From the NCBI RefSeq assembly GCF_021390675.1, contig NZ_JAJEJV010000004.1, positions 3,162,001 to 3,226,000 on the forward strand: DNA of 64,000 nt, in the 5' to 3' direction. Positions 1 to 64,000 of this stretch are shown piece after piece. The notes under the pieces were generated by a model. The model worked only from the letters and a program-made list of their open reading frames with translations. It did no database searches and was not told where the DNA came from. A program made the translations under genes and the position numbers. The stretch is from Dyella sp. 2HG41-7. Lineage in GTDB: Bacteria; Pseudomonadota; Gammaproteobacteria; Xanthomonadales; Rhodanobacteraceae. Each line of letters begins with the position of its first letter. Position 1 is the stretch's first letter.

Positions 1-62
1 TCGTCGCCATCGCGATGCGTGGTGACTAACACCTCGCTCTGCATGAATTCGAGTGCTTGCAT
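1..62 (-). CDS. Partial unidentified gene, 5' end only
   Basis: An open frame on the minus strand runs off the left edge of the window. It starts with MQALEFMQSEVLVTTHRDGD and is preceded by AAAGAGG about six bases upstream of the ATG, a good ribosome-binding site. An in-frame ATG at 113 would add 17 residues but lacks such a site. Only about 20 residues are visible, so no family can be assigned. It is divergent from the small acidic gene at 237. Confidence 0.42.
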   Translation of the reverse strand, partial: MQALEFMQSEVLVTTHRDGD

Positions 63-236
63 GGAAACCTCTTTCGCCGTTGCTTGCGACAACAGGATGG
101 ACGCATCGCCCATCCTATCGAGATATTTCTGCGGCGACGACGTCGAGGTTGCAAAGTAAGCTCGCTTACACACTTCGCGCTTGCGATCGTCATGCACGCC
201 GGGCAAGCTTGCGCGTTTTCATCACGCGGAGCCGTC

Positions 237-515
237 ATGTCCAAGCAAACGAACATCCTGCAACTTCTTCCCGCCACGGGCTGGGTCGCCGTCTACGACG
301 AAAGCGGCGAAGAAAGCGCATCCACTCTGATCTGCTTCGCGCTCGTAGAAACCATCGACAACGGCAACAAGACGCAGACCGTGCGCCCGATGCACGCCGA
401 CGGCAAACACATCGCCTTCGCCGACGACGCCGCCAACTTCGTGCGTGTTGAAGAGCTCGCCGAATTTGAGGAAGACGAAGAAGAGGACGAGGAAGAGGAA
501 GACGCCGAGGCGTGA
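237..515 (+). CDS. Small acidic hypothetical protein
   Basis: A 92-residue soluble protein starting MSKQTNILQLLPATGW. The first ~75 residues look like a compact folded domain, with short hydrophobic strands and a conserved-looking GWVAVYDE segment. The last ~20 residues are almost only Glu and Asp (EEDEEEDEEEED). There is no signal peptide or membrane segment. A longer frame opens upstream at 57, but the region before 237 looks non-coding. I do not recognise the family and assign no function. The stop codon is followed within three bases by the multi-hairpin element at 518-800, which would form the 3' untranslated region of this gene. Confidence 0.6.
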   Translation: MSKQTNILQLLPATGWVAVYDESGEESASTLICFALVETIDNGNKTQTVRPMHADGKHIAFADDAANFVRVEELAEFEEDEEEDEEEEDAEA

Positions 516-517
516 TA

Positions 518-800
518 CCGGCGCAAAGCGCCGGCACAAAGTGCGCGCCAGGAAGGCGCGCCGCTCTTCCCGGGGTCCCTTGGGTGTGGTGAAGGGCTGG
601 CGGATCAGGCCTCGTAGGGGGCATGGGCATGGATGCCCATGCCTTTTCGTCAGCACAGGATGTGCTGTCGAAAAGCCCCGCCAGTCCTTCACGGACTTGG
701 CGGGCAGGACGCCCGCCAAGCGCACCCTCGGGGGTGCCCTTCTCTTTGGTTACTTTCTCTTGGGCAAGCAAGAGAAAGTGACTCGGTCCTTCAGGACCGA
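518..800 (+). repeat. Multi-hairpin intergenic element with GGA in or beside the loops
   Basis: No credible gene lies between 516 and 1013. Instead there is a run of strong stem-loops: 518-534 (7-bp stem, loop AAA), 543-561 (7-bp stem, loop AGGAA), 620-643 (11-bp stem around ATGGAT), 643-675 (15-bp stem with one mismatch, tip CACAGGATGTG), 677-704 (11-bp stem with one bulge, ACGGA at the tip), 699-717 (7-bp stem, loop AGGAC), 752-779 (perfect 11-bp stem) and 784-799 (stem with CAGGAC). From memory, composite hairpin blocks containing the TTTGGTTACTTTCTC palindrome are dispersed through Xanthomonad intergenic DNA. The coding-like frames here are by-products of the repeat. See findings for a possible RsmA/CsrA link. 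Confidence 0.7.
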
Positions 801-883
801 AAGCGCCGCAGGCAATGCTCACAGGCGCGGCAAATTCAAAAAGCACAGTGAAAAGTCATCCGGCGAGGTTGCCCCTCACCCCA

Positions 884-908
884 GCCCTCTCCCCGACGGG
901 GAGAGGGC
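884..908. repeat. REP-like hairpin (GGGGAGAGGG family)
   Basis: A perfect inverted repeat, GCCCTCTCCCC and GGGGAGAGGGC, with a 3-base loop, flanked by CCCCTCACCCCA. The same motif recurs as GGGGAGAAGGTTGGGATGAG at 2913-2932 and, degenerate, at 15870-15935, so it is a dispersed element. Confidence 0.7.
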
Positions 909-945
909 GCAAAAAGGCCAGCAAGCAACCTGTCACATAACCCTG

Positions 946-951
946 TATAAT
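946..951 (+). promoter_or_regulatory. Candidate -10 box for typA
   Basis: A consensus TATAAT lies 62 bases before the typA start. No convincing -35 sits 16-18 bases upstream, so the promoter may be weak or activator dependent. It is the only good -10 between the repeat block and the gene. Confidence 0.4.
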
Positions 952-1013
952 CCGCAAGTTAACCCTACCGAAACCAGCGCGGCAGCCTTATGGCGCGCCC
1001 GAGCCCTTTATCC

Positions 1014-2843
1014 ATGTCCATCGAAAACCTGCGCAATATCGCCATCGTCGCCCACGTCGACCACGGCAAAACCACCCTCGTCGACCAGCTGCTGAAGCAG
1101 TCGGGCACCCTGTCCGAACGCACCGTGCTGGCCGAACGCGTGATGGACAGCAACGACCAGGAAAAGGAACGCGGCATCACCATCCTGGCCAAGAACACCG
1201 CTATCACCTGGCGCGAAAACCGCATCAACATCGTCGACACCCCAGGCCACGCCGACTTTGGCGGCGAAGTGGAACGCGTGTTGTCGATGGTGGACACCGT
1301 GCTGATCCTGGTCGACGCGATGGACGGCCCGATGCCGCAGACGCGCTTCGTCACGCAAAAGGCATTCGCCATGGGCTTCAAGCCCATCGTCGTGGTGAAC
1401 AAGATCGACCGCCCCGGCTCGCGCCCGGACTGGGTGGTGGAGCAAGTGTGGGATCTGTTCGACCGTCTCGGCGCCACGCCGGAGCAGATGGATTTCCCGA
1501 TCGTCTACGCGTCCGCACTGAACGGTTACGCCTCGCTCGATCACGACGCCCGCGAAGGCGACATGACCCCGCTTTACCAGGCGATCATGGACCACGCGCC
1601 GAAGCCGGACGTGGACCCCACCGGTCCGTTCCAGATGCGCATCAGCCAGCTCGACTACAACAACTTCGTCGGCGTGATCGGCATCGGCCGCATCCAGCGC
1701 GGCACGTTGAAGAAGAACATGCCGGTCGCGGTGATCGATCGCCACGGCAAAAAGCGCCAAGGCAAGGTGCTGCAGGTGCTCGGCTTCCTCGGTCTTGAGC
1801 GCATCGAGCAGGACACCGCCGAAGCCGGCGACATCGTCGCCATCTCCGGCATTCAAGAGCTGACCATTTCCGACACGGTCTGCGCGCTCGACGCACCCGA
1901 AGCGCTGCCCGCGCTCACCGTCGACGAACCGACCATCAGCATGACTTTCCAGGTGAACAACTCGCCGTTCGCCGGCAACAAAGATCTCTCCGGCGGCAAG
2001 TTCCTCACCAGCCGCCAGCTGAAGGATCGCCTGGATCGCGAGCAGGTCCACAACGTGGCGCTGAAGGTCGAGCAAGGTTCCGATGCCGACAAGTTCCTCG
2101 TCTCCGGCCGCGGTGAATTGCATCTATCGGTACTGATTGAAAACATGCGCCGCGAAGGTTATGAGCTGGCCGTGTCGCGTCCGGAAGTGATCATCAAGGA
2201 AATCGACGGCCAGAAGATGGAGCCGATCGAACAGCTGGTGGTGGACGTGGAAGAAAATCACCAGGGTCCGGTGATGGAACGCCTGGGCGTGCGCAAAGGC
2301 CAGCTCAAGAACATGGAGCCGGATGGCAAAGGCCGCGTTCGCCTGGAATACATGATTCCTGCGCGCGGACTGATCGGCTTCCAGAACCAGTTCAAGACCC
2401 TCACCCAGGGTTCGGGCCTGCTGTTCCACGTGTTCGATCATTACGGTCCGAAGGAAGAAGGCCAGATCGCCAAGCGCCTCAACGGCGTGATGATCGCCAA
2501 CGCCGCCGGCAACACGCCCGCTTATTCGCTCGGGCCGCTGCAAGATCGCGGCAAGCTGTTCGCCGCGGAAGGCGACTCGGTGTATGAAGGTCAGCTGGTG
2601 GGCATCCACGCCAAGGACAATGACCTCACTGTCAACGCCATCAAGCCCAAGCCGCTGACCAATATGCGCGCATCGGGCAAAGATGACGCAATCCAGTTGA
2701 CGCCGGCGACCAAGTTCTCGCTCGAACAGGCGCTGGACTTTATCGACGACGACGAGTTGGTCGAAGTCACGCCGAAGGAAATCCGTCTGCGCAAAAAGCA
2801 TCTGACGGAAAACGATCGCAAGAAGGCGTCGCGCAGCGCGTAA
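1014..2843 (+). CDS. typA: Ribosome-associated GTPase TypA/BipA
   Basis: A 609-residue translational GTPase, close to the ~607 residues of E. coli BipA. The G1 motif AHVDHGKTT (residues 13-21), [11 protein letters not shown] (G3) and NKIDRPGS (G4) are intact, followed by EF-G-like domains II, III and V and the BipA-specific C-terminus. It acts on the ribosome in the cytoplasm and supports subunit assembly and stress or cold adaptation. The start [12 protein letters not shown] matches the family; a start eight codons earlier (990) is possible but would add residues homologues lack. It is a single-gene unit with a candidate -10 at 946 and a strong terminator at 2870. Confidence 0.97.
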
Positions 2844-2869
2844 TCGTTGTGTCACGTAACTCGCAAAAG

Positions 2870-2890
2870 GCCACCGCAAGGTGGCTTTTT
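2870..2890 (+). terminator. Rho-independent terminator of typA
   Basis: GCCACC-GCAA-GGTGGC stem (2870-2885) followed by TTTTTGTTTTTT, 27 bases after the typA stop: a textbook intrinsic terminator. Confidence 0.9.
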
Positions 2891-2900
2891 GTTTTTTCTC

Positions 2901-2936
2901 CTTCTCCCCTTTGGGGAGAAGGTTGGGATGAGGGGC
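2901..2936. repeat. REP-like hairpin (GGGGAGAAGG family)
   Basis: CTTCTCCCC-TTT-GGGGAGAAG inverted repeat followed by GTTGGGATGAGGGGC. This is the same dispersed family as at 884-908, here in the opposite orientation. Confidence 0.7.
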
Positions 2937-3034
2937 CAATCTTGCGAAGATGTCTCACGCAGTGCGTTGACAGCTCCTCCCAGGCCCTGCAGCATCATCG
3001 GCGCACTGTTATCGGGCGCCTTCTCCTCGCTCTC

Positions 3035-4381
3035 ATGATCAAAACGCAAAACCGCCGCGCCCTACGCACGCTTTTATCGTTCGCGCTGATCGCCGGCGCG
3101 CCGCTGATCGCGCATGCCGACGACGCGCCGCTGTTCGTGCCGCAATGGCTCGGCGCGCAATATACGTTTGTGGATCAGAATCAGTCGCGTGTGCATTCGC
3201 CTTATCAAGGTCCGCTGAGCCTCGATCCGAACGGATCGACCGCGCGTTCGCACACCTTTGGCGTGTACTTCGGCGTCGCCCTGCCCTGGCATTTTCAGTA
3301 TTACTTCGACGTAGAGATGTTCAAAGGCGAAGGCGTCAGCAACGCCACCGGTTTGGGCGGCCTCACCAACGGCGACATCATTCGTTCGGGCGTGGCCAGT
3401 CTAGGCAAGCGGCCTTACGTGGCGCGCGACTATCTGCGTTGGGTGTTGCCGCTGAGCGATGAAACAACGGCCGTCGAACGCGGACAGGATCAATTGCCCG
3501 ATCACGAAGCCACCAAACATATCGAAGTAAAAATCGGCTTTATGGCCGTCAACGACGACTTCGATAAAAACCGCTACGCCAACGCCACGCGCACGCAGTT
3601 TATGAATTGGTCGCTGTGGAACAACACCACCTGGGATTTTGCTTCCGATACGCGCGGCTATACCGATGGTTTAGTGATCGGATGGATCATGCCAACCTGG
3701 AGTTTGCGCTACGGCATCTACCGCATGCCGGTCGAAGCGAACGGACAAGCGTTGCTGAAATCGTTGAGCGCGTCCAACGGACAGCAACTCGAATTGACCT
3801 TGCAGCCGAAACAGGATGGTTGGGCGCTGCGTTTCCTCGGTTACTACAACCGGGGAAACATGGGCCTTTATCAGCAAGCCATCGAGATCGCCGAACAGAC
3901 GGGACAAACACCAGACATCCACGCCGACGACGCACCTGGCCGTCATAAATTCGGTTTCGGCATCAACGGCGAGCTTCCGATTGCCGACAACGGCGACACC
4001 GGCTTCTTTATGCGCGCAGGCTGGAACAATGGAAAGGCCGAATCGTTTATCTTCACCGAAGTCGATCGTTTGCTGAGCGGCGGCTTTCAGTTATCCGGCG
4101 TGCATTGGGGACGATCCGACGATCATCTCGGCGTCGGCGTCGCCATCAACGGGCTTTCGCACGAACACGCGCAGTATTTGTCGTTAGGTGGCGAAGGCTT
4201 TTTGCTAGGCGATGGCGCGCTGCGCTACGGACCGGAACAGATTGCTGAGGTGTACTACAACATCGCAGTGATCGATCACCTCACCATCAGCCCCGATCTG
4301 CAGTTCATTCGCAATCCCGGCTACAACCGCGATCGCGGACCTGCGCGATTTGCAGGATTGCGCGCACACGTGCAGTTCTGA
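3035..4381 (+). CDS. Carbohydrate-selective porin, OprB family
   Basis: A 448-residue exported protein with a clear signal peptide (MIKTQNRRALRTLLSFALIA, cleavage after AHA). The mature part shows the OprB pattern: an early YTFVDQNQ..SPYQGPLSL strand, FQYYFDVEMFKGEGVSNATG, TGLGGLTNGDI, and a final aromatic strand ending VQF, as in outer-membrane beta-barrels. Family members are passive channels for glucose and other sugars. The long upstream extension of the open frame (from 2849) runs through the terminator and REP, so the ATG directly before the signal peptide was chosen. It converges on the GH35 gene of the galactoside locus, which fits a sugar-uptake role. Its substrate cannot be read from the sequence. 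Confidence 0.82.
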   Translation: MIKTQNRRALRTLLSFALIAGAPLIAHADDAPLFVPQWLGAQYTFVDQNQSRVHSPYQGPLSLDPNGSTARSHTFGVYFGVALPWHFQYYFDVEMFKGEGVSNATGLGGLTNGDIIRSGVASLGKRPYVARDYLRWVLPLSDETTAVERGQDQLPDHEATKHIEVKIGFMAVNDDFDKNRYANATRTQFMNWSLWNNTTWDFASDTRGYTDGLVIGWIMPTWSLRYGIYRMPVEANGQALLKSLSASNGQQLELTLQPKQDGWALRFLGYYNRGNMGLYQQAIEIAEQTGQTPDIHADDAPGRHKFGFGINGELPIADNGDTGFFMRAGWNNGKAESFIFTEVDRLLSGGFQLSGVHWGRSDDHLGVGVAINGLSHEHAQYLSLGGEGFLLGDGALRYGPEQIAEVYYNIAVIDHLTISPDLQFIRNPGYNRDRGPARFAGLRAHVQF

Positions 4382-4440
4382 CGCATCTGCTCTCCCCTAC
4401 TACACGTACGGGAGGGAGTGACATCAGGCAAGCAGATAGA

Positions 4441-6318
4441 TCATCCATTCAATCGATCGCTGCACCGAATCGTCGTCGGCGCAACAAGATGCATATCGAA
4501 CACCAGCAACTCGTTGTGTCCACGCGAAAGCCATGACGCCGGGCAATACAACCGCTGTTGCGGACCGATACGCCAATAGCGCCCGAGCAACTTGCCGTTG
4601 ACCCACAGATAGCCTTTGTTCCACTCGCTCATATCGATGTAGCAATCGCCCGTATTGTCCAACTTGACGATAGCTTTAAAGAACATGCCGGGTCGTTGCT
4701 TGGACGGCGAATCGGCGCGCATCGGCGGAAGGCCGGCGACGTACGCCTCATCGATCGGCAAGCTGTGCGCCTGCCAGTTGTGCAGTTCTTCGCCGTCCAG
4801 CGTGACCGCGCCGACGATGCCTTTGAAGTCGTACATCGCCTGGCCATAACCCACATGGCCGAAACTGTCGACCAGAATATCCACGATCACGCCCGCGCCA
4901 TTCGCGGGCGGCGGAATATCCACGTAGTTCTTCACGTGCAAACCAGGTTTATTTACGCGCGACACGTAATCTAGATACTTGCCGTCGCTGAACACTGTGC
5001 CGTAGTCGCGCAAGCCCTCCATATCGAGCATGCCGCCGCTCAACAACGTTTTGCGGTACACCACCATGCCTTGATTCTGCGCAAACAAAATCTCGTTCGG
5101 ATCGGCCTTCTTCACCATCCGCGACGGCAACGGCAAGTTGTCCCAGATCGACGCGTAGGGATGCGCTATCACATCCGGGAAATGCATGGTCGGCGGCGGC
5201 GCCGGCGGCTCGGGAACCGTGTGCGAAACATGCTCGGCAATCAGTTTGCGAAACGCGTGATAGTTCGGCGTGGATTCGCCGCGCTCATTGATCGGCGCGC
5301 CGTAGTCGTAACTCGTGATAACGGGTTCGAAGTTGGCGTAGTCGTCACGTGCATTCGCGCCCGCCGTAAAACCGAAATTGGTGCCGCCATGCACCACGTA
5401 CAAATTGAACGAGCGGCCTTCCGCCATCAGCTTCCGTAAGGTGGGAAGGTAATTGCCGGTTTGAAAATCCGGATCGCCCCAGTGCGTAAGCCAGCCAGGA
5501 TAACCTTCGCTCATCCACACTGGCATTTCGCCGGCAAGCGCTTGCGCGGCCGCAAAATCTGTATCGCCATCCAAGCCGAGCGCTGCGCCTGGCACATACG
5601 TGCCTGTCTTCTGGATTTGACCCAGTCCATCGGCCACGGAGAACGGGCCTTCGATACCGTGCGCCTGCCACATCGATTTCAGGCGCTGCAGATAGGCGAG
5701 ATCGTGACCGAACGACGCGTATTCGTTTTCGATCTGCATCATCAGAATCGGGCCGCCGCGACTTGCCATCAACGGCGCAATCTTTGGCGCGACCGCATCC
5801 ATATAACGCTGTACGGCTTGCATATAGCGTGCGTCGTCTTTGGTGCGCACGCGAATCGATGGATCACGCAACAGATAAGCGGGAAGCCCACCTAAATCCC
5901 ATTCGGCGCATACATACGGGCCTGGGCGTAAATACACCCACATCCCTTCCTGCTGACATAAGTTTATAAAGCGCACGAAATCGCGACGCTCGGTAGTGAA
6001 ATCGAACTGGCCGGGCTCGCTCTCGAAGTAATTCCACATCAAGTAGATGGCGATGGTGTTTAGCCCCATCGCCTTGGCCATGCGAATGCGATGCAGCCAA
6101 TACTCGGCCGGAATGCGCGCGGGATGCATTTCGCCACTGCGGATCTGGAACGGCGCGCCATCGAGCAGAAAATGTTGATGCGCGAGTTCGAACGTATGCG
6201 ACTTTCCATCCGGCGCCGGTTCAACGCCGGAGATTTTGTTGGCCTCGCCGAACGCGACTGGGATCGCCGCGGCCAGCGGCGTCAACACCGCAAATCGTAG
6301 AAAATCGCGTCGTTGCAT
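4441..6318 (-). CDS. GH35 beta-galactosidase, Tat-exported
   Basis: A 625-residue glycoside hydrolase. The N-terminus MQRRDFLRFAVLTPL is a twin-arginine signal, so the enzyme should be exported folded. The GH35 TIM barrel covers roughly residues 45-370. The acid/base Glu is expected at 199 in QIENEY and the nucleophile at Glu271 in WMSEGYPGWLTHWG. C-terminal beta-sandwich domains follow, including WNKGYLWVNGKLLGRYW. It releases terminal beta-linked galactose. It is the last gene of the minus-strand run agaS - two kinases - TonB receptor - GH36-like hydrolase - GH35, 112 bases below the preceding gene. AAGGA sits just before the ATG. Galactose release fits the sugar-phosphate genes upstream; the exact linkage is unknown. 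Confidence 0.93.
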   Translation of the reverse strand: MQRRDFLRFAVLTPLAAAIPVAFGEANKISGVEPAPDGKSHTFELAHQHFLLDGAPFQIRSGEMHPARIPAEYWLHRIRMAKAMGLNTIAIYLMWNYFESEPGQFDFTTERRDFVRFINLCQQEGMWVYLRPGPYVCAEWDLGGLPAYLLRDPSIRVRTKDDARYMQAVQRYMDAVAPKIAPLMASRGGPILMMQIENEYASFGHDLAYLQRLKSMWQAHGIEGPFSVADGLGQIQKTGTYVPGAALGLDGDTDFAAAQALAGEMPVWMSEGYPGWLTHWGDPDFQTGNYLPTLRKLMAEGRSFNLYVVHGGTNFGFTAGANARDDYANFEPVITSYDYGAPINERGESTPNYHAFRKLIAEHVSHTVPEPPAPPPTMHFPDVIAHPYASIWDNLPLPSRMVKKADPNEILFAQNQGMVVYRKTLLSGGMLDMEGLRDYGTVFSDGKYLDYVSRVNKPGLHVKNYVDIPPPANGAGVIVDILVDSFGHVGYGQAMYDFKGIVGAVTLDGEELHNWQAHSLPIDEAYVAGLPPMRADSPSKQRPGMFFKAIVKLDNTGDCYIDMSEWNKGYLWVNGKLLGRYWRIGPQQRLYCPASWLSRGHNELLVFDMHLVAPTTIRCSDRLNG

Positions 6319-6430
6319 AAGTCCTTACCTTCCGCATGACGTAAGCCGGCGCGCGCAACGCGTACGCCGGCATCGACAAGCGATGGATGGATGCGCGCCC
6401 CATCCATCGCTCAGGAGGCCGGAGCGTACC

Positions 6431-8422
6431 TCAAGGCGTCAGTTCAAGGGTCAAAACTTCGAACGGCGCCAGCGTGATGGTGCTCACATGATCGGCGCTC
6501 ATATGCGTGGGCACATCGCCGCCGATTTTCCAGACATTGTGCACGGTGAACTCGCGCTTCGCGTCATGCGGCAATTCGAGCTGACGCTGCAAATCGATCA
6601 CCGCCGTCTGCGGATGCGAATCCGGATTGCGCAAGGTGACGATCGACTTGCTCGGCGACCACGCCGCCCAGCCGTACACATCGAGCCGGCCGGGATCGCC
6701 GCCGATCCAATGCGAATCGCGCAACACCTGGGCATTGGCGCGCGACCACTTGGCGGCGTCCGCCAGCACGTCCCAATCATCCTTCGTAAGCAAGGACGGT
6801 GTGATGTACATCTCCTGCAACTGCGTGCCCGTACCGAAGTAGGAATGCACTTCGTTGGCGAAGTCATGCCCCGGATCGGTGTTCAGGCGCTTATTTTTCT
6901 GCGCGTAAATAATCCCGTGGAGCATCAACGAATTGATCGGAAACAACGGACCTTGGATCACTATGTTTTCGTAAGTTTGCTGGTCGCGGTAGGTGATCCA
7001 CTGCTCGCGCTCAGTGCCAACGCCGGTATGCCAATCGTCTTCGCCGCCGCGCCAGATGGAATCGGCGTAGCGCAACCAGAACGGCGATGCCCACGTACCC
7101 GTGGTGAGATTGATATACGTATCGGGCTTGGCCTTGCGGATGTCTTCGATCAACTGAATCGCCGCGGCAAAATCGCTGGTGAAACGACTGCCGGGAAAGA
7201 CGCTGCTGACGTTGCCAGTGCCATCGAACTTGAATTGATTGATCCCGTTCTTGCTCAACAGCTCCATCACGGCATCGTGGAAGCGCTGGTAATACTTTGG
7301 TCCCGACAACGCAAAGCCGCCATCGATGATTTCATATCCCGATGCTTTGCCGTTGGTGATGCGTTCCTGCTTGGGCTCGCTGTAACCGCCCCACGGCGAT
7401 AGCCAAACGCCTGGCGCGGCGCCGTATTTCGCGGCTGCGTCGCGCAAGGGCACAAATCCATGCGGAAAGTCTTTGCTGAAATGCCAACTGCCGCTGCGAT
7501 CGTCCCAACCGTCGTCGAACAGGAACGAATCGAGCTTCACACCACGTTTGACCGTCAACTCCTGGCCGAACGTGTTAATGCGATCCAGCGCTTCCGCTTC
7601 GGTATAGGGCGTGAAGAAGCCGATGTCGTACCAAGAGTTATAGTGCAGAAACGGACGATACGGATGTGCGCGCTCACGCTCCACGTACGTAGCGAAATCG
7701 CGCCGCAGCTGATTGCCGTGCGTTACGCCTACCACGGCGGAATAGGTGATCGATTGCCCTTTCGGCAACGGCAGTCCTTCGTCCATCCACAGATGCACTT
7801 TGTCGCCGCGCACTTCGCTGTCCGACAACGGTTGTTCGAATCCCGCGTAATCGTTGCCTGCCACCACCGGCGAGCCTTTCACCGTGCCGACGACTTCCGC
7901 GCCATCCATCTTCAACTGCAGGAGATCGACGCGCGAAATGTCTTCGTCTTGCTTCAACGCCGTAACGGTGACGATTTCGCGCAGATAATCGCTACCTTCG
8001 CGCTGCACCCACTCCCAATCAATGCGAACGCGACCATTCGCGTCGCCGAAGCTTGCTTTGATCGCGCGCCCGGGCAAACGCTCCGCTTCGCGCGATGCGT
8101 TGGGCTGCGCCTTGAGCGCCACTTCTGTTGGCGCCGCCAGCAAGGCGAATTGCGACGCATCCAGCTTCTCGCCATGGCGGAACGTCAATGTAAACGGCGA
8201 TACAACCGAGATGTCGCGCTGATTGACATGATCGGTCAGCGTCAGCGTTCCGACATGTGAATCTTTTGGTTGCCAGCTCGCCGATATCGCAGCGTTGCCA
8301 AAGGAATAGGCGTCATGCGTCGACGCCGCGAGCGCCTGCGAAGCGCTGAACATAACGACAGCAACCGCTGCAGCCGTTCCAAGCGCCAGCAGATTGCGGG
8401 GCATCTTCAAAGTTTGGGGCAT
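6431..8422 (-). CDS. Secreted GH36-like (clan GH-D type) glycoside hydrolase
   Basis: A 663-residue protein with an N-terminal signal peptide (hydrophobic stretch 11-32, ending ALAA). A beta-sandwich region covers about 36-245, then a TIM barrel with YNSWYDIGFF (261-270) and LFDDGWDD (301-308). KFDGTGN puts a likely catalytic Asp at residue 400. Asp after Lys-Phe/Tyr at a barrel strand end, and WxxFDDGW upstream, are typical of alpha-galactosidase/alpha-N-acetylgalactosaminidase clan members; the C-terminus is an all-beta domain. I infer removal of alpha-linked galactose or GalNAc from imported or surface glycans. It lies between the TonB receptor (88 bases upstream) and the GH35 gene. Specificity is unproven, and a related GH-D family is possible. 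Confidence 0.75.
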   Translation of the reverse strand: MPQTLKMPRNLLALGTAAAVAVVMFSASQALAASTHDAYSFGNAAISASWQPKDSHVGTLTLTDHVNQRDISVVSPFTLTFRHGEKLDASQFALLAAPTEVALKAQPNASREAERLPGRAIKASFGDANGRVRIDWEWVQREGSDYLREIVTVTALKQDEDISRVDLLQLKMDGAEVVGTVKGSPVVAGNDYAGFEQPLSDSEVRGDKVHLWMDEGLPLPKGQSITYSAVVGVTHGNQLRRDFATYVERERAHPYRPFLHYNSWYDIGFFTPYTEAEALDRINTFGQELTVKRGVKLDSFLFDDGWDDRSGSWHFSKDFPHGFVPLRDAAAKYGAAPGVWLSPWGGYSEPKQERITNGKASGYEIIDGGFALSGPKYYQRFHDAVMELLSKNGINQFKFDGTGNVSSVFPGSRFTSDFAAAIQLIEDIRKAKPDTYINLTTGTWASPFWLRYADSIWRGGEDDWHTGVGTEREQWITYRDQQTYENIVIQGPLFPINSLMLHGIIYAQKNKRLNTDPGHDFANEVHSYFGTGTQLQEMYITPSLLTKDDWDVLADAAKWSRANAQVLRDSHWIGGDPGRLDVYGWAAWSPSKSIVTLRNPDSHPQTAVIDLQRQLELPHDAKREFTVHNVWKIGGDVPTHMSADHVSTITLAPFEVLTLELTP

Positions 8423-8510
8423 ATCCGTACATCCTTACGTGGTTACGCAATCCACCGATCGTCGCAGCGGTAACCCGCTGCGACGATCGGGGACAAGGCC
8501 AAGCATCGAA

Positions 8511-11500
8511 TCAATAGTCGTAGGTCACACCGAACCGCACGTAGCGCGGCTGCTGCAACAACTCGGCGGTGCCATACAGCGGATTCGGCGTACCCGTGTC
8601 GTTGCTGTTGTATTCCCAGACGCGATTGAGTGCGACTTGGCTGTTGGTCACGTTGAACACGTCCAAACTGAAAGCGAGCTTGTGATCGGCAAAGGCCGGT
8701 CGATAACGCACGCCAAGATCGAGTTCTTTCATCCACGGCAAACGACCGTTGGTGCCCGGCGGATTGGGCTGCCCATTGCACCACGCGTACAGCGAGCCGT
8801 AGCCCACCGGGTCGCTTTGATCCGGACCGTACAAGCCGAGGCAATACTTCGGACCGCCGGAGACAAGCAGAAGGTTCGCTGACACCTGCCATTCCGGCGT
8901 CAGCTGGTAGTAACCGAACGCCTTGATCTGATGCGTGTGGTCGTTGCCCTGCGGACCGTTGGCAAAATACATCAGCTGTGGGAAATCCCAGTCGGTATTC
9001 TGTGTGCCGCCGCTGGACATGATGTCCGTTTCGCTCTGGCCTTCCGTGTTGCCGTAGCTGCGCGAGAACAGATAGTCGACCTTGCCGTACCACGTGCCGT
9101 CGAACGGATGTTCAAGGAACGATTCCAGCGAGTAGTAGCTGCGCACCATATGCGGGAAGCGCATCTGTGCGTTGCTCAGCGTGACGTTGTGGAACGCGCC
9201 GGTCGGATCTTGCACGGCAAACGTGTTCGCCTCGCCCGGATTGATGTAATAGCAAGTCGCCTGATTGGCGTCGACGATGCCTTGCTGCGCGGCCACGGCC
9301 GCAACCGTCGCGGTGTCGCAATAATCATCGATGTCATGACGCAGCAGACGGCGCGTGAACTTGGAGCCGTAGATCCACTTGTCGCCCGCAGCCTTGGTGA
9401 AACCGAGGATGTATTCGTCCTGCTCCTGCGATTTCAAACTGACCGCAGTGACCGAACGCGGATCGGGCAATTGGCCGTAAGCGCCGTCGGCCGATACCGG
9501 TGCGGAAACCTGCGTCAGTCCCGTCGGCGCACCGTTCGGCGCGATGCCACTGTAGGTGAAGTATTGCTGCGTGCTCGTGTAACCGTTGGCCGCGTTACCG
9601 GATACCAACGGCGTACCGAGGTTGTAGCGACCCGCATTGCCATACACCTTGAACGTGCCGTCGCCATTCACATCCCAGCTGAAACCGACGCGCGGCTGCC
9701 ACGACGGTGTGGTCTGACGGATATACGGCGTTTGTTCCGCGTTGATCTTGTTGACGTAGGTGTCATTGCGCACGCCGATGGACACCAGCCAGCGATCGCT
9801 CACTTGCCATTGGTCTTCCAAATACTGTGCGTTTTCGTACGCCTTCAACCGATACAGATTGTTGAAGACATCCTGCTCGACGTAATAGCCGCTGGCACCG
9901 TTCGGAAAGCCGCCAATCGCCGGCACGCCGAGGCTCGGCGAGATCGGCACATTCGGCGTGTTGGTCTGGTCATAACCCCACGAATAGCCCGGGCCCGACG
10001 ACGCGGAGCCTGCGTTGAAGGCACCATAGATCACATTATCGATACCGCCTGTGATCGTGTGGCTGCCCAGCGTGTACGTAAGGCTCAGACGCAGATTGCT
10101 GCTGTGGTAGTTCGGATTGCTGAGCTGGCTAATGGTTTGCGAGCCATTGTTTGGCACGCCGCCGTTGTAAGCAGGATTCTGATTGACCGCGCCGCTGATG
10201 TACGGATCATTCGCGTCGTAATCTTGCGGGATGGCATAACCGAACGTCTTCATCTTGCCGTACATAGCCGTGAAGGTGAGGCTATCGGTGATGTAACTGG
10301 TGAACTTGCCCGACCAGAATTCGCCGCCGGTCTTTGTGTTTTCCTGGAAACCGCGGAATGCGCCGTCGCTGAGGCTTGCGTAGTTGTAGTTGTAGATCGA
10401 ACCGCTCTGCTCTTGCTTGCTCGATGCGGTAGTCAGTTCAAGCAGATTCTTGTCGCTGATGTTCCAGTTGATCTTGACGTAGTACTTAGGCAAGCGCGTC
10501 GTGGTGTGATCCGATGTGCCGGGAGGACCCTGATTACCAGACGTTCCCGAAGAAACCGGATTGACGCTATAGGTACCCTGCGTGCTCGATTCGGCCGACG
10601 CGAAGAAGAACAACTTGTCCTTGATAATCGGGCCGCCGACATACAGGTCGTACACGGATTGCCACTGTGTATCCTTGTTGTTGGGCTGAAACAGATTGCC
10701 CGCGACCGGCGTCGGCGGCAGACCGTTGGCGTAATACGTGTTGATCTGGCTGTCACGCAGACCAGATGGCGCGTATTCGTACTGCGCGCCAAAATGCCAT
10801 TCGTTGGTGCCGCTCTTGCCGACCATGTTCAACACGCCGCCGTCGGAACGACCGTACTGCGCGCTATAGCCGCCGGTGTAAACCTCTTCCTGATCGATCG
10901 AACCGTACGGCAAGGTGATGCCGCCCGCGCCGCCATTGGGATCGGTCGTGTTGAAACCGTTGATGTAGTACGCGTTCTCCGGCGCGGCTGCGCCGCCGAA
11001 GCTGATCAGCGGATTGCCGGTCGTGCTCTTGGCGCCGGCCGCGTTGCTGACCGTGCCCGGCGCAAGCAGCGCAGCGGCTTCGGCCGAACGCGGCAGCGGC
11101 AATGCCGCCAACTGCTGCGACGTCACCACCGTGCGCGAGTCGACCGAACTGACGTCGATCGGCGGCGTTGCATTGGCCGACACCGACACGCCCGCCAACT
11201 GCTTCGCCGAGACGGCGCTGGCGAACGATACGTTTTCGCCGATGCCGACTTTCAACGTGATGTTGTCGCGCGTCTGCACCGCCGTACCGTTTTGCAGCAA
11301 GGTCACCGAATACGTGCCGATCGGCAACTGCGTCGCGTTGTAACGGCCGGCGCTATCCACGCCTACGGTGCGCGAGACGCCCGTATTGCTGCGAATTTGA
11401 ATGGTCGCGCCGCTCGGTGCGGACACCTGACCGTAGATGCTACTGGTGGTCGACTGGCCGTATGCGCCCGCCGACACCAACAACGTGGCCATCACGGCGA

Positions 11501-11603
11501 CAAGACGCTTTCGTTGCGATAGTAGGTTGCGCGTTGCAGTCGACGTGTTGGTGCTCGTCGTGCCGTGCGCTATGGCGTCGCGCTTGGATTTCTTTGCATA
11601 CAT
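8511..11603 (-). CDS. TonB-dependent receptor with CarboxypepD_reg-like N-terminal domain
   Basis: A 1030-residue outer-membrane receptor. A signal segment (LVAVMATLLVSAGAYGQ) is followed by a carboxypeptidase-regulatory-like beta-sandwich at about residues 40-120 (SIYGQVSAPSGATIQI, DSAGRYNATQLPIGTYSVTL). A plug follows (ALPLPRSAEAAALLAPGT, GGAAAPENAYYINGFNTTDP, QYGRSDGGVLNMVGKSG), then a ~22-strand barrel ending in RYVRFGVTYDY. This is the Oar-like class common in Lysobacterales for glycan uptake. The start MYAKKSKRD was chosen because GGGAGGG lies ahead of it; an ATG 12 codons earlier has no better site. Lying between kinases and hydrolases, it probably imports the oligosaccharide that those enzymes process. 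A very long antisense frame across it is a codon-bias shadow. Confidence 0.93.
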   Translation of the reverse strand: MYAKKSKRDAIAHGTTSTNTSTATRNLLSQRKRLVAVMATLLVSAGAYGQSTTSSIYGQVSAPSGATIQIRSNTGVSRTVGVDSAGRYNATQLPIGTYSVTLLQNGTAVQTRDNITLKVGIGENVSFASAVSAKQLAGVSVSANATPPIDVSSVDSRTVVTSQQLAALPLPRSAEAAALLAPGTVSNAAGAKSTTGNPLISFGGAAAPENAYYINGFNTTDPNGGAGGITLPYGSIDQEEVYTGGYSAQYGRSDGGVLNMVGKSGTNEWHFGAQYEYAPSGLRDSQINTYYANGLPPTPVAGNLFQPNNKDTQWQSVYDLYVGGPIIKDKLFFFASAESSTQGTYSVNPVSSGTSGNQGPPGTSDHTTTRLPKYYVKINWNISDKNLLELTTASSKQEQSGSIYNYNYASLSDGAFRGFQENTKTGGEFWSGKFTSYITDSLTFTAMYGKMKTFGYAIPQDYDANDPYISGAVNQNPAYNGGVPNNGSQTISQLSNPNYHSSNLRLSLTYTLGSHTITGGIDNVIYGAFNAGSASSGPGYSWGYDQTNTPNVPISPSLGVPAIGGFPNGASGYYVEQDVFNNLYRLKAYENAQYLEDQWQVSDRWLVSIGVRNDTYVNKINAEQTPYIRQTTPSWQPRVGFSWDVNGDGTFKVYGNAGRYNLGTPLVSGNAANGYTSTQQYFTYSGIAPNGAPTGLTQVSAPVSADGAYGQLPDPRSVTAVSLKSQEQDEYILGFTKAAGDKWIYGSKFTRRLLRHDIDDYCDTATVAAVAAQQGIVDANQATCYYINPGEANTFAVQDPTGAFHNVTLSNAQMRFPHMVRSYYSLESFLEHPFDGTWYGKVDYLFSRSYGNTEGQSETDIMSSGGTQNTDWDFPQLMYFANGPQGNDHTHQIKAFGYYQLTPEWQVSANLLLVSGGPKYCLGLYGPDQSDPVGYGSLYAWCNGQPNPPGTNGRLPWMKELDLGVRYRPAFADHKLAFSLDVFNVTNSQVALNRVWEYNSNDTGTPNPLYGTAELLQQPRYVRFGVTYDY

Positions 11604-11736
11604 CAGGAACAACCCTCCCATGTGGTAATGCCGCATCACTTGGAGACGCTCTCCCGTGTGCGCGTGTTGTGGTATCCGGCCGAAAGCTCCCCTTACGACG
11701 CGGATTTGGTTTTTTGTCTACAACTCCGTGCCACCA

Positions 11737-12699
11737 TCACTGTGACGATCCGACTTGCGCACCCAACGCCGGACGTATGCGTTGAACGTGCACGGTCGGA
11801 AGCAGCGACTCCACGACGCTGCTTTCTGCAAAACCCGTTTCTTCCGATTGCGCGTTGGCGACACCGCACGCGACGGCCATGCGCAATGCCTGCGCCAAAC
11901 TCATATGCCGCTGAAGGGCGACCGCCGTGCCAGCGAGAAAACAATCGCCCGATCCCACCGCATTGCGCACGTGCTCGGGACTGAGCTGCGCATGCCATAC
12001 ACCTGCGTCCCCGGCGGCGACGGCGCCCAATTCGCCCATCGTGACAACCGGCATGGCGATACCGCGCTCGCGCAGCGCTATCGCCGCCGCTTCGGCGGCT
12101 TGCATGTCGATGACTGGATTGCCGACCAGATCGCTGACTTCGTCGCGATTGGGTTTCACCAAGTACGGCTTCGCGTCGATGGCATGACGCAACGCTGCGC
12201 CGCTCGCATCGACCAAACAGCGCTTGCCGCGGCTGTTTACGTAATCGACTAGTTCGGCGTAGGTCGTATCGGGCAAACCGCGCGGCAGGCTGCCGGAGAG
12301 AATCACCAGCTCGCTGTTTTCGACGCTCTGCCGAAATGCCGCAAGCAGCGCTTCGCCTTCGGCTTCGCTCAATTGGGGCCCCTGCCCCAAGATCTCCGTC
12401 ATGCGCCCACTTTTCTCTTTCAGCGCGAAGCACTGCCGCAACTCGCTGCCGACCATCACGCCCTGGAAAGCGACGCCGCGCTCGCGCATGCGACGCGCGA
12501 TGAAATCCCGATGCGTCGCATCGACCAAACCGATCAGTTGAACTTTCTCGCCGAGCGCCGCAATGGTTTGCGCGACATGCACGCCTTTGCCGCCCGGATA
12601 AACCTTTTCTTCGCGCACGCGATGCACGTCGCCGGGCGTCAACGTATCGATATGGATCAAGCGATCGATAGCGGTGTTGAAGCCGGCGACGGTGATCAT
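11737..12699 (-). CDS. PfkB-family hexose-phosphate kinase (tagatose-6-P / fructose-1-P kinase type)
   Basis: A 320-residue kinase starting MITVAGFNTAIDRLIHI, the usual FruK/LacC N-terminus. PGGKGVHVAQTIAALG (residues ~37-52) binds sugar, and NAVGSGDCFLAG near residue 255 is the anion-hole and catalytic Asp signature of the 1-phosphofructokinase/tagatose-6-phosphate kinase subgroup. Next to agaS and an aldolase, phosphorylation of tagatose-6-phosphate to tagatose-1,6-bisphosphate is the likely role; fructose-1-phosphate kinase is the alternative. Its ATG overlaps the stop of the preceding kinase by four bases (ATGA), so translation is coupled. The open frame continues upstream to 12918, but that part lies over the neighbour and is not coding here. 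Confidence 0.85.
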   Translation of the reverse strand: MITVAGFNTAIDRLIHIDTLTPGDVHRVREEKVYPGGKGVHVAQTIAALGEKVQLIGLVDATHRDFIARRMRERGVAFQGVMVGSELRQCFALKEKSGRMTEILGQGPQLSEAEGEALLAAFRQSVENSELVILSGSLPRGLPDTTYAELVDYVNSRGKRCLVDASGAALRHAIDAKPYLVKPNRDEVSDLVGNPVIDMQAAEAAAIALRERGIAMPVVTMGELGAVAAGDAGVWHAQLSPEHVRNAVGSGDCFLAGTAVALQRHMSLAQALRMAVACGVANAQSEETGFAESSVVESLLPTVHVQRIRPALGAQVGSSQ

Positions 12700-13637
12700 G
12701 GCGTCTCCGTCAGCAAAGCCGATGCTTCGCTTGCCGTCGCTTGCGCCGTCGTACCGCCGACACCGCGCGTAGAAAGACTGCCGCACGCACTGCCCCAGCG
12801 CATGCAATCGACCCAGGGCAGCTTGCGCAGCCAGGCGTGCAGAAAGCCGGCGTCGAAGGAATCGCCCGCGCCGGTGGTATCGATGGCATCGACGGGATAC
12901 GCCGGCACATTGAGCCACTGCCCTTCGTACAAGCTGGTGCAGCCTTGGCGTCCGCGTTTTGCGACGGTGCGCGTGCGGCCGTTTTGCACGCTGGTCAGTG
13001 CATCGTGAAGCTCACTGCGCCCCGTAATGGCGAGCAATTCATCTTCGTTGGGCAAAAAGACGTCGACGTGCTTCAGAACGTCGAGCAGATCTTCGCCCCA
13101 GGTTTGCGTCGGGTCGAAACCCGGATCGAGCGAGGTGGTGAGCCCGGCCGCGCTCGCGCGCGCAAACAAATCGCGAATGCCCGGACGCAAGCCTTGTTGC
13201 AGGTAGTACGACGAGACGTGCAAGTGATGCGCGTTCTTCAGCCACTCGTCTTTGATGTCTTCCGCGCGCAACTCCGACATCGCGCCGGCGAACGTCACCA
13301 GCGCGCGATCCTGCGGCGTCGACAACGACGCCGTGACGCCGGTGCGCAACGCGTGATCGGGATGCAACGTCGAAACATCGATACCCGCATCGCGCAGCGC
13401 GTCCAAGCAAAACGCGCCCGACGCGTCCGCGCCAAGACACCCATGGAACGCGACGCGATTGCCCAGGCGCGCTAATCCCATCGCGCAAATCATCGAGGAG
13501 CTGCCGGGCGTCATCACAAAGTCGTCGGCCAACACTTCCTTGCCCGGCGTGGGCAAGGCGTGACAACCCTTGAAGACGAAATCAACGTTGATTTCGCCGA
13601 CCACCAGAATGCGTACAGGCTGCTCGTGCGATGTCAT
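12696..13637 (-). CDS. Ribokinase-like sugar kinase (PfkB family)
   Basis: A 313-residue kinase starting MTSHEQPVRILVVGEINVDF. TPGSSSMICAMGLARLG resembles the first PfkB signature with GG replaced by GS. The second signature is complete: DTTGAGDSFDAGFLHAW with catalytic Asp near residue 258. It belongs to the ribokinase branch and differs from the neighbouring kinase, so two successive phosphorylations are plausible: a free sugar or amino sugar at O6, then tagatose-6-phosphate at O1. Four-base overlaps join it to agaS upstream and to the second kinase downstream. The substrate is inferred only from context; a GalNAc or galactosamine kinase is one possibility. Confidence 0.83.
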   Translation of the reverse strand: MTSHEQPVRILVVGEINVDFVFKGCHALPTPGKEVLADDFVMTPGSSSMICAMGLARLGNRVAFHGCLGADASGAFCLDALRDAGIDVSTLHPDHALRTGVTASLSTPQDRALVTFAGAMSELRAEDIKDEWLKNAHHLHVSSYYLQQGLRPGIRDLFARASAAGLTTSLDPGFDPTQTWGEDLLDVLKHVDVFLPNEDELLAITGRSELHDALTSVQNGRTRTVAKRGRQGCTSLYEGQWLNVPAYPVDAIDTTGAGDSFDAGFLHAWLRKLPWVDCMRWGSACGSLSTRGVGGTTAQATASEASALLTETP

Positions 13638-14800
13638 GGCGTCGCTCCGTGCAACGCGAAATCTTCGACCACGCGCGTGAGCACGCCTTCGGAAGGCGTA
13701 TCGGGCTTGCCGCCGAGTTCCAGGCAGCGGAAAAACGCCAGCAATTGCGCGGCCACAACACCGGACAACACGGCAGGCACGTCCGCGTTCGATGCGGAAA
13801 GCGTCGTATCGATGGTCACATCGCCCGGCGACAACACATCCGCCGGAATGTCGTTACCGACGATCAACTTCGCCATGCCCAACTGCTTGCGCGACAACTC
13901 ACGCAGCAGATCGCACTCGAAACGACGCACCGCCGGATCGGGCGACAGTATCGCGACCGTTACCGTGTGCGGATGAATAAACGACATCGGTCCGTGGCGC
14001 AGACCGAGAAACGTTTCGGCCATGGTGACGACTTTGCCGCCCGTCATCTCCAGCATTTTCAACGCGCCTTCGCGCGCCGCGCCGAACGCTGCGCCACTAC
14101 CCAGATAAACGATCGATCGCACATCGCGCTGCGCCAACGCAGCGATCGCGTCGCCGTGCTTGTCGAAGATGTGTTGCGCATTCGCCGCTGCCACGTCGAT
14201 CGCGTTCGCGGTCAGCGCGGAGCGCGTGTCGTGCAGCACGCCCAGACCACCCACCAGCAAATTGGTGAAGCTGCTGGTCATCACCAGGCTGCGATCGTTG
14301 GTGCGCTCGTCCAGCACCACGGCGGTCACGCGCGGTTCGTGGCGATACTGCGTCGCGAGCTTGCCGTCGGCGTTGCAGGTGATCACCAAATGCCGCCACG
14401 CGGGCGCATCGGCCAGCAAGCTGTTGACGATCGCCGCGCTCTCGGGGCTATCGCCCGAACGCGCGATCGATATCAGCAAGCCCGGCCCTTGCGGCAATAC
14501 GCTGCGCCAATGCGTCAGCAAGGTGCCTGCGGCGATGGCCTGCACGGGAATGCCCAGCCCCTGCTGCAGCAAGGGCGCCAGACATTCGCCGATATAGATG
14601 GAACTGCCCGACCCGGTGAGCACGATATGCGCAGGCCGCGGGTCCAGCGCCTTCGCCAGCCGTTGCTGCGCTACTGTGCTCTGCAGAAGATCGAACGTGT
14701 CCCGCCAGGTGGCCGGCTGCTGCAGGATCTCGCGCAGCGTGTCCGCATAGCCCGCCGCGTGCTGCTCATCGACCGGGCGGTCCCGGAGATCGCTCAGCAT
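13634..14800 (-). CDS. agaS: AgaS-like sugar-phosphate deaminase/isomerase (SIS domains)
   Basis: A 388-residue protein with two SIS domains. TGSGSSIYIGECLAPLL and SIARSGDSPESAAIV (first half) and VYLGSGAAFGAAREGALKMLEMTGGKV (second half) bind phosphosugar; EMTGGKV..AETFLGLRHGPMSFI is typical of AgaS and the GlmS isomerase half. E. coli AgaS is 384 residues and converts galactosamine-6-phosphate to tagatose-6-phosphate plus ammonia. It is the first gene of the minus-strand operon and overlaps the next kinase by four bases. The ATG at 14800 gives the family length; an in-frame ATG at 14836 also exists, but a CTTTC-rich operator-like stretch lies between them. Neither start has a strong ribosome-binding site. 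Confidence 0.87.
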   Translation of the reverse strand: MLSDLRDRPVDEQHAAGYADTLREILQQPATWRDTFDLLQSTVAQQRLAKALDPRPAHIVLTGSGSSIYIGECLAPLLQQGLGIPVQAIAAGTLLTHWRSVLPQGPGLLISIARSGDSPESAAIVNSLLADAPAWRHLVITCNADGKLATQYRHEPRVTAVVLDERTNDRSLVMTSSFTNLLVGGLGVLHDTRSALTANAIDVAAANAQHIFDKHGDAIAALAQRDVRSIVYLGSGAAFGAAREGALKMLEMTGGKVVTMAETFLGLRHGPMSFIHPHTVTVAILSPDPAVRRFECDLLRELSRKQLGMAKLIVGNDIPADVLSPGDVTIDTTLSASNADVPAVLSGVVAAQLLAFFRCLELGGKPDTPSEGVLTRVVEDFALHGATP

Positions 14801-14802
14801 GT

Positions 14803-14824
14803 CTTTTTCTTTCGTTTTCTTATG
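14803..14824. promoter_or_regulatory. Candidate AgaR (DeoR-family) operator
   Basis: CTTTCGTTTTCTTATG with extra CTTTTT on its left sits immediately upstream of agaS in the divergent agaS/aldolase region. Pyrimidine-rich CTTTCGTTTTC repeats resemble operators of AgaR-type DeoR regulators, and an AgaR-like gene lies at 17261. A TTGACA at 14830-14835 may be the plus-strand -35 element. Confidence 0.5.
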
Positions 14825-14892
14825 AAGTCTTGACATTTTGCTCAATTCGCTCGAATCTGAAATCATTCGATGACGCCTCCAGAGTATTCGAA

Positions 14893-15810
14893 ATGAAAGA
14901 CTCGTTACAACACCTTTCGAAAACTTCCGAAAAGTTTTCCAAGCTTTCCCTCTCCCACGGCAAGCGAACCCGGCTGTGGCGCTTGATGTATGGGTCCGGC
15001 CCCCGCAACGGCAGCATGCTCGTGCTGCCGCTGGACCAGGGGCTAGAACACGGCCCGACCGACTTCTTCCCCCACCCGCCCGCCGTCGACCCGGAATATC
15101 AGTTCCGGCTTGCGGTGGAAGGCAATTTCTCCGCCATCGCCCTGGGTGTGGGCCTGGCCGAGAAATATATGGGCGACTGGTGCGGGCAAATTCCGCTGAT
15201 CCTCAAGCTCAACGGCAAAACCAATATCCCAAGCGATGCAGAGGCCACGTCGCCGCTGTTCGCCTCGGTGGAAGACGCCGTGCGTCTTGGCGCGGATGCC
15301 GTCGGTTACACCATGTACGTCGGCACGCCGCGCCAGCATGACGAAATCCGCCAGTTCGAAAAGGTGCGACAGGACTGCGAACGCTTCGGCATGCCGCTGG
15401 TGATGTGGTCGTATCCGCGCGGCGCCGCCATCGACGCCAAAGGCGGCAAAGGCAGCTTGTTTGCGCAGGATTACGCCGCGCGCGTCGCGTTGGAGTTCGG
15501 TGCAGACATCGTGAAACTGCACGAACCCGACGACAGCACCGCCAATGCACCCAAGCCCTACAACACGCTGCAAGAAGACGCCTCCGCCCGCACGCAACGC
15601 GTCGTGCGCTCGGCGGGACGCACCATGGTGTTGTTCTCCGGCGGCGAAAAGAACGACGACGACGCAGCCGTGCTGCGCAAGGTGGAGTTCTACATGGCGT
15701 CCGGCGCAACCGGCGTGATGTTCGGCCGAAATATGTGGCTGCGTCCGCTCGATCAGGCGATCGCGCTGGTCAAGCAGGTGCATCAGATCATGGCGAAATA
15801 CCCGCGCTGA
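14893..15810 (+). CDS. Class I (DhnA/FbaB-type) sugar-bisphosphate aldolase
   Basis: A 305-residue aldolase. LPLDQGLEHGP, IALGVGLAEKYMG, IPLILKLNGKTNIP, MPLVMWSYPRG and GADIVKLHEPD follow the FbaB/DhnA barrel. The Lys in IVKLH is the expected Schiff-base residue and GATGVMFGRNMW the phosphate-binding end. It cleaves a ketose-1,6-bisphosphate into dihydroxyacetone phosphate and glyceraldehyde-3-phosphate. Next to agaS and a tagatose-6-phosphate-type kinase, tagatose-1,6-bisphosphate is the likely substrate, although most relatives use fructose-1,6-bisphosphate. It is divergent from agaS, with 92 bases between starts. The first ~30 residues overlie a palindrome (14919-14939), so the start is less sure than the body. 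Confidence 0.88.
   Translation: MKDSLQHLSKTSEKFSKLSLSHGKRTRLWRLMYGSGPRNGSMLVLPLDQGLEHGPTDFFPHPPAVDPEYQFRLAVEGNFSAIALGVGLAEKYMGDWCGQIPLILKLNGKTNIPSDAEATSPLFASVEDAVRLGADAVGYTMYVGTPRQHDEIRQFEKVRQDCERFGMPLVMWSYPRGAAIDAKGGKGSLFAQDYAARVALEFGADIVKLHEPDDSTANAPKPYNTLQEDASARTQRVVRSAGRTMVLFSGGEKNDDDAAVLRKVEFYMASGATGVMFGRNMWLRPLDQAIALVKQVHQIMAKYPR
14919..14939. promoter_or_regulatory. 21-bp palindrome in the aldolase 5' end
   Basis: GAAAACTT-CCGAA-AAGTTTTC is a perfect 8-bp dyad, with CTTTCG to its left and CTTTCC to its right. It lies 26 bases inside the predicted coding region. It may be a second regulator-binding site or an RNA hairpin affecting translation. Confidence 0.45.
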
Positions 15811-15869
15811 CGCGCGACCCGAATCCGCGCGACTGCATGGCTAACCCCTTCCCATGCAGCTTGGCGCGG

Positions 15870-15935
15870 CGCCTCTCCCTCCCCGGTGGGATGCTCTGCG
15901 ACATCCCTCACCCGACCGGGGAGGGGGTTGAGGCG
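15870..15935. repeat. Degenerate REP-like inverted repeat
   Basis: CTCTCCCTCCCCGGTGGGAT and, about 20 bases on, CATCCCTCACCCGACCGGGGAGGG form a long imperfect hairpin of the GGGGAGAGGG family. A smaller hairpin, CTGCATGG/CCATGCAG, lies just before it (15833-15859). Together they fill the gap after the aldolase. Confidence 0.6.
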
Positions 15936-16001
15936 ATAAGCTCTTGATATCCAGCCCATGCATCAACGAGCTTGTTCTGTTCTTCTGAAAATCAGAAAGC
16001 G

Positions 16002-17258
16002 ATGCCACACCAAAAACGCAAACCTAGCGCGCCAGCCTGGTCCTTCCGCACGCAAACCCGCGGAGGATGCTTCTGTTGCGCACCGCCTCGTGGCGCTGGC
16101 ATCGTTCAAATGGGCAACGGCAAGAATCCACTACAAACGGCGCCCGATCGCAGCAAGAGCGAGCTGCGCCTGAAGGATTTCAAACCGCGCAGCATGCTTC
16201 GCGTGGAAAAAAACCGCATCGAGCGTCCGCGCTTTCCGGTGATCGATGCGCACACGCATCTGACGTGGTCGAGCAAAGTGCGCAACGGTGTATCGGTCGG
16301 CGAAGAAATCGTCGTCTTCGCCAAACCCGAAGATCTGTTGCCGGTGATGGATCGCAAAGGCATTCGCACGCTGGTCAATCTCACCGGCGGCGTGGGCAAA
16401 GGTCTGGAACAGAGCATCGCGCTGTTCGACAAAGTGGCGCCGGGACGTTTTATCACGCTCACCGAACCTTCGTTCGAACATTTTCCCGAAGCGAATTTTC
16501 CGCAGCTGCAGGCCGACGCCATCGCGCATGCGCATCGTGTCGGCGCGCGTGGACTGAAACTGCTCAAAACGCTGGGGCTTTACTTGCGCGAACAGCTCGA
16601 TAGCGGACCGCTCGTTCCGGTGGACGACCGCCGCTTCGATCCGATGTGGGAAGCCTGCGCCGCGCACAATATGCCGGTGTTTATGCACGTGTCCGATCCG
16701 GAAGCGTTTTTCCTGCCCACGGACGAACATAACGAGCGCTACGAGGAACTGAGCAATCACCCGGATTGGTCGTTCTACGGCCCCGAATTTCCCAGCAACG
16801 AAGAGTTGCTCGCCGCGCGCGATCGAGTGATTGCGCGCCATCCCAACACCACCTTCGCACTGATGCACGTGGGCAATTGGGCGGAAAATCTCGACGCCGT
16901 GGCCGATTGCCTGGACCGTTTCCCCAACACTTTGGTCGATATCAGCGCACGCATCGGCGAGCTTGGCCGACAGCCGCGTACCGCCCAGCGCTTTTTCGAC
17001 CGATATCAGGACCGCATCCTGTTCGGCACCGATGCGGTGCCCTCGCCCTATGGCGACGACGTCCCGCAACAGCTGTTCGGCGACGAGCTCTACGAGATCT
17101 ATTACCGCTTCCTCGAAACGGAGGACGAATACTTCGACTACGCCCCCGCCGAGGTCCCTCCGCAAGGGCGCTGGTCCATCTACGGCCTGGGTCTGACAGA
17201 CACGGTTCTTCGCAAGATATACCATGACAACGCTGCCAGACTCCTAGGCCTAAGCTAG
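16002..17258 (+). CDS. Amidohydrolase-family protein in the aga locus
   Basis: About 418 residues from the ATG at 16002 (weak AGAAAG site); a start at 16110 giving 382 residues is equally possible. The body is an amidohydrolase TIM barrel: VIDAHTHLTWSS carries the first metal-binding His pair, GLKLLKTLG, MHVGNWAEN and FGTDAVPSPYG supply later ligands including the Asp. The C-terminal part is rich in Asp/Glu/Tyr (ETEDEYFDYAP). It ends two bases before agaR, so the two are probably cotranscribed. No NagA/AgaA-type N-acetylgalactosamine-6-phosphate deacetylase is visible in the window. Whether this enzyme fills that step, or acts as a lactonase or other hydrolase, is open. Confidence 0.78.
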   Translation: MPHQKRKPSAPAWSFRTQTRGGCFCCAPPRGAGIVQMGNGKNPLQTAPDRSKSELRLKDFKPRSMLRVEKNRIERPRFPVIDAHTHLTWSSKVRNGVSVGEEIVVFAKPEDLLPVMDRKGIRTLVNLTGGVGKGLEQSIALFDKVAPGRFITLTEPSFEHFPEANFPQLQADAIAHAHRVGARGLKLLKTLGLYLREQLDSGPLVPVDDRRFDPMWEACAAHNMPVFMHVSDPEAFFLPTDEHNERYEELSNHPDWSFYGPEFPSNEELLAARDRVIARHPNTTFALMHVGNWAENLDAVADCLDRFPNTLVDISARIGELGRQPRTAQRFFDRYQDRILFGTDAVPSPYGDDVPQQLFGDELYEIYYRFLETEDEYFDYAPAEVPPQGRWSIYGLGLTDTVLRKIYHDNAARLLGLS

Positions 17259-17260
17259 TC

Positions 17261-18067
17261 ATGAATGAAATCCGCGCTGCCGCCCCCTCGCAACGTTTGC
17301 TGGTTGAGGAGCGCCGGCGCCTCATCGTCGAGCACATCGAATCCAACGGCCGCGCCACCGTGGAAGAGCTGGCCGCTCGCTTCGGCACCTCCACCGTCAC
17401 CATCCGCAACGATCTGGAAGCGCTGGCCCGCGTCGGCGCCATCGCGCGTTCGCACGGCGGCGCCTTGCCCGCCACGCAAGCCGTCACCAACGATATTCCG
17501 CTGAATATCAAGGAGACGCGCTCGCATCCGCAGAAGCTGCGCATCGGCCAGGCCGCCGCCAAGCTCATCAACGACGGCGACACCATCATTCTCGATTCCG
17601 GTTCCACCACCGCGGAAATTGCGCGGCAGATCCGGCAGATGAAGTTCGACTCGCTCACCGTCGTCACCAACGCGTTGAATATCGCGCTGGAGCTTTCGGG
17701 CCTGCCTAATATCCGCGTGATGATGCTTGGTGGCTTGCTCCGTCAGACGTCGTATTCGCTGGTCGGACCGGATGCCGAACAGGCGCTTTCGCGTATTTCC
17801 GCCGATAAATTATTTCTAGGCGTCGACGGTCTCGACCCCGACGTCGGCGTCACCACGCCTGACCCGCTCGAAGCCTCGCTCAATGCGCTGATGATTCGCG
17901 TCTCGCGCGAAACCATCGCCGTGTTCGACGCCAGCAAGCTGGGACAGCGCAGTTTGTCCGTGATTACGCCGGTGCAGACGTTAAATACGGTGATTACCGA
18001 TAGCAGCGCGGCGCCGGATATGTTGGATGCGCTGCGCAATGCGGGTGTGAAGGTGATGCAGGTTTGA
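17261..18067 (+). CDS. agaR: DeoR/GlpR-family regulator, AgaR-like
   Basis: A 268-residue repressor. The N-terminal HTH reads LIVEHIESNGRATVEELAARFGTSTVTIRNDLEAL, followed by the signature RSHGGAL. The C-terminal DeoR effector domain (IGQAAAKLINDGDTIILDSGSTTAEIAR, GLRQTSYSLVGPDAE-like segment, FLGVDGLDPDVGVTTPDPLEA) senses sugar phosphates. AgaR regulators control GalNAc/galactosamine genes, and this one sits at the end of the divergent half of a locus containing agaS. CTTTCG-rich sites near 14803-14824 and 14914-14940 are candidate targets. ATG is two bases after the previous stop. Confidence 0.88.
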   Translation: MNEIRAAAPSQRLLVEERRRLIVEHIESNGRATVEELAARFGTSTVTIRNDLEALARVGAIARSHGGALPATQAVTNDIPLNIKETRSHPQKLRIGQAAAKLINDGDTIILDSGSTTAEIARQIRQMKFDSLTVVTNALNIALELSGLPNIRVMMLGGLLRQTSYSLVGPDAEQALSRISADKLFLGVDGLDPDVGVTTPDPLEASLNALMIRVSRETIAVFDASKLGQRSLSVITPVQTLNTVITDSSAAPDMLDALRNAGVKVMQV

Positions 18068-18145
18068 GGACCCCGTCTCGCACGCCTAAACGGACGCTGC
18101 GCTCTTTTAATCGCACCATTCCCTTACAGCTCCCTACTACCGTAC

Positions 18146-18266
18146 GTCATTCCGGCGAAGGCCGGAATCCAGTACAAACGTGCTGTGCGAAGCACACAAC
18201 ATAAAGAAGCTTGAATGTGCTTCGCACGGTTTATTTGGACTGGATTCCGGCCTTCGCCGGAATGAC
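18146..18266. repeat. Long inverted repeat (REP/BIME-like, CATTCCGGCGAAGG family)
   Basis: Arms of about 28 bases at 18146-18173 and 18239-18266 are near-perfect inverted copies around ATTCCGGCGAAGGCCGGAAT. The inside holds a second inverted pair, TGTGCGAAGCACA and TGTGCTTCGCAC. The whole can fold as a nested cruciform. A related element is at 23904-23986. This REP class is dispersed in many proteobacteria. Confidence 0.85.
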
Positions 18267-18290
18267 ACTTCGTAACGGAGAAGCATCCCT

Positions 18291-18590
18291 ATGGATGGGA
18301 AGCAGCCCTGTGTCTACGTACTTGCAAGCCGTAGAAATGGAACGCTGTACATTGGCGTTACAAGCAATTTGATCAAACGCATATGGCAGCACAAGAACGA
18401 TTTCGTCGAAGGATTCACGAATCGACACGACGTGCATACCTTGGTTTGGTACGAGCTTCACGCGACCATGGAATCCGCCATCACACGCGAAAAACAACTC
18501 AAGGAATGGAAGCGCTTTTGGAAAATCCGCCTAATCGAAGCGGTGAATCCAGATTGGATTGATTTCTACCCTACGTTGCTATGCCAATGA
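18291..18590 (+). CDS. GIY-YIG endonuclease-domain protein
   Basis: A 99-residue single-domain protein. CVYVL..NGTLYIGVT (residues 7-23) is the GIY-YIG core, NLIKRIWQHK carries the catalytic Arg region, and MESAITREKQLKEWKR the conserved Glu/Lys helix. Such stand-alone proteins (UvrC-like N-domain, YhbQ-type) are presumed nucleases of uncertain cellular role. It lies 24 bases after a large REP inverted repeat and stands alone, which is a repeated association for this family as I recall it. Start ATG matches the usual MxxKQPxVY N-terminus. Confidence 0.88.
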   Translation: MDGKQPCVYVLASRRNGTLYIGVTSNLIKRIWQHKNDFVEGFTNRHDVHTLVWYELHATMESAITREKQLKEWKRFWKIRLIEAVNPDWIDFYPTLLCQ

Positions 18591-18616
18591 CTTGGCAACG
18601 TAGAAGGCAGGAAATC

Positions 18617-19222
18617 TCACACAAGCTGTGCCCTTTCAAGCGCAGAAATATACCGCTCCAAGCGCGGGCCCAAATAACAATGCGATCCACAAGGTAACAA
18701 CCCCACTTCGCGAAACTCGCGCAAATACCAAGACGGCGCGCGCAGCTGCAGTTCGTGATGATCGCCATCCACGTCGTCGCGATTGGTAAACACTTCCAGA
18801 AACGCGACGCCCTCAAGCATCTCGCCGATGCCAACCAATCCCGCGCGAATCTCGGCAGGCTTGAGGTAATGCAAAACATCCGTGCACACGATCACATCGA
18901 AGCGCGTGTCGAATCGCAGTTCGGCCAATTGACCAAAACTTGCCAATCCGATATTGCGGCTGCGCCCGAAACGACGCACTGCGTATTCGCTGGCATCCAA
19001 TCCGCGGTAATGAACATCCGGGCGCAATGCACGCAACGGCGCGCGCCAAACGCCTTCGCCGCATCCCACATCGAGCACGTTGCGGATGGGTCTGCCCAGG
19101 TAATACTCCGCCTGCGCCACGACCATCGCGACCTTGCGCTTCAACGTCGCCGCGGACCGCACGGCGTGCTTCGGATCGCGGTACCACTTGTCGAAATAGG
19201 CTTGGTCGTAAGTTTTGCGCAT
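18617..19222 (-). CDS. SAM-dependent methyltransferase (class I)
   Basis: A 201-residue protein. RNVLDVGCGEGVWR (about residues 47-60) is the SAM-binding motif I, LDASEYAVRRFG motif II, and FDVIVCTDVLHYLKPAEI motif IV. The N-terminus TYDQAYFDKWYRD is typical of methyltransf_25/11 proteins. The acceptor substrate is not recognisable. Stand-alone gene convergent with the GIY-YIG gene and divergent from the DUF1800 cluster. Confidence 0.83.
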   Translation of the reverse strand: MRKTYDQAYFDKWYRDPKHAVRSAATLKRKVAMVVAQAEYYLGRPIRNVLDVGCGEGVWRAPLRALRPDVHYRGLDASEYAVRRFGRSRNIGLASFGQLAELRFDTRFDVIVCTDVLHYLKPAEIRAGLVGIGEMLEGVAFLEVFTNRDDVDGDHHELQLRAPSWYLREFREVGLLPCGSHCYLGPRLERYISALERAQLV

Positions 19223-19382
19223 GCTAGAGCTCCTTGGGATCGTGCATCGTAACTCCGCTTTAACGGTTGCGCCCTGAATTTGTGAATCACCGCCGAATAT
19301 TCGTCACCATTCGCAACCTTTCGGTCAGCGCATCCCGTGGCCGCACGTTGAGGGCGTAAGGTCCAACAGGGGAAGTCCCGAT

Positions 19383-20963
19383 ATGGCTATCGGCATTGCA
19401 GGGTTTCGGCGACTAAGAAGTTCAGCTTGGTTGGGGTTGCTGCTGGTCGGCGCGGCGCCGCTCGTTGCGTCTCTCCCAACACAGGCAACGCAAAGCGCGC
19501 CATTGAGCGCCGACGACATCGCATGGTTACGTCGTGACACCTTCGGACTGGACAGCGCCACGATCGAACGCTATCGAGAACTCGGGCGCACCCGCTTTCT
19601 CGATCAACAACTCGCCGGCGGCGACGATCCCCTTCCCCCCGCCGTCGCGCCGCTGATCAACAGCTACGAGGTCTACAACACCTCGCCCGCCAAGCTGGTG
19701 GCGGAATATCGCGACGAGCAGAAAAAAGTGAAGGAAGTCGACGCCGCCGACACCAACGCCAAGGACATGGCGAAGAAGGATTTTCAAAAATACCGCCGCG
19801 AGCTGTATCGCCAAAGCGCCGAAATCGAGCTGCTTCGCGCGATTTACGGCGGCAACCAATTGAAAGAGCAGATGGTGTGGTTCTGGCTCAACCACTTCAA
19901 TATTTATGCGGCCAAAGGCGGTGTCGGTTTGTTCGCGGCGGACTATGAAGAAGACGTCATCCGTCCGAATGCGCTGGGTAAGTTCAAGGACTTGGTCATG
20001 GCTACGCTGGAAAGCCCGGCCATGCAGCTGTACTTGGACAATGCGCACAATATCCGCGGCAAAACCAACGAAAATTACGCGCGCGAATTGATGGAGTTGC
20101 ATACGTTAGGCGTCAACGCCGGCTACACGCAACAGGATGTGCAGCAGTTGTCGCTGATCCTTACCGGCGCGGGAATCGTCCCGCAACGCGAAAGGAATGT
20201 CGTCGACGGCATCGACGGAAATTTCTTAAATCAGCGTCCCGGCATTGTACGAAACGGTTTGTTCGTATTCCTGCCCGGCAGGCACGACTTCTCCGACAAG
20301 CAGTTCCTTGGCCATACCATCAAAGGCTCTGGCTTCAACGAAATCAAACAGGCGGTCGATCTGATCGTCGCGCAACCGGCGTGTGCGCAATTCATTTCGC
20401 GTCAGCTTGCGGCTTATTTCGTTTCGGATAATCCACCGCCCGCGCTCGTGGATGCGATGGCAAAAACATTCCAAAACACTGATGGCGATATTGCCGCCGT
20501 GTTGCGCACGATGTTCCTGTCGAAGTACATCACGCAGGGCGAGGCCAAGAAGTTCAAAGACCCCACGCAATTCCTGGTGTCAGCCATGCGCTTGAGCTAC
20601 GACGGCAAGCCGATTTCCAACGCGGATCCACTGGTGAACTGGCTCAATCAGATGGCCGAACCCGTGTACGGCCACATCACGCCGGACGGCTGGGCAAGCG
20701 ATGATGCGAGCTGGTCCAGCTCCGGTCAGATGGCGAAGCGCTTCGACGTTGCGCGCGCCATCGGCAGCGGACGCAATCGCTTGTTCGCCAATGGCGACGG
20801 CGAGGTGGTGCACATCGATCCGCCGATGCTCAATTCCGCTTTGTTCCAACAGACGCTGCAACCGAATTTGTCCGACGCCACGCGCACTGCGCTGGCAAAA
20901 GCGACTTCGCAAGTGGAATGGAACACCTTTCTGCTGGCGTCACCCGACTTCAACTATCGCTGA
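19383..20963 (+). CDS. DUF1800 family exported protein (copy 1)
   Basis: A 526-residue protein with a signal peptide (SSAWLGLLLVGAAPLVAS). The DUF1800 body shows ADDIAWLRRDTFGLD, EQMVWFWLNHFNIYAAKG, NYARELMELHTLGVNAGYTQQDVQQLSLILTGAG and RHDFSDKQFLGHTI, all diagnostic. The biochemical role of the family is unknown; it nearly always accompanies DUF1501 proteins, as here (DUF1501 starts 19 bases downstream). GGGGAAG precedes the ATG. Copy 2 at 22310 is a clear paralogue sharing long identical segments. Confidence 0.93.
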   Translation: MAIGIAGFRRLRSSAWLGLLLVGAAPLVASLPTQATQSAPLSADDIAWLRRDTFGLDSATIERYRELGRTRFLDQQLAGGDDPLPPAVAPLINSYEVYNTSPAKLVAEYRDEQKKVKEVDAADTNAKDMAKKDFQKYRRELYRQSAEIELLRAIYGGNQLKEQMVWFWLNHFNIYAAKGGVGLFAADYEEDVIRPNALGKFKDLVMATLESPAMQLYLDNAHNIRGKTNENYARELMELHTLGVNAGYTQQDVQQLSLILTGAGIVPQRERNVVDGIDGNFLNQRPGIVRNGLFVFLPGRHDFSDKQFLGHTIKGSGFNEIKQAVDLIVAQPACAQFISRQLAAYFVSDNPPPALVDAMAKTFQNTDGDIAAVLRTMFLSKYITQGEAKKFKDPTQFLVSAMRLSYDGKPISNADPLVNWLNQMAEPVYGHITPDGWASDDASWSSSGQMAKRFDVARAIGSGRNRLFANGDGEVVHIDPPMLNSALFQQTLQPNLSDATRTALAKATSQVEWNTFLLASPDFNYR

Positions 20964-20982
20964 GATCATAAAGAGGATCGTT

Positions 20983-22182
20983 ATGAACCGTCGCGAATTC
21001 CTGCTTGCCGCTGCCAGCGCTACCGCCCTGCCCGCGCTATCGCTTTCCGGCAGACTTTTTGCAGCGCCGACCAACTCGCCGCGCTTTCTGTTTGTGTTTC
21101 TGCGCGGCGGTTACGACTGCAATAACTTTCTGGTGCCGTATGGCAGCGACTTCTATTACGAGTCGCGCCCGACGATCGCGATCGCTAAACCAGACGCCAA
21201 CAATCCAAATACGACCATACCGCTCGACGCCAACTGGGGTCTCAACCCAGTGCTGCGCGACTCGATCTATCCGATGTGGCAAAAGAAGCAGGCGGTCTTT
21301 ATTCCTTTCGCCGGCACCGACGATCTATCACGCAGCCACTTCGAGACCCAAGACAATATCGAACGCGGCGAGCCGTCGAGCGAAGGCGGCAATTTCCGCT
21401 CGGGTTTTCTGGGACGCCTCTCCAGCGTGCTGACCGACACGCCGGCGATCGCGTTCACCAATAGCCTGCCGCTCAGCTTCCAAGGCGCAGGCAAGGACAT
21501 TCCGAATATCTCCTTGCGCGGCGACACGAAGGCGCATTTCGACGATCGGCAATCGGCGATTCTCGCGGGTATGTACAAAAACACGTCGCTGGCCTCCGCA
21601 GCGGCGGACGGCTTGAGTCTTCGCACCACGGTTTCGAAGGATCTGCAAAACGAAATGGCCGCAGCCAGTCGCGGTGCGCCGAACGCGAATGGATTCGCGA
21701 AAGAAACGCAGCGCATCGCTACTTTGATGCGCGATCAATATCGGCTTGGCTTTGTCGACGTCGGAGGTTGGGACACCCACGTCAACCAAGGTAATGTGAC
21801 CGGCGGCTTGGCCAACAATCTGCGTAATCTCGGCGAAGGCTTGGCCGCCTATGCGGCGACGCTCGGCAGTGAGTGGGACAATACGACGGTTGTCGTGGTA
21901 TCCGAATTCGGTCGTACATTCCGCGAAAACGGTGACCGTGGCACGGATCACGGCCACGGCACCGTGCACTGGGTATTAGGCGGCAAGGTCAATGGCGGAC
22001 GTATCGCAGGCGAACAAGTGGCCGTAAATCAGCAGAATTTGCTGCAGAATCGGGACTATCAAGTGCTCAATAATTACCGCGATGTCTATAGCGGTTTGCT
22101 TGCGCGGGTCTGGGGTTTACGCGGCAATCAACTTCAGTCCGTTTTCCCGGGCGCGACACCGCGCGATTTGCAATTGGTCTGA
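20983..22182 (+). CDS. DUF1501 family protein, Tat-exported
   Basis: A 399-residue protein with a twin-arginine signal, MNRREFLLAAASATALPAL, and AAGAGG before the ATG. RFLFVFLRGGYDCNNFLVPYG opens the DUF1501 domain. ETQDNIERG, VDVGGWDTHVNQGNV and VVVSEFGRTFRENGDRGTDHGHGTVHWVLGG are the family's alkaline-phosphatase-like metal-site motifs. The family belongs to the sulfatase/phosphatase-like superfamily, with no established substrate. It is sandwiched between two DUF1800 genes. Confidence 0.93.
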   Translation: MNRREFLLAAASATALPALSLSGRLFAAPTNSPRFLFVFLRGGYDCNNFLVPYGSDFYYESRPTIAIAKPDANNPNTTIPLDANWGLNPVLRDSIYPMWQKKQAVFIPFAGTDDLSRSHFETQDNIERGEPSSEGGNFRSGFLGRLSSVLTDTPAIAFTNSLPLSFQGAGKDIPNISLRGDTKAHFDDRQSAILAGMYKNTSLASAAADGLSLRTTVSKDLQNEMAAASRGAPNANGFAKETQRIATLMRDQYRLGFVDVGGWDTHVNQGNVTGGLANNLRNLGEGLAAYAATLGSEWDNTTVVVVSEFGRTFRENGDRGTDHGHGTVHWVLGGKVNGGRIAGEQVAVNQQNLLQNRDYQVLNNYRDVYSGLLARVWGLRGNQLQSVFPGATPRDLQLV

Positions 22183-22309
22183 GGCTCACCCCGCACGCAT
22201 GCGTTGCGCGAAGCACGCCATCAAGGCGTGAACTTCGCGTAACCGTCGGTAGGTGTTCGTATGGCAGTATCCGTATCACTTAGCGCTCACGCCCATAGTC
22301 GAGATTCGC

Positions 22310-23839
22310 ATGCGCCCGATTGCACTCGCATCCTTGTCGCTGTCGATAACCTTGCTGCTTGCATCGACATCTATCGCTGCCGTCACCAACACCAACTTCA
22401 GTTCGCAGGATATCGTCTGGTTGCGTCGCGATAGCTTTGGCTTGGATAGCGCGACGGTTACACAATATCGCGCGTTAGGCCGCAAAGCGTTTCTGCAGAA
22501 GCAACTCGACGATCGCCTTGGCGACACCCTGCCTCGACCCATCGCGGCCCAGATCGACGCCTACGAAGCCTTCCATACGCCGCTCGATCAACTGCTAGCC
22601 TCGCTTCAACAGGAACAACAGCAGGTTCGCACCATGCCTGACGGCCCCGAAAAAGTTGCCGTCAATAAAGCGATTCAGCAGCACGGCAATCAAGTCGGGC
22701 TGGAAGCGCAACAAGCCGAATTGCTGCACGCGATCTACGGGCCCAATCAGCTTAAGGAACAGATGGTGTGGTTCTGGCTGAATCATTTCAGCGTGTACGC
22801 TGCCAAAGGGCGCGTGCGCTGGGAATTGGCCGATTACGAACAGAACGCGATCCGCCCCCACGCATTGGGCAAGTTCCGCGATTTGGTGATGGCGACGTTG
22901 CAGAGCCCAGCGATGCTGGAGTTTCTCGACAACGCGCAAAACGCCAAAGGTCACGTCAACGAAAACTACGCGCGCGAGCTGATGGAGTTGCATACGCTCG
23001 GCGTCAATGCTGGATATTCCCAACAGGACGTGCAACAACTCGCATTGATACTCACCGGCGTAGGCGTTGCGCCTGTCGATGGCAAACCTCAGCAGTTCAA
23101 TCCGGCGATGGCGCCGCTGGTCGTGCGCGACGGCATGTTCGAGTTCAATCCGCAACGGCACGATTTCGGCGATAAGGTATTGCTTGGAAAAGCCATCAAA
23201 GGAAGCGGTTACGACGAGGTAAAGCAGGCTGTCGATTTGATCGTAAAACAGCCCGCATGCGCACAATTCGTCTCGCGCAAACTCGCGGCTTATTTCGTCT
23301 CCGACAATCCGCCACCCGAACTTGTAGCGCGCATGGCCAGCGTCTTCCAACGCACAGATGGCGATATCGCCCAAGTCGTGCGCGTAATGTTCGAATCGAA
23401 GGACTTGCTCACCCACTCGGGCAAGAAATTCAAAGATCCCACCCAGTTCGTCGTCTCGTCCGTGCGGCTGGCGTTCGATGGAACGCCGATTGTCAACGCG
23501 CAACCGATGGTCGGCTGGCTCAATCAATTGGATCAGCCTCTATTCGGGCGCATCACTCCCGACGGCTGGCCACTCGACAACGAAGCGTGGTCCAGTTCCG
23601 GGCAAATGGCGAAGCGATTCGATATCGCCAATGCGATCGGCACCGGCAACAACCAACTATTTACGCCGATAGGAAGCAAGACGCGCGCGGCAGGCTTCCC
23701 GATGCTCACAACGCGCCTGTATTACCAGGCCATCGATCCGTACCTGTCGCAAGCGACACGCGATGCGTTGGCGAAAGCGACGTCGCAACAGGAATGGAAT
23801 ACGTTTCTGCTGGCGTCGCCGGATCTCAATTATCGCTGA
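22310..23839 (+). CDS. DUF1800 family exported protein (copy 2)
   Basis: A 509-residue paralogue of the protein at 19383, with signal peptide MRPIALASLSLSITLLLAST. Shared motifs include DIVWLRRDSFGLDSATV, QMVWFWLNHFSVYAAKG, NYARELMELHTLGVNAGYSQQDVQ and ATSQ.EWNTFLLASPDLNYR at the C-terminus. A GTG at 22253 would extend it by 19 residues, but the signal peptide begins at the chosen ATG. It is 127 bases after the DUF1501 stop, so it may have its own promoter. Tandem duplication of the DUF1800 gene followed by divergence is the likely origin. Confidence 0.92.
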   Translation: MRPIALASLSLSITLLLASTSIAAVTNTNFSSQDIVWLRRDSFGLDSATVTQYRALGRKAFLQKQLDDRLGDTLPRPIAAQIDAYEAFHTPLDQLLASLQQEQQQVRTMPDGPEKVAVNKAIQQHGNQVGLEAQQAELLHAIYGPNQLKEQMVWFWLNHFSVYAAKGRVRWELADYEQNAIRPHALGKFRDLVMATLQSPAMLEFLDNAQNAKGHVNENYARELMELHTLGVNAGYSQQDVQQLALILTGVGVAPVDGKPQQFNPAMAPLVVRDGMFEFNPQRHDFGDKVLLGKAIKGSGYDEVKQAVDLIVKQPACAQFVSRKLAAYFVSDNPPPELVARMASVFQRTDGDIAQVVRVMFESKDLLTHSGKKFKDPTQFVVSSVRLAFDGTPIVNAQPMVGWLNQLDQPLFGRITPDGWPLDNEAWSSSGQMAKRFDIANAIGTGNNQLFTPIGSKTRAAGFPMLTTRLYYQAIDPYLSQATRDALAKATSQQEWNTFLLASPDLNYR

Positions 23840-23903
23840 GCGCACAAGCTAGCGATCAAAGCTGACGGCATCCAGCGTCTGGAGCCTTTCCACTCTTTTC
23901 GAT

Positions 23904-23986
23904 CGTCGTCCCGGCGAAAGCCGGGACCCAGTGCCTTAAGCTCTAACGCAAAGACACTGGGCCCCGGCCTTCGCCGGGGCGACGAC
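23904..23986. repeat. REP-like inverted repeat (TCCCGGCGAAAGCCGGGA family)
   Basis: GTCGTCCCGGCGAAAGCCGG and the inverted CCGGCCTTCGCCGGGGCGAC flank a ~20-base loop. It sits between the convergent DUF1800 copy 2 and the DUF1579-like gene and may also terminate both transcripts. Confidence 0.8.
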
Positions 23987-24018
23987 ACTCTGCGGCATCT
24001 TGTATCTCGGGGCGCGCA

Positions 24019-24477
24019 CTAAGCATCCAACCTTCGATACTCGCCTTGCATAACCGGCTCCCAATTAACGCCACCATCAAACGAACTCTCCAGCATCAAA
24101 CGATAAACGCCATCCGCCACCGATTCGTAAATATGGCGCGTTTGTCCGCGCTGCGAACTGCGCAAAAACACCAGGCGCCTGCCATCGCAATGCCCCGTTG
24201 CAGGTTGCGATGGCGTAAACCCGTAACTGTCGAACCAGTACAAGGCATATTCGCCGGGCTCTTGCTTCGCCACAAACACTGCGTGCGCCTGCATCGCGAG
24301 CTTACCGTCGCGTTCTTCGCGATAGTCCAGCAACAACGCCTTGCCGCCGAGATCGAACCGCGCACTCACATTCCCGACGGCGCTACCGCCTTGCCCCCAG
24401 CGCGTGGTAGCGATGGTTTCATCGCCACGCCATTCGCCCACCAATTCCGCCAGTGCGTTCATTTCCAGAGGGGCCAT
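24019..24477 (-). CDS. DUF1579-like protein
   Basis: A 152-residue soluble protein. LAELVGEWRGDETI, an alternating beta-strand pattern, GEYALYWFDSYGF and YRLMLESSFDGGVNWEPVMQGEYRR are typical of DUF1579/lipocalin-like barrels of unknown function. AGGAG overlaps the stop of the sensor gene ten bases before the ATG, so this is the third gene of the padR operon (12-base gap). Confidence 0.72.
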   Translation of the reverse strand: MAPLEMNALAELVGEWRGDETIATTRWGQGGSAVGNVSARFDLGGKALLLDYREERDGKLAMQAHAVFVAKQEPGEYALYWFDSYGFTPSQPATGHCDGRRLVFLRSSQRGQTRHIYESVADGVYRLMLESSFDGGVNWEPVMQGEYRRLDA

Positions 24478-24489
24478 GACCGCGGACTC

Positions 24490-25428
24490 CTAGTCGTTGC
24501 CGGCAACCAGCAAATGCTTGGCGACTTGTCCATGCAGATAGCCCATGGCGCGCACGATGTGGAGGGTCGCAAAGAACATGGCGATACCGACGATGCTGGC
24601 CAAAATCGAGCCCGGCCAACCCGACCACCAAGTCACCCAGTCGCACACCCACGACGGGCCGTCGCACTGCGAATACTGCGTCATGCCCATGGATTCGAGA
24701 ACCAGCTTCACGATTGGCGCAGCGGCCAACGCGATCGACGTTGCAAGCAACGTGATGGTGATCGTGAAATAGATGATGCCGAGCGGCAGCATCAGGATCA
24801 TGTAACCCAATGTGCCCCATGTGCGCGGATCGCTGAACATGGTGCCGATGCGTTTCCAGAACGACATGCCGCGCGTCGAAAACGCGGGACGTCGCGGCAT
24901 GCGCACGCCGAGCATGGTTTCCACGATACGCCCCTCGACCAGCGAGAGCACGCGCACCGAACCCAGAAACAACACCACAAACGGAATACCGATGATCAAC
25001 ACCGACAAGCCGAACGACAAACTGATTCCGGTGACGGCCCAGGTGAAATAGAAGATGCCCGTCGCCAGCGCCAACACCATGTAGAACAACGCGCCATAGG
25101 TGTGCGGGTCCGCTGCCACACCGAAGAAATGGCCCGCCCACGAACGCTGCTTCGGCCGCGGCGGTGGACGCAAGGCGCGCTGGATCTTGATCTCTTGATC
25201 GCGATAAAGCTCCGCCACTTCTTCTGGCGCGCCGTAGCTGCCTACTACTTTGGCGAGCATGTCCGATTCACTGCGTCCCGGCTGTTCGGCCAGCTCGGCG
25301 CGCAAATGCTCTTCCGCGTCGTAAAGCGCGTCCTGGATCAATGCCGGATCCGCACCGCGCAAAGCCGTTCGCAATTGCTCCAGATATTCGGCAATTGTGG
25401 TTGGCGCCCCTGTTGCAGCCGTATTCAT
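24490..25428 (-). CDS. Membrane protein with HAAS-like N-domain and sensor domain
   Basis: A 312-residue protein. Residues ~10-60 (IAEYLEQLRTALRGADPALIQDALYDAEEHL) form the helical HAAS/DUF1700-type segment that commonly follows PadR genes. The rest has four or more membrane segments (YMVLALATGIFYFTWAV, LSVLIIGIPFVVLFLG, YMILMLPLGIIYFTITITLLATSIALAA, ILASIVGIAMFFATLHIVRAMGY) resembling the putative sensor domain. The chosen ATG has AAGGAG seven bases upstream and overlaps the padR stop (ATGA). It probably senses or modulates membrane state under PadR control; the signal is unknown. Confidence 0.82.
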   Translation of the reverse strand: MNTAATGAPTTIAEYLEQLRTALRGADPALIQDALYDAEEHLRAELAEQPGRSESDMLAKVVGSYGAPEEVAELYRDQEIKIQRALRPPPRPKQRSWAGHFFGVAADPHTYGALFYMVLALATGIFYFTWAVTGISLSFGLSVLIIGIPFVVLFLGSVRVLSLVEGRIVETMLGVRMPRRPAFSTRGMSFWKRIGTMFSDPRTWGTLGYMILMLPLGIIYFTITITLLATSIALAAAPIVKLVLESMGMTQYSQCDGPSWVCDWVTWWSGWPGSILASIVGIAMFFATLHIVRAMGYLHGQVAKHLLVAGND

Positions 25429-25790
25429 CGCAACTCTCCTTGCAAAACCCTGTCGACAGAATCGCGCGTGCCCTCCCACGCAGCGACCCACTCTCGCAAC
25501 ACTTCGCGTCCCAATTTCGTAATGCGGTAATAACGCCGCGGCGGCCCGCTAACCGAAGGCTCCACCTCGCTGCCCAGCAAACCGCTGCCTTCCAGATTGC
25601 GCAGCACCGGATAAAGCGCGCTCTGCTTTCCCGCCAGCACACCCTCGCCGAGCTCTTCCAATCGCTTGGCGATTTGATAGCCGTACAACGGCTGTCGCGA
25701 CTGCCCAAGCACTGCCAACAACACAAGCGACACTGTGCCTGTCGACAGCTCTTTCTGAAATTTCTTGAGATGGGCCGCGCTATCGTCCAC
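25425..25790 (-). CDS. PadR-family transcriptional regulator
   Basis: A 121-residue winged-helix regulator. KELSTGTVSLVLLAVLG, PLYGYQIAKRLEE, SALYPVLRNLEGSGLLGS and PPRRYYRITKLGREVL are the PadR motifs. I chose a GTG start (VDDSAAHLKKFQ, preceded by GGAAGGGCGGGG) instead of the ATG at 25844, because the longer frame would run through a perfect 6-bp dyad (25828-25846) that looks like the operator. It is the first gene of a three-gene operon with the membrane sensor and the DUF1579 protein. PadR repressors usually regulate their own operon. Confidence 0.85.
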   Translation of the reverse strand: MDDSAAHLKKFQKELSTGTVSLVLLAVLGQSRQPLYGYQIAKRLEELGEGVLAGKQSALYPVLRNLEGSGLLGSEVEPSVSGPPRRYYRITKLGREVLREWVAAWEGTRDSVDRVLQGELR

Positions 25791-25827
25791 GACTGCCCCG
25801 CCCTTCCACTTATGTTGGAGAGCATAG

Positions 25828-25846
25828 TAGTGTGAAGTCAACACTA
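25828..25846. promoter_or_regulatory. Candidate PadR operator
   Basis: TAGTGT-GAAGTCA-ACACTA is a perfect 6-bp inverted repeat with a 7-base spacer, placed about 40 bases upstream of the PadR GTG start. On the minus strand TTGACT is embedded in it and could be a -35 element. Confidence 0.5.
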
Positions 25847-25974
25847 GTTCATGGGTATGAAGTCATGCTTGGCGGGAGGCCCGTAGAGCGCTGCCCTTTA
25901 CGGGCCAAACTCATAGTGAGCTCGCACGTCAGAGGCCAATACGGCCCGTTGAACTTGTGCGCGGTGTAAATCGC

Positions 25975-26415
25975 TCAATCCTCATCGTGCAGCGCGGTGA
26001 GAAGATTCGAGCGAAGTTTCACGATGTCCTTTTGCAGCTTCGAGAACTCCGTGGACGTAAGGCCGCAGGCATCGACCACATCCGCGATGAAAGCTCTTTC
26101 GCGCAGTCGTCTACCGCTTTTCGTCAGACCCACAAACACCTGCCGCTCATCGGCAGGATTGCGTACGCGCTCCACATAGCCCATGGCTTCGAGTTTCTTG
26201 AGGATCGGGGTGAGCGTGTTCGATTCGAGAAAGAGCTTTTCGCCTAGGCTGCTAACGGTCTGCTCGCCCTCTTCCCAAAGCGCAATGATGGTTACGAATT
26301 GCGTATAGGTAAGGCCAAGCTCGTCCAAAATGGGTCGATACACCTTGCCAAAGGCCAGGTTCGTCGAATACACGGCAAAGCAGAGGTATTCGGCCAGCTT
26401 CACGTTCGTTTTCAT
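25975..26415 (-). CDS. ohrR: OhrR-type MarR regulator (2-Cys)
   Basis: A 146-residue MarR protein. Cys12 in EYLCFAVYS aligns with the peroxide-reactive Cys of OhrR, and Cys117 (VVDACGL) could be the resolving Cys of the Xanthomonas-type 2-Cys class. The winged helix follows: LTYTQFVTIIALW, TVSSLGEKLFLESNTLTPILKKLEAMGYVERVRNPADERQVFVGLT. OhrR represses ohr and releases DNA when oxidised by organic hydroperoxides. The ATG at 26415 gives the family length; the upstream frame is not conserved-looking. It is divergent from ohr, with three operator copies between them; a consensus TATAAT (minus strand, 26461-26456) overlaps the first, so autoregulation is likely. Confidence 0.9.
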   Translation of the reverse strand: MKTNVKLAEYLCFAVYSTNLAFGKVYRPILDELGLTYTQFVTIIALWEEGEQTVSSLGEKLFLESNTLTPILKKLEAMGYVERVRNPADERQVFVGLTKSGRRLRERAFIADVVDACGLTSTEFSKLQKDIVKLRSNLLTALHDED

Positions 26416-26459
26416 GCGATTTCTCGGTCTGGCGGAGAAGATTCCGCAATGCCCGATTA

Positions 26460-26487
26460 TACATCGCATGCGAGATGATCGGTATCG
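26460..26487. promoter_or_regulatory. OhrR-type operator, copy 1
   Basis: TACATCGCATGCGAGATGAT followed by CGGTATCG. The first of three 28-bp direct copies. It overlaps the minus-strand -10 of ohrR. Confidence 0.75.
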
Positions 26488-26618
26488 CTTGAATTTCCTG
26501 GCGACTTGAATCCAATCAAGGGCGGAGTCGACCGGGTTCGCGGTCCAAGGGAGGCGGCCTGAATGGCCCAGGAGCGAGCCTTTTCGGCTCTCACGGATCG
26601 CCACTTTAAAAAAACCGC

Positions 26619-26650
26619 TTGACACCTCGCTCCGGTCGCGAGATTATATT
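26619..26650 (+). promoter_or_regulatory. Candidate ohr promoter P1
   Basis: A perfect -35 TTGACA at 26619-26624 is followed by GATTATATT at 26642-26650, which offers -10 hexamers at 17-20 base spacing. Operator copy 2 begins at 26651, so a bound repressor would sit on the start site. Confidence 0.6.
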
Positions 26651-26678
26651 TACATCGCATGCGATCTAATCGCTATCG
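26651..26678. promoter_or_regulatory. OhrR-type operator, copy 2
   Basis: TACATCGCATGCGATCTAAT then CGCTATCG. It contains the perfect 12-bp palindrome ATCGCATGCGAT and an adjoining CGAT-CTA-ATCG dyad. Directly downstream of promoter P1. Confidence 0.8.
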
Positions 26679-26738
26679 ATGCATATCCCTGATGCCGGCA
26701 AAGCTCTTGACGACTCTCCGGGATCGGCCTAGCCTATA

Positions 26739-26766
26739 TACATCGCATACGATTTAATCGTTACCG
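26739..26766. promoter_or_regulatory. OhrR-type operator, copy 3
   Basis: TACATCGCATACGATTTAAT then CGTTACCG, 34 bases before the ohr ATG. TTGACG at 26707 and TATATA at 26735-26740 lie just upstream, an arrangement like that before copy 2 and perhaps a second promoter. Confidence 0.75.
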
Positions 26767-26799
26767 ATATTACAATCAACCCACATTGAGTAATCCGTC

Positions 26800-27246
26800 A
26801 TGACCAAGATCGAAAACGTCATCTTCTCCGGCTTTACCCACACAACGGTAAACCACGACCCCAACGCCCAACGCGGCGATCATGGCGTCGTCGATATTCA
26901 GCTGTCCGCTCCCGGTGGCGACAGTCACGAATTTATCGGCGCCGTGCCCCACCCGACGGCCGAGCAGTTTTTCGCAGGCGCCTGGTCGGCCTGCTACATC
27001 ACCGCGCTTGGCCTGGCCGCTTCGCTGAAGAAGGTTACGCTTCCGGCCGATTTTGCGGTGGATATTCAAGTCGACGTCGGTCAAGCCGGTCCGGGCTGGT
27101 TTTTGGCGGCCAAATTCACTGTCCGCTTGCCGGGCTTGGATCAGGACCTGGCGGAAAAATTGGTTCACGCCGCACATGAAATCTGCCCCTATTCGAAAGC
27201 GGTGAAGGGCAATATCGAAGTCGCCGTGAACGTTATCACTGCGTGA
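26800..27246 (+). CDS. ohr: Organic hydroperoxide resistance protein Ohr-like (OsmC/Ohr family)
   Basis: A 148-residue thiol peroxidase. The catalytic Cys pair is Cys65 (AGAWSACYITAL) and Cys129 (EICPYSKAVKGN), placed as in Ohr. HPTAEQFFAGAWSACY is the family signature. Ohr reduces organic hydroperoxides in the cytoplasm using lipoylated partners. It is divergent from an OhrR-type regulator and preceded by two operator copies and two candidate promoters, so it should be strongly peroxide inducible. Confidence 0.93.
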   Translation: MTKIENVIFSGFTHTTVNHDPNAQRGDHGVVDIQLSAPGGDSHEFIGAVPHPTAEQFFAGAWSACYITALGLAASLKKVTLPADFAVDIQVDVGQAGPGWFLAAKFTVRLPGLDQDLAEKLVHAAHEICPYSKAVKGNIEVAVNVITA

Positions 27247-27572
27247 ACTGCGCTGCGGCCGATAGGTCTGAATTGACCGATCGGCCGCGCTCTCTTTCGG
27301 GAGCCGCAGAAGTGCGTTGCGTCCCACTCGCCAACGGCCAACTTGTCTTTGGCGGGGCACGCGCCAAACAAGTTCTTTCCTCATCACTAACGCTTTCGCT
27401 GGCAACGCATGGGCGTCGAAATATGGCATCGACGAACCGGAGAATTCTTCCGATCTTTTCACGTCGGCTTATTCCGGAGCGTCGTATTCCTGCAGCGATT
27501 TGATCGGCTCGGTCGCTCGTTGCCAGGACGACAGCAGTAGTGACCTACTCCCCCTCACCTACGGAAATCCAT
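27247..27572. other. Intergenic region with one terminator-like hairpin
   Basis: The 326 bases between ohr and the SDR gene contain no convincing gene; the open frames here have no ribosome-binding site or recognisable domain. The only structure I see is the hairpin at 27340-27380. Confidence 0.6.
27340..27380 (+). terminator. Candidate terminator of ohr
   Basis: AACTTGTCTTTGGCG pairs with CGCCAAACAAGTT (27362-27374, two-base bulge), followed by CTTTCC. It lies about 95 bases after ohr. Confidence 0.5.
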
Positions 27573-28277
27573 ATGAAAATCAAAGACGCTGTCGTCCTTG
27601 TCACGGGAGCCAATCGCGGCCTCGGACTGGCATTTACGCGCGAGTTGCTCGCACGCGGCGCCCGCAAAATTTACGCCGGCGCGCGCGACCCTGCGACGAT
27701 CGTCCAACCCGGTGTTCAGCCCTTGCGTTTGGATGTCACCAACGCCAATGATCTTGCCGCCGCTGTAGAACTGGCATCGGATGTGACGCTGGTCATCAAC
27801 AACGCAGGGATCGCGCAGCTGGGCGGTTTTCTCGGTGCGGACAGCGAAGAGGTCACGCGACGCATCTTCGAAACTAATTTCTTCGCGATGTTGGGGATGA
27901 GCAAGGCGTTTGCGCCGATCCTAAAGGCCAATGGCGGCGGCGCGTTGCTCAACGTGTTATCCGTCGCGTCGTGGATCAATCGCAGCAATATGGCCGCCTA
28001 TGCGGCGAGCAAGGCCGCCGCGTGGTCGCTCACCAACTCATTGCGCAACGAACTTTTGAATCAGCAGACACAAGTGATGGCATTGCATATGGGCTTTGTC
28101 GACACCGATCTCGCGCGCGATTTCGATGCGCCCAAGACCAGCGCCGAAGATATCGTCAAGCGCGCGCTCGACGGACTCGAAGCCGGCCTGGACGAGGTGC
28201 TCGCCGATGACATCACCTTGAAGGTCAAGCAAGGCATGACGGCCGCCAGGCCGAGCTACCTGCCCCAGGTCAGTTGA
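27573..28277 (+). CDS. Short-chain dehydrogenase/reductase
   Basis: A 234-residue SDR. VTGANRGLGLAF (residues ~10-21) is the NADP-binding glycine motif, INNAGIAQLG the NNAG motif, and the catalytic Tyr-Lys pair sits in AAYAASKAAAW, with Ser in LSVASW. It lacks a signal peptide. The start MKIKDAVVLVTG fits SDR N-termini; an ATG-like start 11 codons earlier does not. The substrate is unknown. It lies 67 bases before the crotonase gene in the same direction. Confidence 0.88.
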   Translation: MKIKDAVVLVTGANRGLGLAFTRELLARGARKIYAGARDPATIVQPGVQPLRLDVTNANDLAAAVELASDVTLVINNAGIAQLGGFLGADSEEVTRRIFETNFFAMLGMSKAFAPILKANGGGALLNVLSVASWINRSNMAAYAASKAAAWSLTNSLRNELLNQQTQVMALHMGFVDTDLARDFDAPKTSAEDIVKRALDGLEAGLDEVLADDITLKVKQGMTAARPSYLPQVS

Positions 28278-28344
28278 AATCGATACGCGGCCACCGAAGC
28301 ACTCGGCGATACTCGCACAACTCGTTACATGCAGGAGACGCGCC

Positions 28345-29187
28345 ATGCGCATACTTTCGCAATTCGATATCGACCGCACGTATCCAGGCGTGTGGACGAT
28401 CACGTTCAACAACCCGCCGATCAATATGTTCACCCCCACAACGATCGACGAAATGGCTTTGTTGATCACCGAACTCGAAGCGGATCCAACCGTGAAGGCC
28501 GTGGTGTTCCAGTCGGCAAATCCCGATTTCTTTATCGCTCACCTCGATGTCGCCAAGGCCGCTGAGCGCCCGGAAGTGCTGAGCGTTTGGCGCGACGTGG
28601 TGCTGCGCCTCGCCTCCATGCCGGTCGTGAGCATCGCCAAGATTCGTGGCCGCGCGCGCGGCATCGGCAACGAGTTGGCTCTCGCTTGCGATATGCGCTT
28701 TGCGAGCCGGCAAAACACGTTGTTCGGCAATCCCGAAGTCGGCGTTGGATTGATCCCGGGCGGCGGCGCGCTGGAGTGGCTCCCGCGCTTGGTCGGCCGC
28801 TCGCGAGCGCTTGAAATCGTGCTCAGCGGCGACGATTTCGATGCCGATGTCGCGGAGCGCTACGGCTTGGTGAACCGCACGCTCGACGATAAAGACCTCG
28901 ACGCGTTTGTCGACACGCTGGTACGGCGCATGGATTCGTTCGACCGCGAAACATTGGCTGCAGCGAAAGCCCAGCTCAATCGATTCGGGGTGCCGACCGC
29001 TGCCGAACTCAAGTCGAGCACCGATGCATTCTTCTCGACACTGGCCTCGCCAGGCGCGCGAGCGCGACGCGTAAAAATTCGCAACATGGAATACGGCGTT
29101 GCGAGCGACTTCGAAATGAATTTTGGAAGTTACCTTCCTTCATTCGGACCAGCGTCCAACGATGCGGCCGTTGCACAGCCGAGCTGA
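28345..29187 (+). CDS. Enoyl-CoA hydratase/isomerase (crotonase) family protein
   Basis: A 280-residue crotonase-fold protein. WTITFNNPPINMFTP, KAVVFQSANPDFFIAHLD, IRGRARGIGNELALACDMRFAS and FGNPEVGVGLIPGGGALEWLPRLVG follow the family; both Glu residues used by hydratases (GNELA and NPEVG) are present. The usual oxyanion-loop Ala-Gly-Ala is replaced by FIAHLD, so a plain enoyl-CoA hydratase role is not certain. GGAG lies before the ATG. Confidence 0.87.
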   Translation: MRILSQFDIDRTYPGVWTITFNNPPINMFTPTTIDEMALLITELEADPTVKAVVFQSANPDFFIAHLDVAKAAERPEVLSVWRDVVLRLASMPVVSIAKIRGRARGIGNELALACDMRFASRQNTLFGNPEVGVGLIPGGGALEWLPRLVGRSRALEIVLSGDDFDADVAERYGLVNRTLDDKDLDAFVDTLVRRMDSFDRETLAAAKAQLNRFGVPTAAELKSSTDAFFSTLASPGARARRVKIRNMEYGVASDFEMNFGSYLPSFGPASNDAAVAQPS

Positions 29188-29264
29188 TTACAAACGCGCA
29201 AGCCTTGGACCCAAAGCACGACAGCCTTTGGGGTCATACCCCATTTGGCGATGACACCAACGGT

Positions 29265-29292
29265 TGTCGGCGATGCACGTACGTTGCCGACA
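29265..29292. terminator. Hairpin between convergent genes
   Basis: TGTCGGC and GCCGACA (14-base loop) form a stem directly downstream of the GlxA-type regulator and the crotonase gene. There is no clear U run, so a transcription-end role is only likely. Confidence 0.35.
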
Positions 29293-29300
29293 GACCGGAT

Positions 29301-30263
29301 CTACTCCCGGGGACGCAATTCGCGTATTCCCTTTCCAAGCCTGCGGCGCAGCAGCGTGCGTAGCGTGACGCCGTCCGCATAACCGACTTCTCCGGCGATC
29401 TGATCGACGCTGAGCTTGCTGGTTTTCAGCAGTTGAACGGCGCGCTCGATGCGCAAGTCTTGAATGTACTCGACGGGCGTCTTGCCCACGACGGCATCGA
29501 GTCGTCGCGACAAGGTGCGCTTGCTGGTTCCCAGCGATTCGGCGATCGCATCGAGCGTGAGCGCCGAATCGAGACGCTCGCGCACCCATCGGTCGAATCG
29601 CTCGACCAGCGGATCGGAATGCGCAAGGTGATCGGAAATCACGTAGCCCGACTGCGATAGTCGTGTGTCGTAAACAAGGTATTTGGCGGCAAGCGCCGCA
29701 AGTTCGGGGCTGTTGTTGCGGATCAGCCATAGCGCAAGGTCGAGATGACTGAGCGCCGCGCCTGCCGTCACCATCGCGCCACTGGGAACGACAAGGCGAT
29801 GCGCATCCAGGCACACATCGGGATAGCGCTGACGAAACACCGGTGAAAGCCACCACGTCGTGGTGGCCTCGCAGCCATTGAGCAAGCCGCTTTCCGCCAA
29901 TACGAACGTGCCGGTGCACGCCGCAGCAAGACGTGCGCCAGCGCCGTGCCACCGACGTAAAACACCGAGCGCATCCACTACATCGTCGCGCCCGAGCGCT
30001 GGAAGCAATTGCTCCGCCACGATGTTGCCGAGCGCCGGCACGATCACCCATTCGGGAGTCGGCGCGTTGGCCGCATCGCGCACAGGCACCTGCAGCCCGA
30101 GCGCCGTGCGCACCTGCGGTCGTACGCCCATCACCGTCACATCAAAACCCGGCGTGGAAATACCCATCCACTGCGCGAGCGTGTTGGCCGTCGCCAATGC
30201 GTCGAGCACGGTGGTCAAGCCCGTATCGAACAAACCTTCCAGCGCAAGCACGGCAATTTTCAT
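29301..30263 (-). CDS. GlxA-type AraC regulator with DJ-1/PfpI domain
   Basis: A 320-residue regulator. Residues 1-180 form a DJ-1/PfpI-like domain (KIAVLALEGLFDTGLTTVLDAL, WVIVPALG, AACTGTFVLAESGLLNG with the nucleophile-elbow Cys, TTWWLSPVFRQRYPDV). The last ~100 residues are an AraC double HTH (LDAIAESLGTSKRTLSRRLDAVVGKTPVEYIQDLRIERAVQLLKTS, DQIAGEVGYADGVTLRTLLRR). GlxA-like proteins often activate nearby catabolic or detoxification genes. It diverges from the ABM and hydrolase genes, which are candidate targets. Its ligand is unknown. Confidence 0.92.
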   Translation of the reverse strand: MKIAVLALEGLFDTGLTTVLDALATANTLAQWMGISTPGFDVTVMGVRPQVRTALGLQVPVRDAANAPTPEWVIVPALGNIVAEQLLPALGRDDVVDALGVLRRWHGAGARLAAACTGTFVLAESGLLNGCEATTTWWLSPVFRQRYPDVCLDAHRLVVPSGAMVTAGAALSHLDLALWLIRNNSPELAALAAKYLVYDTRLSQSGYVISDHLAHSDPLVERFDRWVRERLDSALTLDAIAESLGTSKRTLSRRLDAVVGKTPVEYIQDLRIERAVQLLKTSKLSVDQIAGEVGYADGVTLRTLLRRRLGKGIRELRPRE

Positions 30264-30374
30264 GGCACGATCAATACTAAAGATGTCAATCGAGCCAATA
30301 TTAGCGCACCCAAGCCATTTGTAAAGTTTCGCCCACTGCGCAGCCCACCCTAAGCAATGACTGGAGAAACGACG

Positions 30375-30680
30375 ATGGTGAAATGTGGATTGTTCGTCCG
30401 GCTCGAAGCCAAGCCGGGCAAAGAGCAGGCCGTAGCGGATTTTCTTGCCGCCGGCCTAGACATGACGAATCGGGAAGCGGCGACGCCGATCTGGTTCGCC
30501 ATCCAACTGTCGCCCGCCACGTTCGGCGTCTTCGACGCTTTCGCGAACGAAGCGGGCCGCCAAGCACACCTTAACGGCGATATGGCCAAGGCGCTGATGG
30601 CGCGTGCCGGTGAGCTGCTGGCCACTCCGCCGTCGGTGGAGCCGATCGATGTGCTCGCGATGAAGAACGAATTGGGCTGA
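30375..30680 (+). CDS. Antibiotic-biosynthesis-monooxygenase (ABM) domain protein
   Basis: A 101-residue dimeric ferredoxin-like-fold protein: MVKCGLFVRLEAKPGKEQAVADFL, a central WFAIQLSPATFGVFDAFANEAGRQAH and LMARAGELLATPPSVEPIDVLA. This matches ABM/quinol-monooxygenase-type small proteins. GGAG is eight bases before the chosen ATG; a start six codons earlier has no such site. It is divergent from the GlxA-type regulator and probably under its control. Catalytic activity cannot be inferred. Confidence 0.85.
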   Translation: MVKCGLFVRLEAKPGKEQAVADFLAAGLDMTNREAATPIWFAIQLSPATFGVFDAFANEAGRQAHLNGDMAKALMARAGELLATPPSVEPIDVLAMKNELG

Positions 30681-30686
30681 GTCGCC

Positions 30687-30753
30687 GCGCCCCGTATCTC
30701 GCACTACTGCAAATCGGCAAGGCCGAACGCGCGTGGATACGGGGTGCGCTCTT
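30687..30753 (+). terminator. Possible terminator after the ABM gene
   Basis: GCGCCCCGTATC pairs with GATACGGGGTGCGC across a ~37-base loop and is followed by TCTTT. The loop is long for an intrinsic terminator. Confidence 0.35.
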
Positions 30754-30849
30754 TATCGACTTGCGTCTTCCACCTTTGCTCAACACCGGCACGACGTTGA
30801 TTGATTCACGCAAAACGTCGTGCGCCTCACAAAACTTTTGGAGATTGAA

Positions 30850-31608
30850 ATGCACGCATTACGAAAGAAGATCGCTGTTGCCTTGCTGCTCGCCTTGGGC
30901 GGCCCGATGGCTCACGCCGCGGCAACACCTGCCGCAAAAGATATTGTCATCGTCCATGGCGCATTGGTGGACGGCTCAGGCTGGCACGCCGTGCACGATA
31001 TTCTGATCAAAGACGGTTTCCATGTAACCATCGTGCAAGAGCCGCTCACCAGCCTTGCCGACGATGTCGATGCCACCAAGCGTGTTCTGGATCAACAGAA
31101 CGGCCCGGTCGTGTTGGTGGGTCATAGCTATGGCGGCTCCGTGATTACGGAAGCCGGCGCCGATCCGAAAGTCAGCGCGCTTGTGTATGTGTCTGCGCTG
31201 CAGCCCGATGTCGGCGAAGCCAGCGGTCAATTGCTGTCGAAGTTCGCCGCACCCAACGATGCGATGCGGGCAACGCCGGACAAATATTTCTACCTGCCGG
31301 CGGAGAAATTCCGCGCGACTTATGCGGCGGATCTCTCACCTGCACAGGCTGCGTTCCTAGCCGATTCGCAGCAGCCGCTCGCGCAGAAAGCGATGGCTGC
31401 GCCCATCTCCGTGGCGGCATGGCACACCAAACCCAGCTATGCGGTGCTTACCACGGAAGATCGCATCGTCAGCCCAGAGCTTCAGCGCTGGATGTATCAA
31501 CGCTCGAACGCCAAGGTGACGGAAATTGCCGCAAGCCACGCTTCATTTATGTCGCAACCGGTAACGGTCGCTCGCGTGATCGAGGCTGCTGCAAAGCAGA
31601 CGAATTGA
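30850..31608 (+). CDS. Exported alpha/beta hydrolase
   Basis: A 252-residue hydrolase with a signal peptide (MHALRKKIAVALLLALGGPM, cleavage after AHA). IVIVHGALVDGSGWH is the oxyanion segment. GHSYGG places the nucleophile Ser at residue 93, and EIAASHASFM holds the catalytic His. It resembles salicylate-esterase/methylesterase-like family members exported to the periplasm. The substrate is unknown. It follows the ABM gene after 169 bases. Confidence 0.87.
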   Translation: MHALRKKIAVALLLALGGPMAHAAATPAAKDIVIVHGALVDGSGWHAVHDILIKDGFHVTIVQEPLTSLADDVDATKRVLDQQNGPVVLVGHSYGGSVITEAGADPKVSALVYVSALQPDVGEASGQLLSKFAAPNDAMRATPDKYFYLPAEKFRATYAADLSPAQAAFLADSQQPLAQKAMAAPISVAAWHTKPSYAVLTTEDRIVSPELQRWMYQRSNAKVTEIAASHASFMSQPVTVARVIEAAAKQTN

Positions 31609-31772
31609 TGGCCGACTATCTCGATGGGGGGCGCTCCCCCATCGCAGATATGCGCTTTGTGTCATCCGCGCACCCTGGTCATCGCCTCACAACCTCTCAA
31701 TTTTGACGCTATGCGCACGCCCGTATGTGGGGCGTGTACGTAGTCCTTTGAATCCACCACGGGTGTGCTCGT

Positions 31773-33494
31773 ATGTTTTTACTTATCCTTGCCTACTTCG
31801 GCGGCGTGTTGACTATCCTCAGTCCGTGCATCTTGCCGGTGCTGCCTTTTGTTTTCGCGCGCGCGGATCGTCCGTTCACACGCAATGGATTGCCGATGTT
31901 GATCGGCATGGCGCTAACGTTTGCCCTGGTGGCTAGCTTGGCCGCGGTGGGCGGCGGATGGGCCATTCGCGCCAACCAGTACGGCCGCATCGTCGCCTTG
32001 GCGGTGCTTGCCGTGCTTGGCCTCACGTTGATGTCAGAACGAATCGCCGATTGGATTAGCCGTCCATTCGTCGCGCTCGGCAACAAGCTCGCTCCGCATG
32101 GCGACAGCGAAAACGATTCAGTGCTGTCGGCAGCTGCTCTGGGCGTTGCGACCGGGTTGCTGTGGGCGCCTTGTGCGGGCCCGATCTTGGGCTTGCTGCT
32201 TACCGGCGCGGCGCTTAACGGGGCCAACGTGCAAACCACGTTGTTGCTGCTCGTGTATGCGACGGGCGCTGCAACGTCGTTGGCGTTGGCGCTGGCCATC
32301 GGCGGGCGTGTGTTCGCGCTGATGAAGCGTTCGCTGGGTGTCGGCGAGTGGGTGCGTCGCGGATTAGGTTTGCTGGTCTTGGCCGGTGTCGCCGCCATTG
32401 CGCTGGGATTGGATGCCGGATTCCTGACGCGCGTATCGCTGATCAGCATGAGTGGGATCGAACAGACGTTGATCAACGCGATACGTCCTGCGCCTGCTGA
32501 GCAAACCACGGTCAAAGCCGGCGCATCGTTACCCGTGGAAGGCGACTTCCCCTCGCTGGATGGCGCAACGCAATGGATCAACAGTCCGCCGCTTACAGCG
32601 CAATCGTTACGCGGCAAAGTGGTGCTGGTGGATTTCTGGACCTACTCCTGCATCAACTGCATTCGCGCGCTGCCCTACGTGCGCGGTTGGGCCGACAAAT
32701 ACAAGGATCACGGACTGGTGGTGATCGGCGTGCACTCGCCCGAGTTCGCCTTCGAGAAAGATCCGCGCAATGTCGCCGACGCCATAAAAAATTTGCATGT
32801 CGACTATCCGGTAGCGCTCGACGATCACTACGCCATCTGGAAAGGTTTCGATAACGCGTATTGGCCTGCACATTATTTCATCGACGCGCAGGGACAAATT
32901 CGCCACCACCATTTCGGCGAAGGCGATTACAAGCAGAGCGAAGACGTCATCCGTCGAATGCTCGCCGACGCCGGCCAAAAGAATCTGCCAGGCGGCTACG
33001 TACAACCGGATGCGCAAGGTGCGGAGGCCGCCGGCTCCGGCGACGCCACGCGCTCGCCGGAAACTTACTTGGGTTACGACCGTGCCGAAAATTTTGCGGG
33101 CGGCAGCGTGACGCAAGACAGGAGCTCGACATATCAAGTACCGCTCGCACTGACGGCCAACCAGTGGGCACTCGATGGTCATTGGACGATTAACAAAGAA
33201 AGCGTGCGGCTCGACAGCAACCTTGGACGCATCGTCTATCGCTTCCGCGCCCGCGACCTGCATGTGGTGTTGGGCCCTGGTCACGACGGTAAGCCCGTGC
33301 GTTTCCGCGTGCTGATCGACGGCAAAGTACCTGGCGTCGATCATGGCGCTGACATCGATGCGGATGGCAACGGCGCCGTCACCGCGCAACGCCTCTATCA
33401 GCTCGTGCGGCTCGCCAACGATCGTGGTGAGCACACTTTCGAAATTCTGTTCCTCGATCCGGGCGTGCAGGCGTATGCCTTCACGTTTGGCTGA
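31773..33494 (+). CDS. DipZ-type CcdA-thioredoxin fusion protein
   Basis: A 573-residue membrane protein. Residues 1-225 form a CcdA-like electron-transfer domain of six membrane helices, with membrane Cys19 (SPCILPVLP) and Cys134 (WAPCAGP). Residues ~250-400 form a periplasmic TlpA/thioredoxin domain with CINC active site (Cys293/Cys296 in FWTYSCINCIRALP). The last ~170 residues are the beta-rich DipZ C-terminal domain. It carries reducing equivalents from the cytoplasm to periplasmic thiols, as in cytochrome c maturation or peroxide-repair systems. I see no Shine-Dalgarno before the ATG. Stand-alone gene. Confidence 0.93.
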   Translation: MFLLILAYFGGVLTILSPCILPVLPFVFARADRPFTRNGLPMLIGMALTFALVASLAAVGGGWAIRANQYGRIVALAVLAVLGLTLMSERIADWISRPFVALGNKLAPHGDSENDSVLSAAALGVATGLLWAPCAGPILGLLLTGAALNGANVQTTLLLLVYATGAATSLALALAIGGRVFALMKRSLGVGEWVRRGLGLLVLAGVAAIALGLDAGFLTRVSLISMSGIEQTLINAIRPAPAEQTTVKAGASLPVEGDFPSLDGATQWINSPPLTAQSLRGKVVLVDFWTYSCINCIRALPYVRGWADKYKDHGLVVIGVHSPEFAFEKDPRNVADAIKNLHVDYPVALDDHYAIWKGFDNAYWPAHYFIDAQGQIRHHHFGEGDYKQSEDVIRRMLADAGQKNLPGGYVQPDAQGAEAAGSGDATRSPETYLGYDRAENFAGGSVTQDRSSTYQVPLALTANQWALDGHWTINKESVRLDSNLGRIVYRFRARDLHVVLGPGHDGKPVRFRVLIDGKVPGVDHGADIDADGNGAVTAQRLYQLVRLANDRGEHTFEILFLDPGVQAYAFTFG

Positions 33495-33510
33495 TTAGCG
33501 CTCAACCTTG

Positions 33511-33536
33511 GGAGGCCCCATCGCGTGGGGCCTTCC
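33511..33536. terminator. Bidirectional terminator-like hairpin
   Basis: GGAGGCCCC-ATCGCGT-GGGGCCTTCC lies in the 52-base gap between the convergent DipZ-type and GH64 genes. There is no long U run in either direction. Confidence 0.55.
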
Positions 33537-33546
33537 AATCCTTCCC

Positions 33547-35358
33547 TTACCAACCGACGGTGATAGTAGCCACCGTGGGATTGGCGCCGATCAACGACGA
33601 ACTGAAACCGCCGACATCGTCATACGGGAAACCGTAAGTCAGTCCGTTGATGCTGTGCGCGTGCCAGAACGACGAGTACGAGTTGGTCGGCGTACTGTTG
33701 TAGAAATCCCCCGACGTACTCCACGCCGCCGCGTTCTCGGCGACATGGCGATTCAGCGCGGCACATAACTGCGCCTGGATTTGCAGTTGCTTAGCCGTCG
33801 CCACGCCTGCTGCGGCATTGCTGGCGTCGTTGAGCACGCCGTTGCCCAGCAGCACTTCCTGCGTCGTAGGCATGTTGTTGATGTAGTACGTGCCTTGACC
33901 ATCCGTAAACTGGAATTGATTACCGACGACATTGCCGGTAAACGTGCCCTGCGCATCGGTGAACACCAGCGACTGCGTGCGGTATTGATTCCAGATGGAT
34001 TGAATGTAGCTGTCCAGATACGTGGCCTGCGCGCCGCCCGCGCCAAAACTTCCATGCGCTGGCGCAACGATGCGATACGGCGCTTGCACCTGCGCCAACG
34101 ACTGGAACGGTTGCGGTACTTGCGCCACAAATTCCTGGAACAGCGCCGCACGCGATTCCGTCTCGCCCACCGTGTGGTCGTAACCGCTGGGATCTTGCAG
34201 CTCTAAACGAATCGGCATGCCAAATTGATCGACGCGCGTGGTGTTGCCGTAGAAATTCGTGGCGTTGATATTCACTTCCACGAAATCGAACGTCACGTCG
34301 ATATTGGGATCGCTGGGGTTATCGATATTCGGGCCGGTGTAGCCGTACACCGGGTTGCCGACAGCCTGGATATACATCGGGCTGGCGACGCTCAAATAGA
34401 TGCGCGCGGAAAGAATCTGCGGCACGGTGAACGATTTGCACTGCGAGAACGGAATCGAATAGTTGGCGTAGCTCTGACCGTTCTTGCTCAACGCGCCGTT
34501 GTCCCCCGGCGCCATGGGGATAAGGTCGCCAGCGCAGTCGACATGCACAAATGTGCCGGGATGTGCCGGATCTTGTCCGACCATTGTCCAGTAGACCTGG
34601 CTGTCGGCATACGTTCCATTGGTGGCGTTAATCAGGTTGAAAGTGGTGCCAGCGGTGGGAAATACAGGACCCGATGGCGAAGGCGTCGGCGTAGGTGTTG
34701 GAGACGGTGCAGGCGCCGAATACGTCAGGGTCTGCGTCGACGTGTTGACGGCCGATCCGTCGCTCTGACCGATCGTGAACCAGTAGCTCACCTGCTCGCC
34801 GTTGGCGAGACCGGAAACCTGATACGTATTGTCGGTGCCGCTGTTGCTCATGCGCACGTTGAGCTGGCTGCCACCGGCGAGCGTGTAGTGAAGATCCGCC
34901 CATGCGCCGCCATCGGCATAGAACTGCGCCACACCGCCCGCCTCGTCGATGGCGCCATAACTCTCAGAAGGTGCGGGAGTCGGAGTTGGCGTTGGTGTCG
35001 GAGTTGGCGTTGGCGTTGGTGTCGGTGTCGGTGTCGGTGTCGGCGCGGGAGCTGGCGAACTGCCGCAACTGCCTTGCGATGTCCATGGCTGGCCGCTGCC
35101 GGCGCCGCCGTTGTTGGTGGCTGGGTCGTTGCCTTGCGTCCACCAGTTGGCCACGTAATTGATGCCGTTCTCGCTCGCGGTCTGACCTTGCGTATAGACG
35201 GCCGAAGCGCTCCAGGCCACCGCGCAGGTTGCCTGCGCATGCACAGTCTGTATCGGCGCAACGGTTAGCGCGGTTGTGGAAAGCGCCGCACAAATCGCGG
35301 TGCACAGCGAGCTCAATGCCAGTGTCGACCTGGCCTTCGAAGCATTGCTCTGTTGCAT
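33547..35358 (-). CDS. Secreted multidomain GH64 beta-1,3-glucanase
   Basis: 603 residues. Signal peptide ~1-42; CBM5/12-type chitin/glucan-binding module 45-98 (two Cys, NYVANWWTQGNDP); Pro-Thr linker 101-128; a CBM56-like beta-sandwich 130-212 (ADLHYTLAGGSQLNVRMSN..YWFTIG); second linker 213-228; GH64 catalytic domain 229-603. Glu359 (DFVEVN) and Asp375 (RVDQFGMP) are 16 apart, the spacing I recall for the catalytic pair of GH64 enzymes. GH64 cuts beta-1,3-glucan, typically to laminaripentaose, outside the cell. GGAG lies eight bases before the ATG. Two 14-bp LacI-type operators lie 139-175 bases upstream, tying it to the regulator and receptor at 37054-41631. Confidence 0.88.
   Translation of the reverse strand: MQQSNASKARSTLALSSLCTAICAALSTTALTVAPIQTVHAQATCAVAWSASAVYTQGQTASENGINYVANWWTQGNDPATNNGGAGSGQPWTSQGSCGSSPAPAPTPTPTPTPTPTPTPTPTPTPTPAPSESYGAIDEAGGVAQFYADGGAWADLHYTLAGGSQLNVRMSNSGTDNTYQVSGLANGEQVSYWFTIGQSDGSAVNTSTQTLTYSAPAPSPTPTPTPSPSGPVFPTAGTTFNLINATNGTYADSQVYWTMVGQDPAHPGTFVHVDCAGDLIPMAPGDNGALSKNGQSYANYSIPFSQCKSFTVPQILSARIYLSVASPMYIQAVGNPVYGYTGPNIDNPSDPNIDVTFDFVEVNINATNFYGNTTRVDQFGMPIRLELQDPSGYDHTVGETESRAALFQEFVAQVPQPFQSLAQVQAPYRIVAPAHGSFGAGGAQATYLDSYIQSIWNQYRTQSLVFTDAQGTFTGNVVGNQFQFTDGQGTYYINNMPTTQEVLLGNGVLNDASNAAAGVATAKQLQIQAQLCAALNRHVAENAAAWSTSGDFYNSTPTNSYSSFWHAHSINGLTYGFPYDDVGGFSSSLIGANPTVATITVGW
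34975..35061 (-). repeat. Hexanucleotide tandem repeat encoding the Pro-Thr linker
   Basis: About a dozen imperfect copies of a 6-base unit (GTTGGC/GTCGGT on the plus strand, Pro-Thr codons on the minus) encode the linker between the two carbohydrate-binding modules. Each unit keeps the frame, so copy number can vary without breaking the protein. Confidence 0.8.
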
Positions 35359-35496
35359 GGACTGTCTCCTTTGCTCTGGATGAAATCATTGCCAAATGAA
35401 GGAATGAGGCGATCTCACGGTGCGCATCGACGCAGCCGCGTGGGGACAGTCGCCGTCGGGAGTTTCTGGTTTTCTTGGAGCGCCAGCCGTCGAAAG

Positions 35497-35510
35497 TACA
35501 AGCGCTGTCA
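35497..35510. promoter_or_regulatory. LacI-type operator, GH64 side, proximal
   Basis: TACAAGCGCTGTCA, 139 bases upstream of the GH64 ATG; a minus-strand TTGACA overlaps its end (35511-35506). It differs by one base from the inverse of the operator at 38183. Confidence 0.75.
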
Positions 35511-35519
35511 AAATGAAAA

Positions 35520-35533
35520 TACAAGCGCTGTCA
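35520..35533. promoter_or_regulatory. LacI-type operator, GH64 side, distal
   Basis: An identical second TACAAGCGCTGTCA, 23 bases (about two helical turns) from the first, so paired dimers could bind the same face of the DNA. The rest of the 331-base gap between the GH64 and MFS genes shows nothing else I can identify. Confidence 0.75.
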
Positions 35534-35689
35534 TTTTTCTGTGACTACCGTCTAGCGGACGGCTTTGCTCTGGCCCGCAACAGATGACGGACGGACGAAA
35601 AATGAGCCTCATGCGGGCGCGCGCTTGTGCGGGGCCTCGAGGTGCCCTGCCCCGCGGACAAACGACTCGTCAGGATGCGAACGCCGCCC

Positions 35690-36985
35690 TCAGCGAACGC
35701 CGCGTACCGGCCGGATGGTCCAAGCGCTCAACGCGACGAGCACGGCAGCCACTGCGAACAGCGTCGCGAAACTGCCCCCACTCGCCCACAGAATGCCCGG
35801 AGCAATAGCCGGCATCAGCGACTGCGGCAGAACGCTCGCGATATTGAAGATGCCAAGGTTTCCCGCCGCGCAGGTTTCGCGTTCCGGCAAGACATCCGTC
35901 ACCAAAGCAAGACCGGCGGCCAGATACACGCCTTGCGCCGCGCCACCGATCGCCATGCCCGCGAAAAACAATGCATACGAAGGGGCGAATGCAATCATCA
36001 GCAACGCCAAGGCATAAACCAGCGCCGCGCCGGACACGAAAACCTTGCGCCGCCCGACGGCATCAGACAAACCACCGCCCAAGGCGCTGAAGATCGCCAC
36101 CGCGCACGACTGCACCAGCGTGGAGAGAAAGATCAGCCGCGGAACATCGTCCGGCGCGCATCCCAATTGACGAATCAAATAAAAACCTTGATACGTCATC
36201 AGCACCGCGATGCCAGCATAGAGCAGAAAACGACTGCTCCATGCCAAGGCGAAATCGGGAAAGCGCTGAGGATTGATCCAATAACTTCCAAAGAATTCGC
36301 GCCACCCGTAGCGCGCTTGCTGCGCTATCGCCAATCGCTGATCGGGCAACGTCGCGACCAGGATAAGTGCGCTGATTAGCGCGATGGCGGCGGGCACCAG
36401 GAACGCGGCCAGTGTGAAATGAGCAAGCGCCTGCGCCAGAAACGTGCCGCTGATCATGCCCACCGGCAAACTGATCCCCACAATGCCTGACACCGTGCCG
36501 CGCTGCGACACCGGCACCTGATCGGCAAGGATTGCCGCCAGCGCGGCCAATTCTGCGTTATAGGCAAGTTGCGTGATGCACCAGCCGAGCAAGAGGTGCG
36601 GAATCGACGCGGCAGTCGCGACGATCACAAGCCCGACTGCCCCGCCCAAGGCGCCTGCAATCAGCCACGGTCGGCGCATTCCGAAACGTGAGGTTGTGCG
36701 ATCCGATAGCCGTCCAAAAAACGGATTGCCGAACAACGCCATCAACGCACCCACGCCCACCACCAACGACAAGCTGCCGGTTGCATGCACGGGAGCAAGC
36801 ACGCGTACGCGCATCGCCAATCCCACCAAGATCGGTGGAAGCAACGCCATCCACAGGCCGGTATAAGCCGCGGCGTAGACCACGATAAACGGCCAACTGA
36901 CGAGACGCCCACGCGAGGTTGCTTCGGCGGTCGCCCCGATCGGCGGGACCCCGGGCATCGCAGATTCGGCTACGTCGTCGATCAC
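35690..36985 (-). CDS. MFS transporter, probably for a glucan oligosaccharide or glucose
   Basis: About 431 residues from a GTG start (VIDDVAESAMPGVPP; AGGGGG upstream); the ATG nine codons later (36958) is an alternative. Twelve hydrophobic segments, and RLSDRTTSRFGMRRPWLIAG in the first cytoplasmic loop is the MFS D/R signature of the sugar/cation symporter-like group; LGGGLSDAVGRRKVF repeats it in the second half. It is an inner-membrane permease. It is 68 bases downstream of the LacI gene on the same strand, so it is probably regulated with the glucanase and TonB receptor and imports the final sugar. Substrate inferred from context only. Confidence 0.85.
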   Translation of the reverse strand: MIDDVAESAMPGVPPIGATAEATSRGRLVSWPFIVVYAAAYTGLWMALLPPILVGLAMRVRVLAPVHATGSLSLVVGVGALMALFGNPFFGRLSDRTTSRFGMRRPWLIAGALGGAVGLVIVATAASIPHLLLGWCITQLAYNAELAALAAILADQVPVSQRGTVSGIVGISLPVGMISGTFLAQALAHFTLAAFLVPAAIALISALILVATLPDQRLAIAQQARYGWREFFGSYWINPQRFPDFALAWSSRFLLYAGIAVLMTYQGFYLIRQLGCAPDDVPRLIFLSTLVQSCAVAIFSALGGGLSDAVGRRKVFVSGAALVYALALLMIAFAPSYALFFAGMAIGGAAQGVYLAAGLALVTDVLPERETCAAGNLGIFNIASVLPQSLMPAIAPGILWASGGSFATLFAVAAVLVALSAWTIRPVRGVR

Positions 36986-37053
36986 CGCCTTCGCATCCCC
37001 CTGAAACCGCAAGTCAGGCTCATTGCGAGCCCGACAACGGCGAAGAGCAGATC

Positions 37054-38067
37054 CTACGGCTTTTCGGGACCTGTCGTGGAGGCGCGTAGCTGTATTTGGT
37101 AAGGGACTCGCGCTTTGAGGTGCATGGCCGGGTCGCGGATCGACTGCAAGACGCTTTCGACCGCCATGCAAGCAATTTCGCGGCAGGGTTGGCGCACCGT
37201 CGTCAGCGCCGGTGAAATCAATTGCGATACCGGCGTGTCGTCAAAACCGCAGACCGACAAGTCCGCCGGAATGGCCAGCCCGCGTTCGCAAGCCTCGCGT
37301 ATCACGCCGCACGCCATATCGTCGTTTGCCGCGAAGATCGCCGTGGGTGGGCGCCGCCGGCTGAGCAGCGCTTTACCGCCAGCCAATCCCGATGCGAACG
37401 TGAAGTCGCCTTCCACCACCAACGATTCGTCGAAGGCAATACCGGCTTTGCGCAACGCATCGCGATAGCCGCCGAGTCGCCAGGTGCGTGCGCCATGCCC
37501 CTTCAATCCGGCGACATGGGCGATGCGTCGATGTCCGAGCGAAATCAAATGCTCGACGATATCCGAGGCGGCCTTGCGCTCGTCGAAACCGATATCGAGG
37601 CGCGACTGATTCAACTTCGAAGAGATCGTCACGTAGCGAATGTCGAGCTCATCGAGGCGCTGCAAAAGCCGCGTGTTGTTCGCATGCGGCGGAACCAATA
37701 CGACTGCGTCCGGACGATGCGTCGCCACGAATCCGTCGACCCTCGCGGTCAAGTCATCCCCCGCTTCGAAAGGATGCAGCACCGCGTTGTACGCCGTGCC
37801 GGTGCACGCCTGCAGCATGCCGACAATCAATTCCATGATGTAGCTGGAGCTGGCGGTCGGGTTGTCGTACAGCAGCGCGACCAGATACGAGCGATTCCCC
37901 GCCAAGCCGCGCGCCGCCGGATTGGGTACGTAATTGAGCGCGCGGATCGACGCTTCGATTCGTGTGCGCAACGTAGCGCGCACGCTCGGATTGCCGTTAA
38001 GGACGCGGGACACCGTCTTGGTGGACACACCGGCGTGCGCCGCAACGTCTTCGATTCTTGCCGGCAT
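37054..38067 (-). CDS. LacI-family transcriptional regulator
   Basis: A 337-residue repressor. The HTH and hinge read MPARIEDVAAHAGVSTKTVSRVLNG..VPNPAARGLAGNRS. The periplasmic-binding-like core (SYLVALLYDNP, VVLVPPHANN, IFAANDDMACGVIREACERGLAIPADLSVCGFDDTPVSQLISPALTTVRQP) is complete. The palindromic sites at 38161 and 38183 lie between it and the divergent TonB receptor, and matching sites lie before the GH64 gene, so it most likely controls itself, the transporter, the receptor and the glucanase. The inducer is probably a beta-glucan oligosaccharide, but this is inference. The frame extends upstream to 38133; the MPARIEDVAAHAG start is the family norm. Confidence 0.92.
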   Translation of the reverse strand: MPARIEDVAAHAGVSTKTVSRVLNGNPSVRATLRTRIEASIRALNYVPNPAARGLAGNRSYLVALLYDNPTASSSYIMELIVGMLQACTGTAYNAVLHPFEAGDDLTARVDGFVATHRPDAVVLVPPHANNTRLLQRLDELDIRYVTISSKLNQSRLDIGFDERKAASDIVEHLISLGHRRIAHVAGLKGHGARTWRLGGYRDALRKAGIAFDESLVVEGDFTFASGLAGGKALLSRRRPPTAIFAANDDMACGVIREACERGLAIPADLSVCGFDDTPVSQLISPALTTVRQPCREIACMAVESVLQSIRDPAMHLKARVPYQIQLRASTTGPEKP

Positions 38068-38160
38068 GTAGCGCCCTGTCTGTGTGTAACCCGCAATAAC
38101 CCATGCTAACCCAAGCATAAGGCCCTCAACCATCCATTTCTCATTCTTTTCACATCAAAG

Positions 38161-38174
38161 TACCAGCGCTGGTA
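38161..38174. promoter_or_regulatory. LacI-type operator, receptor side, distal
   Basis: TACCAGCGCTGGTA is a perfect 14-bp palindrome centred on GCGC, as expected for a LacI-family dimer. Confidence 0.8.
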
Positions 38175-38182
38175 TTTTCTGT

Positions 38183-38196
38183 TGACAGCGCTGGTA
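38183..38196 (+). promoter_or_regulatory. LacI-type operator overlapping a -35 box, receptor side, proximal
   Basis: TGACAGCGCTGGTA, 22 bases from the distal copy. TTGACA (38182-38187) overlaps it, with a weak TAGCGT -10 at 38205 after a 17-base spacer. The leader to the receptor ATG is about 170 bases and holds no gene. Confidence 0.75.
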
Positions 38197-38379
38197 CATT
38201 TGACTAGCGTGCTTGGCGGGCAAAAGCCCGCGTGCTGCGTTGTGCATTGCAAGGGGAAGCAAGGGAGGCGCCTTCACGGAGTCGCCGCAATGCGTTTTGC
38301 AGCAACCTCGCCGTCCGCGCCTGGGGAGCGTTTGAGGCACGCGTCGGCGGGTATTCACTGGACATTGGGAGGTTCCGGA

Positions 38380-41300
38380 ATGAAGAAGCAGTCCATCCGT
38401 TCGCATGCGCGCAGCGTCAGCCAGCCGTACCGGTTGTCCATCGCCATTGCGATGACGTTGTTCGCTGCAACACAACTGCATGCGCAAACCACGCAGCCGG
38501 CGCCGCAGTCGAACGATCAAGCCACGCCCGCCGCGACGCAGGATGCAAAAACGAACAAGAAAAAAGACGCGTCCACCACGGCCGACGAAAAAGAGGCGAA
38601 GCTGCTATCCGGCCTGACCGTCAGCGGTTTCTCCAGCAGCTTGAACAGCGCGCAGGAAATCAAGCGCTACGCCGATACGGTGGTCGATGCGATTTCAGCG
38701 CAAGACGCCGGCTCCCTGCCCGATACCTCGGTCACCGAAGCGTTGAAGCGCGTGCCCGGCGTGGCGGTCAGCGCGTTCGGCGTCGCTGCCGACCCGGATC
38801 ACTTCTCCATCCAAGGTTCGGATATCAGCCTGCAAGGTCTGCCTTATACCAGCACGCTATTCAATGGTCGCGAAGTGTTCTCCGCAGGCGGCGGGCAAGG
38901 CTTGAACTTCTTTACCGTGTCGCCAGAATTGATCGGTTCGGTGGTGGTGAGCAAGAACCAGACGGCGGACATGATCGAAGGCGGCATCGCCGGCACGATC
39001 GATCTGAATACGCGCAAGCCGTTCGACAGCAAAAAGGATACGCAAGCGTCCATCACGCTGGGTACGTACTGGGGCAATCTGGATAAAAAGGGCACGCCGC
39101 AAATCGCCGGCTTGTTCAGTCATAACTGGAACACCGACATCGGTCGTTTCGGCGTGTTGTTCAACATCGCCTACGACCGCATCGATCAGCAGGACAACGC
39201 CATCTCGCTGGTCGATTTTCAGCGACGCTGCGATGGCTGCTCGCTGCCAAACGGCAGAACCGACAGCTATCCCGGTCTTGCGCCGGGCCAATACGCTTAT
39301 GTGCCCGTTGGTGGCGACTTGCGCGTTCAAGACGAAACCAGCACGCGCTTCGGTCACGTGCTTTCCACGCAATGGGAAAGTCCCGACAAGGCTTGGCAAG
39401 CGACCTTGGAATGGGATCGTGCCTCGGATACGGAAACCACGTACGAGCACACGCTGCAAGCATCGACCGACGGCTGCGCGTTCGGACAATCGCTCGCTGG
39501 TTGTGCCGTTCCGGTGGCGGGCACAACACCCGTCTACGATTCCAATGGCGTCTTTCAGTCGGGTGTGATCGGCGGCGCTCCGGGTTCGTCGAGCTTTCTG
39601 CCTATCACTTACGGCGGCGTGCCGACGCAGCTGGACAGCACCGCGTATCGGAATCGCTACGTCACCAACGATTACAGCTTCAATCTGAAGTGGAACGTCA
39701 ACGACCGCCTCCATCTAAGTGCGGACGTGCAAGACACGAAATCCACGTTCAACAACTTCTACTACTACATCCGTCAGTTGACGCAGGCCAACTGGGCGAT
39801 CACCCAACATGGCGACAACGTACCGAGCGTTGCGTTGCTTTCGCCGGATCCGAACGAAACGACGGCGCAGTATTACGCCAATCCCAACAACACCTATTGG
39901 GCGGCGGCGCAAGATCACTTCGCCAATTCCTGGGGCAATCAGCGCACGTTCCGTTTGGACGGCACGTTCGATATCGATTCGGGCTTCCTGGACAACGTGG
40001 AGTTCGGCGTTCGTCACTCCGATCAGCGCGAAACGGTGCAGAACTCGGCCTACAACTACGAAAGCATCAGCTTTCCTTACGGCCAGAACGCCGTCACCGT
40101 TGCCAATACGCCCGGTGTCACGGGGCTGTACAACCTCAACTTGCAAGGGTTTAGCGGTAGCAATTTCCCTGGCATCGTCGCACCGTATTTCACGCTCAAT
40201 CCGCTGACGCAATTCCATCAGGCGGCGGCCATCATCGAGCAAATCAACCAGCAGGCTAAGAACATGAACCCGCCTGGCAGCGTGGGTCAGTACTACACGC
40301 TGTACCAGCGCCCACAGTACGTTTCCGGCGATGTATTCGTTCCGGGCACGTTTTACTTGCCGCAGGAAGTCGCCTCCAACCAAGAGAAGACGAACGCCAG
40401 CTACGTACGCCTGAACTTCGGCAACGACAACACGGAGTTTCTCAGCGGCCTGCAAATTAGTGGCAACGTGGGCATGCGCTATGTGCACACCCAGGATGAC
40501 GCCGAAGGTTATCTGATCCTTCCGAACCAGGCGGCGATTCTCAACGGCGTAAGCATCGCGCAGTATTGCTTGAACCAGACCAACGGCGGCGCCACGCCCT
40601 CACCCGGCACATTCTGCGCGCTGACGCCGGCGCAGCAACAGCAGTACATGAGCTTCGCCAATGGCCAATACACGCCGATCACGGCGCGGAACTCCTACGC
40701 CGACTGGCTCCCCAGCTTCAATCTGTCGATTGGCTGGACCGACACGCTGATCACACGATTCGCGTTTTCCAAAGCGGTGTATCGACCAACGCTCAACCAG
40801 CTGCAAGCGGGTCAGTCCATTAGCGGATTGCTTCCTTATGGCACCAACGGCAGCACAGTGCCGACGGTAGGCAATGGCTATAGCGGCAGCAACCCGTACC
40901 TCGTGCCCATTTCGTCGCACAACTTCGACATTACGCAAGAGTGGTATTTCGGCAACGCCGGCTCGGTATCCGCAACGCTGTTCTACAAACAGTTGAACAA
41001 CACCATCCAGACCATCACCAGCGTGGTCGATACCTCGGTCACGAACAATGGCGTGACCTACCCAGAGCAATACACCATCGGCCTAGCCAACTTGAACAAA
41101 GGCGGCAGCGTGCGCGGCGCGGAACTGGCGTATCAGCAGAAATACGATTTTCTGCCTGGCTGGTTGTCCGGCCTCGGTACGCAGATGAACTACACGTACA
41201 TCAAACCGCGCAATCTGAGTTACGGTTCGACCAACTTCTGCCCCAGCGGCTACGCGCCCGCGACGCAGTGCGTCAATCAGCTCACGCTGCCGCCGTACGA

Positions 41301-41631
41301 ACTGTCGCGCAATACCTACAACTTCACCATGTACTACGAGAAAGGCCCGCTCTCCGCGCGCCTTGCGTACAACTGGCGTTCGAAGTACCTGATCACAGGC
41401 TATGAAGCGGATTATCCGTTCCTGCCCGTCATGGCGTCGTCGCAAGGCCAATTGGATGCGTCGGTGATCTATGCGCTCACCAGTCACATAAAGCTGTCCC
41501 TGCAGGCCGCCAATATCCTGAATTCGACCTTCAGGACGCGGGAAATCGTCAATACCGATGGATTGAGCGTGCCCAAGGGCTTCTTCCGCAACGACACGCG
41601 TTACAACCTCAGCGTGCGCGCGGACTTCTGA
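38380..41631 (+). CDS. TonB-dependent receptor for carbohydrate uptake
   Basis: A 1083-residue outer-membrane receptor. Signal peptide about residues 1-35 (IAIAMTLFAATQLHAQ), then a low-complexity Gln/Ala/Lys spacer to ~70. The plug runs from about 85 (YADTVVDAISAQDAGSLPDTSVTEALKRVPGVAV, GRE..SAGGGQGLNFFTVSPELIGSVVVSKNQTADMIEGGIAGTIDLNTRKPF), and a barrel follows, ending LSVRADF. This is the large plug type typical of Lysobacterales sugar-uptake loci. GGGAGG is seven bases before the chosen ATG; the open frame upstream lies over the promoter. Operators at 38161/38183 place it under the divergent LacI repressor. It probably imports glucan oligosaccharides released by the GH64 enzyme. Confidence 0.94.
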   Translation: MKKQSIRSHARSVSQPYRLSIAIAMTLFAATQLHAQTTQPAPQSNDQATPAATQDAKTNKKKDASTTADEKEAKLLSGLTVSGFSSSLNSAQEIKRYADTVVDAISAQDAGSLPDTSVTEALKRVPGVAVSAFGVAADPDHFSIQGSDISLQGLPYTSTLFNGREVFSAGGGQGLNFFTVSPELIGSVVVSKNQTADMIEGGIAGTIDLNTRKPFDSKKDTQASITLGTYWGNLDKKGTPQIAGLFSHNWNTDIGRFGVLFNIAYDRIDQQDNAISLVDFQRRCDGCSLPNGRTDSYPGLAPGQYAYVPVGGDLRVQDETSTRFGHVLSTQWESPDKAWQATLEWDRASDTETTYEHTLQASTDGCAFGQSLAGCAVPVAGTTPVYDSNGVFQSGVIGGAPGSSSFLPITYGGVPTQLDSTAYRNRYVTNDYSFNLKWNVNDRLHLSADVQDTKSTFNNFYYYIRQLTQANWAITQHGDNVPSVALLSPDPNETTAQYYANPNNTYWAAAQDHFANSWGNQRTFRLDGTFDIDSGFLDNVEFGVRHSDQRETVQNSAYNYESISFPYGQNAVTVANTPGVTGLYNLNLQGFSGSNFPGIVAPYFTLNPLTQFHQAAAIIEQINQQAKNMNPPGSVGQYYTLYQRPQYVSGDVFVPGTFYLPQEVASNQEKTNASYVRLNFGNDNTEFLSGLQISGNVGMRYVHTQDDAEGYLILPNQAAILNGVSIAQYCLNQTNGGATPSPGTFCALTPAQQQQYMSFANGQYTPITARNSYADWLPSFNLSIGWTDTLITRFAFSKAVYRPTLNQLQAGQSISGLLPYGTNGSTVPTVGNGYSGSNPYLVPISSHNFDITQEWYFGNAGSVSATLFYKQLNNTIQTITSVVDTSVTNNGVTYPEQYTIGLANLNKGGSVRGAELAYQQKYDFLPGWLSGLGTQMNYTYIKPRNLSYGSTNFCPSGYAPATQCVNQLTLPPYELSRNTYNFTMYYEKGPLSARLAYNWRSKYLITGYEADYPFLPVMASSQGQLDASVIYALTSHIKLSLQAANILNSTFRTREIVNTDGLSVPKGFFRNDTRYNLSVRADF

Positions 41632-41698
41632 CGAGGAGTGTCCGAACTTCCGCGCGGCGTATAAGCACCGTGCGGAATGAAACAATTTTTTCCCTGCT

Positions 41699-41735
41699 GC
41701 CGTCACTCACGCGAACGCCTGAGTGGCGGCTTTTT
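41699..41735 (+). terminator. Intrinsic terminator of the TonB receptor
   Basis: GCCGTCACTCA and TGAGTGGCGGC (one mismatch, 10-base loop) followed by TTTTTC, 68 bases after the stop. Confidence 0.85.
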
Positions 41736-41756
41736 CTTGGCGCGTTGGGACGCGAA

Positions 41757-44700
41757 TCAAACTTCCAGCCGATCCCCCGTTCTCGCGACCAAGGCATACA
41801 ACGCGGGCATCAGAAAAATGCTGATCAACAGACGCGTAAACAAACCACTGACGATGACGAGCGCAAATGGTCGTTGCGTGTCAGTGCCCACGCCGGTGGC
41901 GAGCGCGGCGGGGAGCAGACCGAGTGCGGCGACAAGCGCCGTCATCATGATCGGACGCAGACGCAGAATCGCGCCCTGACGAATGGCATCCGCGACGTCG
42001 ACACCTGCGCGACGAAGTTCATTGACGTAGGAAATGTAGACGACGGCGGTTTGCACAGAAACGCCGAACAGTGCAAGAAAACCGATGCCGGACGATACCG
42101 AGAACGGCGTGTTGGTCAGCCACAACGCAATAATCCCTCCGACCGGCGCCGACAGCAGCACGCCGAGCACGGTAATGAACGGGAATTTGAAGTTGCTGTA
42201 AAGCGTAAATAGCAGCAGGAAAATCAGTCCCAGCGTGAGCGGCACGATGACATTCAACTGCGCGCGCGACGCCGTATATTCGGTGTACTCGCCGCCCCAG
42301 TCGAGGCGATAACCCTGCGGCAAGGGAACCTTTTTATCGACCTGGGCGATAGCGTCGCCAACAGCGCCGGCAAGATCGCGACCTTCCACCGAAAACTGCA
42401 CGCCGATATAGCGCGAATTGTTTTCGCGATAGATAAACGACGCGCCGTTGGTGACTTTGATCTCGGCGAATTCTTTCAGCGGAATTTGTTGACCCCCAGG
42501 CGTCGCGACGAGGATGTTGCCGATTTCCTCGGGATTATCCCGATATCGCTGGTCGAGTCGAACGACCAGATCGAATTGCTTTTCTTGCTGCACCACTTGC
42601 GTCGCGACGTCGCCGCCGATCGCCGTCTGGATCAGCGCATTGATGTCGGCGACGTTGACACCGTAACGCGCAATAGCGTCGCGGTTGATCTTGATCGTCA
42701 GGCTGGGCTGGCCAAGTTCCTGCACCAGCGTGACGTCGGTGATGCCTCGCACTTGTTGTAACACCTTTCGGATCGCCTTGCCTTTTTCTTGCAGGGTGTT
42801 GAGGTCCGAACCGAATATCTTTACTGCGAGCGCGCTCTTCAGCCCGGTTTCCGCCTCGTCCACCGCATCCTCGGCCGGCTGCGTGTAGTTGAACATGATG
42901 CCGGGAAAAGCCTGCAGCTTCTGATTGATCGCTTCCGTAAGCGCAGCCTTGGTGCGATAGCTGCCCTTCCATTGGGAATACGGCTTCAGGCCGACGTAGA
43001 ACTCGACATTGAAGAAACCGGTGGAATCCGTGCCGTCGTCGGGTCGACCCAATTCCGAGGCAACCGTTGTTACCTCGGGAAACGAACGCAGAATGTCACG
43101 AATCTTTGGCGTGATCTTGGCCGACTCATCGAACGAGATCGTATACGGCATCGTCGCTCGTACCCACAGCGCCCCCTCGTCAAGATGCGGCATAAACTCT
43201 GCGCCAATCCGCGGAATCAACAGCAACGACAACACAAGCAAGATTGTCGACGCAACCGTGGTCGTCCACGGACGCCGCAGACAGGCATCGAGGCCCTTTG
43301 CGTAAACCGATTTGATCGACTCGAAAATCCGATTGCGCCGCTCGACCACACCCCTGCGCATAAACCACGCGCACAACACCGGCAACAAGGTCAGCGTCAC
43401 GATCAGCGAACCGACGAGCGCGAAAATCATCGTATCCGCCATCGGCTTGAACAGCGTGCCAGACGCGCCCGACAGCACATAGATCGGCAGAAAACTGACG
43501 ACGATCACCGCCACCGCATAGAACAACGGACGATCCACTTCGGCCGCCGCCTCGCGAATAATCGCCTTGACGTCCAGTGGAGCACCTTTGCGCTCGGCGA
43601 TCTGGCGGAAGATGTTTTCCACCATCACCACCGCGCCGTCGACCAGGATGCCGAAATCGATGGCGCCGATCGACAACAGATTCGCCGACGCCTTCTGCAC
43701 GTCCAGGCAAATAAACGCAAACAGCAGCGCCAGCGGAATGGTCACTGCGACAATCAGACCGGCACGAATATCGTAAAGAAAGAAAATCAGCACCACCACG
43801 ACCAGCAACATGCCGCGCAATAAATTGTCTTTAACGGTCGTGGTGGTCAGCGCGATCAGATCGGAGCGATCGTAAAACGGCACCACTTTGACGTCTTTCG
43901 GCAGGATCTGATCGTTGAGTTCTTTGGTCTTCGCTTCGACGCGCTTGAGCACATCCTGCGTCTTCTCGCCGGTGCGCAGCAGGATGACGCCTTCGACGGC
44001 ATCGTCCTGTTTCTCATAACCGAACTCGCCCAGGCGCGGCGCGATGCCAATCACCACGCGGCCGACGTCTTTAACCAGCACCGGCGTGCCGTCGTGCACG
44101 GCGACTACTACGTTGCCGATATCCTCCAGCGTCTGCATGCGGCCCATGCCGCGCACGTAGTAGAACTGGCCGCCTTGCGAATAAAAGCCGCCGCCGGCGT
44201 TCGCGTTGTTAGCGGTCAACGACGCTTCGACTTGCGGCGCGGACAACCCGACGGAGGCGAGTTTCGCCTGATCCAGCAGCACCTGATATTGCATGGTGCC
44301 GCCGCCGAAACCCGAATCGTCGGCCACGCCGCGCACGGATTTGTATTGCGGCTCGATCGTCCAGTCTTCCAACGTCTTCAGATCCATCGGCGAGCGATCT
44401 GTGCTTTGCAGCACGTACCGATAGATCAGGCCCGATGGCGCCGACATCGGCGATACCGATGGCGTCACGCCGCTCGGCAACGTGATGTCGCCCAAGCGAT
44501 TGAATACTTCCTGCCGTGCGAAGTAGCCGTCTGTGCCGTTGTCATAGGTGATGATGACGTCGGACAAGCCATACAGCGAAATCGACCGCGTGATCGCCGT
44601 TTTCGGGATGCCGTTCATCCCCAGCTCAACCGGCACCGTGATCAGTCGCTCTATTTCTTCCGCGGCGTGACCGGGCCATTGCGTAATGATCTCGACCACG

Positions 44701-44882
44701 GGCGGCGACAGATCCGGATACGCGTCCACAGGCAAACGCTGCAGCGAATGCAAACCCGATCCGGTCAACATCAAAGTCAGCAAGATCACCAGGAACGATT
44801 GTCCCAATGATGCGCTGACGATGCGATTCATCAACGACGCGGTGCGCGACGGCGTCTCGTTGGGGGGCAATTTTGCGCTCAT
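41757..44882 (-). CDS. RND efflux pump, CzcA/heavy-metal efflux (HME) type
   Basis: A 1041-residue inner-membrane pump with the 12-helix RND layout and two large periplasmic loops. VDAYPDLSPPVVEIITQWPGHAAEEIERLITVPVE is the HME N-terminal signature. In TM4, GAIDFGILVDGAVVMVEN carries the proton-relay Asp pair of CzcA-like pumps. GRGD-like and RPIMMTALVAALGLLPAALATGVGTDTQRP near the C-terminus also match CzcA. Substrates are probably divalent metal cations, but there is no metal-sensing regulator next to it, so a solute such as an organic compound cannot be excluded. ATGA overlap with the adaptor upstream; third gene of the OMF-adaptor-pump operon. Confidence 0.9.
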   Translation of the reverse strand: MSAKLPPNETPSRTASLMNRIVSASLGQSFLVILLTLMLTGSGLHSLQRLPVDAYPDLSPPVVEIITQWPGHAAEEIERLITVPVELGMNGIPKTAITRSISLYGLSDVIITYDNGTDGYFARQEVFNRLGDITLPSGVTPSVSPMSAPSGLIYRYVLQSTDRSPMDLKTLEDWTIEPQYKSVRGVADDSGFGGGTMQYQVLLDQAKLASVGLSAPQVEASLTANNANAGGGFYSQGGQFYYVRGMGRMQTLEDIGNVVVAVHDGTPVLVKDVGRVVIGIAPRLGEFGYEKQDDAVEGVILLRTGEKTQDVLKRVEAKTKELNDQILPKDVKVVPFYDRSDLIALTTTTVKDNLLRGMLLVVVVLIFFLYDIRAGLIVAVTIPLALLFAFICLDVQKASANLLSIGAIDFGILVDGAVVMVENIFRQIAERKGAPLDVKAIIREAAAEVDRPLFYAVAVIVVSFLPIYVLSGASGTLFKPMADTMIFALVGSLIVTLTLLPVLCAWFMRRGVVERRNRIFESIKSVYAKGLDACLRRPWTTTVASTILLVLSLLLIPRIGAEFMPHLDEGALWVRATMPYTISFDESAKITPKIRDILRSFPEVTTVASELGRPDDGTDSTGFFNVEFYVGLKPYSQWKGSYRTKAALTEAINQKLQAFPGIMFNYTQPAEDAVDEAETGLKSALAVKIFGSDLNTLQEKGKAIRKVLQQVRGITDVTLVQELGQPSLTIKINRDAIARYGVNVADINALIQTAIGGDVATQVVQQEKQFDLVVRLDQRYRDNPEEIGNILVATPGGQQIPLKEFAEIKVTNGASFIYRENNSRYIGVQFSVEGRDLAGAVGDAIAQVDKKVPLPQGYRLDWGGEYTEYTASRAQLNVIVPLTLGLIFLLLFTLYSNFKFPFITVLGVLLSAPVGGIIALWLTNTPFSVSSGIGFLALFGVSVQTAVVYISYVNELRRAGVDVADAIRQGAILRLRPIMMTALVAALGLLPAALATGVGTDTQRPFALVIVSGLFTRLLISIFLMPALYALVARTGDRLEV

Positions 44883-46075
44883 TGGTTTTGCATGAATTGC
44901 ACGAAGATGCCACCGTCGACGACGACCTTATCGCCTGCGCGCAAGCCGCTCGGAATCTGGAACTTATCGCCCACACGATAACCCTGCGTCACGCTACGAC
45001 GCGCGAAACTGCCATCGGCCTGCGCGACATAGACGAACGGCAGGTTCTCGTCGTCGCGCAGCATCGACGACACCGGCACCAGCATGCCGCTCTCGGTTTG
45101 CCGCGATTGAATGCGCACGCTCACATACATCTGTTTGCGCAAAAGACCCTGCGCGTTATCGACGACCACGCGGGCCGCAACCAAGCGCGTATCCGAATTC
45201 ACCAGCTGGGCGACGTTGTCGACCTTGCCTCGAATCGGTTTGGCATCGGTGCTGGTTATGACATCTACGCTGTCGCCGACGTGCACGTTCGCGAGATCGG
45301 AATCCGACACCTGCGCCATCACCCACACGCGCGACAGGTCGGCCACGGTAAAGCACGCGGTGGTTCCCGCTTGCAGCAGTTGCCCTGGAGAGATCAGTTT
45401 CTCGACGACGGTGCCGGCGATGGGCGAACGAATCACACCCTGAATACGCGCGATCGGCCGCCCCTGCTCGATATCCTTGATGGTTTGCGGATCGACGTTG
45501 AGCGAGACCAAGGTTTGCTGTGCGGCATAAGCGTCGGCTTCCGCACTGGCGGCATCGGTTTCGGCCTGATCGGCCTCCTTCTGCGCCACGCCCTGGTGTT
45601 GCAGCAAGTCCTTATCGAGATCGGCGAGTCGGCGCGCGGTGTGCGCGGTGACCAGCGCCTTGCGATAGGTGCTTACGGCCGTGGCGAAATCGGGGGAGTC
45701 GACGTAAGCGAGCGGATCGCCTTTCTTCACCTTGTCGCCCGGAGAGACCACCAGACGCGAAACCGGACCGGAGATCGGCGCCAGCACGCTGGTGGATTGA
45801 TCGTTATCGAAATCCACCACACCTGTCGTATCGATGGTGCGATGGAATGGCTCGACCGCGACCGGGTACAGCGTGATGTGCTGCCGCTGCGCATCCGTCA
45901 ACGTCACGTTGACCGGTGTCGTCGATGCGGCTTGCGTATTGCCTTCGTTGCTGGATGAGCAACCGGCGCAAAGCGTGCAGATAAGCGCCGCAAGGATGGC
46001 CGTCGCAAATCGGCTAGACGCGAGCGAGCGACGCGGCGCACCTATCAAGCCGGTTAGGGAATTAATGTTCATCAT
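44879..46075 (-). CDS. RND efflux periplasmic adaptor (CzcB-like)
   Basis: A 398-residue membrane-fusion protein. The N-terminal segment (TAILAALICTLCAGCSSS) is a lipoprotein-like signal with Cys39 as the likely lipidated residue, though the -3 position is Cys instead of Leu. VDFDNDQSTSVLAPISGPVSRLVVSPGDKVKKGDPL is the lipoyl/barrel-sandwich half, then a coiled-coil hairpin (AHTARRLADLDKDLLQHQGVAQKEADQAETDAASAEADAYAAQ), and the second lipoyl half SPIAGTVVEKLISPGQLLQAG. It links the CzcA-type pump to the outer-membrane factor. It overlaps the OMF gene by 14 bases and the pump gene by 4. No metal-binding N-terminal His-rich stretch is visible. Confidence 0.9.
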   Translation of the reverse strand: MMNINSLTGLIGAPRRSLASSRFATAILAALICTLCAGCSSSNEGNTQAASTTPVNVTLTDAQRQHITLYPVAVEPFHRTIDTTGVVDFDNDQSTSVLAPISGPVSRLVVSPGDKVKKGDPLAYVDSPDFATAVSTYRKALVTAHTARRLADLDKDLLQHQGVAQKEADQAETDAASAEADAYAAQQTLVSLNVDPQTIKDIEQGRPIARIQGVIRSPIAGTVVEKLISPGQLLQAGTTACFTVADLSRVWVMAQVSDSDLANVHVGDSVDVITSTDAKPIRGKVDNVAQLVNSDTRLVAARVVVDNAQGLLRKQMYVSVRIQSRQTESGMLVPVSSMLRDDENLPFVYVAQADGSFARRSVTQGYRVGDKFQIPSGLRAGDKVVVDGGIFVQFMQNQ

Positions 46076-47576
46076 GATCCCGATTCAATTCCGAACGATG
46101 CCACCAGCCGCCACCCAACGCCTGAAAGAGCGCGGCGGTATCCGCAAATCGATTGGCCTGCGCCACGATCAGATTGATCCGCGCCTGCTGATACGCCTGC
46201 TCCGCACTCAGCAGCGACAAATAGCTGGCGTAACCGCCTTTCCATTGCCGCTGGGAAAGATCGAGCGTCACTTTGGCCGCCTCGTTCGCTGACGCGGCGG
46301 CCTTCAACGCCGCAGCGTCCTGATCAAGCGCAGTCAACGTATCGGCCACGCTCTGAAACGCCGTGAGCACGGTGCTGCGATATTGCTGGGCCGCTTCCAC
46401 ATAGGCCGCTTTCGCGGCGCGCTCCTGATGCAACAACGTGCCGCCCTGAAAGATGGGCGCGGTAATGTCGGCGCCGATACCCCAGAAACCGGTACCGGAA
46501 TGGAACAGCTGATCCATCGCCAATGCCGTGCTGCCGGCGTTCGCGCTCAACGTGATATTCGGAAAACGATTGGCGGTCGCGACACCGATTTGCGCGCTCG
46601 CCGCGTGCATATTCGCCTGCGCTTGAAGCACGTCCGGTCGTTGCTCGACCAATGCCGACGGCAAACTGACGGGCAGATCTTGAGGCAACTGCAACTGCGC
46701 CAAATCGAAGGTGTCGCCTGGCGCATCGCTCGGAAAGCGCCCCACCAGTACCGCAAGCGCATCGCGCTGTTGCGCAAGCTGCTTCAGTAGCGGCGGCAAC
46801 GTTGCGACAGTTTGCGCCAACTGCGATTTCTGCGCCGCAAGATCGAGGCCGCTTGCGTAACCTTTGTCGGTCTGGCGCTGCAGAATCGTCACCATGTTCG
46901 TGTTGATGTCGATCAGCTCGCGCGTCGCATCCACTTGCGCCTGCAACGAACCTTCCTGCACCGCCGCGACCACCACGTTGGTGCTGAGCGTGATGTGCGT
47001 GGCGATCATCTGGTAGCGCACGGCATCTTCCTGCGCCTTGAGCGATTCCATCGTCCGTCGATTCAACCCGAACACATCGGGCACATACGACACGCTAAGC
47101 TGCGGCGTAAACAGGTTATACAGAAAGCTGTTGTTGTTCGGCGTCGGCGCGAGCGTTCCGGCCTGACTTTGTCGTGTAGCGGAGAAGTTGGCGGAGACGT
47201 TCGGATAATAGGCGCCGCGCTGCGCCAGCACGTTCTCATGTGCGACCGACAATGCCGCCTGCGCGGCCTTGAGATCGGCATTGTTCTTAAGCGACTCGTC
47301 GATCAAGGCGTTCAACGCCGGGGAATGAAACAACGTCCACCAGTCGCTGCTTACATCGCTGCCCACCATAAAGCGCTGCGCCTCGCCGCCGACAACGCCG
47401 GGCGTGGCTTGGGTGGTGTTGAGCGGCGCAGCCGTATAGCCGGAGACGGCCGGCGCCGCGGGCTTCTTAAAATCGGGACCGACCGCGCAACTGGCGATCG
47501 ACAACGTTGCGAGCGCGAAGCAAACCCGCACGGATCGCGCGGCAAAAACAGAGTCCCTGGCGCGTCGGGCGATCAT
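46062..47576 (-). CDS. Outer-membrane efflux lipoprotein (NodT/TolC family)
   Basis: A 504-residue outer-membrane factor. IASC at residues 27-30 is a lipobox, followed by AVGPDFKKPAAP, the standard NodT N-terminus. Two repeated alpha-hairpin/beta-barrel halves contain DWWTLFHSPALNALIDESLKNNADLKAAQAAL and LPVSLPSALVEQRPDVLQAQANMHAASAQIGVATANRFPNITLSA. It forms the exit duct of the tripartite system encoded by the next two genes. It is the first gene of the operon. A second, related factor is at 55871 with a different pump. Confidence 0.92.
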   Translation of the reverse strand: MIARRARDSVFAARSVRVCFALATLSIASCAVGPDFKKPAAPAVSGYTAAPLNTTQATPGVVGGEAQRFMVGSDVSSDWWTLFHSPALNALIDESLKNNADLKAAQAALSVAHENVLAQRGAYYPNVSANFSATRQSQAGTLAPTPNNNSFLYNLFTPQLSVSYVPDVFGLNRRTMESLKAQEDAVRYQMIATHITLSTNVVVAAVQEGSLQAQVDATRELIDINTNMVTILQRQTDKGYASGLDLAAQKSQLAQTVATLPPLLKQLAQQRDALAVLVGRFPSDAPGDTFDLAQLQLPQDLPVSLPSALVEQRPDVLQAQANMHAASAQIGVATANRFPNITLSANAGSTALAMDQLFHSGTGFWGIGADITAPIFQGGTLLHQERAAKAAYVEAAQQYRSTVLTAFQSVADTLTALDQDAAALKAAASANEAAKVTLDLSQRQWKGGYASYLSLLSAEQAYQQARINLIVAQANRFADTAALFQALGGGWWHRSELNRDHDEH

Positions 47577-47947
47577 CGCCTGCCGCCGTCAATACGTAAG
47601 CCGCCCATTGTCAAAAGCATCCAGTCGTTGTGGGCCGACGAGAATCGCCACCCTGCCTCGCATTCGATGATAGTGCCCCGGCCGCGGATGCGGGCAATGA
47701 CTATCGATCTACCTAGCTCGGCAACAACCCCTACCCCCGCACGACGGTTTGCCGCAAGCTTTTGCGCTCCCGCCAGAGACATTCCGACGCGTGCGCCGCA
47801 TCACTCTGCCATATTTCGCGCGCCGTTGAACGCCGCATCGCCGCGCGAATCGCAGCAGCGTCATCGTGTCGCAGATTCGCACAACATGCGGAAAGCATGA
47901 GGCGGAGCGCATCGCGCTGCCCCATGCTGCCGCGAATCACATCGATG
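47577..47947. other. Intergenic region, nothing recognised
   Basis: The 371 bases between the efflux operon and the next SDR gene contain only frames without ribosome-binding sites or domain features. It should hold the promoter of the RND operon; a minus-strand TTGACA at about 47613 has no partner -10. Confidence 0.5.
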
Positions 47948-48859
47948 TCATTGCGCCGAATGCGCGATATCGCGTGGAGAAAGCAAGTCGTCCAAGCCGA
48001 TGCGGCGAAACAATTCCGTGCGAACACGATCCGCGACACCGTTGACGATCTCGCAACCGTCCTGCGATGGATCGATATGCGTACGGAACGGACGCTTGCC
48101 GAAAGGCGTATCCACTATGCGCACGATGGCGTCCGCCACAGCGCCGACATCTGCGTCGGCCGGCTCGAGCGAGGCCAGACCTTTGAGACTTTGCTCCGGA
48201 AGACCGGCATAAGGACCGTGATCGTATTCGGCAGCGCGGGCTTTATCGGCGGGCGAACCCGAATGCGCGAAATGATTGGTGCCTTTGGTAAACGCGCCCG
48301 GCACGATAATCGACGTCTCGATGCCCCACCGCGTGAGCTCGCTGGCATAGCTCACGGCGAGCGAATCCATCGCGGCCTTCGCGGCGAAATAAGGCGAAAG
48401 GTACGGTGGTGTGCCGCCACGCGCACTGCTGCTGGAAACCCAGATCACGAGGCCACGCCCCTGCTTGCGCAACTGCGGTAGCGCCGCGCGATTAACACGC
48501 TGTGTGCTCAGCACGTTGATGTCGTAAAGCTGCGCGAATTGCTCCGGCGTAAATGCCTCCGCAGGGCCGAACGACATATGGCCCGCATTGTGAATGACCA
48601 CATCGAGACGCCCGTGCGCGGCGAGGATCGCCTGGATGCCCGATTCGCACGACGCCTCCGAAGCCACATCCAATTCGACGGCGCGCAGATCGACGCCGTG
48701 CTCGGCGGCATACTGCTTTACCGCAGCGACTTGCGGCGCGTTGCGTCCCGTGGTTTCGCGCATGCTCGCGTAAACGGTGTGGCCGGCGTGGGCAAGCGCT
48801 CTTGCTGCGAGCGCGCCGAAACCGCTGGACGCGCCGGTGATGACGATTACTTGTTTCAT
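47948..48859 (-). CDS. Short-chain dehydrogenase/reductase (long SDR type)
   Basis: A 303-residue SDR. VITGASSGFGALAARALAHAG is the dinucleotide motif, VIHNAGHMSFGPAEAF the NAG motif, VSSSSARGG holds Ser, and YFAAKAAMDSLAVSYA has the catalytic Tyr-Lys. RETTGRN after the second strand (Arg) suggests NADPH. AAGGA is nine bases before the ATG. The 64-base gap to the next SDR gene upstream and same strand suggest cotranscription. Substrate unknown. Confidence 0.9.
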   Translation of the reverse strand: MKQVIVITGASSGFGALAARALAHAGHTVYASMRETTGRNAPQVAAVKQYAAEHGVDLRAVELDVASEASCESGIQAILAAHGRLDVVIHNAGHMSFGPAEAFTPEQFAQLYDINVLSTQRVNRAALPQLRKQGRGLVIWVSSSSARGGTPPYLSPYFAAKAAMDSLAVSYASELTRWGIETSIIVPGAFTKGTNHFAHSGSPADKARAAEYDHGPYAGLPEQSLKGLASLEPADADVGAVADAIVRIVDTPFGKRPFRTHIDPSQDGCEIVNGVADRVRTELFRRIGLDDLLSPRDIAHSAQ

Positions 48860-48923
48860 GATGGGATTTCCTTGCATGGAAAGTTGAAAGAAGTCGTTCG
48901 ACGATTCGTACGTCTTGCGCGCG

Positions 48924-49664
48924 TCAGATGATTCCGCCGTTAGCGCGCAACACTTGGCCGTTGATCCACGCGCCATCCGGGCCGGCCAGGAACGCAACCG
49001 TGTTGGCGATATCGCCGGGTTCCCCCAACCGTTCGAGCGGCGCGAGTTTCGCAAGGCGATCGACCACTTCTTGCGACTTGCCCTTGAGGAACAAATCGGT
49101 CGCGGTCGGACCGGGCGCAACGGCGTTGACGGTGATGCCGCGTCCGCGCAATTCCTTCGCGAATACGCTCGTCATCGCTTCGACGCCGGCTTTGGTCGCT
49201 GCGTACACCGCATAGGTCGGCTGCAACAGCCCAACGACGCTGGAAGAAAAATTGATGATGCGACCGCCCGCGCGCAGGCGCGTCGCCGCTTCGCGCAGCG
49301 TGTTGAACGTACCTTTGAGGTTGACGGCGATCTGACGGTCGAACGACGCGTCGTCGGTGTCGGCGATGTTGGCAAGCGTCATGATGCCGGCGTTGTTGAC
49401 CAATACGTCGACGCCGCCGAACGCGGTTTCTGCGGCATCGAAAAGTCGACGCACGTCTGCGGCGTCGCTGACGTCGGCCTTGGCCGCCAACGCCTTGCCG
49501 CCCGCCTGTTCGATAGCGCGCACCAAGGCTTCGGCCGGTGCGGCGCTTTCCGTGTAATTGACGATCACGACGAAACCGTCGCGCGCCAAACGCTGTGCGA
49601 CCGCGGCGCCGATACCGCGCGAAGCGCCGGTCACCAGGGCGATTTTCTGAGTAGAGGTGTTCAT
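48924..49664 (-). CDS. Short-chain dehydrogenase/reductase (FabG-like)
   Basis: A 246-residue classical SDR. ALVTGASRGIGAAVAQRLA, LVNNAGIMTLA, INFSSSVVGLLQPTYAVYAATKAGVEAMT (catalytic Ser, Tyr, Lys) and VNAVAPGPTATDLF follow FabG-like enzymes. GGAG is seven bases before the ATG. It is divergent from the LysR gene at 49786 (121 bases apart), the usual layout for a LysR-controlled gene. Substrate unknown. Confidence 0.92.
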   Translation of the reverse strand: MNTSTQKIALVTGASRGIGAAVAQRLARDGFVVIVNYTESAAPAEALVRAIEQAGGKALAAKADVSDAADVRRLFDAAETAFGGVDVLVNNAGIMTLANIADTDDASFDRQIAVNLKGTFNTLREAATRLRAGGRIINFSSSVVGLLQPTYAVYAATKAGVEAMTSVFAKELRGRGITVNAVAPGPTATDLFLKGKSQEVVDRLAKLAPLERLGEPGDIANTVAFLAGPDGAWINGQVLRANGGII

Positions 49665-49742
49665 GAGTTTCTCCAGGCGCCGACCCCGTGCCGGCTTGGA
49701 AAGAACTCTAGGCTTTCAAAATGAGTAAATAATCTGCGCTAC

Positions 49743-49762
49743 TATGGCAACAGAATTCCATA
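49743..49762. promoter_or_regulatory. Candidate LysR-binding dyad
   Basis: TATGG-N10-CCATA lies between the divergent FabG-like SDR and LysR genes, 24 bases before the LysR start. It is the clearest dyad in the gap. Confidence 0.35.
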
Positions 49763-49785
49763 TAAGCGAACAATAAGGCCGATAT

Positions 49786-50724
49786 ATGGACCGTCTGGAC
49801 GTCATGCGCCTGTTCACCCGGATCGTCGAGCGGCAGAGCTTCACGCTTGCCGCGCAGGATCTCGATTGGCCTCGCTCAACCGCCACCCAAGTCATCAAGG
49901 CGTTGGAAAAACGGCTCGGCGTGCGGTTGCTGCAGCGAACCACCCGCCATGTCAAAGCCACGCTGGATGGCGAAGCGTATTACCGCCGATGCATGGCGAT
50001 TCTCGGCGATGTCGAAGATGCCGAGGCCGCGTTCAGCGACGCCAAGCCACGCGGACTGTTGCGGGTCGATGTGCATGGCACGCTGATGCGTCACTTCCTG
50101 CTGCCCGCATTGCCCGACTTTCTCGATCGGTTTCCGGACCTTCAACTGCATCTTGGCGAAGGCGATCGCCTGGTCGATCTCGTACGCGAGGGCGTCGATT
50201 GCGTATTGCGTGTCGGCGACCTGCACGACAGCGCGATGGTCGGTCGGCGCGTCGCCTTGCTGGACGAAGTGACCTGCGCCAGTCCCGCGTATGTGGCGCG
50301 TCATGGCGATCCGCAAAGCATCGACGATCTCGCCGGACATATCAGTATCGGTTTTCAATCGTCCGCCAGCGGCATGGCATTGCCGCTCGAATTTACGGTC
50401 AACGGCATGCTGCGAAACATCACACTGCCTTCGACGGTGACGGTTACCAGCGCTGAAACCTACGTCGCTGCGGCCAGACTCGGGCTGGGGCTGATCCAGG
50501 TGCCTCGCTATCACGTTGAAGCGGATCTGGCCGCAGGCACGCTGGCGACGGTGCTTGCCGACTTTCCACCCTCGCCGACGCCGGTATCGCTGCTGTATCC
50601 GCACAGCCGCCAACTCTCACCTCGCGTACGCGTTTTTATCGATTGGGTGACACAGGAACTCGCTGCTTCGCGCGATGAGATCACGCACCGGCGGGCTGAA
50701 GCGTCTTCATCACAAAATCGATAA
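49786..50724 (+). CDS. LysR-family regulator
   Basis: A 312-residue LTTR. The N-terminal HTH MDRLDVMRLFTRIVERQSFTLAAQDLDWPRSTATQVIKALEKRLGVRLLQRTTRHVKAT is followed by a substrate-binding domain (RGLLRVDVHGTLMRHFLLPALPDFLDRFPDLQLHLGEGDRLVDLVREGVDCVLRVG), in the group that regulates quinone reductases and SDRs. It diverges from the SDR gene at 48924, its likely target. Its last 44 bases overlap the 3' end of the convergent LysR gene. Confidence 0.92.
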   Translation: MDRLDVMRLFTRIVERQSFTLAAQDLDWPRSTATQVIKALEKRLGVRLLQRTTRHVKATLDGEAYYRRCMAILGDVEDAEAAFSDAKPRGLLRVDVHGTLMRHFLLPALPDFLDRFPDLQLHLGEGDRLVDLVREGVDCVLRVGDLHDSAMVGRRVALLDEVTCASPAYVARHGDPQSIDDLAGHISIGFQSSASGMALPLEFTVNGMLRNITLPSTVTVTSAETYVAAARLGLGLIQVPRYHVEADLAAGTLATVLADFPPSPTPVSLLYPHSRQLSPRVRVFIDWVTQELAASRDEITHRRAEASSSQNR

Positions 50725-51598
50725 AGGCGCGAACTTTCGCGGCGCGATGAAGCCGCGACGGGTAGATGGCGTAAAGCGGAAAACGCTCGTCCGACCACTC
50801 GGGAAACAACGACACAAGCCGCCCTTTCGCCAGCAAATCTTCGCAGCCCGTTTCAAGGATCTGAGCGATTCCGACGCCGGCCTCGCATGCTTCGAGGAGC
50901 GCGCCGGAATCGGACACCAGCAGACGACCCTTCATGCGCAATTCAATGATTTCCTTCTTGCGCCTGAGCTCGAATCCGTACGCCCTGCCGTTCGCCGGAT
51001 TGTAAAAATCGATGCAATCTCGGCCCTCCAAATCCTTGGGCTTTGCAGGTTTGCCATGGGCCTTGAGGTAACGCGGGGACGCGACCGTCAGCACGCGCGT
51101 TTCCATCAATTTGCGTGCGACAAATGAGCCAGCGGGCGGCTCGCCGAAGCGAACGGCCAGATCGAAGCCATCGGCGACAAGATCGCCCACGGCATCGCGC
51201 ATGATGAGCTCCACGAACAACTCCGGATGCCGATTCAAAAAACTCGCCATCTGTTTCGCAACGACGATGCGCGAAAAGTACGGATCGATATTGACGCGCA
51301 ACCTGCCGCGAACGGTATCGCTTGCACCGGACGCTTCGATCGCCGCCTCTTCGATACCCGCCATATGCGGCCCCACCCGCTCGTAGAAACGCCGACCTTC
51401 ATCGGTGAGCGATAGCGAGCGCGTCGTTCTTTCCAGCAACCGCACACCAACCCGCTGTTCGAGTCGCGACAGCGCGCGGCTTACCGCTGGCGGCGAGAGC
51501 CCCAACGCCTCCGCCGCTCTGGTCATGCTGCCCGACTCGACGATCGCAAAAAGGATCGACACGCCCGAAAGAAGCCGGTTATCCGAGGTCATGGACAT
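50681..51598 (-). CDS. LysR-family regulator
   Basis: A 305-residue LTTR: LSGVSILFAIVESGSMTRAAEALGLSPPAVSRALSRLEQRVGVRLLERTTRSLSLT (HTH) and an effector domain with RGRLRVNIDPYFSRIVVAKQMASFLNRHPELFVELIMRDAVGDLVADGFDLAVRFG. ATGs at 51598 and 51592 are both possible starts; the long open frame upstream overlies the neighbouring gene. It is divergent from the NmrA-like gene at 51713, its probable target, with a 15-bp palindrome between them. Confidence 0.91.
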   Translation of the reverse strand: MSMTSDNRLLSGVSILFAIVESGSMTRAAEALGLSPPAVSRALSRLEQRVGVRLLERTTRSLSLTDEGRRFYERVGPHMAGIEEAAIEASGASDTVRGRLRVNIDPYFSRIVVAKQMASFLNRHPELFVELIMRDAVGDLVADGFDLAVRFGEPPAGSFVARKLMETRVLTVASPRYLKAHGKPAKPKDLEGRDCIDFYNPANGRAYGFELRRKKEIIELRMKGRLLVSDSGALLEACEAGVGIAQILETGCEDLLAKGRLVSLFPEWSDERFPLYAIYPSRLHRAAKVRAFIDFVMKTLQPAGA

Positions 51599-51611
51599 TA
51601 TTTCCCAAATT

Positions 51612-51626
51612 GCAAAATTGAATTGC
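51612..51626. promoter_or_regulatory. Candidate LysR box
   Basis: GCAA-AATTGAA-TTGC is a 15-bp inverted repeat with the 7-base spacer usual for LysR boxes, in the 114-base divergent region between the second LysR gene and the NmrA-like gene. Confidence 0.45.
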
Positions 51627-51712
51627 CATCTATGCCATTGAAGCACAAATAGGCCGAGACCATAGTTCGACCCGTCGATGTGCGACGTCCCCATGTGTCG
51701 AGGAAACCAACT

Positions 51713-52579
51713 ATGTACGCCATTACCGGAGTCACCGGAAAAGTCGGTAGCGAGGTCGCGAAAACTTTGCTCAACAACCATCAACAGGTAAGAGCGGTAC
51801 TTCGCGATCAAAGCAAAGCAAACCGGTGGTCGGCGCTGGGCTGCGAGGTCGCCATCGCGAGCATGGAAGATTCCGCCGCGCTCTCCGCCGCGTTTGCGGA
51901 TGCCGAAGGCGTCTTTATTCTTCCGCCGCCGGATTTCGACCCCGAAGACGGCTTTCCCGAAGCGAAGCGAGCGATTGAATCGATCCGGCTCGCCCTCGAT
52001 CGGGCGCGGCCCCAACGAGTCGTTTGTCTGTCGACGATCGGAGCGCAATCCGAACGCGACAATCTGCTGTCGCAACGCACCCTGATGGAGCAAGCGCTCG
52101 CGAGTCTTTCCGTGCCCATTACGTTTCTCCGACCCGCTTGGTTTATGGAGAATTTCGCGTGGGATGTGGCATCGGCAAAACGCGATGGCGTGATAGCCAG
52201 CTTTCTTCAACCGATCGAGCGCGCCATCCCGATGATTGCGACGGCGGATGTCGGACGCGTCGCTGCGGAACTGCTGCAAGAAAGCTGGACCGGAAACCGC
52301 ATCGTCGAACTTGAAGCCAGCACACGCGTCGCGCCCATCGATGCAGCGACCGTATTCTCCAATGTCCTAGGGCGCCCCGTTCGCGCCGAAGCCATTCCCC
52401 GTGACACGTGGGAGCCGATGTTCCGATCACAGGGTATGCAACATCCTATGCATCGCATTCGCATGCTGGATGGCTTTAACGAAGGTTGGATTCGGTTCGA
52501 ATCCGACGATGCGAATATCCGCAAAGGCGCTTTGTCGCTGGAAGATGTTCTTCGCGAGTTGGTGCGGCATACCGACTGA
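51713..52579 (+). CDS. NmrA-like NAD(P)-binding protein
   Basis: A 288-residue Rossmann protein: MYAITGVTGKVGSEVAKTLL (GxxGxxG), RAVLRDQSKANRW, VFILPPPDF, VVCLSTIGAQSERDN and FLRPAWFMENF are typical of the NmrA/QOR2-like atypical SDR group; the canonical Tyr-Lys pair is absent. AGGAAA precedes the ATG. Members act as NAD(P)H-dependent quinone reductases or redox sensors. It is divergent from a LysR regulator. Confidence 0.88.
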   Translation: MYAITGVTGKVGSEVAKTLLNNHQQVRAVLRDQSKANRWSALGCEVAIASMEDSAALSAAFADAEGVFILPPPDFDPEDGFPEAKRAIESIRLALDRARPQRVVCLSTIGAQSERDNLLSQRTLMEQALASLSVPITFLRPAWFMENFAWDVASAKRDGVIASFLQPIERAIPMIATADVGRVAAELLQESWTGNRIVELEASTRVAPIDAATVFSNVLGRPVRAEAIPRDTWEPMFRSQGMQHPMHRIRMLDGFNEGWIRFESDDANIRKGALSLEDVLRELVRHTD

Positions 52580-52755
52580 ACGACATCGATTCGTATCGCT
52601 AATCGCAGGGTCTCCGACACGCCACGCACTCGCATGAAGAAAATCGTTTGAAGGGATATCTGTAGCAAAGCTTTAACAGACGCGATCCGCCATCCGTGTA
52701 CTGTGCATGTTCTACTTGATAGAGCCAGACGAAGATCTCAATCGGGGAGAACGAC

Positions 52756-54135
52756 ATGAGCCGTGTTTTCGATGCGATCGTCATCGGCGCCGGGCAAGCG
52801 GGGCCTTCTTTGGCAGGTCGTTTGACCGATGCGGGCATGAAGGTGGCGTTGGTGGAGCGTCACTTGTTCGGTGGCACTTGCGTCAATACCGGTTGCATGC
52901 CCACCAAGACGCTGGTGGCCAGTGCGCGCGTCGCACATCAAGTGCGGCGCGCTGCGGATTATGGCGTCGTGGTAAACGGCGGCGTGGGCATCGATTTGCC
53001 GCGCGCGATGGCGCGAGCGCACAAGGTGTCGGAAACGTCCCGAGGAAACATAGAGCGTTGGCTCGGCGGCATGAAAAACATGAACGTGTTGCGAGGACAC
53101 GCTCGGTTCGAGCGCTCCGATACGTTGCGTGTCGGCGACGAGTCGATTTCAGCGCCGCGCATTTTTATCAACGTCGGCGGTCGCGCGCGCATTCCCGAGG
53201 ATATGCCCGGTGTGGACAAGATCGACTATCTCACCAATACGTCGATCCTTGAGCTTACGACGCTTCCCCGACATCTTGCCGTGATCGGCGGCAGCTACAT
53301 CGGCCTCGAATACGCGCAGATGTTTCGTCGTTTTGGCTGCAAGGTCACGGTGGTAGAGCGTCAGTCCCGATTGATAGCGCGTGAAGACGAGGATGTTTCC
53401 GAAACCATCCGAAACATCCTCGAAGCCGAAGGCATTACCGTGCGTACGAACGCCGAATGCATCGCGTTCGCGCGCCATGCGGAAGGCGCCATGGTGAAAG
53501 TCGACTGCAGTTCCGGCGATAGCGACATCGTCGCCAGCCATGTGCTGTTGGCCGTGGGCCGCCGCCCGAACACGGACGATCTTGGCTTGGAAAACGCCGG
53601 CATTCGCACCGACGAACATGGCTACATCGTCGTCGACGACGCGCTGGCGACCAACGTACCGGGCGTCTGGGCCATGGGCGATTGCAATGGCCGAGGCGCG
53701 TTTACGCACACCTCCTACAACGACTACGAGATCATCGCCGCGAATTTGCTCGACGGCGCGCAGCGGCGCGTTTCATCGCGAATTCTCGGCTATGCGCTGT
53801 TTACCGATCCGCCGCTAGGGCGCGTCGGCATGACAGACACGCAAGCACGCGCCAGCGGAAGACGATTACTAATCTCCAAACGTCCCATGACACGCGTTGG
53901 ACGCGCGGTCGAAAGCGACGAGACGCAAGGCTTTATGAAAGTCGTCGCCGACGCCGACACCCGGCGCATTCTCGGCGCCGCCATTTTAGGAATGAGCGGC
54001 GACGAAGCCATCCATGGCGTGCTCGATCTGATGAATGCCGACGCACCTTTCGACACATTGAAGTGGGCCGTGCCGATTCATCCCACCGTATCGGAATTGC
54101 TACCCACCCTTGTGGGCGACCTCGAGCCTCTTTAG
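52756..54135 (+). CDS. FAD-dependent pyridine-nucleotide disulfide oxidoreductase
   Basis: A 459-residue class I flavin disulfide reductase. FDAIVIGAGQAGPSLAGRL binds FAD and GGTCVNTGCMPTKT holds the redox pair Cys42/Cys47. LAVIGGSYIGLEYAQMFRRFGCKVTVVE is the NAD(P) fold, VWAMGDCNGRGAFTHTS the second FAD motif, and VPIHPTVSELLP contains the C-terminal catalytic His-Glu. It resembles mercuric-reductase-like and dihydrolipoamide-dehydrogenase-like proteins, but lacks the MerA N-terminal metal domain and C-terminal Cys pair, so mercury reduction is unlikely. GGGGAG lies before the ATG. Physiological substrate unknown. Confidence 0.92.
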   Translation: MSRVFDAIVIGAGQAGPSLAGRLTDAGMKVALVERHLFGGTCVNTGCMPTKTLVASARVAHQVRRAADYGVVVNGGVGIDLPRAMARAHKVSETSRGNIERWLGGMKNMNVLRGHARFERSDTLRVGDESISAPRIFINVGGRARIPEDMPGVDKIDYLTNTSILELTTLPRHLAVIGGSYIGLEYAQMFRRFGCKVTVVERQSRLIAREDEDVSETIRNILEAEGITVRTNAECIAFARHAEGAMVKVDCSSGDSDIVASHVLLAVGRRPNTDDLGLENAGIRTDEHGYIVVDDALATNVPGVWAMGDCNGRGAFTHTSYNDYEIIAANLLDGAQRRVSSRILGYALFTDPPLGRVGMTDTQARASGRRLLISKRPMTRVGRAVESDETQGFMKVVADADTRRILGAAILGMSGDEAIHGVLDLMNADAPFDTLKWAVPIHPTVSELLPTLVGDLEPL

Positions 54136-54155
54136 AGCGCATCAAATACATGGCA

Positions 54156-54737
54156 TCAACCATTACCGTATTCTGCCGGAACCACGTAGTCGCCAACACT
54201 CAAACCATAAACAAGGCGGTGTTTCATCGCTTTTACGATCGGTGCTATGCCGTCGTTTTGAATACTCGCGTCACGAACGTCCCGCACCGTTAAATCGATA
54301 AGACGCGGTCCGTCGCAAAGCGCCGCAACAATACGATTTTCGTCACCCGCTTTCGTTGCTGACGGTTCTACTTGGGAAGCATTGCAATACGTTTCATTGC
54401 TCGCACCCTGTTCCGCATCGACATAAAGAACGACGCGCGGAGCGTTGGCGAGTTTTCCGTGTGCATTGGCAGTTGCCGCGTATTGATCCGGCGTCGTTCC
54501 GTTTGGAATCTGCTTTGCCAATTCTTCAGATCCAAGCCGTTGCACGCTTCCGTGCACTTCTATCGGCAACGCGTCCATCTGTGGCTTCCACCGAAAAACG
54601 GTGTCGCTCGGGTTAATCGATTGCGTTTGCAACGTGCCGTTGCATCCTGCCAAAAATAAAATCAATGGCATCAGCGCAACAAGGACACGACTTGCCTTGA
54701 CGCCCCTTGCGGGACGTGTTTTTAAACTAGCTTTCAT
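54156..54737 (-). CDS. Hypothetical lipoprotein
   Basis: A 193-residue protein with a lipoprotein signal (VLVALMPLILFLAGC, Cys32). The mature part has two later Cys (TYCNASQ, AALCDGPRL) that could form a disulfide. Its last ~50 residues (RLIDLTVRDVRDASIQNDGIAPIVKAMKHRLVYGL) are regular. GGAG is nine bases before the ATG. I do not recognise the family. The gene looks less GC-rich than its neighbours, possibly a sign of transfer. It converges on the disulfide oxidoreductase gene. Confidence 0.75.
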   Translation of the reverse strand: MKASLKTRPARGVKASRVLVALMPLILFLAGCNGTLQTQSINPSDTVFRWKPQMDALPIEVHGSVQRLGSEELAKQIPNGTTPDQYAATANAHGKLANAPRVVLYVDAEQGASNETYCNASQVEPSATKAGDENRIVAALCDGPRLIDLTVRDVRDASIQNDGIAPIVKAMKHRLVYGLSVGDYVVPAEYGNG

Positions 54738-54887
54738 GGGGTTATCTCCAGTTACTTGGCGCAACCGGGCATTTACCAATGCCCCGTCCGCGCCATTTGT
54801 CTTTATTCGCGTATCGAGATTCCGTTACCCGAAGACGGAGAAAATGAAAATGCATGTTCCTTTACGCATGGAATGAAGCAACGCATC

Positions 54888-55829
54888 TCAAACGGATCTG
54901 GGGACAAATCCGGGCACACCCGTTTCCACGACGGGATTCAATCGGATAATGGTCGTAACGCGATCCTGCATTTCCTGCATCGCGTCGTCGGGCAACAAGG
55001 AAACATCGAAGTTTTCCTTAATGTGACCAGGGTTCGTCGACGTGGTCAGAAAGGCCGTACCGCGCTGCGCGGCCCACGCAAGTGCTACCTGAGCGGGTGT
55101 TTTACCGACACGCTGGGCGATGGCCGTTATGACCCGATCGTCGGTAATTTTAGGCTTCATGCCATGACCCAAGGGCGCGAATGCGAGAAATACGATGCCG
55201 TGCCGCTTGCAGAAGTCGAGCAGTTCCCACTCGGGTAAATACGGATGGCTCTCGACTTGAACGACAGCGGGCTTGATGCGCGCAACCGCGACAATCTCTT
55301 TCAGCTTCTCCAGCGTAATATCCGAAAGCCCAATCGCCCTTACCTTGCCTTCATCGACGAGACGCTCCATGGCGCGCCATGTCTCGATGAGCGTCACTTC
55401 CGTGTCGTAGAGCAGCTCGCCGCGCTCATTGGCAGGAAACATCTCGTCGCCGGGCTTGAACGCAAACGGCGTGTGCATCAAATAGCAGTCGAGGTAATCG
55501 AGTTGCAGACGACGAAGACTTGCTTCGAAGGCGAGCTTGACGCGATCAGGACGGTGGTTGTTGTTCCATAGCTTGGTGGTGATGAACAACTCCTCGCGCT
55601 TCGCCACGCCTTCGTCCAACGCCTCCTTCACCGCTGCGCCGACCGCTTCTTCTGTGCGATAGAGCTCAGCGCTGTCGATATGCCGGAATCCGACTTCCAG
55701 CGCAACTTTGATCGCCTGTTTGGCCGCGGCCAAGTCGGGAATCAACGAACCGAAACCGACGACCGGAATTGCTCCTGTTCCGTGAACCAGGGGAATTTTT
55801 TTTTGACTCAAATCGTTTGAAGTAAGCAT
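54888..55829 (-). CDS. Aldo/keto reductase
   Basis: A 313-residue AKR. The tetrad is complete: Asp52 and Tyr57 (HIDSAELYRTE), Lys86 (TTKLWN) and His119 (YLMHTP). IPVVGFGSLIPD, AIGLSDITLEKL, VVQVESHPYLPEWELLDFC and PAQVALAWAAQRGTAFLTTSTNPGHIKEN match NADPH-dependent members that reduce aldehydes or ketones. It is upstream of, and in the same direction as, the outer-membrane factor gene of the efflux operon's strand; a shared transcript is not evident. Weak GAG before the ATG. Confidence 0.93.
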   Translation of the reverse strand: MLTSNDLSQKKIPLVHGTGAIPVVGFGSLIPDLAAAKQAIKVALEVGFRHIDSAELYRTEEAVGAAVKEALDEGVAKREELFITTKLWNNNHRPDRVKLAFEASLRRLQLDYLDCYLMHTPFAFKPGDEMFPANERGELLYDTEVTLIETWRAMERLVDEGKVRAIGLSDITLEKLKEIVAVARIKPAVVQVESHPYLPEWELLDFCKRHGIVFLAFAPLGHGMKPKITDDRVITAIAQRVGKTPAQVALAWAAQRGTAFLTTSTNPGHIKENFDVSLLPDDAMQEMQDRVTTIIRLNPVVETGVPGFVPRSV

Positions 55830-55870
55830 GTCTGTATTCTCATTTCAGGGTCCGGGTTGTATCCGGGCGT

Positions 55871-57340
55871 TTATGGTTTCTCGCTGTATGCCAGGCGGTG
55901 TTCGAATGCACCGTTGGCGTTGCCGCCAAGTGCGATGGAAAGCTGTACGGTGTCCAGGTAACGCGCTGTCTTCGCCTGAATCTGGCCGATCAGCGCGCGT
56001 TGATAGCTCCGCTCGGCGTCCAATACCTGGAGAACGCCGGTTTCGCCCACCTGATAGCCCTGCTGGTTCAACGTCAGGCTGGTTTGCGCGGCGCTCAATG
56101 CACGTTCCTGCGCGGCATATTCGTCCGTGTCATGGTTCACCGCCTGCAGAACATCGGCCACCTGCCCCAGCGATTCGACGACCGTCTGTCGATAGTTGGC
56201 GAGGGATGCGTTGTAACCGTCGATCGAACCGCGGCGATTAGCTTTGAGCGTGCCGCCGGCGTAAATCGGACCGGCCAAGCCGGCAGCCATTCCCCATAGC
56301 GTTCCGATGCCGGGGCCTGCTTGTGTGAGCGACGCCGAGATCGTCAGATGCGGATACATATCCGCAGTCGCCACACCAACCGCTGCATTGGCTGCATGAA
56401 GCTGCGCTTCGGCGGCGAGAATGTCCGGTCTTTCACGAACAAGCTCGGATGGCAGACTGACGGGCATATTTTCCGGCGAGCTGAAATCGCTCAAATCGAA
56501 GTCCGGCGGCGTCCCATCGCCAGGGCTCTTTCCCATCAGAATGGACAGCGCATGCCGCGCCACGTCGCGCTGCTGCGCAAGTGGCGGCAGCAAGGTTTCG
56601 TCTTGCGCGAGTTGCGTGGTGGCGAGTGCGATATCGATCTGCGTGACGCTGCCGTATTGATGGGCAACGCGAACGAGTTCGAGATTCTTTTTATCGTCGG
56701 CAATCAATACTTGGACGGCGTCAATCTGAGCGCGCGCGGAGGCAAGCAGAACCGCCTCGCTGGCGACTTTGCCCGTCACGGTCAAATAAGCCGCATCGAA
56801 TCGATGGCCCTGCACTTCCGCGAGGGCCGTACGCTCCTCAACGAGGCGCTTGGTGCCGCCGAATATGTCGAAATCGAAACTCACTTGCGGGCCGACCGAG
56901 TAAAAGCCGGACGTCGCTGTTCCGGCGCCTTCGTTCGCGCGTTGGCGGCCGCCTTGAGCGCCAAATCCAACTTGCGGACGCAATCCGCCCGCCGCCGAAG
57001 CAATCGCCTCGTTCGCCTGAGCGATCGTCGCATCGGCTGCTTGTAGATCGAAATTGCCGGCGATGGCTCTCTGCATCACGCCATCGAGCTTGGTCGAGCC
57101 AAGCGTCGACCACCACTCGCCTTCTATCTTTTTGCCGAGATCCATATGTGGCGCATCCGCCGCGTTGCCGGCCGATGTAAGAACGCGTTCGGCCTGCGCG
57201 TCGTAATGCTGCGCAGCAGGTGCGGCAGGCCTTTCGAAGTTGGGCCCCACCATGCAAGCGGACAACAACGCCGACATGACGGTGGGAACAAGGGCCACCC
57301 GAGCAACGCGACCCAACGGCATCGATGTGATCAGGTTCAT
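55871..57340 (-). CDS. Outer-membrane efflux lipoprotein (NodT family)
   Basis: A 489-residue outer-membrane factor. LSAC (Cys29) is the lipobox, MVGPNFERPAAP the NodT N-terminus, and LPSELVRERPDILAAEAQLHAANAAVGVATADMYPHLTISASLTQAGPG the family core. GGGAG is seven bases before the ATG. It lies 18 bases after the DHA2 transporter and completes a HlyD-MFS-OMF tripartite drug exporter. Confidence 0.92.
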   Translation of the reverse strand: MNLITSMPLGRVARVALVPTVMSALLSACMVGPNFERPAAPAAQHYDAQAERVLTSAGNAADAPHMDLGKKIEGEWWSTLGSTKLDGVMQRAIAGNFDLQAADATIAQANEAIASAAGGLRPQVGFGAQGGRQRANEGAGTATSGFYSVGPQVSFDFDIFGGTKRLVEERTALAEVQGHRFDAAYLTVTGKVASEAVLLASARAQIDAVQVLIADDKKNLELVRVAHQYGSVTQIDIALATTQLAQDETLLPPLAQQRDVARHALSILMGKSPGDGTPPDFDLSDFSSPENMPVSLPSELVRERPDILAAEAQLHAANAAVGVATADMYPHLTISASLTQAGPGIGTLWGMAAGLAGPIYAGGTLKANRRGSIDGYNASLANYRQTVVESLGQVADVLQAVNHDTDEYAAQERALSAAQTSLTLNQQGYQVGETGVLQVLDAERSYQRALIGQIQAKTARYLDTVQLSIALGGNANGAFEHRLAYSEKP

Positions 57341-57358
57341 GTTGCGACTCCCGGATAA

Positions 57359-58855
57359 TCAGTTGGCGACACGCGGCTTGCGAAGAAACAGAACGAGCGG
57401 ACTCACGATCAACATGACCATCATCAAAATCTTGAATTGATCGATGATCGCGACGATCGCCGCTTGGCCCGTCACTAAATCGTTCATCGATGCGAGGCTG
57501 TGCAGCGACAGAGAGCCGCCCGCATCGCCGGCGATGCGATACGACCGAAGATTCTTGGCAAGCGCCAAGTGCATGCTCTGTGTGTTGTTGAAGAAGAAGA
57601 TCTGCACGATTGCGATACCAATCGTGCTGCCGTAGAGGCGGGCCAGATTGAACAGCCCCGTGCCTTCCGAGCGAAGATTCGGGGCCAGCGTGCTGAAGGC
57701 GCCCCTCGTGATTGCCGGCATCAGAATCCCCAGGCCCGCGCCCTGGATGACACCGGCCCAAACGACCGGCCACCAATACATCAGCGGCGAGTAATCGAGC
57801 ATGCGCCAGTTGCCATAGACCACGAGGGCCAGCCCACCGATCAGAAGCACTCGGTTGTCCACGCGTGTGGGCGGACGCCACGTCAACAACACAGCGCCCA
57901 CTAACGCGACGCCGCGCGGAATCGTGACGTAGCCAGCGGTATGCGCCGGGTAACCCAGCAACTCTTCGAGCATGGGCGAGGTCAACGCCAACGTCGGCAG
58001 CAATACGAAGCCGAGTGCGAAGAACATCATCGTCGAAAGACCGAAATTGCGATCCTTGAACAACGCCTTGTTGAGAAAGTGCTGGTCTTTCGTCAACACA
58101 TGCACGATAAAAAAATAGAAGCCGAGCGCGGATGCCATCGCTTCCAGCCAAATCTCTGTCGAAGCAAACCAATCCATGCGCTCGCCACGGTCGAGCAACA
58201 TCTGTAGTGCTGCGATTCCTACGGAGAATGTCGCCAGTCCAAAGAAGTCGAAACGCGGTGTCTTTTCCGCCTTCTTCTCCTTCAGGTAGAGACTCATCGT
58301 CAATGCGATAAACGCGGCGATCGGAAGACTGAGATAAAAGATCGAACGCCAACCGATATATTCGCTCAGCCACCCGCCGATGGCCGGCCCGCTAAGCATC
58401 CCCAGCAGCGCGGTGACGTTCCATAGCAGCCCAATATGGCCGTGACGCAGCGGCGGAAGCTCATCGAGCAAGATCGATATCGACAACGGAGCGAGCGCGC
58501 CACCCGCCGCACCTTGCAGGATGCGCGCCAATACAAACTGCAGCGGCGTCGTCGCCAGCGTGTCGAGGATCAGAGCTAGACCGAATAGTGCGATCGAAAC
58601 CTGAAATACAGCCTTTCTGCCGAACTTACCCGATAGCCAATGCGTCAAAGGCATAACCATCGCGCTTGCTGCGATATAAGACGTAAAGACCCAACCGATC
58701 TCGTCGTCCGCCATCGACAATGCGCCTTGCACGTACTCGATGGCCGCATTCGGTATGGATATGTTGATCGCCTGCATAAAGGTCGCAAGCATCGCCGCCG
58801 CGATGAGATAACGATGCGAGATCGCAGCGGCGCCGGTAGCGGGTACCGCAGTCAT
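57359..58855 (-). CDS. DHA2-family MFS drug exporter (EmrB-like)
   Basis: A 498-residue, 14-helix MFS permease. NISIPNAAIEYVQGALSMADDEIGWVFTSYIAASAMVMPLTHWLSGKFGRKAVF is the DHA2 N-terminal half, with LSGKFGRK as motif A. FVLARILQGAAGGALAPLS is motif B and LGMLSGPAIGGWLSEYIGWRSIFYLSLPIA motif C, the antiporter signature. It exports hydrophobic drugs or toxic compounds through the adaptor and outer-membrane factor. It overlaps the HlyD gene by four bases (ATGA). Confidence 0.93.
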   Translation of the reverse strand: MTAVPATGAAAISHRYLIAAAMLATFMQAINISIPNAAIEYVQGALSMADDEIGWVFTSYIAASAMVMPLTHWLSGKFGRKAVFQVSIALFGLALILDTLATTPLQFVLARILQGAAGGALAPLSISILLDELPPLRHGHIGLLWNVTALLGMLSGPAIGGWLSEYIGWRSIFYLSLPIAAFIALTMSLYLKEKKAEKTPRFDFFGLATFSVGIAALQMLLDRGERMDWFASTEIWLEAMASALGFYFFIVHVLTKDQHFLNKALFKDRNFGLSTMMFFALGFVLLPTLALTSPMLEELLGYPAHTAGYVTIPRGVALVGAVLLTWRPPTRVDNRVLLIGGLALVVYGNWRMLDYSPLMYWWPVVWAGVIQGAGLGILMPAITRGAFSTLAPNLRSEGTGLFNLARLYGSTIGIAIVQIFFFNNTQSMHLALAKNLRSYRIAGDAGGSLSLHSLASMNDLVTGQAAIVAIIDQFKILMMVMLIVSPLVLFLRKPRVAN

Positions 58856-59964
58856 GAACGTGCTCCGCCGCGAAGACTCGGCGCGACATCCGCCTGCTTG
58901 GTATCGACATGTGCGGTAACGCTCATGCCGGAATACAGCGGCCACTTCGGATCAACGTTATCGAACTCCAATCGCACCGGCATGCGTTGCACGACTTTCA
59001 CCCAGTTGCCGGTGGCGTTCTCGGGCGGCAATACCGAGAATTCCGATCCGGTGCCGGGACTGATGCTCACCACATGCGCCTTGAAACCGTGTCCGGGATA
59101 CGTGTCGACGTCGATGATCGCGGTCTGGCCTGGCTGCATATGCGTCATGCCGGTTTCGCGGAAGTTCGCTTCGACCCAGACATCCTGGCTCGACATCATC
59201 GAAAACACCGTGGCGCCGCCGTTGACGAAATCGCCCACTTGCAGATCGTCAACTTTGGTGACCACACCATCTTCCGGTGCGACAACCGTGGTGTAGGAGA
59301 GATCGAGCCGCGCGCGCCTCAGTTGCGCCTTCGCCTCGCGCACCGTCGGATGCTGATCGACATCGATATTGGGGTCGCCATTTAATTCGGCGACCGTGTT
59401 GGAAACATCCTGCTGAGCCGACGCAATATGCTGCCGTGCCACCGCGAGGTCCGTTTCGGCTTGTTCGTACGCCGAGCGCGAGGTGAAATCCGTGGCGAGC
59501 AGCGCTTTCTTGCGCGCATATTCATGCTCGTCGAACGCGGCCGAAGCCCTGGCCGATTCCACCTCGGCCAATTGCCGACGATACGTCGCCTTGAGCGCTT
59601 CGACTTGAAGGCGCGAGCTGCCCAGACGAGCCTCCGCTTGTTCCACCGCAATCCGATAAGGCTCCGGGTCAACCTGAAACAGCAGCTGGCCCGTGCGGAC
59701 TCGCTGGTTGTCCTTAACCGCAATCTTCACCACCTGGCCGGCGACGCGGGCGTTGATGGAGACCTTCGCCGCCTGCACGAACGCGTCATCGGTAACGACA
59801 TCGTGCGCGCCGGCCACATACTTGGCGCCCCCACTAATCGCCAGCAATAGCGGCAACCCCGCCATCAAAGGCAGGCGCAGTTTTTCCTTGATATTCCGGC
59901 GCGCCGTCTCGATGCGTTCGCCGGCGCCCTGCCCTTCGACTATTTCGTCAACTTGCTTTTGCAT
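58852..59964 (-). CDS. HlyD/EmrA-family membrane-fusion adaptor
   Basis: A 370-residue adaptor with one N-terminal membrane anchor (LPLMAGLPLLLAISGGAKYV). TDDAFVQAAKVSINARVAGQVVKIAVKDNQRVRTGQLLFQVDP is the first lipoyl half, a coiled-coil hairpin with AEARLGSSRLQVEALKATYRRQLAEVE follows, and LDLSYTTVVAPEDGVVTKVDDLQVGDFV is the second half. GAGGA is seven bases before the ATG. It bridges the DHA2 pump and the outer-membrane factor. First gene of the operon, divergent from tetR. Confidence 0.92.
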   Translation of the reverse strand: MQKQVDEIVEGQGAGERIETARRNIKEKLRLPLMAGLPLLLAISGGAKYVAGAHDVVTDDAFVQAAKVSINARVAGQVVKIAVKDNQRVRTGQLLFQVDPEPYRIAVEQAEARLGSSRLQVEALKATYRRQLAEVESARASAAFDEHEYARKKALLATDFTSRSAYEQAETDLAVARQHIASAQQDVSNTVAELNGDPNIDVDQHPTVREAKAQLRRARLDLSYTTVVAPEDGVVTKVDDLQVGDFVNGGATVFSMMSSQDVWVEANFRETGMTHMQPGQTAIIDVDTYPGHGFKAHVVSISPGTGSEFSVLPPENATGNWVKVVQRMPVRLEFDNVDPKWPLYSGMSVTAHVDTKQADVAPSLRGGARS

Positions 59965-60104
59965 ATCAGATTCCTCAAGGAATCGAGCGGGGATCGTCGG
60001 CCTAGCCAAACCCAATTCGCTCGCGCCCAAAGTTCGTGAAAGTTGATTTTTGTACAGCTTCGAATAATAATAAGCACCGAAATAACCCGAGGTCAAGTAT
60101 TTTT

Positions 60105-60734
60105 ATGCAATCTCGTACAAAAAAAGATTTAGCCGCAAAACGGCCCCGCGGACGGCCACGCGCCTACGACCCGGAAACCGCGCTACGAGCGGCTGCCGAG
60201 GCGTTCTGGAAGACGGGCTATTCAGGTACGTCCCTGGATGACATTTCGGCGGCTACAGGCATGAACCGGCCTAGCCTTAGCGCTGCTTTCGGCGACAAGC
60301 ACGACATTTATGTCAAAGCGCTCAGCGCCTACTGGGAATGGAAGTTTGCGGCGATGCGCGAGGCGTTCGAAGGCGGCGGGACGCTGGCCGAGACGTTGAT
60401 GAGGGTCTACGACGCCACGTTATCTATCTATTTCTCGGGTAACGACCATGTACTTGGATGCTTCGTGGTCGGCACGGCCATTACCGAGGCGCCCGCCGAT
60501 CCGGAAATCCGGGAATGCGTTTCCAAAGGCTTTCACGCACTCGATGCCCACTTCGAAGCGCGCTTCAAACTCGCGCGCGCCGCCGGTGAATTGAAAGAGG
60601 ATGCCGACCCCAAGGCGCTTGCCCAGCTCGCCTCCGCGACCATGCACAGCATGGCTGTCCGCGCACGTTCCGGCACGTCTCGGAACGAGCTGAGGCGGTT
60701 CGCGCAGAAGGCGGTGAACGTGATGTGCGGTTGA
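60105..60734 (+). CDS. TetR-family repressor of the efflux operon
   Basis: A 209-residue TetR protein. A basic N-terminus (KRPRGRPRAYDPE) is followed by the HTH ALRAAAEAFWKTGYSGTSLDDISAATGMNRPSLSAAFGDKHDIYVKAL and a ligand domain containing a single Cys in VLGCFVVG. It diverges from the HlyD gene (140 bases between starts) and most likely represses it. TGTAC sequences near 60050 and 60115 are weak operator candidates. The ligand is unknown. Confidence 0.9.
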   Translation: MQSRTKKDLAAKRPRGRPRAYDPETALRAAAEAFWKTGYSGTSLDDISAATGMNRPSLSAAFGDKHDIYVKALSAYWEWKFAAMREAFEGGGTLAETLMRVYDATLSIYFSGNDHVLGCFVVGTAITEAPADPEIRECVSKGFHALDAHFEARFKLARAAGELKEDADPKALAQLASATMHSMAVRARSGTSRNELRRFAQKAVNVMCG

Positions 60735-60855
60735 TCGTTAGCCGCCAGCGCGCGGGCCGCGTTTGCGAGGGCGCGCACAAACATCGAACTCAGGCGTTTT
60801 GTGCGTCATGAACATCATTTCAGCGAGCAACGGCGCAGCCATGCGATCATGTCGC

Positions 60856-62235
60856 ATGACTGCCTTCACCACGCTCCCCCTCAAACCCGCCTTGCTGGCC
60901 AGCATCGAAACGCTCGGCTACAGCGAGATGACGCCCATCCAGGAACAAAGCCTGCCAGCCATGCTGGAAGGGCGCGACGTGATCGCGCAGGCGCAGACGG
61001 GTAGCGGCAAAACCGCCGCCTTCGGGCTGAGTCTTCTACAATCGTTGAACGTGGAAACCATCCGTTTGCAGGCGTTGGTGTTGTGCCCGACGCGCGAGTT
61101 GGCCGATCAGGTGAGCAAAGCCATTCGCAAGCTCGCCGCGAACATTCCCAACGTCAAACTGCTGACCTTGTGCGGTGGCATGCCGCTAGGTCCGCAGTTG
61201 GCGTCGCTGACGCACGATCCACATATCGTGGTCGGTACGCCCGGTCGCGTGCAGGAGCATCTTAAGCGCGGCAGCTTGCACGGCGGCGGCATCCAGGTGC
61301 TGGTGTTGGACGAAGCGGACCGCATGCTCGATATGGGTTTCAGCGAGGCCATCGACGACATCGTCGGGCGCATCGCCAAACATCATCAAACGCTGTTGTT
61401 CTCCGCCACCTATCCCGACGATATCCGCGAGGTGAGCAAGCGCGTACAGCGCAATCCCGTCGAGATCATCGTGGAAGCGCCGCTTGAGTCGAAGCCGGCG
61501 ATCGAACAGCAATTTATCGACGTGGACCCGGCGCGAAAAATCGACGCGCTAGCGCAGCTGCTGGTTGGTGAACGCGGTCAGCACGCATTGGTGTTTTGCA
61601 ATATGCGACGCGATGTGGATGCCGTGGCGGAAGAACTGGATCGCCGCGGGTATTCCGCCTTGGCGTTGCACGGCGATATGGAACAACGCGATCGCGATGA
61701 AGTGCTGGTGCAATTCGCCAATCGCAGTTGCGCTGTTCTTGTGGCGACCGATGTGGCCGCACGCGGACTCGATATTACGGCGTTGCCGTTGGTGATCAGT
61801 TACGACGTTGCGCACGATCCCGATACGCACACCCATCGCATCGGCCGCACGGGACGCGCCGGGCAAACGGGCCTGGCCATCACGCTATGTACGCCGCGCG
61901 AAAAGCCCAAAGCCGAAAACATCGAGCAGATACTCGGCCGACCGTTGCCGTGGCATCCGCTGAAATTCTCGCCGCCACGCGGCAAAACGCTGAACTTAGC
62001 GCCGATGAAAACCCTGGTGATCGACGCCGGCCGCAAAGACAAGCTTCGACCGGGCGATATCTTGGGCGCGCTTACGGGCGATGCCGGACTCTCGGCGGAT
62101 GCGGTCGGCAAGATCGACGTTTTCGCGACGCGCGCCTACGTTGCGGTCAACCGATCTCTTGCGAACAAAGCGCTGGAGCGTCTGCGCGCTGGAAAGATCA
62201 AGGGACGCAATCTTCGCGTCCGCACGCTGGGTTGA
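60856..62235 (+). CDS. dbpA: DEAD-box RNA helicase DbpA
   Basis: A 459-residue helicase; E. coli DbpA is 457 and also begins MTAF. Q motif TPIQEQSLPAM, Walker A AQTGSGKT, PTRELADQ, GTPGRVQEH, DEAD box LDEADRMLDMGF, SAT, ARGLDI and HRIGRTGRAG are all present. Residues ~385-459 form the DbpA RNA-binding domain (KDKLRPGDILGALTGDAGLSADAVGKIDVF), which recognises hairpin 92 of 23S rRNA. It assists 50S assembly. Earlier in-frame starts exist but the MTAF start is conserved. Confidence 0.94.
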   Translation: MTAFTTLPLKPALLASIETLGYSEMTPIQEQSLPAMLEGRDVIAQAQTGSGKTAAFGLSLLQSLNVETIRLQALVLCPTRELADQVSKAIRKLAANIPNVKLLTLCGGMPLGPQLASLTHDPHIVVGTPGRVQEHLKRGSLHGGGIQVLVLDEADRMLDMGFSEAIDDIVGRIAKHHQTLLFSATYPDDIREVSKRVQRNPVEIIVEAPLESKPAIEQQFIDVDPARKIDALAQLLVGERGQHALVFCNMRRDVDAVAEELDRRGYSALALHGDMEQRDRDEVLVQFANRSCAVLVATDVAARGLDITALPLVISYDVAHDPDTHTHRIGRTGRAGQTGLAITLCTPREKPKAENIEQILGRPLPWHPLKFSPPRGKTLNLAPMKTLVIDAGRKDKLRPGDILGALTGDAGLSADAVGKIDVFATRAYVAVNRSLANKALERLRAGKIKGRNLRVRTLG

Positions 62236-62274
62236 TTTCAAGCTTTCGAACGAGTCGCTCGCGACATCGTTCGC

Positions 62275-62769
62275 TTATGCATTCGGCGACGCATTGCGGT
62301 TGATGTGTTGCGCCAACCATCGATCGAGTTGATTGGCAAAGGATTGCCGATCTCGCATATGAAACGCCGACGGGCCGCCCGTCTGTACGCCGGCGCCACG
62401 TAACTCTTCCATGAAATTGCGCATCGACAAGCGTTCGGCCATGTTCTCGGGCGTATAGCGTTCGCCACGCGGATTGATCGCGACGCCACCCTTCTCGATC
62501 ACGCGCGCGGCGAGCGGAATATCCTGCGTGACCACAAGATCGCCGGCATGCATGCGCTCGACAATTTCGTTATCCGCGACGTCAAACCCGCCCTGCACCG
62601 TCACCGAACGAATAAAACGGGACGACGGTCGCGGCAATGCGTGATTGGCCACCAAAGTCACCATGATTTTTGCGCGCTCGGCAGCTCGGAACAGAATCTC
62701 TTTGATCACGGCCGGACAGGCGTCGGCATCGACCCATATTTGCGGTGAGGGGATCTCGGGCGTTTGCAT
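62275..62769 (-). CDS. YaiI/YqxD family protein (UPF0178, DUF188)
   Basis: A 164-residue protein. [63 protein letters not shown] and [26 protein letters not shown] are diagnostic of UPF0178. The fold is PIN-like (acidic DxDACP pocket), suggesting a nuclease, but no function is established. It converges on dbpA. Confidence 0.93.
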
Positions 62770-62949
62770 AGTTTGCTGAATGAAAGAGTCTAGGCGGGCA
62801 CCCGACGGTACGTATCGCGGGACACTAGAAGAAACGAATTGCTTAGAAATTCATAGTAGTACAACGCATCGCGAAGACGGACTTCATGTACTGCGAGCGC
62901 CAACCTGATACCGAAAAGGATAAACCTGCATAACGCGCGGCTTAGGAGT

Positions 62950-63177
62950 ATGGTTGAAGGTCAATCCATCTACCGCCCGGGCACCCGAATGAACGAGACA
63001 CCCAAACCTTTGTCAGCCGTGACAATTCATTCGATCTATTCAAGCAAGAAAATTGCGCCTGTCGTCGAACAGGCCAAGGACTTTAAGTCCACGAACAGTT
63101 TTGCGCGCGACGCTTCGCATTCGGGCCAGGCGCCCGAGAAACCCAAAGTCGAAAAGAAGCGCCCCAGCCGCTCGTAA
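62950..63177 (+). CDS. Short basic hypothetical protein
   Basis: 75 residues from an ATG with AGGAG only one base upstream; an in-frame ATG at 62989 (MNETPKPLSAVTIHS) is an alternative giving 62 residues. Polar, Lys/Ser-rich, disordered-looking C-terminus (EKPKVEKKRPSRS). No domain or membrane segment is recognisable. The surrounding DNA is less GC-rich than the rest. It may be a real small gene or chance. Confidence 0.4.
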   Translation: MVEGQSIYRPGTRMNETPKPLSAVTIHSIYSSKKIAPVVEQAKDFKSTNSFARDASHSGQAPEKPKVEKKRPSRS

Positions 63178-63241
63178 CGAAGCGAACATCGCCTTGCGAG
63201 TGAGCGACATCCGTCGCCGCTGCGCTGTCGCTCTCAGCGTA

Positions 63242-63559
63242 CTAGCTGTTCCCGCCCGACCATCGCGCATGTCGATACGTTCTTACGTGCCTCGCATGCG
63301 CGCGCTTTTCCCGCAGAACAAACGCCACTCCCATCAGTAGTGCGCCAACGCATGCCGCGACCATCGCGTGCGATGAAAGCCCTCGCGCACTGGCCCAGAC
63401 AAATCCTGCGACCACCGCGCCGACGGCTCCGCCACGGGTAAAGGCCGATTCGATTTCCCTGAAGGTCGCACCGTAGATGACGGAACCCTTACAACCCGCA
63501 CATACCTGCGCGCCCCGGTGCAGCGGGGTTCTGCAAAGTCCACAAATGCGCTGCTTCAT
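63242..63559 (-). CDS. Small membrane protein with N-terminal zinc-ribbon-like motif
   Basis: 105 residues. CGLC and CAGC (residues ~6-9 and 20-23) form a Cys4 zinc-ribbon-like site. Two hydrophobic segments follow (GGAVGAVVAGFVWASARG and HAMVAACVGALLMGVAFVL), then a basic His/Arg tail. The start MKQRICGLC was chosen because the longer frame upstream overlaps the VOC gene region. Function unknown. Confidence 0.65.
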   Translation of the reverse strand: MKQRICGLCRTPLHRGAQVCAGCKGSVIYGATFREIESAFTRGGAVGAVVAGFVWASARGLSSHAMVAACVGALLMGVAFVLREKRAHARHVRTYRHARWSGGNS

Positions 63560-63691
63560 ACGGCTCTCCGACCTTTTTGCACAGGTTAGGTGTACAAGGG
63601 CTATCGGCATCCGGCCTGACGTCTTGAGGCGCCCAGGTCGGCGGGGTGAGAACAATCGGTGGAAGCCTTCGAATATCGGAAGGAGATCGGA

Positions 63692-64000
63692 ATGAGTCTT
63701 CAACGGCGCCAAGTGCTGCAACTGTTGACCAGCGCTTTCGGGGTTGGATTGACGCTGTCCCGAAATGAATCCATGGCGGCGCAGAGCCCTGCAGCGCCGG
63801 CAAGTTCTGCCCTGCCCAAAAAGGCGGCGGCCAAACATTCATCAGGAGAAACGGAAATGGAAAAAGTCGCCGGAATCGGAGGATTGTTCTTCCGGGCTCG
63901 TGACCCCGACGCGTTGGGGAAGTGGTACGCGCAACACTTGGGCATCAACCTCACGCCGACCAGCGAAGGCGGAACCGTTTGGCAGCAGGAAGCCGGGCCG
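63692..64000 (+). CDS. VOC-family (glyoxalase-like) protein, 3' end outside the window
   Basis: An open frame from 63692 to the window edge (103 codons seen). Residues 1-30 resemble a Tat-like signal (LQRRQVLQLLTSAFGVGLTL) followed by an Ala/Pro-rich spacer. From residue 56, MEKVAGIGGLFFRARDPDAL and WYAQHLGIN begin a VOC domain. Both the ATG at 63692 (AGGAGATCGGA) and the in-frame ATG at 63857 (AGGAGAAACGGAA) have excellent ribosome-binding sites, so an exported and a cytoplasmic form may both be made, or the shorter form may be the true gene. VOC enzymes are metal-dependent dioxygenases, isomerases or glyoxalases; subtype cannot be judged from the fragment. Confidence 0.78.
   Translation, partial: MSLQRRQVLQLLTSAFGVGLTLSRNESMAAQSPAAPASSALPKKAAAKHSSGETEMEKVAGIGGLFFRARDPDALGKWYAQHLGINLTPTSEGGTVWQQEAGP

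Follow-up and report, generated by a model that had tools for sequence, protein, structure and literature searches.

Is the chain of hairpins that lies immediately behind a small gene of Dyella sp. 2HG41-7, with GGA exposed in several of its loops, an RNA of the kind that takes up the regulator CsrA (RsmA)? CsrB/CsrC and RsmX/Y/Z, the RNAs with which such a chain invites comparison, are single-locus genes under Gac/BarA control. The Dyella genome has one match to CsrA (PF02599, 91.5 bits), a protein of 70 residues of which residues 1-51 align closely with solved CsrA chains. In Xanthomonas, homologues of CsrB/RsmB are reported to be missing in two papers on CsrA/RsmA (PMC3937308, PMC7286519), one of which suggests an undiscovered mechanism, and among the titles and abstract openings listed by searches of open-licence PMC texts none describes the present repeat as a CsrA site. 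The window analyzed here is a stretch of 64,000 nucleotides of the Dyella genome, and the hairpin chain is found at its positions 518-800, where an initial annotation of the sequence had placed it.

The Hairpin Chain and Its Predicted Fold

The + strand of positions 500-820 folds at -193.4 kcal/mol, as compared with -139.1 kcal/mol for shuffled sequences (standard deviation 5.9, n = 100; z = -9.3), and none of the 100 shuffles reaches the folding energy of the real sequence; the - strand of the same segment gives z = -8.2. The chain consists of seven strong hairpins (518-534, 543-561, 621-642, 643-675, 696-720, about 748-782 and 783-800), to which an extra, weak stem-loop at 722-737 can be added. 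The initial annotation had seen eight stem-loops, six of them with GGA in or beside the loop; the chain itself stands, but the number of hairpin loops that carry the motif falls to four. Between 511 and 805 GGA occurs seven times (at 551, 602, 631, 658, 693, 707 and 794), and the four occurrences within hairpin loops are those at 551, 631, 658 and 707. The GGA at 693, previously taken for a loop of the form ACGGA, belongs to a linker and to no hairpin loop, and the one at 794, previously the last loop of the series (CAGGAC), is paired in the stem of the hairpin 783-800, adjoining its loop. The remaining GGA, at 602, coincides in part with the end of a long-range helix, P2, and begins a joining segment.

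A single domain is predicted, in which a helix P1 (581-587 paired with 722-728) surrounds P2 (589-603 paired with 678-692), and P2 in turn surrounds two hairpins, H4 (621-642, loop ATGGAT, GGA at 631-633) and H5 (643-675, ACAGGATGT, GGA at 658-660). The joining segment (602-620, GGATCAGGCC...GGGG) recurs in many copies of the element, its conservation having been judged by eye. H6 (696-720, loop AGGAC, GGA at 707-709) follows P2 and precedes the 3' strand of P1, and a fourth GGA hairpin, H2 (543-561, loop AGGAA, GGA at 551-553), is found at the 5' side of the domain. Three further hairpins serve as controls: H1 (518-534, loop AAA), a palindrome (748-782, GGTTACTTTCTCTTG...CAAGAGAAAGTGAC, loop GGCAAG) and the terminal hairpin H8 (783-800, loop TTCA). 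All of these features are on the + strand and together they form one arm of a dispersed element (516-800), the limits of which are indicated by three full copies in the same genome and by the TGA junction seen on comparison with relatives without the arm.

Hairpins of this type are infrequent in background DNA. A background of 464 kb (the window minus the element, plus 400 kb of genome G063) contains 273 strong hairpins, one of which proved to be a copy of the element and was set aside; among the remaining 272, A(N)GGA is present in 3 and its complement in 5 (8/272 for either), and at 4/272 per strand the probability of finding A(N)GGA in at least four of seven hairpins is 1.6e-6.

Conservation of the Loops

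Four alignments of the element were compared. A1 comprises the 32 of 44 cores left after the removal of near duplicates, and since its filter required the GGA of H5, its H5 counts are no evidence; it was not aligned to a model, though most of its structure string was taken from the fold of the window copy. A2, with 61 copies that represent other genera of the bacterial family, A3, with 35 copies from outside the family, and A4, with 18 copies, were found with, and aligned to, a model that rewards GGA, and hence they are biased toward that model; A4 represents the 12 weakest of 30 family loci, which had first been omitted from A2, and it lowers the A(N)GGA counts. With this reservation, the motif is present at H4 in 59/61 copies of A2, 16/17 of A4 and 35/35 of A3, at H5 in 61/61, 15/18 and 33/35, respectively, and at H6 in 39/58, 3/15 and 6/20. 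In A1 the H4 columns (n = 32) read A in 31 sequences, followed by any one of T, G, C and A or by no base, and after that G in 28, G in 31 and A in 31; the base that precedes the loop GGA can thus be any of the four or absent.

Two counts that were made without a GGA requirement matter here, since GGA is rewarded by the models and required by one filter. The first is a tally within the genus of arms picked by the stem of H5 regardless of its loop, in which A(N)GGA occurs in 37/37 H5 hairpins, 18/18 H4, 13/26 H2 and 12/22 H6, and in none of the controls (H1 0/17, palindrome 0/38, H8 0/30); only strong, non-overlapping hairpins enter this tally, which leaves 18 arms for the score of H4 and 37 for that of H5. 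In the second, an H5 pattern with GGA left free has 87 matches, every one of which carries GGA or its complement. The initial annotation had staked its proposal on the loop GGA being better conserved than other loop bases, and GGA is indeed nearly fixed in H4 and H5 while the control loops are devoid of A(N)GGA. Conservation across copies of several A(N)GGA hairpin loops, the property looked for in RNAs of the CsrB/Rsm type, is therefore found for H4 and H5 and partly for H2 and H6, where only a fraction of the copies retain the motif. The common form of the loop, CA(N)GGA(N)G, is that of the CsrA/RsmE optimum, and the loops of the element fit the CsrA/RsmA site; H5 (ACAGGATGT) agrees with the selected ligand ACARGGAUGU to which the initial annotation had referred.

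Covariation of the Stems

The stems have been rewritten by compensatory changes in all four alignments, as had been asked of the proposal from the outset. The covariation score is 0.380 in A1 (shuffled 0.153, largest slid control 0.117), 0.559 in A2 (0.166 and 0.085), 0.557 in A3 (0.127 and 0.080) and 0.635 in A4 (0.153 and 0.092). Two-sided changes occur in 6/6 pairs of P1 (A1 columns 16-22/162-168) and in 12/15 pairs of P2. Within P2, G-U pairs exceed A-C by 38:5 in A2 and 20:2 in A3, an excess that is absent in A1 (29:24); to judge from these substitutions, the signal leans towards a GGA strand that folds as RNA. The pairs of H4 and H5 are almost all Watson-Crick, with few G-U or A-C.

Dispersal of the Element

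That the block belongs to a dispersed repeat had been a supposition of the initial annotation, and it is confirmed by copies in the same genome, in the genus and in the bacterial family. Of the three full copies in the Dyella genome, two are arranged head to head with some 60 bases between them, and the 283-base block is matched in 15 of 16 genus genomes. The arms often occur as outward-reading inverted pairs, each arm closing with the palindrome and a further hairpin; single arms are also numerous. R1, a covariance model of the core built from 32 dereplicated arms, matches at least 184 of 233 genomes of the family, in 23 of 26 genera, at a minimum of 2 to 72 places in each of 30 chosen matching genomes; it matches 27 of 370 genomes of the class (Dyella sp. 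2HG41-7 included, the other 26 being outside the family) and 7 of 397 of the phylum, all seven inside the class, and since the scoring covered 13, 8 and 7 candidates per genome at these three levels, the copy numbers are floors and some misses may be false.

The named matches to a GGA-containing pattern come from Dyella, from Rhodanobacter and from metagenome bins assigned to the order or phylum of these genera. Phages gave no match to the element, and plasmids matched through the palindrome region only, at six places in one Ilyobacter record. This record is the I. polytropus plasmid pILYOP01, an AT-rich Fusobacterium replicon, in which the palindrome occurs with its left neighbor at the six places (e.g., L074:2501-2549); by eye, no GGA hairpins were seen beside the place that was inspected. 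A series of loci (L065-L073, from G007, G004, G002 and G010) has shorter inverted pairs with the palindrome and the terminal hairpin and without the GGA hairpins, which are likely a stripped-down relative of the element. In the consensus of the G063 copies, the arm is part of a larger nested repeat that has GTCATCCCGGC-type ends and contains further palindromes.

Comparison with Known RNA Classes

At the gathering threshold no Rfam model matches anywhere in the window. The closest resemblance in architecture is to TwoAYGGAY (RF01731, clan CL00106), which consists of two neighboring hairpins with loops of the CA(N)GGA(N)G type within a longer closing helix. The arrangement of an AYGGAY-like loop pair inside a closing helix is present in the element, P2 enclosing H4 and H5, and the letters agree in part: ATGGAT in H4 fits AYGGAY, and AGGAT in H5 is without the Y. 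The copy in the window is not filed as a member of the class because positions 480-900 do not match RF01731 (cut-off 43 bits) even at E 5; the same dispersed family nevertheless contains members. Outside the bacterial family, three loci exceed the 43-bit cut-off (L279 with 61.9 and 54 bits, L285 with 60.7 and 46.5, L291 with 55.1 and 52.6), and three fall below it (L290 with 39, L299 with 37.4, L283 with 33.9). Within the family, 2 of 59 genomes match at E 0.01 and the other 57 do not; G089 has at least 24 places, at least 8 of them over the cut-off, and G145 at least 5, at least 2 of them over. At least 13 of the 24 places in G089 coincide, on the same strand, with R1 places among the matches listed.

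TwoAYGGAY has been predicted to bind CsrA by Gardner and Eldai, who regard its validation as work in progress (PMC4333381), and by Weinberg and colleagues (PMC2864571) it is listed for the human gut, gamma-Proteobacteria and Clostridiales. To this class the repeat adds P1, H6, H2, the palindrome, the inverted pairing and the high copy number, none of which the available text describes for it. CsrB/CsrC and RsmX/Y/Z likewise consist of hairpins in series whose loops contain GGA; the present element differs from them as a dispersed repeat without a recognized promoter. When the Rfam models for CsrB/Rsm RNAs are applied to the elements, all scores are below threshold (RsmW, 21.4 to 33.2 bits against 52; RsmV, 24.3 against 100), and both RsmW and RsmV share clan CL00106 with TwoAYGGAY. 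Finally, the reverse strand of Bacillaceae-1 RNA (RF01690) is predicted in PMC4333381 to bind CsrA; one locus of the element (L105) does match this model on the strand opposite to GGA, but its score of 26.7 bits falls short of the cut-off (35).

A Proposed Dispersed RNA Domain With Predicted CsrA Sites

Taken together, the predicted structure, the covariation, the conservation of the loops, the head-to-head pairing, the dispersal and the presence of a CsrA gene support the explanation that we think somewhat probable, namely that the locus is an arm of a mobile-looking repeat which would contain a TwoAYGGAY-related RNA domain and, where transcribed, would display predicted CsrA sites. P1 and P2 would serve as a scaffold for two to four hairpins whose loops carry A(N)GGA; the GGA strand would be transcribed by read-through from neighboring genes or from an unseen promoter, CsrA/RsmA dimers could then bind pairs of GGA loops, and the transcribed copies might jointly sequester CsrA in the manner of CsrB/RsmY RNAs. 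An mRNA that has an arm as its 3' end could, in addition, recruit CsrA through it. A more far-reaching version, in which tens of scattered, transposable TwoAYGGAY-type arms replace a CsrB gene in this bacterial family and set the pool of free CsrA, so that a global regulator is tuned through transposition and copy number, is in our view rather unlikely; if it were true, the element itself would gain by binding CsrA, for example through protection of its own RNA or that of its cargo. Several observations count against the explanation that we favor: the failure of the window copy to reach TwoAYGGAY, the missing G-U excess of P2 in A1, the Watson-Crick character of H4 and H5, the partial conservation of GGA in H2 and H6, its lower counts in A3 and A4 and, as detailed below, the lack of a promoter-like site in 1-1020 and of co-orientation with the upstream gene and the absence of the arm beside typA in 13 of 16 genomes.

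Orientation, Possible Mobility and Candidate Cargo

The main rival explanation, an unlikely one in our estimation, is that the arm is a recombination signal in single-stranded DNA, comparable to attC or to the ends of IS200/IS605. An enzyme from elsewhere would read the hairpins and their loop bases, the arms would be the ends of cassettes, and GGA would be unrelated to CsrA. The best support for a mechanism of mobility through single-stranded DNA is the orientation of the copies in G063, which follows replication by 36:11 in 47 places (35:12 with another estimate of the origin), with the GGA strand pointing to an origin that was located from sampled GC skew. The almost purely Watson-Crick pairing of H4 and H5 is in keeping with such a signal, as is the finding that inverted arms flank single genes in several loci. 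Low-GC genes located between inverted arms, possibly the cargo of a cassette-like system, encode a DUF4760 protein (L306:1040-1519), a HAD hydrolase (L087:803-1399), two small proteins (L301:963-1868) and other products (L062:740-1615, L063:816-1631, L090:1818-2633), and in L107 the two arms that flank the gene point the same way. The cargo of L063 is also that of L090, and by eye their host neighbors are of one kind as well; the L063 contig may therefore not belong to the bin in which it is placed.

No recombinase, however, has been identified, and the lagging template in G063 would expose the TCC strand rather than GGA. The optional base of A(N)GGA fits CsrA, in A2 and A3 the helix P2 has more G-U than A-C, as expected of a folded transcript of the GGA strand, and some relatives are scored as members of an RNA family of the RsmV/RsmW clan; all of these weigh against a signal that is read solely as DNA. 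The core sites of integron attC are RYYYAAC and GTTRRRY, with which the GTTACTT of the palindrome does not agree by eye, and inspection by eye of the G063 copies revealed no target duplications. MITEs and mobile insertion cassettes are dispersed elements with inverted arms that can include passenger genes. The present element is like them in its dispersed copies, its inverted arms, the passenger genes of some loci and the lack of a visible transposase, but its arms have a conserved secondary structure some 300 bases long, and no link to a transposase was found.

Genomic Setting of the Arm

A purely local role is less probable still, and we would give it little weight: the arm would be a 3'-end structure that terminates or protects the transcripts of its neighbors or cargo, and any binding of CsrA would be local, with no sponge. 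The arm of the window does start directly 3' of the TGA (513-515) of a host gene (237-515, + strand) for an acidic protein of 92 residues, which has no Pfam match and which a fuzzy pattern recovered in seven of the remaining 15 genomes of the genus. Sites resembling terminators are present at 619-638, 722-737 and 730-742, but they are matches to a consensus only. More generally, the elements avoid divergent gaps, 2/60 (0/30 in G063 and 2/30 in the determined loci of the family) as compared with 42/180 for background gaps of 60 bases or more, and 25/60 are in convergent gaps as compared with 34/180; these counts omit 7 of 37 loci without two called neighbors, the genus loci and the pair in the Dyella genome itself, and their background comes from G063 only, with genes called by a simple caller.

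Against a local role, the other two copies of the Dyella genome are found in a divergent gap, between genes that point away from them, and no preference for co-orientation is seen. In G063 the element has the direction of its upstream gene in 22/30 cases, precisely what is expected from 14 convergent gaps and half of 16 codirectional ones, and selection for such co-orientation is accordingly unsupported. The suggestion of the initial annotation that the element could act as the 3' UTR of the acidic-protein gene loses ground by this result and by a consensus scan of positions 1-1020 of the window, in which no sigma-70-like promoter was found. The acidic-protein gene was also considered as cargo of the element and rejected, as seven relatives have the gene without an intact arm.

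On its other side, the arm ends about 190 bases upstream of the first start codon of typA. When the 1250 bases upstream of typA were searched in the 16 genus genomes, the H5 pattern was present in three (the Dyella genome, with one arm; G001; and G003, with both orientations) and absent from the other 13, and in one of these 13 (G011, L257) an apparent decayed remnant can be seen by eye in the same place. Since the arm is missing beside conserved genes in many relatives, it has been gained or lost next to these host genes and is dispensable to them, which is a further difficulty for a local role. typA is also flanked by intergenic repeats of the CCCTCTCCCC...GGGGAGAGGG type, at 884-908, a perfect inverted repeat of 12 bases, and at 2898-2935, the latter seen by eye.

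A neutral repeat, the copies of which are alike through recent descent, with palindromes kept via DNA repair and GGA loops without function, would be compatible with the close relationship of the G063 copies and with the decayed remnant at typA in G011, but it is already disfavored and appears very improbable, as the GGA persists where other loops and the stems diverge, also between families, and covariation extends to the long-range helices P1 and P2.

Possible Significance for CsrA Regulation

A repeat found throughout the family, with covarying hairpins and nearly fixed loops of the CsrA type, provides named and testable candidates, and it may be the kind of CsrA-absorbing RNA that these bacteria had appeared to lack. 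If so, the sponge RNA of a regulator would have been spread by mobile DNA, and an RNA class of unknown function would be extended to tens of copies per genome and linked to inverted, cargo-flanking elements.
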